Shown here: piece after piece, positions 1 to 42,647 of the stretch
Position numbering within the stretch: position 1 is the stretch's first letter
How the letters are laid out: every line of letters begins with the position of its first letter
NCBI GenBank assembly: GCA_025201365.1
Contig: JAIXMF010000087.1
Location: 1 to 42,647, forward strand
Direction: 5' to 3'
Length of the DNA: 42,647 nucleotides
From: Syncephalis plumigaleata
Taxonomy: Eukaryota > Zoopagomycota > Zoopagomycetes > Zoopagales > Piptocephalidaceae
The notes under the pieces: model-generated
What the model saw: the letters and a program-made list of their open reading frames with translations, nothing else
Databases searched by the model: none
Told to the model about the DNA's origin: nothing
Program-made: the position numbers and the translations under genes

Positions 1-59
1 ACGTATGAATCGAAAAGCATTGTAATTGTACAAATTACGCGATGTGTGATAAGAATAGT

Positions 60-2725
60 TCAACAACTGCTATTGAGCAACGATATGCTACGTGCTAAAT
101 CTATCCATGGTAGCGACATCGATTGTCGTTCTTGCCATTCGTATTCCAATAGGTTATACATGAGTCGTAAGTTGGGTTGTATGATCAATAAAAGACGACG
201 TGCCCTTACGAAAAAGTACGCATCGAGCAGCGATATACCCAAATACTTGATAATATAAGCAATGGTAATCGTGGCTGATCTTGACGTGCCCACTTGACAA
301 TGAACGAAAACTCGCCCATTACAAGCATTAGCTTCATCTAGTATACATAATAAATAAATAACTGAGATTCACCACTCATATCTATGATGATAGTTATTTA
401 CCTATAAAAGTGTTGCATTCGTGGAAATTATTCAGTAAATCACCGTAACCATCATCTTCAATGTTATCAACGAATTTGAAGACCATCGAACTATCAGTGT
501 GATTTGGTCGAATACCAATACTAAGAACATGCGTGACACCTAGTGCCTTTAATAGTCCAACATTATTGGCAGTGGCAATATCACCCAATAGTAGATGAGG
601 TAGTATACGTGAAGGAAACGTGCCTAGATTCATTATTCACGTTAAATTAACTAATAGCAATATAGTGACAATGAGTATGTTTACCTTCAAATTCACGGGA
701 AAAGAACCATTGAATACTTGTAGTCATAAAGGGTTTGTTGTCATCATCCGTGTCCATAATGGTGGTATTCATAGCTAGCGTGTCGGTCTGCGTGTCCGCT
801 ACTCCTTCCACTGCTTGTTCCCGTTGCATCTCCAGATGTAGCCATACCTCATCCTCGAAATCTTGTAACGGCCCACAGAACGTACCCAAATAAACATGGC
901 TGGCCGCATTGACACGTAGACATGCAGCGGGCAAACTCAATTGATGTCGTTGCATACAATAGGCCAATGCCAAAGAGGACATGTAGAGGAAGGAGTCATC
1001 GGTAAAGTCATAGTAGAGTAGTACACGTTGTGATGATGTTGTTGCTGCAGCACTAGTGCTACTAGTACGACTGGCAACTAATCGTGTAATATACCATGTT
1101 AAATCTCGTAGTTGTGTAATCATGGTAGCGCGATGATGTGGATTCCACGGTGCCACCGATAGCACGGATGGATTGTAACAGGTAGCAGTGTTGGTTGATG
1201 CTGCACCTGTTTGACACTCTAGATGTTTCTCTAGATGTTTCTCTAGATCGGCACGAACAGCCGGTAATGCATTGGATCTCACACGAATAATATGATGGAA
1301 AAAACTATTATACACTCTGTCATCGTTATTGCCGTTATTGCTTTTACTATTGGAGTTGCTAGTCGTGGTTGATTTACTACTATCATGATTACTATTATTG
1401 ACATTGTTGCTATTGTTGTTGCTATTGTTGTTCGTATGCTCATTACTATGATGATTTGTATTTACAGGACTCGTCGAATGAGATGTCTGCTTGAACGGTG
1501 ACGACAACTGAACCGGACTCACCAAGTCTGTCATCATTTCTGAATCTGTCGGTGTGTGTATACTATCGGTGGATGACTTTGATGAGGATCGTGAACTGGG
1601 AACTGCCATCTCCTGATGTCTGTCCTCATTTACAAGTGATGCAGTATCCTTGTTGAACTGCGTTATAGATACACTATCACTAACAGTAAGGTCATCATGC
1701 CCAAACTATATTCACGTAGTTGTTATTATATGTATATGTATGTATATATACAGGTATGACTTACCCATACACCTGGCGATATCTCAACGGGTGCCGCTAA
1801 TCTATACATGGATTCAGCCTCGCGTTTCATCATATCAAAGGAGGGTGACATTTCACCATTCGATTGCACGGTAACTAGATGCGGGTATTGCTGCGCCCAT
1901 TGAGTCGTTTCACCTAAATGGTATCATCATTATTAACCTCATCATCATCATTACTATTAGTAGTAGTCTTATTTGTTAGTTACCTTTATAGATCATCGTT
2001 TGACGTGGTTGCCAATCAGGTATAGCAATACGCATCTTACTGGCAAATTCCATTTGTGCCTTGACAATGCAATCGGCTACGAAATCACGTACATCACATT
2101 GATTGGTTGTCATGTTAAATTCGCCACTGCGATCGATCACTCCATCAGGGTTAACTTGGTCTCTACCGTAAACTACAATATCCGATAGACAAGCCCATAA
2201 TCCAGGCTGACCCGAGAAGTGTCGGAACTGATGTTGGAAGAATGGCAGCACTGTACGGAAATACCAGCCACGAGTTTTATGATAGGCTAACACCTGATCG
2301 ACCAGTACGGTATTAAGGAATAATGAACTGGAACTCGATGACATAATTGTTGAATCATGCTGGCTATTATCCGCATTATCGTCATTATCATCGTCATCAT
2401 TTTCCTTGTTTGATAAGGTGTCTGTAGGTACATTGCGCGATGAAGAGGGCAATTCACCAACATAAACGAGTAAAAGTGGACGTGGCAGTGGATCTTTCTC
2501 TAAAGGCATTCCTGTACCGTGCAAGTAAGGAAATATAACGCTACTTGAAGGTGGTGGGCCGCGCGTCAATAGGTTGTCTAGTATTCCTTGGAAATCAGCA
2601 TCAGTCAATAGTGGTGGCTGAACAGTTGACATGATACTGCTTGTTACAGTAGTAGTACTAGTAGCAGTGCTACTACTGAACTTCATAGTTGAAGATAAGG
2701 TGTTATCGCTTTGTTCTATCTGCAT
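60..2725 (-). CDS. PPS1: Pps1-like dual-specificity protein phosphatase
   Basis: Five exons, complement(join(60..337,402..623,685..1705,1765..1913,1984..2725)), encode 803 aa in one unbroken frame; all four introns (59-70 nt) are GT-AG. The C-terminal catalytic domain carries HCQVGTSRS at about residues 724-732, the Cys/Arg phosphate-binding loop of dual-specificity phosphatases. The preceding exon has the typical entry FPSRILPHLLLGD and an Asp-rich loop for the general acid. The N-terminal ~600 residues contain the stretch RGPPPSSSVIFPYLHG and the run EISPGVW, which I recognise from fungal Pps1 proteins; total length also matches budding-yeast Pps1 (about 800 aa). A low-complexity Asn/Ser insertion lies in exon 3. 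Known role of the family: dephosphorylation of Tyr/Ser/Thr, linked to S-phase control. The three open frames seen without splicing are exons of this one gene. It shares its upstream region with the divergent gene at 4191. Confidence 0.9.
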
Positions 2726-4190
2726 ATTAAAAATGTTTGTCTAGTGGAATATACGTTTATGCTATGAATGCAACATAGACCATTTGCCTAAATATTGATG
2801 TGTGTATAAATGAGACTGAAAGAGAGATGTGGTGGTGGTAGTGGTAAAAGTAATAGAAAGTGTACGTGTTTGTAGAGAGAGAGAGAGAAAGCAACGAAAC
2901 AGAAAGAGATCAATGTATGATCACAGTATCGTATTGAGCAACCAACACCATGGATAATTAATAATTGCAATACTACTTAGTTGTATGTGCATGAGGCTGT
3001 CAAGTTATGTACAGCTTCAATGTGAGTAATATAATTATACAAAGAGAATGCGGTTACCTAGTGGTTGGTCTAGTAGCAGTAGCAGTAGTCGATTTACATA
3101 TGCATACGTACATGCATACATACACGCATACATATATCCATGCATACATATAGACTAGCTACAACACGAATAACGCCACGTGCCTTGTCCTTGTCAGTAT
3201 TCGTGTGATAACTATTGCAGCATACGTGTTGCCTTGTGCCATTCATTATCTCTCCTCATGTGGCTTGTAGACTAGCGATAGATCATGACAGTCAGGAGAT
3301 ATGACGTCAAAGGTCAGTGGTATTAAAGAACGATGCAGTAATAATGCATTGACACAATAGCAATTACAAAGTCATGAGTTTATTACTAGGCATATGTGTT
3401 AATATGGCATAAGCATCATTAGAATTTGAATGTTAAATCGTAGATTATCAAGACAACAAGATAATAGAACAAGATGGACTATCATTATTATTATACATAG
3501 AGAGTTGGAAAAAGCCTGTAATTAACGCCATATTATTTATTTTTCATCTTTGTATGATTCTTGCTTTCTTCTTTCCTTTGCTTCTTTCTTTCTTTCTTTT
3601 GCTTCTTCTTTCAACTCTTCGTATTTAACGACATTGCATTTGTAAACAGACACTGACATACCATAATTGTTATTGTGCTGTCATTGTTCGATCTACGACA
3701 ATAGTTCGATCGACGTCTTCATCTTTACTTTTATTTCACCTTCGTTAACGCAGAGTGTCTTTTCCTATTCATTTCTCTTTCTCTCGTTCTCTCTCTCTTT
3801 ATCAAGCTCTTTCTTTTTCCATTATTAACCCCTTAGTTAAAAACTGCATGTGCATATTCACCAGTTCTCACAAAGCAGTAACAACCAGCGGCTAGAACGG
3901 CTACTAGCTAGTCTTCTTTCATCTCTCATACTCTTTATTATTCCATAGTGGTCATCTCTCTTTGGCTTGTGTCTAGCTGTTTTGATTCTTCGTGCCATTC
4001 ATTTACCGCTCGACTTATCCAACAGCTGCATACGCTACAATCCGTTGTTCCCTTATACTTGTTTGACAATCAGGGGAAATTGCTTGCATCAGTAATACAG
4101 CAGCACGTTCAATCTCACGTCGACACCACCACTACTTTTCACTAGCAATACTCACTACCCTACCCTTCTGTTCACCTTAGTGACTCGATC
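2726..4190. promoter_or_regulatory. Divergent upstream region
   Basis: No convincing gene. It separates two divergent genes, so it should hold both promoters. A GA-rich patch lies at about 2815-2910, alternating CATA/TACA repeats at 3095-3155, and a long CT-rich tract with repeated CTTT at 3545-3830, the usual appearance of a fungal core promoter and leader in front of the start at 4191. A short open frame at 3948-4145 begins with GTG and is not supported as coding. Confidence 0.5.
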
Positions 4191-5258
4191 ATGGAGCCGG
4201 GTCAGCAGGATCTAGATCGAAGTCATAGCGAATTAGTCTCGTTGGAGCAGTCTCTACTAGCATCGTTTCGCACCGCCGCTCGTTCTGTTACACAACTCTA
4301 CAAAGACGCACAACGTACACAACGATTCACTTATAGACAAGGTTACGAGCAGTGTTTACAGGATCTATTGGATTTCCTCGCCAGTCATCCTCATGTGCAA
4401 CAACGTGAAGCTGGTTTAGGCGCTGCTTCCATTCCCGCCGACGATCTTGTCAATTACGCTCAGGCTAAGCATGCCGAACTTATGGTAGAGACGGAAAAGT
4501 CGCCACCACCATCACTCTCTGCGACTGATATCGCTTCATCTGTAAGCGGTACCCATTCAACTGGCAGTGTTCAAGCTAATCCTGCTACTGCGAGTTCAAC
4601 CAATAATCACACGACATTAAGTAGCATGATATTCAATGGTGCAGATACAGTTGCACAACCATTCCAATTTGTTCCACCTTCTATGCTGCCATTAGCTACG
4701 AACAACAACACATCCACTAATATCTCATCGGGACATGCGGCACTCCCTGCTAATAGTAATAATGGAACGCCCACTACAAGTGTACCATTTAAACGCCGAC
4801 ACCCGCCTAATGAGATGAGCTTCCTTGGTCGTGACGTGGATATGTCAGACTTTGAAAGCCACGGCGCATCATTGCCCAATATGCCGTTGTCGTCGATGAG
4901 TTCAAACTTGTACGGTTCAAATGGTTCACCGGTAACTTTATCTAATGGCAATATGTTTGGACATCATGGTGGATATCATAACAACAATACTAATGGTACA
5001 CAAGTATTCTCATCTCAACAAACGAATCTACACGCTAACCATAGTCATCACAACGCGCAACATGCTAATCAGCAAGGATTACAAAATACGCCACATTCCT
5101 ACCAACAACATCATCAACATCAACATCAACGAGAACTGCAGGAACAGCAACAAGAGCAGCAAACACAGACACAACGCCATCATGGCACAATGCTGCATCA
5201 TAATCGTCCACCTGCAACGAAAAAGGTACGCTTCCGACAAGATAACTCACCATCATAA
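4191..5258 (+). CDS. HAPSTR1/TAPR1-like stress-response protein
   Basis: Single-exon frame of 355 aa starting at ATG in the context GATCATGG. Residues about 20-65 form the only ordered region: FRTAARSVTQLYKD followed by YRQGYEQCLQDLLDFL. This resembles the conserved core of animal HAPSTR1 (C16orf72, TAPR1-like family), where a helix FQNAATAVTNLYKES is followed by a Gly-Tyr turn and a second helix. In animals that protein binds the HECT ligase HUWE1 and tunes stress responses; whether this holds here is inference. The remainder is Ser/Thr/Asn/His/Gln-rich and disordered, with a basic patch PFKRRHPP and a C-terminal KKVRF that fits the RVxF consensus for docking protein phosphatase 1. The assignment rests on the first 100 residues only. 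Confidence 0.6.
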   Translation: MEPGQQDLDRSHSELVSLEQSLLASFRTAARSVTQLYKDAQRTQRFTYRQGYEQCLQDLLDFLASHPHVQQREAGLGAASIPADDLVNYAQAKHAELMVETEKSPPPSLSATDIASSVSGTHSTGSVQANPATASSTNNHTTLSSMIFNGADTVAQPFQFVPPSMLPLATNNNTSTNISSGHAALPANSNNGTPTTSVPFKRRHPPNEMSFLGRDVDMSDFESHGASLPNMPLSSMSSNLYGSNGSPVTLSNGNMFGHHGGYHNNNTNGTQVFSSQQTNLHANHSHHNAQHANQQGLQNTPHSYQQHHQHQHQRELQEQQQEQQTQTQRHHGTMLHHNRPPATKKVRFRQDNSPS

Positions 5259-6093
5259 CCGTGTGCTACTTTAATAATAATAATAATAAGGTAATCTCAG
5301 TGTTAATCCATGATGTGATCACCTTTAATCGACATATAATTACCGGTTACTTCAAGTTGCTGTACTATAGCTTGCCCTTACATACAATCATTTATTTTTG
5401 CTATCAAACTTACTGTGATTGATATATATCATCTTCATTTTTTATATAATACCTCCTTATAATAAATTTATGCTATTTGACTGTAATATTTGTATCATCA
5501 TCCATTTGTCATTTCCCTTTATGTAAAGGAGTGGAGTTTTGAAAGTATAATAGCCAATAGCAGCAGCAATAAAGTAGTACAACCGGATATCCGTGTAACA
5601 CAACAAAAAATATGCAATGCTCATGCCCCGTTGTTTCAACATTGATACTCCTTCCACCTAGAATTCTAGAATTCCATCGTTAATGATATATGTACATGTA
5701 CGATGACTCGTACTGTCTCGTTAAAGATGATGATGGATGTAAACGCGATGCAGTCATTGGAAAACGGCATTTCGGTATAATTCTAGCGACATGCATATCT
5801 ATAAATAAATACGAAACACTGCATAATCATCCAATGAGTCAGTATCGGAATGATGTTTATACGTTCCGTCATCGTAGACTCACTTTTATAGCAACATGAC
5901 TCAGAAAACCTATAAAATCCAAGGCGAATTCTAACAAGCTACTAGCCACTATCATCATCACCATCATTGCTATCAATTCACTTTGACTCTTACTTTCTAC
6001 TCAAGCGCACATCCAATCTATTGTTGTTGTAGCTTCTCGCTCACCTTTTTGTTGGTTTACTATTTCTACTTTCGAACTACTCTCGGTATAACC
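5259..6093. other. Intergenic region, includes leader of PB1 gene
   Basis: No gene supported. The first part is an AT-rich 3' region with a short TAA repeat at 5273-5288. The frame running into the next gene from 5983 opens with TTG, and its Tyr/Phe-rich reading looks like a pyrimidine-rich 5' leader, not protein. A 69-codon frame at 5690-5899 has no recognisable content. Confidence 0.5.
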
Positions 6094-6770
6094 ATGACTC
6101 AAGCTATTCCATTCAAGATCTTCTACAAGGGAACTGGACGTCTTCTCTATGTCGACAACGGTATCGATTGGAACGGTATGGCTAATAAAATAATTCTTTT
6201 ATTCCCTGAAGCTGGCAATAGTGCAGAGGATATTCAACTTTTTTACAAGGACAACGACGGTAAACCAATAGTATTTGATACATCAGACGAATTGAATAAG
6301 ATAATTCAAAGGATAAGTGAAGGAGAAGAGCAGCTCCAATTCCTTGTATGGAACAAGAATCATAAACATAAGCATCATCATAGTCATTATAGTCATCATC
6401 ATAGTCATCATTTAAATCCAAAACATTATGTTCATGGCTTTCCATGCCAGTTGATTCCAGGTAGTAGTCATCATTACAATCATCATCATCATCATCATCA
6501 TCATGGTCATCATAACTGTCACAATGGACTTGGTACTACATTATTCTATGACTATGAAGATAACAAACAACACAATGAGATAACAACGAGTAGCGAACAA
6601 GATGACTCAAATGTATCTGACAATGACAATACTATCAATTGTGAAAACAAACATAATACTAGTAATAAGGATGATCATGATTTAGAATCATGGGAGAAAG
6701 ATATTTGGATGCAAGAAACTTGTAATGATAATTCATTGCCATGTAGACCAAGTTTACCATTGTTTACAGG

Positions 6771-6801
<31 letters not shown>

Positions 6802-7086
6802 TTCCATGGACATGGTCGTGGACGTGGAAGTGGACATGGACGTGGCGGCCATCATCATCATCATCGTCATCACCAACATGGACCATGTACCAGACCATAT
6901 CAGCAAGGTCATCATCATCACCAGCATCATCATGGCGCACCACACGAACATGCAAATGGTTTCATGAATTGTAACCGAGAAGCCGCTATGCATATGTTTG
7001 GACCATTCAATCATAGACATGGACACTTTCCACATCGCGGTGGATTCGGAATGCATAATGGACGAGGTGGATTCGGCCATTGCTAG
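6094..7086 (+). CDS. PB1-domain protein with His-rich and Gly/Arg-rich tail
   Basis: 330 aa from the ATG in context ACCATGAC. Residues about 6-92 read as a PB1 domain: FKIFYKGTGRLLYV as the first strand pair, IDWNGMANKI as the helix, then IQLFYKDNDGKPIVF with the OPCA-type acidic strand (DNDGK) and a closing DELNKIIQ helix. PB1 domains form scaffold or signalling heterodimers; the acidic motif suggests it can be the acidic partner. The rest is extraordinary in composition, with runs of eight or nine His, several HHSH repeats, an acidic island (about residues 150-210) and a Gly/Arg/His tail including HGRGRGSGHGRGG. Such tails are candidates for zinc or nickel binding or condensate formation; that is inference. 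No paralogue known to me has this arrangement. Confidence 0.75.
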
Positions 7087-7465
7087 TCGTTAATACATAT
7101 ACACATACACATATGCGTGTGTTATTGGCATAGTTACCATTGCCGTTATTAATCGACATTTACATCCAATGCGAGATGTCTATTAATAAATTTATATTTA
7201 CAAAACTTACTATGTATATATTTATGTTTACATGATTATCTTTAGTATACTAATTATCGAATAAGCAAACGATTAACATGACACGTTCATCGATGTGTTA
7301 GTTCATTTTTTACTAATGCCGTGCTAACCGTTAACTAATAAATAAATGAGTGAATAAACGAATAAACGAGTAAACAAAGCAAGTGTGTTGACAAGTGTAT
7401 ACTAGGACAAAATAAAGCATCTTGATCATGATCGATTATCGAAATGCAAGCGTGTACCACTTGTA
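7087..7465. other. Convergent 3' intergenic region
   Basis: Lies between the ends of two convergent genes. AT-rich with several AATAAA-like words (around 7185, 7335-7370 and 7410), as expected for polyadenylation on both strands. Nothing else seen. Confidence 0.5.
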
Positions 7466-7869
7466 TTACTTCTTGCTCTTGTTATCCACCTCGACATAAC
7501 GCTCACAAATGCCATAGCTTGCCAGTATCCGTTTGACTTTGGTTACATGATCACCCTGTACCATGATCTCTCGTGCATCCTTTTTACCAGCCACTGGTCC
7601 AACTATCGTGTAGGATGTCAGTTGTTAGTATCAGCTAGTTTCATCTACATGGATAATCAACCAATGGGATAATCAACTACACTTGTATCACTAGTGTAAT
7701 GATGAATACGACATATTTATTTAATAAATGAGAGAATGATCTTGTAGATATACTTGTTGTTGTACTAAGGAATAATGACTTGAATGGCGTGGACACAAAA
7801 GGATCTTGCATCAATACATTCTTGACTTGAATACCTATAATATCTACTTGATGATGTCCTTGTCTTGTC
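7466..7869 (-). other. eIF2D-like SUI1 segment (last two exons)
   Basis: Two exons (7754..7869 and 7466..7602) joined across a 151-nt intron with a TACTAAC branch point read RQGHHQVDIIGIQVKNV, then FLSTTTIGPVAGKK, then EIMVQGDHVTKVKRIL and a lysine-rich end. The order STT-G-P-GKK, then (V)QG(D/N), then a short helix and a KK terminus is what I know from the C-terminal SUI1 domain of eIF2D/Tma64. The PUA and SWIB-like parts of eIF2D are absent from the window. So this is either an exon pair captured by the upstream secreted gene or the remnant end of an eIF2D gene. The family match is by eye and could be wrong. Confidence 0.5.
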
Positions 7870-9693
7870 CTGTAATCATAATGGATTAGTATGAGTATGA
7901 TTATTTGTTGGATTATTACTTACTGCTTATTTCTATCATTCAATCAATGTACGTTGTATTGTGATTAGCATACCGTAAAGGACGATTAAAACCTTGACTT
8001 ACAAGCTGTTATACACAACCATGCATGAATCATGTACCATAGCGTGGTTAGTACACCGATTCATTACGATCACGATGGTAACTTACGTCCTACCATACAG
8101 GAACAGGTGCGGATCATGTGCCATATCGTAGTTAGTATTCATTCAGTACAATCTGAATGATTACTTACACCCTATCATACGCAAGCATATGCGGATCATG
8201 TGCCATATCATAATTAGTACTCATTCAGTACAATCCGCACGGTAACTTACGCTCTATCATACACAAGCATAAGTGAATCATGTGTCATATCGTAGTTAGT
8301 ACTCATTCAGTACAACCCGAATGGTAGCTTACATCCTATCATACACAAACATACGGGAATCATGTGTCATATCGTAGTTAGCACTCATTCAGTACAATCC
8401 AAATGGCAACTTACAAACTGTTATACGCAAGCATATGTGAATCATATGTCATATCGTAGTTAGCACTCATTCAGTACAATCCAAATGATTACTTACGGTC
8501 TATCATACGCAAGCATATGTGAATCATATGTCATATCGTAGTTAGTACTCATTCAGTATACTTCGTGCGGTAACTTACCTTCTATCATACGCAAGCATAC
8601 GGGAATCATGTGTCATATCGTAGTTAGCACATCCATAAATCATGGCCAGAATGATTACTTACGGCCTATCATACGCAAGCATACATGAATCATGTGTCAT
8701 ATCATAGTTAGCACTCATTCAGTACAATCCAAATGATAACTTACGGTCTATCATACGCAAGCATATGCAGGGCATGTGTTATATCGTAATTAGTACTCAT
8801 TCAGTATACTTCGTGCGGTAACTTACCTTCTATCATACGCAAGCATACGCAAGCATACGGGAATCATGTGTCATATCATGGTTAGCGCCTCACTCATTCC
8901 AGCTAGAACGGTAACTTACGGGCTCTTGAAATGGTAATCACATATAATTTTGATTTACACTGCAATTAGCACAGTACACATTACAGTCAATGGTATAGCT
9001 TACCAGCACTCACGCTTGCTTTGACAGCTAAAATAAACATTACAATATGATTAGCATGTCAAAGCAACCATTCAATATTCATGAACTTACAAGCTTCCGC
9101 TAATCATCGGTGGACAATGAAACAATAAGCTACGATTAGTACATCAATCGACATGGCCATAGTAGTCATACGTACCACCTATTTGTGGAATAATTCCATT
9201 TGGATGGTTAGCTCATTGAATGGTATGGTCAGCATGGCATGACTACTACTTACGGCCTATTGATCCATGTACCGTGTCGATATGGCAGTATGATTAGTAG
9301 CATGTCAGGTGGTTTATTTATTTATCGGCAAACCTACGTTCGACTATCGGAATAGACACACACGCACACACATATATGAGGATTGAGCATGATTATACTG
9401 CAGTTAGCACATTGAATGGGATCATTATTACACTGACAACATACCAACTATTGACGGAATAAATGTACAAATAGTGATACAACATGGTTAATACACGGGA
9501 CATTGTGGTCAAATGGTAGACTTGCCAGCTATCGAGCAATCATTAATGAGTCAGCTAGTGTCCATTACTATCATTGTTCCTGTTGTTCCTATGACATACC
9601 ACGACGGGCCAATGCGGGCTTGGCTTCAACGGCGACCAGACTGGTGAGAGCGACAACGGCGACTGCAATAGCGATAATGGCAGAGAACTTCAT
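7466..9693 (-). CDS. Secreted micro-exon protein with eIF2D-like SUI1 end
   Basis: Proposed 23-exon gene, 438 nt coding (145 aa) in 2.2 kb. Exon 1 (9600..9693) opens with MKFSAIIAIAVAVVAL, a clear signal peptide, and ends near LARR. Then come 3-9 nt exons at 9526..9528, 9445..9447, 9338..9343, 9254..9256, 9176..9178, 9091..9099; a 24-nt exon 9004..9027; 5 nt at 8920..8924; eleven one-codon exons (8827..8829, 8745..8747, 8663..8665, 8579..8581, 8497..8499, 8415..8417, 8333..8335, 8251..8253, 8169..8171, 8087..8089, 8003..8005); 2 nt at 7924..7925; then 7754..7869 and 7466..7602. Nearly every intron has GTAAG(T/C), a CTAA branch point and an AG; intron 2 is GC-AG. The frame stays open throughout, passing two dibasic sites (ARR, ERR). 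The last two exons read as an eIF2D-type SUI1 segment. An equally in-frame choice is 9014..9027 plus 8920..8922. Transcript data are absent, so the splicing is a model. Confidence 0.6.
8003..8919 (-). repeat. 82-bp-periodic array of near-identical introns
   Basis: About eleven head-to-tail units, each one intron (mostly exactly 79 nt; 81 nt twice, 90 nt for the first) followed by a 3-nt exon. The conserved unit, read on the minus strand, runs GTAAGT, a TGTACTGAATGAGT stretch, TACTAAC or GCTAAC, TACGATATGACA, then GCTTGCGTATGATAG. Neighbouring introns differ at few positions, while the three bases between AG and GT differ in almost every unit. The first intron holds an internal duplication of GCTTGCGTAT. 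The array is not a simple satellite because splice signals are kept in every copy. Confidence 0.85.
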
Positions 9694-10415
9694 GTTGATG
9701 TTGGCCTAGCGGAATGGATAGACAGATAAACAGAATAGAACGAGAGTAGAAAGTAATGAGAGTAGAATAGAACGAGAGTATAAGGCAGTGGTATATACGA
9801 GTAGTGATAGTAGTAGCTAGAGTAGCTAGAATAGAGTAGAAGAGCGAGTATGAAAATGACAAGTCGAGTGTGTCAAAAGTGCTCGATTTATAGCCGAGAT
9901 GATGATTATGGCGGATATTGGTATAGCTGTATTGTCAATCTGCTGCTTATTGATAGTGCATTCAGTAAGCAAGTACCAATTAGATGAATGTCTGTCATGT
10001 AGTGTAACCGCATGAGCTGTCAATTGTCTGAATCCACGCATCATCGTCAGTTCAGAATGCTTCATCAATGATGACGCGTACACCTGTTACAACCATTATG
10101 ACTGGTTATATTCTATTGAGATGATTGTATTGAGCATCATTGTGTATGAATATAGATTGACACATCGAGTGCTAGTATTATGAACTGGATTAGCGTGTTC
10201 GATCTTTACATCTAAAATAACAGTTAATTGATTAAAAATGATCAACCATAATAATGAACCTCACCGATACTTGTGATATTCTTTTAGACAATAAAATGGT
10301 TCTTGTAATACCATGCGCATATCATTCGATACCATTCTGGTGTAACCATTTCTGCAGTATATGATTTCAAACTGTCGTGTACTCGTGTGTTCTCCTAACT
10401 CTTCCTTCATTTCCT
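9694..10415. promoter_or_regulatory. Divergent upstream region
   Basis: Lies between the micro-exon gene and the F-box gene, so it likely holds both promoters. Near 9715-9845 are several copies of AGAGTAGAA/AGTAATGAG-type words close to the micro-exon gene start. No gene supported; the short frames here lack coding character. Confidence 0.45.
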
Positions 10416-10927
10416 ATGAGTAAACGAATTGCGTCTAAACCTCGCTCAACGTCGGAACGGTCTACCTACACGGCGCTAAGTAGGTTATTTCGTCGACGAC
10501 AGTCATCTCCGACTATTGCCGTAAAAGCGGAGCAACCTATTTCACAATTTAACAAATTACCCGTCGAAATATTATTGAATATTGCTAATTATACACAACA
10601 TGAAGACTTGCTACAACTTTTATTTACTTGCCGTGCCGCTTACTGGCGTCTAATGGAGGTGTTCGACTGGAGGAAACGATATATCGCCGAGTATCCCATT
10701 GATGATAGACGTGAGCTGGCATGGCTACGTCAACATGTGCGGCGTTTAGTCGTGTCAGGCTCCTCTGTATCTCCGCTGGAAACATCGTCCGAATGGTTTT
10801 TCGCGTATTGTCGTCGACGTACCACCGAACGAGACATGCTACGCGGTCGCTGTTTAGAGCATTCTTTCACACTGCCCCAAGCATTCACATCGAGTATAGT
10901 TAAAACTCGGAATATCAAAAACAGCAT

Positions 10928-10960
<33 letters not shown>

Positions 10961-12341
10961 CAGTAGTAATCGTGGTGATAATAATAGTGATGCATGGACG
11001 GTAATGGCAGCCGATGCACGTCGCACCGTTATCTATCACCAGGTAAATCGACGTCTCGTTGTTATTCGCGCAGATATAACGAGAAGCGGTCAACTACAAC
11101 GGGATTTTACGTCAAAATCCTTGATGGTGAAGCAGCGTCAATGGGAATTGACCTGGCCTATTGAACCGCAGATTGTTAGTAGTGTGGCCATGGATGACGC
11201 GTTCCTAGTGGCCGAATGCCGATCTGCCGATCGACGTGAATCATTGTTATGCGTGTGGTCGTGTCATAGCGCATTCGTTGTCGCATGTCCAAGTCGTGTG
11301 GTAAGCCTGGTGATGATGCGTGGTTGCTGGTTACTCGTACGAATACCGGATAGCACGGATTCAAACTACGCGTGGAATCGATTTCAAGTGTATAACTTGG
11401 AGGCGAGGCAATGGTGTTCGGGATCCATTGTACTTCGTCTGTATCAACGACCGAACCTACTCGATATCGATAGTAGAACTGCCTACGTTCACACTTGTTT
11501 CACGCGAGGAATGGATCAAACGGTTCAATGGAACTTGTGGAGATTTAGCTTGTACGAGTCCGCGCGCTGTATCAACTCGGGCGAGTTCCCTCGTCCCACC
11601 ATTGAGACACCCGATAGACGTCACAGTTCATATAGTGGTAGTGGTAGTATGGGGTCACGAGTATCGCGATCGAACGTGAAGGCAATCAGATACTGCTATA
11701 GCGACTCCTATAATACTAACTCTATCGTTTACGATATTGCCGTTTATTCCGCGACACCATATCATGTAGTAGCGCTGCAGCAGGTGAATCGACATCATGG
11801 TACGAGGAAACAGAAGGAGCCGGTTCTATGGCAAACGGCCATAGCCGGAAGTATCGATCTAGTGGGTACGTTGAGCACATCACGTATGCTATTGATTTAT
11901 TGTCAAAATCGTGTCCATCTACTATCGGAATCGGATGGATCCATCGTGTATACGCACTCATTGGATTCCATAGGGTATATAGCACCAGTACTCGGCAACA
12001 CTTGTGCTATATTCTATCGAGATGGTGGTTCGCATCAGCTGTACAACGCGCTAACCGGTGAGAAGTGCTCGCCATGGACGACGGTAGATGGCAGTCCAAT
12101 TGTACTGTACGGCTGGCGGCAATTATCGGTAACTCATCTTGTGGCGAAACGTGGAATAGAGCCGATGATACTTGATTACCTACCATTAGATAAACAAGGC
12201 AAGCGTATCTCCACTAATCCATATGTGGCCACGTATGGTCAAGCAGCTGATACCAGTTATTTATTGCCATTCCGTATCAAGAATTACGTCTCACTATTAT
12301 CCACATGGCAAGATAACAATAGTGATGGTAACAATAGTTAA
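10416..12341 (+). CDS. F-box protein with uncharacterised C-terminal region
   Basis: Uninterrupted frame of 641 aa from the first ATG; the frame extends 13 codons upstream only by using GTG. Residues about 45-90 are an F-box: FNKLPVEILLNIANYT, then DLLQLLFTCRAAYWRLM and the following aromatic WRKRY. F-box proteins bind Skp1 and bring substrates to SCF ubiquitin ligases. The remaining 540 residues contain many short hydrophobic strands (for example VVSLVMMRGCWLLVRI) suggestive of a beta-propeller, but I recognise no named domain, so the substrate is unknown. A 14-residue poly-Ser run at about residues 170-185 comes from an AGT repeat. No intron is evident, in contrast to the intron-rich genes nearby. 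Confidence 0.8.
10929..10969 (+). repeat. AGT trinucleotide repeat inside F-box gene
   Basis: Almost pure AGT repeat in frame, giving poly-Ser; likely variable in length between strains. Confidence 0.9.
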
Positions 12342-12628
12342 AAGCTAACGATGTTAACTAATTGGAAAATTCCAGTATTTGTTATGCGTGGATGTCAGTT
12401 CAATCAATTCACATATCATAGAAAGCTAATAAATAACACAATTTGCCTTTAACAAGTGCGTATATGTATCATTAGCATAGCAAATACTATTTATTACGAA
12501 TAAACAACGAATACCAAGCAAATGTATAAGTAAATTTATTAACAATAACTAGGTAGTATTAAGCTAGCATAAAGGGCAAACAATGATAGTATGGTATTAT
12601 CTGTTACTAAATTTGTTGGATCTGCCAG

Positions 12629-13210
12629 CTAAGCAGGTTTGCCAGGCCTATGAGGTTTGCCAGGTTTATGATGATGTTCGTGATGATGTTTATGTGGCCT
12701 TTTAATTCCACTAGTCACACTAGAGCTACTAGGAGTTCCTGGTATCGCAGGTCTGCTAGGCCTACCAGGTTTGCCAGGTCTGCCAGGTCTGCTAGGTCTA
12801 CCAGGTTTGCCAGGTCTGCCAGGTTTGCCAGGTCTATGAGGTTTGGCAGGCCCTTCATCTTTACTACTCACACTAGAGGTACTAGAAGTTCCTGGTGCTG
12901 CGGGGATTTCTGGTATTGCACGTCTAACAAACCTTTTAGCTATCTTTTTGCTTGCTGCATTAACATTTCTCCGGAACAAGGTTTTTATATCGGGCTTGCT
13001 TGATGTTTTGACCATGGACGCTTTACTCGAACAAACATCAGATATGCCACTTGTCTGATAGATATCGTGTGGCAAATAAGAATCTTGTGTACCTCTGGCA
13101 TTAAGTTTATTTTTAACGCTAGCACGACGAATTATTCTAGGTTTGGCATCTACAACAGTCAAAGCAGTCATTACAACTGTGAAAAATAGACATGCTGACA
13201 ATTTGGACAA
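12629..13210 (-). CDS. Secreted collagen-like Pro/Gly-rich protein, 5' end unresolved
   Basis: The open frame of 193 codons begins right after an in-frame TAG with TTG, not ATG. Its first residues, [19 protein letters not shown] then DAKP, form a textbook signal peptide. The TAG fits an acceptor (TTATTAATAG with an upstream ATTAAC branch point), so a short first exon supplying ATG is likely, but I could not find it. The first internal ATG at 13171 would cut the signal peptide in half. Dibasic sites (IIRR, RFVRR) suggest Kex2 processing. The second half carries a repeat of PGKPGRP and PSRPGRP triplets, in effect Gly-X-X collagen-like, then a His-rich [14 protein letters not shown] tail. Probably a cell-wall or extracellular protein; function unknown. 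Confidence 0.7.
12745..12850 (-). repeat. Tandem Gly-X-X coding repeat
   Basis: Degenerate 9/18-bp repeat (plus strand GGTCTGCCA / GGTTTGCCA) encoding the [10 protein letters not shown] region of the collagen-like protein. Confidence 0.8.
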
Positions 13211-13481
13211 CTATTAATAAACAAGTTAATACTATTAATTATAATTAATTAGATTTTTATTAATAAAAGTTAAAGTTTAGCTATGTTAATTGGTTGAAAC
13301 AACCCTGTAGTTGCTACCTGCTCTCTTTCTCCCTTTCTATAGGCTGGCTTGTTACAAACCTTTGTTACTACGCTTTACCTTCGCTATTCCACTATCATAT
13401 CCACCGATATTGGTGTCTAGTCTGCATTCTTATCAGTTCTCTTAGCGACATACAACGAGTAGCAGCAATAACAAGCTGGTA

Positions 13482-15752
13482 ATGATGCTTAGCGAAGCAA
13501 ATGGTGCAGAGACGTCGTTAGCGTCGTTTACTACGTGGCCCGTTCCTAGACGAGACACGACTATAACGGATACTGCGAGACTACCTTGGCTTCAAACATG
13601 GCAACAGCGTTCGAGTAAATCCTTGAGAATAGTATCGACCAATACTAAAGGACAACGGAAGAACCAACCAACTCGACCTCGCATTCATTCTCGCTATAAT
13701 ACCACGAACGGTATATTCAACACGTCGCCCCTTAGCGCTAATACCACCACCATCTCCTCCAATATAATACCTTCTACTTCGTCTATTAAATACGATGCGA
13801 GTGCAACTAAAGTGGCCATACAAGCTGCCAATTATTTGGCAATGTCTCCCGCCTATGCGACGCTTCATTTAAACGAGCAGAGTGCTCGTCTCGTTGAACA
13901 GACCGCTCGTGACACTGCTACCATTCGTGCTATTCGGCAGGGTGACTGGTCCCAGTTGACGAATCATGATATTGCCAATTTGATTCGTGGGTTAACGCTC
14001 TCATTTCCAAATGGCGGTTGCACCTACCTGACACATATTGCACACTCGGGTATATACATGTCAGTGGAGGAGATACGAATGGTGGCCCAGCTAGTGCGTG
14101 CACCCATATGCAATGTACGTGAACTCACCCTACGTAATGTTTCATTAGCATCGAATGGCGCGCGAGTATTAGCGAAATCGCTAAAGTACAACACGACACT
14201 ACGTCGTCTGGATCTCGCGGAGAACACGCTCACCGGCAGTGATATGCAACGACTTTGCTCTAAACTCGAGAAAGCCTCACAGTTGCAATACCTAGATTTA
14301 GCGCGAAATCCCCTTGGACCACAAGGTATTGATGCCTTGCTAATGAGGTCCAATCAAAAGTCGCATTATTTCGGCACATTCGACGGTACGAGCATGGCAA
14401 AGCGCAAGCATCGCGCGTTAAAAGTCAGGCATCGTGGTAACACGCCAATCCTAGGATTTCCCTTGAATTTAGCCATGCCATTGGTGCAGTTGAATGTACG
14501 TGACACGTCTCTAGGACCGGAGGGCATGAAACTACTCGCTCGACTTATCGCCATTAAGCGAACATTACGCTGGGTTAACGCGGCCGGTAATAATGGCGGC
14601 GTGCTGGGTGCACAGGCTATCGCGCAAGTACTAGCGGATCCCACGCTTAAACTGGCACGTCTTTCACTCGAACTGAACGATATTGGTGTTCAGGGCGGTG
14701 AGGCGATTGCTCATGCACTCACCACTAATGTTGCATTGACGCATTTGCACCTGCCGAGGAACAATATAAAAGATCAAGGTGCCAAGGCAATTGCCAATGC
14801 TTTACGTAGTAATCATACGCTACGCTATCTGCAACTGGAGTTTAACGGTATCACGCACATTGGTGCTCAAGGATTGAGCGATACACTACGCGAGAATGAC
14901 GTGCTACGCGGTCTACAGTTGCGATTCAACTTTATCGGCGATAGCGGTTGTCAATCGTTGGCCGAGGCGTTAAAGGTCAATACCTCGCTCGAGCACATCT
15001 CCCTTTGCAACAATCAACTTACCGATGCGTGCGCCGGTTGTTTATCGGGAGCACTCGCTCGTAATCGTGCTTTACAGCACATATCATTGACGCAGAATCG
15101 TGGACTCGGCCTCGAGGGACATCGTCAATTGGCCGAGACACTTATCAAGCATAATACTACGCTTAAATCGATTCGCGTAGATTACGAGTTCCCCGAATGG
15201 GTGTCCATCTACGAAATGATCCAATCAGGCGTTACGCGTAATTTCTGGCAAGATCGTTGTCGAAGAAAGGCCGCCATCGAATTACTAGTTCATTCGCGTA
15301 TCATTCTATTGGCTCGCCCTGCAAATAACAACAATAATAGTTTGCTGTCGCATCAGTCGATAGCAACCCTACCGGCAGAAGTAAAAATGACTATACTAGG
15401 ATGGACCGTGCGTCATCTACTTGAACCCGCGGTAATTCGACGTGTTTTCTCGTTGGCAACCGCGCCATTCAAGCATCTTCATCGTCGTACGGCAACATCG
15501 CGTATACTCTCATCGGATGCCAGCTGCATCTCGGTCGATCCTAAGGATTGCGGCATAACAGTATCCGGTAACTCTACGGTATCAGCGACAGCAATGAAAG
15601 ATGGTTATTTCAATGGTGTTACCGGTAGTTCATCATCGGATTACACTGATAAAATCTACTTTTTACAAGAATGTCTAGGTGTACTCTATAAACCGGATGC
15701 AAGTCATGATGTCAATACCATCAATGGATACACGACCTTGTTCGGCTTCTAG
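13482..15752 (+). CDS. Leucine-rich-repeat protein (RNI/NLRC3-like repeats)
   Basis: Single-exon frame of 756 aa from tandem ATGs. From about residue 205 to 560 there are some ten repeats of the ribonuclease-inhibitor class, about 28 residues each, such as LRRLDLAENTLTG, LARLSLELNDIGVQGGEAIA, LTHLHLPRNNIKDQGAKAIA and LRYLQLEFNGITHIGAQGL. A basic insertion (about 290-330, KRKHRALKVRHRG) breaks the array after the third repeat. Near residue 645 the segment LPAEVKMTILGWTVRHLL looks like a short F-box or SOCS-type motif, in C-terminal position. The N-terminal 140 residues are Ser/Thr/Asn-rich. Role unknown: probably a protein-binding adaptor, possibly of a ubiquitin ligase. It starts 271 bp from the divergent collagen-like gene. 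Confidence 0.8.
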   Translation: MMLSEANGAETSLASFTTWPVPRRDTTITDTARLPWLQTWQQRSSKSLRIVSTNTKGQRKNQPTRPRIHSRYNTTNGIFNTSPLSANTTTISSNIIPSTSSIKYDASATKVAIQAANYLAMSPAYATLHLNEQSARLVEQTARDTATIRAIRQGDWSQLTNHDIANLIRGLTLSFPNGGCTYLTHIAHSGIYMSVEEIRMVAQLVRAPICNVRELTLRNVSLASNGARVLAKSLKYNTTLRRLDLAENTLTGSDMQRLCSKLEKASQLQYLDLARNPLGPQGIDALLMRSNQKSHYFGTFDGTSMAKRKHRALKVRHRGNTPILGFPLNLAMPLVQLNVRDTSLGPEGMKLLARLIAIKRTLRWVNAAGNNGGVLGAQAIAQVLADPTLKLARLSLELNDIGVQGGEAIAHALTTNVALTHLHLPRNNIKDQGAKAIANALRSNHTLRYLQLEFNGITHIGAQGLSDTLRENDVLRGLQLRFNFIGDSGCQSLAEALKVNTSLEHISLCNNQLTDACAGCLSGALARNRALQHISLTQNRGLGLEGHRQLAETLIKHNTTLKSIRVDYEFPEWVSIYEMIQSGVTRNFWQDRCRRKAAIELLVHSRIILLARPANNNNNSLLSHQSIATLPAEVKMTILGWTVRHLLEPAVIRRVFSLATAPFKHLHRRTATSRILSSDASCISVDPKDCGITVSGNSTVSATAMKDGYFNGVTGSSSSDYTDKIYFLQECLGVLYKPDASHDVNTINGYTTLFGF

Positions 15753-15940
15753 TCTTTCTTTTCCTTTGTATGTAGTCTATCTGTTTGCTTTTGTATGTTT
15801 CATTGTAGTAATTATAATATTAATAAACTGACGCTGTAATTAGTAAATACTCATTTATTAATAACAAAAGTTGATGACTAATTGGTTAGAAAACCCTGTG
15901 TATAGCAGCGATTACTCTTGTTTATTCATATTATTAACAA

Positions 15941-18900
15941 TTATTGACCGGATGGTGTTACATTTTCATTGCCAACTACTTCATTGCTATAGGGTGAACG
16001 ATCAAACGCGTCATCTATGGACATTGCATCATTGTCTTCGTCGTTATTGCCATCATCTGCGTCCATAGCATATATTCTGACTCGTCTTCCATCATCGCTA
16101 ACACAAGCAGCTAGTCGTCTCTTTTCCCGACCATTCACTGCAAGTCGTCTATTAGCTACGGCGGTTACTTCACTATTACCATGCATGCCATTATGATGTT
16201 CCATGTTGGAGGCAACACTATCGGTGATTCTATCGATGAACCTTGCTCTGTCAAATCGACACACTTGCGACTCGAATGTCTATCGTCGTAGTTGCCTTTT
16301 AGTAAATGTTGAAACGACATTTGAATGGATTACTTACCATAGTACTAATCACATGGCTCAGTATATCATGTTTCCATTCTTCATTTACTAGATCACCGCT
16401 AGTTACTGGATAGTAATCTAGATCTATAAAATTGCTTGTCACCAGATATCGTTCTACTATTCTACTTAGTTACTCGTATGTTAACGTATCGATTCTATTG
16501 CAATTACCTTGATATTTATCTTTTGAAAGTGACACGCGTAAGCTTAATGTTTCATCGTCAAAGAATTGCATATCTAATACACGTATTTGTTGACATGTAT
16601 CAATAACTGCTGCTGCTGCTGTTGTTGTTGTTGCATTGGATGTACATGCAACTAATGGAATCCTTGCTATATGTGCATTTGTAATTGTATTCGCTGTGTT
16701 ACTCGTTGTGCAATCGACATCTAGCATGGTTTGTACGGGTTGTGCATATGAAATTCTCATAATCCATACTTGTTCAATTTAGTAACAATTACATAGGAAT
16801 ATATGTAATCATCAATGATACTTACCAGCATCTGTTAATGTCATATCATTATCGCTACTTGAATGTTTCGTCTCATTTAGCGATGAATTACAATAATAAG
16901 CAACATAGCAATAATGTTGCTTATCCTTCTACGGAACAGTTAATATCCTATCAAATAGTAGTAAGCAGCGACGACTTACCTCATTAATAACAACACGCAT
17001 AGTACAAATGGTATTGGTATCATTTCCCGGTTGAGCAATAGTCAATGCAGATACTAATTCGATGTTATCATTGATGGTGTCCATACTTGAATTAAATATC
17101 TTGCGCATTAGTCCGGTTATCTTGTTAAATCGATGAGTCAGCTTGTTATTCTTTGATTTAACTTTGTGGAAAAACGAGTAGAGTTGATCAGTACCGCGTA
17201 GTACTTCATGGAATGGATCTTCATCACTATCCGCTACATCTTCATTATCCCTAATGTATTGTTCTCCAGCCAGCGATTGTTGCATGAATGTTTGCACCAG
17301 TTCTTGTTTAATCTGAATAGGACGATGCTCCTTGTACTGTTTCCCTGTAGTCATTGTAATGGACGCTACATGTGTTCATTAGTACTATGCTGTCATTGTC
17401 ATAGCATAAATAACCTACCGAATTCCAACCATGTAATGAACTCATTGAAACAATCAATCTCATTGCGTATATTCTTGGATAACGAGATTATCTGCGATAT
17501 AAATCGATCTATGGATGCTTGACCTTGTTGAATGTCGGTAGTCTTGAATCCAAGTGGGCCATATCGCTCATTCCTACATAAATGTAAGTAATATAGAAAC
17601 ATTACTGCATCTCGCATCTTTTCTTCATTCACACATGCGTGTATATCATACCAAAGTGTGAACGTTTTCACTTTATAGGTGATTTGTTCAAGTTCCTTCA
17701 CCGCTGGAAGTAGCTTCTCTTCGATTGTTTCCTGCATTGTTCCTAGTGATTTCTGCCCGGTAGATCGCCAACGCTTAATATGCTATTATTATCGTGTGGT
17801 TAGTGGCAGTCATATACTATTCGATAATCATCAATAGCTACCTACATTTTCCGTAAGATTTTGCTCAAAATACTGTTCAAACACTCCATTAAATGATAAG
17901 GTCGCCATAAAATAGAGGAATGCACCATGAGATGTACAATCATCTGTAAGCAATCATTACTATGATAATCCAAGATATAAATACGCATTACTTCTTACCA
18001 CCATGTCGCCATAGTAGACTGGCCAACGAGTGAACCTGCTCATCAATTGATTGTCGATAATTATGATACTCATTCTTTAATAGGCGACATGCATCATTGA
18101 TTTCATTCAATAGACGATTGGTGTTCGTTGACAATGACTCGATTACTGATAGCTCACTGGCGTATTTACCAATATAATGTAATGAGAATTGTTGCAATTC
18201 AATAACCCTTCCCGTATCTGTTGTACGTATTGTAAGTAATAGCAAATAGGAAAGTGTTTCTTCGTCAATGTATACACTTAGAACACCCTACATTGAATGT
18301 TAAGTATTGAATGTCAGCTTGCTTAATCGTATACAAATAACACGCTAACCTGAGGTCTATCATATCCAACTACGCCAATATCAAGTAATCCATTGAAACT
18401 AGCAATGATACGGTAAGTATAATGATGGCTACAACATGTATACTACTATTATCTACCTTAATCTTGTCCATCCACCTGCATCAACGATAGCTAATAGTCC
18501 ATATGGCGATGTGGATAAATCATCAGAATGCATGGATGTGTTAATGGCTCGTTTGGTTTGTACATCAGGTTTGCTGTATTCACGTTCATTAAACACAATG
18601 TCACGACAAGTATAGATTGATGCACATTACCGAATAGTATTGGGATGTTCAACAGGACAGTTAGATGATAATGATCGATCACGTAGTATATCAAGCATTT
18701 TAAGCCTTTCTCGATCAGGTATGCTTTCCTAAATGATCCACTTAATGAGTATTTGACATCGATCATGTAATATTTGCCAATTACCGTAGCAAGTTTTGTC
18801 ATCCAATTTAATCCAACAATACTTGAAGTAGGCAAGCAAGTAGATCGTGTATTCAACGAGTTATTAGCATCCTCGATGTTGGTGCTTGATGTATCGACAA

Positions 18901-19465
18901 GTGGTTCGATCTTATGCACTAGTTTCCCATCAAAGCTATGCAATAATTTCACGCTACCATCAGCATAGCCAACAGCTAATAGTCGACCATCAGGACGCCA
19001 GTTGATGCAGGTGATCTGCGAGCTATTCGACTCTGCTGGTAGTGTCCAGGCACGCGACCATGAAATACGTGATACGGTTAAATCACCGCGGCTATGCGCG
19101 ATGGCCAGTATATCCATGGTGGGACACCAACTGGCTAACTGAACGGGATCAGCTAACGAACGCTCCGAGTATAAATGAAAATGACGAGCAGTATCAGGGT
19201 GTACCGGTTTTAGCGTGCTCAACGCGATATTGGCAGAGACACGTCGTTCCAACGACAACGGTGATTGTTCCTTTACCGACTTTATTGACATTGCTCTAGC
19301 GGTTCTACGCTGTCGTTTTACTCGATGTCTACTCTGCTGCTCCTCCTCCTCAGGTGGTTCGTCTGTCTCCGACACTGAATCATAAACTGCTACCGATTCA
19401 AGATCAGTAATAGGTGGCGTGAATGAACCAACGAGAAATGTCACGTCGTCTCGTTGTCTATCCAT
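15941..19465 (-). CDS. APC4: Anaphase-promoting complex subunit 4
   Basis: Twelve exons, complement(join(15941..16279,16338..16456,16508..16768,16826..16928,16980..17365,17419..17782,17846..17943,17999..18287,18350..18398,18457..18573,18631..18728,18785..19465)), 967 aa; all introns are 51-63 nt. Start is the ATG at 19465; the frame upstream is only a TTA repeat opened by TTG. The N-terminal WD40-type blade includes LASWCPTMDILAIAHSRGDL and ITCINWRPDGRLLAVGYADG. The central helical 'APC4 long' domain includes the helix IEEKLLPAVKELEQITYKVK and FHKVKSKNNKLTHRFNKI. The C-terminus LAVNGREKRRLAACVSDDG matches the conserved APC4 end. APC4 is a platform subunit of the APC/C, the E3 that drives mitotic exit. 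Longer than animal (about 800 aa) and yeast proteins because of linkers and an acidic tail. Confidence 0.9.
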
Positions 19466-20237
19466 TTGAAATAATAATAATAATAATAATAATAGGATAA
19501 GCAACTAAGAAATGAATACTCTAGTATTACAGTATAATCATCATACATTCTTACACCCATACTAAATGATAAATAGCTGGATGATTGATGCGTCATTTCA
19601 TTTCAATACATGTGTGTGTCCAGCCATTGAACCATTCAATCTATTAATCAATTAATTGAATGTGCTCTAGAACCACATGGACACATGAAATGGTCTTGGT
19701 CCCGTTCCGCATCTATCTAACTCTCTTATTTCTCTCTTTCTCTCTCTCTCGTTAAACAGGCTTACTTCTTTCTTTAACTTTATATTTATTTAAATCACAT
19801 CTACTTTTATTGTCACTCTCACATTCTCCTGTTCACTGGCTGTAGACATTGTCGCTTGTACGCTGGTCCCGACCATAATTGCGACAAGTTGCCCAAGTGA
19901 CTGTGTTGTCTAGATAATTATATACGCACATATATACGTACACGCACACGCACACACATATATATACATATATATATATATGCTAGTAGGTGTTTCCTCT
20001 TCTATTCGTAAGGACACGTTAATTATTTGGCATACACTCTTTTTGTAGCTGTCTATTCCCGCTTTATCTCACCGTTCTCTACACGCCCTATTTTACAAAT
20101 CCCTTTTCCGTGGTTGTTGCCACTTATTCCACTCGACCCACCACCGTGTTTCTCACAAGTCAGACCACATCTGTAGCATTATTGTTTTGGAATTCGTATT
20201 CGTGTACAATCGCCAACGTGGCAGCGACTAAACGATC
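19466..20237. promoter_or_regulatory. Divergent upstream region APC4/HECT
   Basis: A TAA microsatellite at 19469-19495 lies immediately upstream of the APC4 start. CT-rich tracts at 19720-19760 and TA/CA repeats at 19925-19982 lie upstream of the HECT gene. No gene supported. Confidence 0.5.
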
Positions 20238-22577
20238 ATGGAGCAGTCGTCCAACTCTGCTTCCACGTCCAATCCTCATACAGATGCGAATACTTCCTAT
20301 GAATCAAGAGCAACATCGCCTCCACCTCAGGAGAGCATAGCCGAACGACTTGCCAGTCGACTGGGCAGTCTTTCCCTAACTAAGCATAAGTTGAAGCCAA
20401 AGTCTCGGTCAAAGTCGAGCGGCGAACGACATACCGGTGAAACTTCGCCGACCTCACCCACCACGAGTACTTCTGCTGGCTCGTCGAACGCTATAAGAGC
20501 ACAGGGATCGTATGACGTGTTTAGCGACTTGCCCCCTGTTCCCGCTTCGTATGAACGAGAACTGCCTCCACCACCTCTTGCAGTAGCCGCTGCTCCATAT
20601 CCAGCCGATTACGCTGCTGCCGTAATGCGACCTCCTCCCCCGCCAGCTAATAATTTACAGCATGATAATGACAGTACACCGACAGCGGAATTTACCTTTG
20701 CTCAAGCTGCAGCAGGTACCAATGTAGATAATATCGCCTCCGGTAATGAGCATTCAAGTAATCATCAGGTATCCGGTGCATCGCAACAGTTGAGAACACC
20801 GCAGACCACTTCGTTACCACGTTTACCGCCACGTCCCGACAGTTCTGGTAGTAATAGTAGCACGCGAGGTGATCAGTCTAGTCTGCTCCCGTTATCCGCA
20901 CCCGGTCGATCTAGTAATTTCTACTATCCATCCTCCACTGTCTCGACACCCACCACTGCTGCAGCCACGGTACACGCACACGCACAGGGTAGCGGGCTGG
21001 CTCGTGTTCATTCGGTATCACCGCCCAACAATGCTCGAGCGCACTTGGTACCTAGTAATTATCAGTCAGGCTTACGAGCAAGACCGGCATCATCGGTTGA
21101 ATTACAGACCTCGTCCTCATCAGCGGGTACATCCTATCCTACGCCTAATTATATGGAGTCTATCAATGGACCGCCGCCCCTTCAATCGGCACCGGCACCT
21201 CGACCCGTCTCCTATGTATCCTCTCCTACGGGAGGTATAACGGAAAATCAATTTACTCCCGCGTCATCCTCCAGTTCCAATGAACCACGTATGGTACGTG
21301 CATTAATAGAGTGTATCGACTAATTCAATAAGTTAAAAGCAATACGTTTCATTTAGATTTATTGCCATTGCGCGTTCTGTAATGGGTAAGCTCTATTTGT
21401 CAATTACTCATTTATCTAATACTCAATCTATTCTAGTGAATTAAAGTATTACGACACTAGTCCTTGCTTTAGTTGCACGATATGCGACACTGTAAATGAT
21501 TTAGAGATTCATGTTTCGACTCGTCACGAGGGTACGTACTAGCGTATATATATATATACATATACATATATATATATTCGATATTTCTATATCATTTTAC
21601 TAATTACCCATACTACCATTATCAGTTATTTTACAACAAACTACACCGCTTGCGGTTGACTGGCTACAAGCGGGTCCAGGTGATGATGAAACGGATTTTG
21701 CACGACGAATCTATTTTGCATTTGCCTGTTGGGACATACTAAATGCCTCCTTTAGTAATGTAGGTTATTACTTTGATAGTATATCTTATTTACGAATTAA
21801 CCATCTACTAGGGACGAGAAAGTACAGTAGCCGATACAGGATTATCCATGGATGAAGTACGTCAAGGCTATCGCATTATTATGTCACAGGTAAGTAGTAT
21901 TTCATGTATATATAAGCAATTTGTATACTAACATTCAATTTGAACTAGTCGCGACCTATCATACGCTCGATGATGTCAGGTATCGATAAGTTGTTGCGAC
22001 GTATTGGTCGGTAAGTTAAACAATTACATAAATATTGTCAATATATATATATATATATATAACCTATTCCAAATGTAGACCCATTCGAACGCCAAAAGAA
22101 TTAAAGTTTGTTATGATCCTACTCGAGGTAACTTGTTATTATTCACATTTATTTCCGCACTATTATTAATGCTATTTACCGGTTAGAATCCCGTACTGAA
22201 TGCTAGTAGTTATCATCCAAAGGAGGCGGAACAACGACATGCCATTCAGAAACGACTTTTTGGCCTAATAGGACATATGGAGAATGGATTGCATCATTGC
22301 TTAGTAAGCTGGTTTTCACAGTAAGTTTATACGCATATATTTAATGAGGATATAGATGAATGTTAAGCATGTTATGGTAGACTACCCAAGGAATTGCTTT
22401 TAGAGCGAGTTGAAATGATCAATCGATTTATTACTTTCCGACTTCAGAATCAAGATCGTAGTAAGATAGACTCGAGAAACTTTGCTTCTTACGATATGGA
22501 TTGGCCAACTGCAGCAGCCGCACGAGTTATGGCACTATTATGTATCCTTTATTGCATTGATGAGTCTAGATAGTAAT

Positions 22578-22609
<32 letters not shown>

Positions 22610-24664
22610 TATTGTTACATCACGTATTTATAGTCTCGGCCAATAAGCTACGACCAAAGATTGAACTACACGAGTTCTACAATACGCTAGCCGACTATAT
22701 AGACCTACAAAGGGATTTCGATTTATGGCGACGAACATTAAGGTAGGTAGAAAATATAATGCGGTATCATCATTATGATTCACATTGTTTTTCCCTCTCT
22801 CCTCCTATGTTATTTAGACGATTCTGCTTCTGTCAATATCCATTTCTATTAAGTATTGGTGCACGTATGCGTATCATGGAGGTGGAAGCCCAACGACAAA
22901 TGCAACATTTAGCCGATGTAAGTAAATTGTTACTCTGTAGTATATTCATATTGATTGACGATATACATCCTCTTATAGAGTGCCGTTTACAGGACTATTT
23001 GTGGCAATGAACCAACTGTACCCTATTTAGTATTGCGTGTACGTCGTGAATATCTAATTGAAGACTCATTGAATCAGGTAATTAAGCACAGATGTCAATA
23101 GTAAGCATAATAATAATGCTGATTATGTTTCATTAGTTGGCGAATCTTCGACAAGATTTCAAGAAAAAGTTACGCATAGAATTTATAGGAGAAATGGGTG
23201 TGGATGCAGGTGGTCTAACCAAAGAATGGTTTCTACTATTGGTTCGTGAATTGTTCAGTCCCGATTATGGTAAGCAGCTGACGTGGAAGAGTAGATGACA
23301 ATGCATAGAGAATGATATTAATACTAGTACATATAGGCATGTTCACATGTGATGAGGATTCCGGTCTTATTTGGTTTAATCCGGCCAGTTTCGAGACATC
23401 CGATCAATACTATCTCGTTGGTGTAGTAAGTTGATGATGATATTGAGCATATCTACCGAGTGTGCATCATCTCATGTGTTCCACTTTGCTATTTACTCTA
23501 GATTATCGGTTTAGCCATTTATAATTCTATTATATTGGATATACGCTTGCCATTAGCGTGTTATAAAAAACTACTAGGTGCCTCTGTGGGCATGAATGAC
23601 TTGGCACAATTCCGACCGGTAAGCATATCTATTTGAGTTCATTCTCGCTTATGCATATATTTATTTATATGTTTATTTGTTTGTTTATTAGGTATTCGCC
23701 AATAGTTTACGCCAACTAATGGAGTATAAAGGCGATGACGTGGAAGAGGTGTTTATGCTAGATTTCGTGGCAACCTATGAAGCATTCGGTGAAACTCAAT
23801 CACGACCATTGGTGCCAGATGGTGAGAATAAACCGGTAACTCGCCGCAATCGACGAGGTAAGTTCAATTCGTGATGTGCTACATCCTTCTAGCTTGATAT
23901 AGTGCATACAGAATACAATGATAAACTAACATGTATATCGCGTGTTATAGAATATGTCGAACGATATATAGATTTCATTCTTAATTCCTCGATCAATAAT
24001 CAATTCGTCGAATTCAAACGTGGATTCGATGAGGTTTGCGATGGTGCAACCATTAAGGTAAGCAATGATAATAATCGATACTATCTACGTGATTGGCAAT
24101 GTAATAGTAATATTGTAATGATTATTATTAGCTATTCCGACCAGAAGAGATTGAACTTGTTGTACGAGGTAGTGCAGAGAGTCTACAATTAACAGAGTTA
24201 CGAGCAGTAACCGTGTATGATGGATTCCGACATGATGAACAAATTATAAAGTAAGTAGTCAACTATTCAATCATATATCTAGTCATGAGTTGTTCGCTGC
24301 CCATCTAACATTTGTATACAATAGTGACTTTTGGCATATCTTCATGTCAGCCGATCCTACAATGCAACGACGTATTCTATTCTTCATTACAGGTAGTGAT
24401 CGTGTACCCGCTACCGGTATGAGTAATATGGCATTTAAAATTACATGTATTGGCAGTGATTGTGAACGGTAAGCGATACGCGATATTACAGTTGCAATTA
24501 CAACTAGATTGATTAATATCCTCATTTGTACATATCCATTTAGTTTCCCTCAAGCACACACATGTTTCAATCAACTATGCCTGTATCGCTATCGAAGTCG
24601 ACAAAAACTATATGACAAATTGATTACAGCAGTGATGGAGAGTGAAGGCTATGGTCTCAAGTAA
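20238..24664 (+). CDS. HUL4: HECT-type E3 ubiquitin ligase (Hul4-like)
   Basis: Twenty exons: 20238..21293, 21357..21385, 21437..21531, 21626..21759, 21812..21889, 21949..22010, 22079..22127, 22187..22320, 22381..22541, 22634..22742, 22818..22917, 22979..23077, 23137..23269, 23337..23425, 23502..23618, 23692..23857, 23951..24057, 24132..24250, 24325..24468, 24544..24664; 1033 aa. Exon 1 is a disordered Ser/Pro/Thr region (about 350 aa). Exons 2-3 carry a Cys-rich zinc ribbon, [15 protein letters not shown] then CFSCTICD. The C-terminal HECT domain includes [24 protein letters not shown], and [11 protein letters not shown] with the thioester cysteine near residue 1001, all intact. The order of ribbon, helical region and HECT fits the Hul4/HECTD2 branch more than Rsp5, since no WW or C2 domains are present. 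It transfers ubiquitin directly to substrates; targets unknown. Confidence 0.9.
22578..22609 (+). repeat. GATA microsatellite in HECT intron 9
   Basis: About eight GATA/AGAT copies within the intron 22542..22633. Confidence 0.95.
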
Positions 24665-25037
24665 TCGATCATTATCCCCTCTCTTATACGCAACACACAC
24701 ATATGCATATGAATAAATAGTACGTGCAATTGCTTTCTTGTATACTTGTACTTGTATATTTATTACTATTATTATTACTATGATGCTTGTACAGGCTTTT
24801 TCCATCCAATTTGCGCAGTTAGCCTTATGTCTTTACGAATAAATGATAGTTATCGCTATCAATAAATGATCCATTACCAAATACTGAATTGTTATTATTA
24901 TCATGCTGTATCAATTGGCATTTCTATAATGATAATGGTGTTAACAATTGTGTAAATCTATTTATTAATAAACTGCAAATGTTAAAGGATAAATGCGCAA
25001 GTTGGATGGAAAAACACTGTATTGTTTACACAACAGA
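24665..25037. other. Convergent 3' intergenic region
   Basis: AT-rich spacer between two convergent genes, with AATAAATAG and AATAAATGA words near 24710 and 24838 that could serve as polyadenylation signals. No gene seen. Confidence 0.5.
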
Positions 25038-25604
25038 TCATTTAGGATTGTTTCCTAATAGACGAGCTAGTCTTTGACTAATATTTCGTACGCCATTCAA
25101 AGTTGGTGTCACGGCAGTACGTGCAAACCACGGTGTAAGTGCGAAACATGCAGCAACACGCACGGGTAGCAATACTTTAACAATAGCATAAGCGATAGCC
25201 AGGTTAACAAATACATGACTTGTCGAGGTAACAATACCATTATCTACAGTGTCGTCCGCTGACGTTGTCGTCGAGGGTGGTGACGTGTCCCAGCCATAAC
25301 GAGCTACAAGTCGTCGGGCAAATTGCTCGCCATCTTGCAATGCAGCTTCAGGTAAGGGTAGTTTTGTATCAGCTGCATCTAGCGCATAATAGATAATGGG
25401 AATAGGAATAATAGCCGTCAACTCATGTAATATGGCAAAGCTAGTTATATGAGTGGTAGGAGCATTACGAAACTGATTAGCATAGCGTCGCCAACCACGT
25501 GGTGCAGTGGCGGTGTTAGCGGTGCTAGATGAAGTGTACAGTCGTAGTAAGCAACTACGCAAGGTAGAAGCACGACGAAACAGGAATACGCTTGAACGAT
25601 ACAT
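25038..25604 (-). CDS. Mitochondrial inner-membrane protein, DUF1279/FAM210-like
   Basis: 188 aa from the ATG that opens MYRSSVFLFRRASTLRSCLL, a basic, Ser/Leu-rich, acid-free stretch typical of a mitochondrial presequence. An earlier in-frame ATG at 25706 would add 34 residues without such character. After the presequence, the motif THITSFAILHELTAIIPIPI and the second hydrophobic segment VFVNLAIAYAIVKVLLPVRV, ending in ALTPWFAR, match the two-helix pattern I associate with DUF1279/FAM210 and related fungal proteins. Between the helices, LQDGEQFARRLVARYGWD is the conserved RYG-type loop. Those proteins sit in the inner membrane and affect mitochondrial translation or morphology; the exact role here is open. 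Confidence 0.6.
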   Translation of the reverse strand: MYRSSVFLFRRASTLRSCLLRLYTSSSTANTATAPRGWRRYANQFRNAPTTHITSFAILHELTAIIPIPIIYYALDAADTKLPLPEAALQDGEQFARRLVARYGWDTSPPSTTTSADDTVDNGIVTSTSHVFVNLAIAYAIVKVLLPVRVAACFALTPWFARTAVTPTLNGVRNISQRLARLLGNNPK

Positions 25605-25759
25605 GCGAATGAAGGGGGAAAATAAAGTAAGTGTGCAACTGTTGCTGGTAGAAATTACCGGTAATAAATTACATTTGCAGTAATGACTTGTAATACAATT
25701 AAGCATTATTTACTTTATTATTATTATTATTATTACAGCTTAATAGTCAATTAAATAGG

Positions 25760-26894
25760 TCAATCCAATTGATTCATATCATGCTGTTGCTCGTCTAGAA
25801 CGTAGATGCTATGAGATTCCGCACTAATGGGGGATTCTAGATTCTCACTTGATAATATGGAGGCGGTTTTAATCTGAGAGATGCGTAGTATGAACTTTGT
25901 ATTTGGTCGACTGGACATTCGAACTGCCTTTCGGATATTCTGACGATGCTTAATTAATAAAGTCGATGATATTAACCTAGTCATCATATATATATATATA
26001 TATATGTATATTAATCTAAAAAGATGAAGAAATCTGTATCGTGATTACTTACCAGTCAATAGGAAAAAACATCTCAGATAGTTGACCGCCAAAACTAAAT
26101 AGAATAACGAGGGCGCAGATGATGTTGCACAACACGACAAGTACCATAATCTGCGTGCCATTACGTGCCAAGTGATGCCACGCATCTGAACCGAATTTGC
26201 AATACTGCCTATGCGCAACATAGATGAAGATGGCCGAGAAGAACGTATTAATCGGAATGAGTAGGATGAACCATACCCAGATTACATAGGCGGGATACTT
26301 CAACGTGCAACCGCCATCGATGCTTAGCGTCACGGGACATGAGGTCCACATGAACGGCGTTAACAATACTTGCGGCAACATAAACGGAATACCCACGTAG
26401 ACTATCCATCGTTGCTTACACATGACGAGGTAGGCATTTTGCAGCACGATAATGCTGTTGCATAGAGTGGCACCAGCCACGCCAAACGTGAAATACCACA
26501 CGATAAAACGGCAGCCGATGGTGGGTGTATACACGGCTAGTCCCGTAATCACACCCACGGATACACCCAGTGCTGCTGTAATGAAACAGCACCAACTGGA
26601 TAGGGTGCGCGGACGCATCCATATCATATGGAGTGATAGTATTAAATTGCGCATAAAAATACAGGAACAAATAATTACTAGGAGAAGTTGAATTAACAGA
26701 GAGTAAAGTCGTCGGCGTATTAATGGAATGTTGCTAGGTTCCTCGAGAAGATAATCCGTGACCCATATCTCTCCTGACGGATGGAGAGGAATGCCCCATA
26801 GAGTGGTGGTGGCGTTTTTAATCCATTCCGTGCCAATACCGTTGAGTATATTGGGATCATGCACGATCCTTATAAAATACTCCATCCATCTCAT
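25760..26894 (-). CDS. Seven-transmembrane receptor-like protein
   Basis: Two exons, complement(join(25760..25976,26053..26894)), 352 aa; the intron is 76 nt with a TA repeat. After about 60 residues outside, there are seven hydrophobic helices, for example LLIQLLLVIICSCIFM, LSSWCCFITAALGVSVGVIT, FTFGVAGATLCNSIIVL, IPFMLPQVLLTPFMW, WVWFILLIPINTFFSAIFIY, QIMVLVVLCNIICALVIL and a seventh formed across the exon junction (FPIDWLISSTLL). A conserved-looking Cys pair lies in the first and second outer loops (IGC, GGC). The 60-residue cytoplasmic tail is Ser-rich. This is the layout of a G-protein-coupled receptor, but I recognise no family motif such as DRY or NPxxY, so ligand and class are unknown. 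Confidence 0.65.
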
Positions 26895-27908
26895 TATAAC
26901 AATTTAGTAGTGGTCTAAGATTTGACGATTTATACTACAAAAACACATATGTATATATATATATAAAATACAATAAATAAGGAGAGAAACGTACGAGCAT
27001 GCGTGTGTACAAGAGAGAGAAAGAAAATGATAGAAAGGTATGAAAGCAAGCTTGCGTATGCGTATGTATTCAATTCTCCTCAGCATGACATTGGTGTACA
27101 CACGCGTGCAAAGAGTGAGCAAGAAGGAAGTGGAAGAGACAGGTAGGCAAACAATGTACGACAAGTGGTCACGGTCACGGTCACTCAACTTGTACCGGTC
27201 ACTAATAACGATGAAGAATAGAATAGAATCGGATGAATTAAATAATGGCTATAATAGTAATAAGAGATAGCAAGAGAAAGGAAAGAAGATTAGATATAGG
27301 ATAGTGTCAATGAGATACGACATGACCGTATTCCAAGGAATCAACCCGAATCCAAATATGATATAGTTATATAATTATCGTTAATCCAAAGGGGCTCAGT
27401 ATAAAGCGTAGAACGGCAATACGAGACGTGTACTGCATGGCAAGTTCATTCATGGATTATGCACGGTCAAATACAACGATGCAAGAGACAGGCAGCACCA
27501 ACGTCTCCGCAGCAAACGACTACTACTACATTGAAGTCTAGACCTTATTGATGTACAAGTGTACAAGTAGCATGTACATACACACACACATATATATGTA
27601 TATAGGTTATCCCCGGCCCAGGTATGATGCATCATGCACGTTATGCAGCGTACATCCAACGAAGACTAACTGTTGGTACAATAGTACTTACAGAAAGAAC
27701 AATGGCCTAACGAGCATGCATCATCTCGAATGGCAGGATAACGACTATTCAATTCAAAGGAGTGCTTTAGTTAACATCTATAATAAACGATAGTTTAATA
27801 ATTGAATACACGAGAATTAATGGAAATGCACATTATTGTGCTATAATAATACGAGCAAATAACAAACAAACAAACAAACAAAAAGAATCATATCCTAAAT
27901 CATTCTAT
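26895..27908. other. Intergenic region
   Basis: Upstream of the receptor-like gene and downstream of the Grr1-like gene. It contains a TA-rich patch at 26945-26965, AGAGAGAAAG purine tracts near 27010 and 27270, and an AAAC tetranucleotide repeat at 27858-27880. Short frames here show no recognisable protein. Confidence 0.45.
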
Positions 27909-30304
27909 TTACGATTGAGATATTTTAGTATCATCATCGTTAGATATTGTCCTTTGATCCTGATTACCAGTACTGCTACCACTGCTACTACTACTACTAC
28001 TACCATTATTATTGTCATTATTGTTATTATTGGCAGTGGCTGCTACAGGTGGTGAAGCAATAAGCGGTGTGGGCGGTAATAACAGTTCAGGTGGTTGTGC
28101 TATCGTAGATGATGTATTTGTATTCGACATGGCAGCGGCTACATTCGCTCTAGCCAATGCTGAAGCAGGTGTATCCATTAAAAGCCAATCAGTGGCAGTG
28201 GCAGTAGTAGTGGTAGTACTAGTAGTAGTTCGAGTAGAGTGATCATCGCGATGATTAGTCGAATAGCCAATACGTTGACGTGTATTAAGATAGTCACGTA
28301 TATCACGTACACCTTGACCGCTAAATACGCAGAATAGTTCACGCTGCGTTACGTTGAAATCACTCGGTGGTTCACGACAGTATTTCTGAATATTAGTATG
28401 CATGAATGCCGGCACTCCCGTCAAACTAATATGTGTTAGACCGGGACAAGTGTTTAGTAGGCTGAGCACGGCTCGAACACCCAGTCGAATACAATAACTC
28501 AAATGGATACGTTCAAGTGTGGCGGTGGCCCTACCCACCGTTACTAGTGCATCAATGGCCGCATCAGTGATAGACATGCATCGCACGAGGCCTAATCGTC
28601 GTAAACGGGGCAGATGTGCCAATTCCCTAACGGCAGCATCTGTGATACGCGAACAGCAGCCCAGATCCAAATAGCGTAATCGAGTACAATGACGTGCCAA
28701 ATGAAAGATAGACGTGTCCGTAATACGTGAACAATGTCCCAGGTGTAGATAATGCAATGATCGACCAAGTGGTAGTAGTGCACGTACTGCTAACGGTGTC
28801 AATTGCGGACATTTGGCCAAATCAATAGATCGTAGTCTTGGACAACGAGTAACAACCGTTTGCACGGTCAAGTCAGTAATAAGTGAGCAGGACGTGAGAT
28901 CAAGTACGCGCATGTGTTCGTTTAGATGAGGCAACGCGGAGAATGCTTGATCCGTCAATTTCAAACATCCATTCAATCGTAATTCACGTAATCGTGGTCG
29001 AGTGGGCAATAATGCCAACATGGCATCATCAGTAATCTGGTGACAATGCGATAGATCAATCTCCATTAGTGAGGGACACTGGTTGGATAATGCTTGTATG
29101 GCAGCATCTGTAATACGACTACAATGACTCAGATTGATCTAGGTTGCTCGCTCATTAGTATCAATGTCAATGAACAACATATCATTACACTTACTCGGCG
29201 TAGTTTAGCACATGAATCGGCCAGAACAATGATGGATTCATCTGTTAATTGCTGGCAGGATCCCAAGTAGATATTCTGTAGATTACGACATTGTTTTGCC
29301 ACTGTACTCACGACAACATCCGTAATTGATTCCCGACAATCTGTTATATCTAGTGTAATCAGTGATGGCCATTGAGGAACCACCGCAAGTATGGTTGGTT
29401 GTGTCAATGCTTGACAACCCGCTAGATTGACTCGTTCAAGTCGACGACAATCCCTTAGTTGTTTCAACACGCTATCCGTGATAGCATTGGCATACGGCTG
29501 CAGATTTAGACGTCGAATGAAGAATGCATAATTAAAATGCACTGATGTAAGTGGTCGCGATAGAGTCGTCACCATACGTTGCAAGTGTTGATCGGTGGCA
29601 AAGAATGGTTTAAGCCATAGTAATTCAACAGTAAGTTGACAGAATCGACGAGACACCATTAAACAGGCGTATAATGAGGGACGATGTCTAATTAGAAATA
29701 AAATCTGTACGATAATCTCATTAGGCAAACATTCTATCGAGGTTGAATGTGTGGATGCAATTGGTATTGAATCCGTACGAGAATGTTCACAAGTCAAGCT
29801 ATGCGATCTCTTCATATCAATAAGCGTATCACAAGTATTACTATTACAACTAGTGGTGGTTGTCGTCGTCGATGTATCCACTATTCCATTATTGATATCA
29901 TTTGTGATGGTAGTGATGGTAGTATGAGCGATAGCAGTAGTTGCAGTAGCTACAGTACTAATAGCAGCAGCAGCAGTAGTAGTAGAATCCAATGAAGCTT
30001 GTCTAGCTGAACGTAATTCGCCAAGAAATGCCTTTTGATCGTTCACCGTCAATTCCGCATCACCATGTGGATCCTCGATATCCGATATAACATCATTGTC
30101 ATCATTCTCTGGCAGTAATAAATGTGTCGTTTGTTTCGGTGAGCTATTCCATGATTTGCTCAATAGGCTTTCAGTTGTATTCGCTGTATTCGCTGTTGAA
30201 TAGTCATATTAGTATACTTGATACACTAGATAAAGTATAGTATTACCATCTCTATTAATCACCAGTGTTGACATGGTATCGTGTAGTTCAGTTGGTGCAG
30301 TCAT
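27909..30304 (-). CDS. GRR1: Grr1-like F-box/LRR protein of SCF ubiquitin ligase
   Basis: Three exons, complement(join(27909..29138,29195..30192,30247..30304)), 761 aa. The small first exon is needed because the main frame otherwise opens with TTG; it adds MTAPTELHDT. An F-box lies at about residues 170-215: CLPNEIIVQILFLIRHRP, then LYACLMVSRRFCQL and LLWLKPFF. Then follow about thirteen Cys-containing LRRs of 26 residues, such as LERVNLAGCQALTQP, LQNIYLGSCQQLTDE, INLSHCSRITDAAI and LHYLHLGHCSRITDT. The intron at 29139..29194 falls inside a repeat and splices it perfectly. The last 130 residues are Thr/Asn/Ser-rich low complexity. Grr1 selects phosphorylated substrates (G1 cyclins, glucose-signalling regulators) for SCF; its role here is inferred from that domain plan. 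Confidence 0.85.
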
Positions 30305-31092
30305 CGTCGGTGTAAGAGTAATCTCAAAAAGGTTTAAGCAATATAGATATAATATATAATATATATAATAGTCCACTCTAGCTAATACTATCTAGTAAAC
30401 GACCCACTTGCGATGAGATCATAAATATCAAATTGTACTATTGTGTATTGATAATACTCTATCAGTATCAAGTACGTAAACTAATAAGAGAATAGTAGAA
30501 TAAATTAGCAATTGAACTAGGATGATAGTACAAATGCACCACGAATACTATTATCGCTATTACTATTACTTGTCAAGTAGGTCTAAGTATTTGTTGTTGT
30601 TGTTGTTGTAGTATTGTAATAGTTGAATAGAAAATAAACAAGTTATAAGCTAGAGCAACTAATAAGATGAAGTGGTGGTATAGTAGTAACAAGGGATGAA
30701 GTAAAGATCAGCTATAATGTTGAAAAGGAGCGATCTATACATCTATACTTGTCAATGATGTGCGCGTGTGTGCGTGTCTGTGTGATATTCCACCATTGAT
30801 ATCACACCTACACAACATGCGGCATTTACCATCAACATCATCTCCAATAGCAGCTATACTCATCATGTGCTAGGAAGAGTCACATTGTTGTATACTTCAT
30901 TAGATTGATTGCCTATATAAAAGGAATACAGTCTTGATTCAATTCACCCAGTATACACGTAGTAGATAGACTAATATAAAAAGAACTGCCATCTATCGTT
31001 GTAGCATAATTATCTTAATTTATTAAGCGAGCTAATGATTCAATAATGTATTTGTATAGTTATATAAATATATTTATAGATAGTCTCATTCA
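30305..31092. other. Intergenic region
   Basis: Upstream of the Grr1-like gene and downstream of the CLC gene. It has a TATAATATATAATATA patch at 30345-30370, a TGTTGT repeat at 30592-30610 and GTGTGCGTGTCTGTGTG at 30766-30783. No gene supported. Confidence 0.45.
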
Positions 31093-34000
31093 TTATAACC
31101 GTTCTTCCTCTTCAAGTTGATGTAGATAGGCGAGTAGACGTTTTTTATGAATCATACCAACATATCTACCATGTCGTACTACGCATAAATAGCGAAGACC
31201 TAGTTTTGCAAATAGTTCCATGACTAGTTCCATGGATGCAGATTGTGCTACAGAAAGTGGTGCCTATCATCATGTTATGAATGCGTTAATCAATACAGCT
31301 ATTTGCTATTCATATCATACGAAACTTACTCGATCCATATAAGCGGTGAAATCATTCAACTTGTCGTGTATTTGTCCATTTGTACCTGTTCCACCTCCGA
31401 TACGTTTAAAGTAACAGCGTACATGTTCACCTTTATGCTTTACTTTATCTGTAATCAATGCAGTAATACAATGTAATGAATAAATCGAATACATACATCC
31501 AATTACTATTTCACTTACTAAGAGCATGGTGTAATTCAGGTGTAGCTATATATCCAATAAGAACATCTGCCTCAACAATAGGGAATCCACCATCAGGATA
31601 ACCATTACGCACTAATGTATACAAGTATGTTATGGTCAATCCGTTACTATTAGTTACTACTCGTAGTATTACTACTCGTAATATTACTCTACCTAGTCTA
31701 TCTAGTTTATCGGTCAATTCAGCTACTGTATTGGTATCATCCACGTCGATCACTTCGAATCCACGTTCCATCACTTCTGCCGTTGAGCCTACTCGAATAA
31801 AATCCTTCTTATTGTCCAAATAGGGATGACCATTTCGTTCAATCATTACTTCAAAGAAGGAGGCACGATGTACTGCGTCTGCTGTCCATTTAGCAATCAT
31901 TACTGCAATCATTACCGGCTAGTGATATTGATAATGAGAATATTAGTAAATATCATCTATAAGATAGAGATATACGTGTGTTATCATCATATGTACTTAC
32001 AATCATATACGTTAATGAGCCAGTCAGTTCAAACATAATGACCGACATTGATACTAGTGTAATGCAATAATTGTATTATTAAATGGTGCGTTCATTGATT
32101 CATTCTTACTACTTACATGTCATACGTGTGACACCTGTGGCAGTAGCAGCTGCACCCACCATGGCATAGACACCTGGCATAACACAACTATCACCAGCTG
32201 TACATGCTGAAAAGAACGGTACACCAGGGTAGATACGATAAAAGTGTTGCATAGTCATACCAACTACCCGACCAAAAGCAGCTCCAAATATCATATGTGG
32301 AATGAATACACCTGCCGGTATCTAATCGTGTGTCAATATATGTCAATATAAAGTGTAAATAGTTGTACTTACCTTGGCACCAACTGCAATAACCGTAGTG
32401 ATCATTTTGGTCAACATGGCTATAACCAATAGTTTGGCAATATGGTAGTATTCATAATCGGTACGTCTATTATCATATCGAATAGTAGTAATGATCGAGG
32501 TGAGTATACACATAATGAGCAGTAATAGTGAGAACAAGTAACTTACGCGCATAATCCTCCTAGATTATCCTCGGGTTTACACTCGCTGAATAGATCAGCC
32601 ACAAATCCTGTAGCATCCAGACTAATTGTACAACAATGATAAATATACGATAATAAGTAATCGAATACATCATAAGAACTTACCGACTGAATTTATTACC
32701 CCATGATAATAGAGCTGTTACTAAAGCAACTAAAGTTACTTCACGTACTGGATGTATAGCCAATAATTCGTGTGGTCTAGATTTCATCCATGCTTTGAAC
32801 ATTCTAAGAAATAAGCCACCGTATAGACCCTAAATGAATGAATTACAAAAGTAAGCAACTACTCACTTTCGCTTTAATCTACACTATTCACTAACTTACC
32901 CCGCCTAATCCCAATATAGCAAATCCAATAAGATCATAGTTGTGCCAATCTCGATCATAAGTAACTTGGAATAGTACCATTTTGCCAGTTTGCCATGGAT
33001 TAATAACCTATACGGGAATGTGTTAATAACCCAATACTAGCATCTACTGTGTTGTATTCACTTACCTTTAGTGTAAAAGCTGCCGTAAGTGCACAAAAGA
33101 AACTACGCCACATCGTCTTACTAGGGAAATAGTAGGACACTTCCTCGAGACTGAATAGAACACCACCGATGGGTGCACCAAAGGCCACTGCCACACCAGC
33201 AGCTGCCGATGCCGATAGAATCTCTCGTCTTTTTCCTAGTAAATACATGTGTTAATACTAGCTATCTATCTATCTAGCCTGAATGATCGCCATTAATTAC
33301 CTTCATTTTTATTATACTTCTTGAATAGACGACATGCGATATTACCGACACAACATGCAATATGCACTAATGGCCCCTGACGACCAATACTTAGTCCTGC
33401 AGCCACTGCTAGTGTCTAAACTGATCCCATTAGTCGTTATCAGTATTGTAGTATGAGCGGATACAGCTTACCAGACTAACCACCTTGACCCATAATGTTT
33501 GTATACCGAGAAAGCCTCGAATAACAAATCCACTAAGTATTGTTTTCACTTCGGGAATACCACTCCCTGATGCAAAGTATTTAATATTCGGTGGTAATGA
33601 TCCATTAGTGTGTGCATCCATTATTGCATCACTACCCAGTGGATCATAATGCGACTGACTATCGATGCGTGGTCGATGCTGCCCGCCTAATTGGTAAGAG
33701 GTGAGAATGGATTCATTATCAGTGGGTGTGTGCAGATTCGTGCGTGATGTCTGAGATGCTGCCAGTTTCTTTGTGGTCGGTAGAGTACCCGCGTAGTGAA
33801 CCAACAATGCTGCAAGTGTAGCAAATCCTACCTAATAGTAAATAAATCAATAAATCAATAAGATTCCCCTTTACTACTACTACTATTATTATTATTATTT
33901 ACCGATATCAATACATAGGCACTCCAATTGATGAAGGCATCCTTATGATCTGATGCAAAGAATGGAATAGTATCAGCCCATGGTTCCCAATCAGCGCACT

Positions 34001-35461
34001 CTTCCTTATCTAATAACAATAACATGAATGCGTAAATAAACAAATAAATAGTGCTAATCATCTAATGCTGCATACCACTACTGCCCCAACAGCAGAATTG
34101 TCGATTCCATCGGAAATTAGTAGTACAGAATCCAAACTTCAAATCAAACAGCCATCTCGATGATATGTCCATACCGGCTGCAACACAACCACATATGACA
34201 CCTATTCTATATCATTAGAAGATCATATTCATTGTGTAATACATCATACATGTCATGTAATATTACCGATAAGCAGCATTAGTATCCAGCCTTGTAGACC
34301 ATCCATGCCATTAATAAGATGTCCTCGGAAACCCTTGATGGCTCGTAGTTTTCGTAGACGAACGCGTTCCTTGACAAAGTCATGAATCCAATCTATGCTT
34401 ATCGGTTAGTTCAACACACACACACACACACACACTTGTGCTTATTCATTACGCCGCCTTGATGGCACACTCACCAATGGTTGTGTAATCGGAATACCAT
34501 ACACGAATACCGTTGTTCTCCCTCATTAAATCATGATTGACCTCGTCGTAGGCACCGCTACGTCGTCGAAGCCATCGTTTAGCGGCAGTCCTCGATCTCA
34601 GGTAGATGGGCGTGGTTGGATTGGCCCAATGACGACGTGCATGACCTCCGCCAGCACCGCCCATTCCGACCTCCGAGTAATTGCCATACAAGTTTGGTTC
34701 CGTGTATAAAACATTCGAGCCATGTACATCGGGTATTCCGGAGAATGGTCGCGACTGAAATACAGCAGGTTGAGCCCATGTTTGACGTCGATTATCTATA
34801 GGATTAGGATTACCACGATAGCTGTATATATATATACATACTTTTGATTAGTATTAAACATAGAATATACACATATATGTATTTGTAAATGAACCTACAT
34901 GAAATCCTCTTCATCTTCATCATCTTCATCATCGACATAGGGTAGTGCATTGTTGGCATTACTATTACTATTACTATTACCACTATTGGATGGCATGTAT
35001 TTGGAGGCAAGTCTATTAGCATGTCCATATCGATAAGCACCACCACCACCATTTGCTCCATAATGTCGACTATGATTAGAGGCTAATGAAGAGGCAGCCA
35101 ACAGAGAGGCAGTCTCTGATTCATCATTTGTATCGGCTTCTGTATCCGTAGGATGAGGTAGTTCAGGTACAGATAGCATTGCAGATGGTTTAGTATTCGC
35201 CGAGTAGTTGTTACGTCTTATATCATCCGAGAACTGAATTGATGTATTCGATGCTGCCGTACTAGGCATATCCGACATGGTAGGTGTCACCGATCCCACC
35301 GTATCCGATGAAGGTATAGACTGTGATTCGGCAGTGGGACGTGTACGATTACGCGGTACTTGTAGTGATGATGGTGGCTGACGTCGTCGATTACTGCCAT
35401 TGCCATTAGCAGTAGAGGCAGGACCATTACCTGTGGTCCTTCCGGTTGACGACCGTTGCAT
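31093..35461 (-). CDS. CLC anion transporter with gating Glu replaced by Gln
   Basis: Seventeen exons, complement(join(31093..31263,31330..31448,31519..31918,32001..32053,32117..32321,32373..32466,32547..32621,32684..32829,32900..33007,33066..33235,33301..33415,33472..33831,33903..34009,34076..34201,34267..34392,34475..34821,34899..35461)), 1094 aa. After a disordered acidic N-terminus (about 280 aa) comes the full CLC core: [72 protein letters not shown] and [17 protein letters not shown], then two CBS domains. It resembles Gef1 and animal ClC-3/4/5 of intracellular compartments. The GKEGP motif reads GRQGP: residue 556, normally the gating/exchange glutamate, is Gln (codon at 33377..33379), while the internal proton glutamate (about 612) is kept. 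In model CLCs this change uncouples chloride from protons. Confidence 0.9.
34415..34435 (-). repeat. CA/GT microsatellite in CLC intron 2
   Basis: Pure dinucleotide repeat inside the intron 34393..34474. Confidence 0.95.
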
Positions 35462-36416
35462 ATTGAAATGTTAAACAAGACGATCGTCAAACGTTTATGG
35501 TGAGTTACTAGTATAGAACTATCGGGATTCCAAGATAACTAAAGGGCAAAAGAGGATACGCTTGTATTGTTTACACAAGTAGCTCTTTCTATATGGATGG
35601 TGACGCTGTTATGAAGAGATAGTTGAACAGATACGTATACGCGTACACACATACACATACACATACATATACACATATACAAGTATACAAATGTATATAA
35701 AAGAAATGGGACAGGGTTAATGCGCTACAAGTGGAAACAAGAAAACGAGCCTCAAAAAGTTACCGATGAATGCCGAATAGCTGGTACATGAACAAAAAAA
35801 GAAAATCAATACTCGGTGGAGGGAATGGTGATGCAATAAGAGCGGAGATGATGGACGTTGGAGAAGAATGATGATGATGATGCCACACAAATGACGACAC
35901 AGCTGTTGTCGTCGTTGAATAGCCGTCGTATTATTGGTGAAAATGATCACACATCATACTTGCCATTTGGCATGGTCCTCATTCATTTTTGATCATATGC
36001 TTTGGTGCGTGACCATGTCTACATTTATTCTAGTAGGTTTACAAAAAGGTTACTACTGCTAATACTAGTGTATACCAATGGATAATCATTTATATATGAT
36101 TGCTTCTTGTGTATAATTGTAAATAAGCCTTACAACTAGTAGCTACTACTAATGAAATCATATTTATTATAATGTGTTTTTCTTATGAAGTAACAATCGC
36201 AAAGTGATAATAATGATGATGATGATGATGTTGATGACAATGAAATGTTCTAATTAGCCAGATATTGGCTCAGTATCATTGGTGGCAGGCCAAAGACGAC
36301 AAGGCAACGGGCGTTGCTTATTGGAAAGCGCTCGAAGGAAAAGAAAGTATAGTCTCCCGTAAGTTGGGATGTCTTGTGTGTTTTTGTTGCTTTTACATTG
36401 AATTGGACAGTGCTGA
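35462..36416. other. Intergenic region with weak exon candidates
   Basis: The first part is the CLC upstream region, with an ACACATA repeat at 35641-35690. On the plus strand an ATG in good context at 36015 opens MSTFILVGLQKG. A possible exon lies at 36257-36357, with an acceptor CTAATTAG and a donor GTAAGT and the reading LAQYHWWQAKDDKATG then YWKALEGKESIVSR. I could not join them in a convincing frame, so no gene is called. A GATGAT repeat lies at 36210-36237. Confidence 0.35.
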
Positions 36417-36644
36417 TTACATGATACTACGTGTTGACCCGTTGATGCTTAACGGTATCGATGTAATGGACTTTTCTGAATAGAAGGAATCGGTACGAGA
36501 TCGTTTAGAACGATAGGAGCCGGATCGAGATGATTTGCCACTACTGCTTGAGCGCGTGCCTTTCCCAGTTGATTCCTTTTTACTTTTTGACCACGTAGCA
36601 GAACGGGCCAAAGCGTTAGTTAATGTGATCACGGGTTGATACAT
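36417..36644 (-). CDS. Small Ser/Arg/Lys-rich hypothetical protein
   Basis: 75-codon frame from ATG. The first 18 residues (MYQPVITLTNALARSATW) are mildly hydrophobic and the rest is basic and Ser-rich (SKSKKESTGKGTRSSSSGKS, YRSKRSRTDSFYSEKS). It resembles no family I know. It overlaps, on the opposite strand, the end of an open plus-strand frame that may contain an exon, so one of the two is spurious. Confidence 0.3.
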   Translation of the reverse strand: MYQPVITLTNALARSATWSKSKKESTGKGTRSSSSGKSSRSGSYRSKRSRTDSFYSEKSITSIPLSINGSTRSIM

Positions 36645-37847
36645 GGCTTATTGTGGTAAGGTTTTTTCTCAATTGGTAAAAATCAAATAGGAATACACTA
36701 ACGTATCGCTAATGGAACAACCAACAAAACAAAATAGAATAATAAAAAGATAATTAAAATAAATGAAAAAGATATAAATTTATAAGAACAAAGAGACAAT
36801 ACTCACAAGTTAAACGAAAAGAATGAATACAAGCTGAGGATGAAGAAAAAGTAACAAAGTTGCTGGGTTTTTTTCGCTTCAAAGAACGCTGCGTTTTAAA
36901 GGCCATTTCAATCCATGTTGCCATGGTGGCAAACCAGTGAGAGAGAGTGTGTGTGTGATAGAGTGAGAGAATGAGAGAGCAAAACAGAGAATAAGCATCA
37001 TTACGGGCAAGAGTCACGCTTGACGTGCAGGTATGTCGACTAAAAACGGTAGCTGCATAGGTCCATTATTCTACACAGTGCTGAGTGCCCCTTTTTTATG
37101 AGTTTTAAATACATATGGGCAATTGTAAATACGGGATATGAGCATAGATCATGAGGATAAATAACTTGATTCCGCCTAAAAGCTGCCAAGCACTCGAGAG
37201 AGTATCATGCAATAAATGACACTGATAAAGCTGCTGATACAATCATACACTAGAGAAAAGTAAGCGCGCATGCGGTTCAACGGTGCAACCGCGTGTATAT
37301 ACGTGAGATGGCATAGCTACAGGTAGAATAGATAGTGCAGCTATTGGCCTTGGAACAAGCAAATGGTGAAAGCTGAAAAAATAGGTATGTTAGGTTTACA
37401 ATGGTCATTCTACTAGTACGAATAGCCAGGCTTACTCGAGGCTTGCTTACTGGCTACTATGAGGAAGAATAGGGCTACGTTTATTGGTGTTAATTGAAGC
37501 GATCTGGTTGGCAAATAGAAGGCTTGGTCTCGTTGATAGATGGACGGCCTTTGATGTTGCCATACACACTCACACACGCACACGTTTGTGCATATGCGCA
37601 TACGCACGACAAGTATCATTGATAGACGAATATCATCGAGTCATTTCAGTTACACGACAGCTCATTTCATAGCTCACTGCGCTAATTGGTCGTATTTTTG
37701 TTGTGACTATTCGCACATTATACTGCTTGGCTATATTATGAATGCATACGTCATGTATGTTGCGACAACATGTAAATGCAGTTGAACAGTTGACAAATAA
37801 TTAATTACAATTTATTAAGGAATACCACGCATATTTTTAATAATCTA
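36645..37847. other. Intergenic region
   Basis: No gene supported. Contains an A-rich stretch at 36715-36790, GAGAGAGTGTGTGTG at 36941-36957 and a CACACTCACACACGCACACG tract at 37562-37583. The frames present are short and partly made of these repeats. Confidence 0.45.
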
Positions 37848-39293
37848 TTATAATGATTGCTCTCTCTCCGCTAAAAGACATGCTAGAGCCGCACCAATAA
37901 CACTTCCATCTTTAATGAGTGTAAGTTTTACTTTGTGTGCAAGTTTTAAATGATGCTCTAGCGCAATAGTCATACGCTCGGCATAATGTGGATAGCCCTC
38001 GAATAGACTTCCGTCAATGCCGACGGTAATATGATCCTGCGTATGAAGTATGTCAGAACGTCGACTAAGAAGTGCCGCAAGACCAGTAGCACACAAACGA
38101 GCAGATCGTGTGGATATTAATTCGCATATTCGCTGCACTAATTTACGTTCACCTAGGGTTGTCCTGCCCGCAGGTAAACCCATGATAGATTCGAGTACAT
38201 GTTGCACTCGTACTAGTTCTGGTGATGTATCGCCTTCCATCAAGCTCAAATACTCGGTATTTAGCAATAAAGGTTGATTAAATTCATCCGAGGAATTACC
38301 GTCAAATAGTAGACGACGATCGATGAAATCTAGGATTATAAGCCGCAGCAACTCGCCTAGATATTGTCCTCCGATCATCTTCTCGAACGGCTGCTTAAAC
38401 GGATGGGGCGACATTCTATCCACCCGTGCGTCGAATCGTGTTTGTGGCAACACTACACGTTCCGTATCGAATGCGCCCCACTCTGTATTAACGATTATTT
38501 CCTGTTGATTGTCGGGCTCATTCAACTTGCCGATATTTGCGATAGTCTCATAATAGGCCGCATTATTGCCGGTGCCTATAATAACGCCTACCTGTGTGGT
38601 TGGATCTCGATAGGCTTGTGCCAATAAACATCCCACCGTATCATTAATAAGTGCGGTCACTTTAACCGGTAAGTTATAGCGATGCAGCGTGGATTGCAAT
38701 AGTTGCGCCACATCCTTATTCACGACATCGGGCAGGTTGAAGCCTTTCGTCCAGGTGAGTAGCGTGCCATGATCAATCGCCGTCTGGTGTACCGGATATG
38801 AGAATGTAAAACCTAACGAGTATGTTTGTCCCCTCTCCAATGTCGGCAACGATACTTCCTCGTCAATAAACTGTCGAATACACTCGGCAATATAGTCGAA
38901 TAGCACCTTTCCGGTCGAATTGATTTTACAGCTGTCAGGTACAATAAATTTACGCGAGTTCACACCGACTTGACCATTACCGCGTAGATGAATAGCCGAG
39001 ATACGAAGGTGCGTTCCACCTAAATCGAGTGCCAAATAGGTGCCAACTTCATTCCCTGTTACTCTTCCTATTACATAAACAGGAATCATGGCAATGGTAG
39101 TGCCGTATCTTGCAAGTCCATTAGTCATGGAGGTGGTAATCGCCGTAAACACACTATCAAGTTGTTCATCGCTAACGGTGAGTGCTTCAGTTATTCGGTC
39201 GAGTTGTCTACGCTGCTTCTCGCTTAATAAGCTAGCGTATTCCGCTGCGGTAATTACCGACTTGAATGCGGCACTATTGAGTTCAATCGTCAT
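37848..39293 (-). CDS. Hexokinase/glucokinase
   Basis: Intron-less frame of 481 aa, the usual size for a fungal hexokinase. The N-terminal lobe carries LALDLGGTHLRI (phosphate-1 loop) and LGFTFSYPVHQ with WTKGF (sugar-binding signature). INDTVGCLLAQAY contains the catalytic aspartate, then IGTGNNAAYYE, NTEWGAFD with the glucose-binding Glu, and GIDGSLFEGYPHY with VGVIIGTG and KDGSVIGAALACL of the adenosine-binding region. It phosphorylates hexoses at C6 at the start of glycolysis. The phosphate loop reads GGTH where hexokinases normally have GGTN, and the signature has SYP for SFP. All other key residues are present, so it is probably active but divergent. Confidence 0.9.
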   Translation of the reverse strand: MTIELNSAAFKSVITAAEYASLLSEKQRRQLDRITEALTVSDEQLDSVFTAITTSMTNGLARYGTTIAMIPVYVIGRVTGNEVGTYLALDLGGTHLRISAIHLRGNGQVGVNSRKFIVPDSCKINSTGKVLFDYIAECIRQFIDEEVSLPTLERGQTYSLGFTFSYPVHQTAIDHGTLLTWTKGFNLPDVVNKDVAQLLQSTLHRYNLPVKVTALINDTVGCLLAQAYRDPTTQVGVIIGTGNNAAYYETIANIGKLNEPDNQQEIIVNTEWGAFDTERVVLPQTRFDARVDRMSPHPFKQPFEKMIGGQYLGELLRLIILDFIDRRLLFDGNSSDEFNQPLLLNTEYLSLMEGDTSPELVRVQHVLESIMGLPAGRTTLGERKLVQRICELISTRSARLCATGLAALLSRRSDILHTQDHITVGIDGSLFEGYPHYAERMTIALEHHLKLAHKVKLTLIKDGSVIGAALACLLAEREQSL

Positions 39294-39833
39294 AGTAGTA
39301 GCAATAAGAATAGTAAAGGTATATCAGCTTAATAGAAAAAGTCAAAGCATTGTAATTTGAGCTGCGTTTTAATTATCGCTTATCGCTTTTATTTTATTTT
39401 TTCATTACACCATATCATGCTATGCCATATCCACATAAACCAAGTAACTGATAAGCCTTCTACTTGTCTTGGTAAGATAGAGCATTATTACTGCTGCATA
39501 TTGCCTTATTTGTTGAACTTTTATTTATTTATCTACAAAGGTAACAGGTAATGGCACGTTCGACTAACGTATAACTTGGTCTATCTATCTTATCGTTCAA
39601 GCCGACTAGATCATACAATTGAATTTGTAAAATGTATTCACTCGTTCAAATTGACACGTATGACCATCATCATTATCACTATCATTATCATTATCATTAC
39701 AAGTCCATTCAGTAATATTTTCCGATATATCAAATAAGTATGTCCTATCCTGCTTTATTACAGACTTATTCTAATGGTTTGGGATCGTCGTACATGTGTC
39801 GCCTCTGTTGTTATCGCGTATAGCGAGAATACG

Positions 39834-39855
39834 CACACACACACACACACACACA
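39834..39855 (+). repeat. CA microsatellite
   Basis: Uninterrupted CA repeat in non-coding DNA. Confidence 0.95.
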
Positions 39856-41550
39856 TCGCCTTATCATTCCTCTTTTATTTTACTCAAACACTTCAATTCG
39901 GCATTGTTATTTTCCTAATGGTACAACTTGTATATCGTATAAACATGCGGTGGTATACGGTCATTATCAGTATGTCCATAATCAATATCTCGAGGTACTA
40001 CATCGTGGCAAACTTGTTCGGGGCATTGCACAGGCTAGCTAATGCCACGTTGTGAAGCGATGTCCCTTATGCTACAATAAGGCCATTACTAACTTGCGAG
40101 CACATATAGATATTTTGCAGTTATCGCCATCTGGCATTACTATTGGCACTACTAATGCGGAACCAGATATTAACGTGGAGTAGCCTTGGCGCACATGGCG
40201 CATCTGGCACCTTCTGCCACCTTCTGTCATCCTACGGGACTCTAGACATCGCATGGATTGATGGGCGACTCGCTGACCATACATTTACACATGACCATTT
40301 CGACATACGGGTGTTGTTTTAACCATGCGGTCCGCCTTGAACTGATAGCCATGTACGCTACTCGTCAAAATTAGATGGATAATTAATTTCTATTGCCTAA
40401 TTTGGTACCATTTCCATATCCGATACGGCAGCGTGAATATGGCAGCCCATGTATGGCTACGATCATTTGCTGAGGGAGAAGCAGCGGTGTTACTCGACTG
40501 CCGCAGGAGACTGACGTATAAGTTTGCATTAAATGGATAGAATACATCTACATATACGACAGGAGAGGGAAGGGGTATTCGTAAAGAGTAAGTAATACAA
40601 GTTCGAATGAATACGACCGGATAAATACAAAAATATTATAGTACAATTAAAGAAATAAGAGGAATTTCACAACTACTATTATTTTATTAAAGAAGAGTGT
40701 ATGACAACAAATCAGCCTTACTGTCAATCTACTACTCTGACAATGTTTCATGACCGTAAATAGCTCACTCTTCCGACGAATGCCATGCGATCTAGACGCA
40801 GACAAGCAGACAAGCAGACAAGCAGATGGGCAGACAGGCAGATAGATAGGCTGTCTCTATATCTCTCTATCTCTCTCTCTCATGTCCATTGCTATGATGG
40901 CATTTGTGTGAATCATGTGCGCTCGTATACCACCACGTCCATACGGTCAGCTGCTATCAATAGCTTTGCTAGGGAGCTTGGGAGACGAGGCGAGGCCTGC
41001 GACCAGAAACGTATCCTGACTAACGCATGTCTGCAGTTCCGCACAGACGATACCGTCCTTGTAACGCAAGGTGTTCCCTTTTTGTCTTGACTAGAACGCC
41101 ACATGATGTCCCTCAGCGACGGATTTTCCTCCCATCCTGACAAATGGTTGACCAAGGACCATTGTGGCACATCTCGCGGCTGTCGTAATATCTCCGGCAA
41201 GTATGAAAATAGCATGCGGCGGCATCTGAATATAAACGACGGCACTTTTGTTCGTCCAAATTGCTTCGAGTTTGGTTTCCATCACGTTTGTTGCTTGTTT
41301 TCTCTTTCGTTTCTTTTTCCGTTTATTCGCCTGTTCGTTCTTCGCGCACGTTATATACTTGATTATTGCGCTTCCCTTTCTCAAATATACTATCACCATC
41401 ACCACCACCAACATTACAAATACTATTAGTCTTTTCGTCTCGTTTTTCCGTCTGCGTTATACAGTAAACTAATATCAACTTTATCCGTTTCTCCCCTTCC
41501 TCTTCCGGTAAGTCTTTGTAACATTGACATGACGATTGATTGATTGTTCT

Positions 41551-41572
41551 TCGTCGTCGTCGTCGTCGTCGT
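41551..41572 (+). repeat. TCG trinucleotide repeat
   Basis: Seven TCG copies in non-coding DNA. Confidence 0.9.
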
Positions 41573-42060
41573 ATGTCAACTTGTTTATCTTCTTAATTGT
41601 GGGTGGTACGAAAAAGTAGCGAAACAACGGTACCGCGTGATAGCTGCATGCAAATCTTCTGAGTGCTCTCTGTCATTCATTGACAGTGTCCGTTCGGGTG
41701 CTTAAGCTTACCTTGAGCGCACTAGCCGCAGTATCGATGTATGTATGCGCATATAACTGTGTGTGGATAGATATGTGTGGATATGTAAATGTGCACAGGC
41801 AACTCGGCATCGTCCTTGTTCATAGGCTGTGTTTCAGGTGCTTAATTCTATGGTTAAGGGCCCTTGCTATTGGCACCCCTTCCTTGTCACTTGCATCTCT
41901 CTAATGGTTGTCAACTTGGCTATTATTATTATTATTTTGTTATTGTTATTGCTATTGTTTTTCACTTTTCTATCTGTTTATTGTATGGCTTTGTGTGTGT
42001 GTACTACCGGCCTTGATCATTCTATCGGATGACAAGGCAATGGTGCAATATTGAGTTTAC

Positions 42061-42182
42061 ATGTTGCTACTAGGTGTACAACAACCATCTATTCGTATTC
42101 ACTCCATTCGTCGTTCTTGGATGTTTGACATTGATGACGTGCAGCGTCAAATGGTCCTTTGCACAACGAACGGTTCTGTGCG
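42061..42182 (+). CDS. Possible first exon of a gene leaving the window
   Basis: ATG opens a 40-codon stretch with coding-like composition (QQPSIRIHSIRRSWMFDIDD, then QRQMVLCTTNGSVR), ending at CG|GTGAGT, a good donor that would split an Arg codon. Without splicing the frame stops at once at TGA. The T-rich DNA upstream fits a promoter and leader. The next exon was not found in the remaining 460 bases, so this stays tentative. Confidence 0.25.
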
Positions 42183-42647
42183 GTGAGTACTTGTGTCAGC
42201 TCCATCTTTGGCTCTTTTGATACAAAAATACCGCTACGTTTACGGATGGAGTTTTGCGGTGTGTAACATCGTATCGGAAACTTGCTTTCTACTTGTACCT
42301 GTTTTTCTGCCCTTTTCGTTCACCATAATGGACGACCAGAGGCTAGACGACAGTCAATGACTAGCAAGTTATGCACACAATGGTTCTTATACACACACAT
42401 TCGTACATACACACTCGTACACACACAAATTCATACTAAACAAAGTAGCCGTTTACTTACTTTCGCGATCAGACTTACACGTGGTAAGACTGGGCGCAAA
42501 TGAGTGGTGTGCGCGTGATTGCGTGTATACATGTATGGCGTTGTGTGTGTGTGTGTGTGTGTGTGTAGAATAGACTGGCATCCTGCACAAGGGAGAGACC
42601 ACATCATCTACAATGAAGTGGTAGAAAAAGTAGAAAAAAAAAAAGAA
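42183..42647. other. Right end of window
   Basis: If the preceding exon is real this is its first intron. Contains ACACAC/CGTACA-type repeats at 42390-42430, a GT microsatellite at 42542-42566 and an A-rich end. No gene seen. Confidence 0.35.

Follow-up and report, generated by a model that had tools for sequence, protein, structure and literature searches.

A family of predicted one-codon-exon genes

The minus strand of the window (the whole stretch of 42,647 nucleotides analysed here) very probably carries a member of a large family of genes encoding secreted peptides, in which each exon of an array supplies a single codon and for which splicing and diversification are proposed. We regard this as the best explanation for the exon length of 3 nt, the open phase-0 codons, the constrained splice sites, the order-dependent cysteines and the paralogs in which parts of the gene are already joined, and from the sequence we strongly infer that the array introns are removed by splicing. 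The predicted product consists of a signal peptide, a dibasic (Kex2-like) pro-region and a hypervariable mature peptide. The central idea of the original prediction, a run of one-codon exons making up a gene, finds support in genome-wide counts, the lack of stops, the ordered cysteine framework and the intronless paralogs described below.

Exon layout of the window gene

The gene spans 9693..7924 (all coordinates of its features are on the minus strand) and comprises a signal-peptide exon, a leader of small exons and eleven 3-nt exons. Our model has 22 exons and 21 introns: the signal-peptide exon followed by many introns was correctly anticipated, although their number had been put at about 22. 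Nineteen exons are shorter than 10 nt, the same count as before, and 16 are exactly 3 nt long; the earlier count of fifteen is obtained if the CTT exon is taken as 9 nt. Exon 1 (9600..9693) contains the start codon, the signal peptide and the start of the pro-region (MKFSAIIAIAVAVVALTSLVAVEAKPALARR plus 1 nt) and ends in phase 1. Its DNA is 81-93% identical to paralogs in the longer matches, and the signal-peptide part of P0008 has 144 matches in the genome at E ≤ 0.001, counting intronless members and near-identical contigs.

The leader micro-exons, of which weak donors are typical, are CTG (9526..9528, phase 1, with a GC donor, GCAAGT), TTG (9445..9447, phase 1), the 6-nt TCGAAC (9338..9343), GCC (9254..9256, phase 1), GTG (9176..9178, phase 1, donor GTACGT) and CTT (9091..9093). 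The CTG exon with its donor, the TTG exon and the GTG exon also occur in the paralogs L009, L024 and L028, where CTC occupies the place matching CTT; TCGAAC yields VERR, which is contiguous in the intronless member L060. Bearing on the CTG exon, the leader is contiguous as RRAVV in intronless L058 and as RRTTVERRAP in L060. A scripted model picked another acceptor for the CTT exon, giving the 9-nt CGGAAGCTT (9091..9099), and the frame is kept either way. Next come a 24-nt exon (CTGTCAAAGCAAGCGTGAGTGCTG, 9004..9027, phase 1), whose donor is placed like that of a 9-nt exon in L024 and L028, and a 5-nt phase-setting exon, AGCCC (8920..8924), which sets the frame to phase 0 after the phase 1 of the leader and is placed like the 5-nt exons of L028 and L029. 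Both had been proposed originally and agree in position with the corresponding exons of L024, L028 and L029. In place of the 24-nt exon the scripted model chose a 5-nt exon, CAAGC (9018..9014), which also leaves the frame open, and it read AGCCC as CCC.

The array of eleven one-codon exons (8003..8829, phase 0) encodes the peptide KTAKTFDSGDL. Its exons, given by their first base, are AAG (8829), ACC (8747), GCC (8665), AAG (8581), ACC (8499), TTT (8417), GAT (8335), AGC (8253), GGT (8171), GAC (8089) and CTT (8005), spaced 82-84 nt apart; the ten introns between them are 79-81 nt long and tandemly repeated. A tandem repeat with a period of 82 was detected at 8026..8847, and a period of 246 nt is also present. 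All eleven codons are flanked by AG and GTAAG, which had been described for nearly all of the small exons; a CTAA-type branch point in each intron had also been claimed, and of 700 family array introns 564 contain CTAAC/T, hence most but not every one. The pattern GTAAGT-N58-88-TAG-NNN-GTAAG has eight matches in the window, all within this gene, and none in 100 shuffles, in agreement with the earlier view that chance would not produce such an arrangement. Scans of the window for tRNA genes and Rfam families gave no matches.

The 3' end of the gene

The phase-0 frame meets a TAA at 7929..7927 inside the penultimate exon (AAATAAGCA, 7932..7924), which supplies the last residue, K, and this stop. 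The family-conserved exon that starts at 7869 (7740..7869, beginning GACAAGACAAGGACATCATC; its low end is approximate) we read as the 3'UTR. A sequence resembling TAAGC meets the UTR exon without an intron at 33 places in the genome (≤ 2 mismatches; 7 exact), and AG precedes the UTR-exon sequence at 62 of the 67 listed places with up to 3 mismatches. Among 22 family models built from splice signals without frame information, 10 arrive in frame at the TAA exon, L026 ends one exon sooner in a 6-nt exon with TAA, L014 and L022 overrun, and nine, including that of the window, stop early, which we attribute to a misplaced phase-setting or leader exon. Frame-aware modelling yielded no model for L017 and L026 and left doubtful exons in at least six models (L011, L014, L015, L021, L022 and L029).

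The original prediction had instead kept the frame open from 9693 to a stop at 7466 through exons of 2, 116 and 137 nt. We consider this longer protein highly improbable, although several copies of the UTR exon are open in one frame, the UTR frame is part of public models, among them P0010 and P0017 (P0010 also contains the SUI1-like piece), and five of 19 intronless loci read on past the junction. The proposed 2-nt exon, CA (7925..7924), would have to take the AG within TAAG as its acceptor, and the TAA that breaks the frame recurs in the family, terminating the open reading frames of intronless L047, L049, L056 and L060. The 137-nt piece (7466..7602), which lies outside the gene as read here, weakly resembles the end of SUI1 (PF01253; E 1.4e-4, 22.6 bits against a Pfam cut-off of 25.5) and adjoins only the window gene, L009 and L028 among the 3' ends listed (500 nt each); P0010 suggests a further SUI1-like copy. 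The three exons are thus unsupported, and we retain the ending at 7929..7927.

Family-wide pattern and exon length

Syncephalis plumigaleata (Zoopagales), the source of this DNA, is a mycoparasite, a fungus living on other fungi, and the window gene is one member of a family in which dozens of one-codon arrays exist; this membership lay beyond the view of the original prediction. The pattern GTAAGT-intron-YAG-NNN-GTAAGT occurs 1,896 times genome-wide, against 54 for a reversed-pattern control. With a TAG acceptor (GTAAGT-N58-88-TAG-NNN-GTAAGT) there are 1,334 matches in 32.6 Mb (control 40), and with a CAG acceptor 562 (control 14). When 4 or 5 bases are placed between a TAG acceptor and the donor, matches fall to 11 and 4 (controls 70 and 40); with 6 bases there are 71 (control 16), 32 of which sit in one array found on two contigs. 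The nearest AG lies at a distance of 3 in 538 of 746 sites, compared with 2 of 114 in antisense, and the distances 0 (42) and 1 (55) take in 3-nt exons such as GAG and AGA. The three exon bases are close to maximally variable (1.90, 1.98 and 1.84 bits), while the surrounding splice sites are largely fixed; the near copies L009, L013 and L017 were left out of these two codon counts. A chance origin was rejected on the pattern counts, the length specificity, the nearest-AG distances and the shuffles.

By our grouping, the matches listed fall into at least 39 loci including the window. The loci examined comprise 20 fetched with flanks, nine more that were trimmed and one near copy; in the longest family model, L018, 3-nt exons number 78. 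Three further pattern clusters that lie outside the main family were also read: L040 and L041 begin with a signal peptide, and for L039 no first exon was located.

Coding evidence

Among 737 non-redundant 3-nt exons (a set that leaves out L009, L013, L017, L021 and the first 2,301 bases of L020, which overlaps L019) there are no stop codons, where 16.7 would be expected from composition; the joined exons contain 5 and 75 stops of 682 in the +1 and +2 frames, respectively. A relaxed set of 813 codon exons likewise has none. Glutamine is encoded by CAA 27 times and by CAG never, compared with 110:70 in nine long, mechanically taken open reading frames of the window; this is expected if an exonic CAG would act as an acceptor. 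Adjacent cysteines (CC) occur in 12 of 26 arrays, and all 12 have exactly four cysteines in the order C..CC..C; L020, L023 and L031 are examples of arrays with this framework. This number was reached in none of 10,000 permutations (mean 4.1), and because L019 and L035 are near copies that were both kept, the 12 arrays correspond to approximately 11 independent ones. Both the relaxed codon set and the cysteine test drop L009, L013, L017, L021 and L038. Codon usage failed as a proof of frame: raw usage is uncorrelated in every frame, and for synonymous usage a correlation appears in each of the three, highest in the wrong frame +2.

In family precursors the signal peptide and dibasic sites precede the mature part, and RR is invariant across 11 aligned sequences; it is missing from several intronless copies. 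In intronless paralogs the leader and the last junction are found pre-joined, as in a spliced mRNA, and members with contiguous RRAP, RRAVV or RRTTVERRAP exist. Four of the 19 intronless loci read end at the TAA of TAAGC and three at a TAA 6 nt earlier; the other 12 comprise two with TAG at the junction, one with TGA in another frame, the five that run on, three that are broken and one without a signal peptide. Some of the intronless copies are decayed, and as a group they look like retrocopies. A search for intronless copies of two array-encoded mature peptides, run without a positive control, gave no matches, and the intronless sequences examined contained no convincing match to an array-encoded mature peptide.

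The retrieved proteins number 26, of which 17 are named as S. plumigaleata; the other nine are entries of NCBI (1), ENA (1) and JGI (7). P0018-P0023, P0025 and P0026 stem from metagenome contigs. BDF22DRAFT_685769 (P0001) spans the L029 gene, and its sequence contains NPINGSMDYVYWKPIVPGYWGPIN, the residues of 24 successive one-codon exons. It omits four codons within the array (P, C, R and E), which are those with GTAGGT, GTAAAT or GTAGAT donors, and its mature part starts differently, resembling intron read-through. This suggests that P0001 is a program's prediction, and it is therefore not independent proof of splicing. As read here, the S. plumigaleata models P0009 and P0011 enter intron 1, and P0005, P0010, P0013 and P0017 enter the UTR exon; gene finders handle one-codon-exon genes badly.

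Proposed unit duplication and codon change

In five near-copy pairs, differences were counted at 10 of 1,368 splice positions, 14 of 456 codon sites and 914 of 16,644 other sites (L021 was left out of the calibration of this comparison). Codons are significantly more conserved than introns only in the pair L016/L017 (p 4e-4); in the remaining four, p ranges from 0.22 to 0.78. No simple positive selection between near copies was seen: in the five pairs, the rate of change in codons is not significantly above that in introns. L012 and L013 differ by exactly one 83-nt unit carrying one codon. Within arrays, peptide repeats track unit repeats, as in KAKAKAK of L010 and the 246-nt period of the window.

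Codon change after unit duplication is seen, though it is weaker than first apparent. Same-array pairs that are 96-100% alike over one flanking intron show 0.37 changes per codon site (18 pairs); with both flanking introns required to be alike, the rate is 0.31 for the 29 pairs whose introns diverge by 4-6% and 0.44 for the 75 pairs at 10-13%. Synonymous changes account for 9 of 120 differing codons (244 pairs, which are not independent). These pairs omit L009, L013, L017, L021, L038 and the first 2,301 bases of L020.

Proposed mechanism and alternatives

In the proposed gene structure, a conserved signal-peptide exon is followed by the small-exon leader, with RR sites resembling Kex2 cleavage sites, and each unit of intron plus exon (approximately 80 nt + 3 nt) carries exactly one codon and behaves as a cassette for one residue. 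The terminal exon provides the final residues together with the TAA stop, and the conserved exon the 3'UTR. Introns would be removed singly by intron definition, probably 5' to 3', so that the upstream exon would lengthen by one codon per step, as in recursive splicing but with three bases kept each time. Because neighboring introns are nearly identical, unequal exchange between them could add or remove whole units, altering the peptide by whole residues with the frame intact, and duplicated units may then gain new codons. The resulting peptide is probably processed, hypervariable and often disulphide-linked; from its secretion, dibasic sites, cysteines and hypervariability, we guess that the mycoparasite uses it on fungal hosts or competitors. 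More tentatively, and with somewhat less than even confidence, the arrays may form a codon-by-codon diversity system combining stepwise-spliced cassettes (up to approximately 78), intron exchange, fast codon change and skipping of weak cassettes. Residues would then be added, dropped or swapped without a frameshift, as a peptide library carried by introns, and the codons of duplicated units would change several times faster than the flanking introns.

Two alternatives keep the units and deny or limit the use of their codons. The array could be one long recursively spliced intron or a decayed repeat, its 3-nt pieces skipped or irrelevant and the protein consisting of leader plus tail: near-identical tandem introns would by themselves copy AG-NNN-GTAAG repeatedly, and zero-length recursive splice sites exist in other organisms. 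A passive repeat, however, would not fix the length at precisely 3, keep one phase free of stops or give C..CC..C in 12 of 26 arrays, and the exon bases vary nearly freely beside sites that are largely fixed; we therefore judge this very unlikely. A possible but doubtful reading, considerably better placed, is that the exons are real and many are variably skipped, each gene thereby giving rise to a mixed set of peptides by single-residue alternative splicing. Any combination of skipped 3-nt phase-0 exons preserves the frame, and codons with the weak donors GTAGGT, GTAAAT and GTAGAT are the ones that P0001 omits, but that omission is probably the program's choice, and in L029 codons with a GTAGGT donor (TGC at 677 and TGT at 3076) supply framework cysteines, which argues that they are usually kept.

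As to origin, introner-like elements might have been inserted at every codon of older intronless genes in place of unit duplication. Intronless members with ordinary open reading frames exist, loci share intron sequences, and many array peptides are non-repetitive despite similar introns. Insertion at each phase-0 boundary 3 nt apart would nevertheless require a special target rule, the one-unit difference between near copies and the peptide repeats that track units fit unit duplication, and the intronless copies resemble retrocopies. Insertion thus appears unlikely, and we favor duplication of one-codon units.

Spliceosomes are not expected to recognise tens of consecutive 3-nt exons. If expressed, these genes offer a natural setting in which to test intron definition and the order and fidelity of splicing, and the arrays show a route to building peptides residue by residue through introns. 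If the products act on other fungi, they represent dozens of new small, often four-cysteine peptides.

Comparison with known systems

Among the papers listed in the literature searched, from which most subscription journals are absent, none described single-codon exons in runs or the Syncephalis family. Kex2-processed secreted fungal peptides have a signal peptide and dibasic sites and, in familiar cases, ordinary exons. The Syncephalis precursors share the signal peptide and dibasic sites, at which cleavage is putative, and L040 has a repeated RRDHVPPAAFRSLE-type pro-region.

Micro-exon genes (MEG) of schistosomes and bicycle genes of aphids, to which the window gene was originally compared, are apt analogies. 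Schistosoma MEG are described as encoding secreted proteins through many small exons, mostly multiples of three, set between longer introns and hard to annotate automatically; most are 15 bp, with a minimum of 6 bp in one passage and 3 in the abstract, and the introns range from 100 to almost 5000 bp (PMC10526429). The predicted Syncephalis architecture is alike in having a signal-peptide exon followed by many frame-keeping small exons, but its exons are 3 nt almost throughout, and 80-nt tandem repeats that are nearly identical to one another form its introns. Among the 26 proteins retrieved there was none related in sequence to MEG proteins. Aphid bicycle genes encode putative effectors that evolve rapidly, and they have an unusually large number of small exons sharing a phase (internal exons in phase 2, about 17 exons on average), and a megacycle gene has over 100 microexons (PMC9168663). 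Many small exons sharing one phase are common to both systems, whereas the Syncephalis array is in phase 0 and its leader in phase 1, with one codon per exon and tandem units.

Single exons of 1-3 nt in Arabidopsis APC11 and Fusarium CYP621A can be spliced in, and a combination of intron definition with recursive splicing has been proposed for them (PMC4674806; PMC12940212). Those are lone tiny exons in otherwise ordinary genes, in contrast to the runs of tens in Syncephalis. The arrays also differ from zero-length ratchet sites, in which AG is directly followed by GT, in that three bases are kept between AG and GTAAG.

One-codon exons in the window gene

In the assembly searched (32.6 Mb, 383 contigs) of Syncephalis plumigaleata (Zoopagomycota, Zoopagales), a member of a genus of mycoparasites, the window corresponds to contig C370. 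On its minus strand, a signal-peptide exon (9693..9600) is followed by a leader of small exons and then, from 8829 to 8003, by eleven exons of 3 nt. Each of the eleven has an AG directly before it and GTAAG directly after it, and tandemly repeated introns separate them. The window contains eight matches to the pattern intron-TAG-NNN-GTAAG, all in this gene, and 100 shuffles gave none, which upholds the one-codon exons of the original prediction. Its 24-nt and 5-nt exons also stand, as the corresponding exons of the paralogous loci L024, L028 and L029 occupy matching positions. A manual reading that includes both gives a predicted product, MKFSAIIAIAVAVVALTSLVAVEAKPALARRAVVERRASVKASVSAEPKTAKTFDSGDLK, of 60 residues; a scripted model picks slightly different leader exons. 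The leader exon CTG (9526..9528) has a GC donor (GCAAGT) in the window and in its paralogs, four type-A leaders in all among those compared. Elsewhere in the window, 12629..13210 (minus strand) encodes a protein that looks secreted, contains dibasic sites and GKPGRP repeats resembling collagen, and has no Pfam match.

The 3' part of the gene is read differently here. The frame had been taken as open to a stop at 7466, but in phase 0 it already meets a TAA at 7929..7927, within exon AAATAAGCA (minus strand). In paralogs with visible 3' ends, the corresponding exon ends in TAAGC[A/G] before GTAAGT (variants TAAACA and TAAGCC, one each), and the next exon starts near CAAGACAAGGACATCATC. The acceptor of the proposed 2-nt exon is the AG inside TAAG, the proposed 116-nt exon is this conserved exon, read here as UTR, and the proposed 137-nt exon (7466..7602) is a SUI1-like C-terminal fragment, VQGDHVTKVKRILASYGI... 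(PF01253, E-value: 1.4e-4, below cut-off). The fragment lies downstream of the window gene and of a few other family copies, and is probably a co-duplicated passenger.

Coding signal and protein models

Among 737 non-redundant codon exons there is no stop, against 16.7 expected from position-specific composition; a probability for this absence would be overstated because the units are related. The other two frames of the joined exons contain 5 and 75 stops of 682. The three exon positions vary nearly maximally (1.90, 1.98 and 1.84 bits), and the positions around them vary less (0 to 1.93 bits, the majority below 1.5). None of 27 glutamine codons in the codon exons is CAG, whereas in nine mechanically chosen long ORFs of the window CAG makes up 70 of 180. 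It is as though CAG inside an exon could serve as an acceptor. Codon usage as such did not single out the array frame.

When 22 models were built from splice signals alone, ignoring frame, ten were open to the TAA exon, one ended one exon early, two overran and nine, including that of the window, stopped earlier. Frame-aware models, which are assisted by the frame rule, were obtained for 20 of the 22 loci with both ends, at least six with doubtful exons. CC is found in 12 of 26 arrays read in order, and all 12 have exactly four cysteines (C..CC..C); none of 10,000 within-array permutations reached 12 CC. Downstream of an invariant RR, the aligned sequences have little in common except the cysteines. 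The products are likely secreted.

In the public protein P0001 (BDF22DRAFT_685769), which covers the L029 gene, 24 successive residues correspond to one-codon exons. Four codons further along, whose donors are GTAGGT, GTAAAT or GTAGAT, are absent from it; since these weak-donor codons are missing, P0001 confirms an open chain, not RNA. Unnamed proteins from short metagenome contigs (P0018-P0023, P0025 and P0026) have the signal peptide in common with the family, which is thus probably present outside this isolate. P0018, P0019, P0021 and P0022 continue into apparent intron 1, and P0020 and P0023 are longer open frames.

Family members and intronless copies

Array DNA matches at least 181 stretches of the assembly (40 of 116 candidates scored), and manual grouping of the matches listed gives at least 39 loci. 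The signal-peptide part of the family protein P0008 has 144 matches, including intronless members and near-identical contigs, the latter probably alternative haplotypes. Strict 3-nt exons number nine or more in the window and in every one of the 29 other loci read; the longest model (L018) has 78 exons of 3 nt. Among 100 matches listed of 119, the UTR exon is preceded by AG at 62, so arrays are placed at several dozen loci. Some members depart from the usual layout. L040 (C1:2472800-2475300) belongs to another subfamily, its first exon having repeated RRDHVPPAAFRSLE-type units; one-codon exons and the family's usual UTR exon come after it. In L039 (C1:1412300-1417600), exon candidates that are mostly 3 nt long form an extended series whose introns are more diverged, and its first exon was not found. 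L041 (C1:2255600-2256900), a short gene with a signal-peptide exon and just four 3-nt exons, perhaps resembles an early stage of array growth. L026 (C101) has an in-phase stop in a 6-nt exon, TAACTC, one exon ahead of the usual terminal exon, and in L016 the usual tail is missing; the sequence beyond the last codon exon is unrelated and may include a mobile-element ORF.

At 33 places (≤ 2 mismatches; 7 exact) the UTR exon is fused to TAAGC-like sequence without an intron; AG replaces the fused TAAGC at 62 of 67 three-mismatch places (among 100 matches listed of 119). In the 19 intronless loci read (L042-L060), the joined leader is RRAP in L045, L047, L049, L055 and L056, RRAVV in L058 and RRTTVERRAP in L060. 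L047, L049, L056 and L060 end at the TAA of TAAGC or TAATC, and L044, L045 and L046 at a TAA 6 nt before it. L042 and L043 have TAG at the junction, L058 has TGA in a different frame, and L050, L051, L054, L055 and L057 are open through to the junction. Start or frame is lost in L048, L052 and L059, and no signal peptide was found in L053. These loci thus give good support to the leader and terminal junction and partial support to the stop. Their joined and partly decayed state gives them the look of retrocopies made from spliced mRNA. For the two array peptides searched, the genome yielded no intronless copy, so this proof is confined to leader and junction and does not reach the array itself.

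Exon length and turnover of units

Genome-wide, strict 3-nt exons number 1,334 with TAG and 562 with CAG, against 40 and 14 for the reversed-pattern controls. With TAG, four, five and six bases between the sites give 11, 4 and 71 matches (controls 70, 40 and 16), and 32 of the 71 fall in one array found on two contigs (C58 and C223; L031 and L038), where 6-nt two-codon exons are mixed with 3-nt ones in part of the array. As the TAG pattern finds 300 sites in 19 models that together contain 609 exons of 3 nt, about 2,700 such exons may exist genome-wide by extrapolation, near-identical contigs counted in.

In five near-copy pairs, 10 of 1,368 splice positions, 14 of 456 codon sites and 914 of 16,644 remaining sites differ, the codon difference being significant in L016/L017 alone (2/105 versus 386/3,437). 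L012 and L013 differ by one exact 83-nt unit including its codon. Between duplicated units, compared in pairs that are themselves related, the codon changes approximately 3 to 6 fold faster than the two flanking introns (intron divergence 2-13%). Together, these observations suggest that whole units are gained or lost and that their payloads then diverge and are later kept. The near copies L021 and L023 are distinguished by a 2,181-nt insertion inside the array of one.

Splicing and comparison with known systems

The 700 array introns measured average 79.6 nt in length (sd 3.5). CTAAC/T is present in 564 of them, and the branch A lies a median 43 nt from the acceptor (682 introns with a branch-like motif). 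Because a 3-nt exon cannot hold both splicing-factor sets simultaneously, the array introns would likely be spliced in order, by intron definition. Judged from genomic sequence, the one-codon-exon architecture is real and very unusual; its splicing we infer. Closest in spirit are the schistosome MEGs and aphid bicycle genes, a likeness only, and we claim membership of neither.
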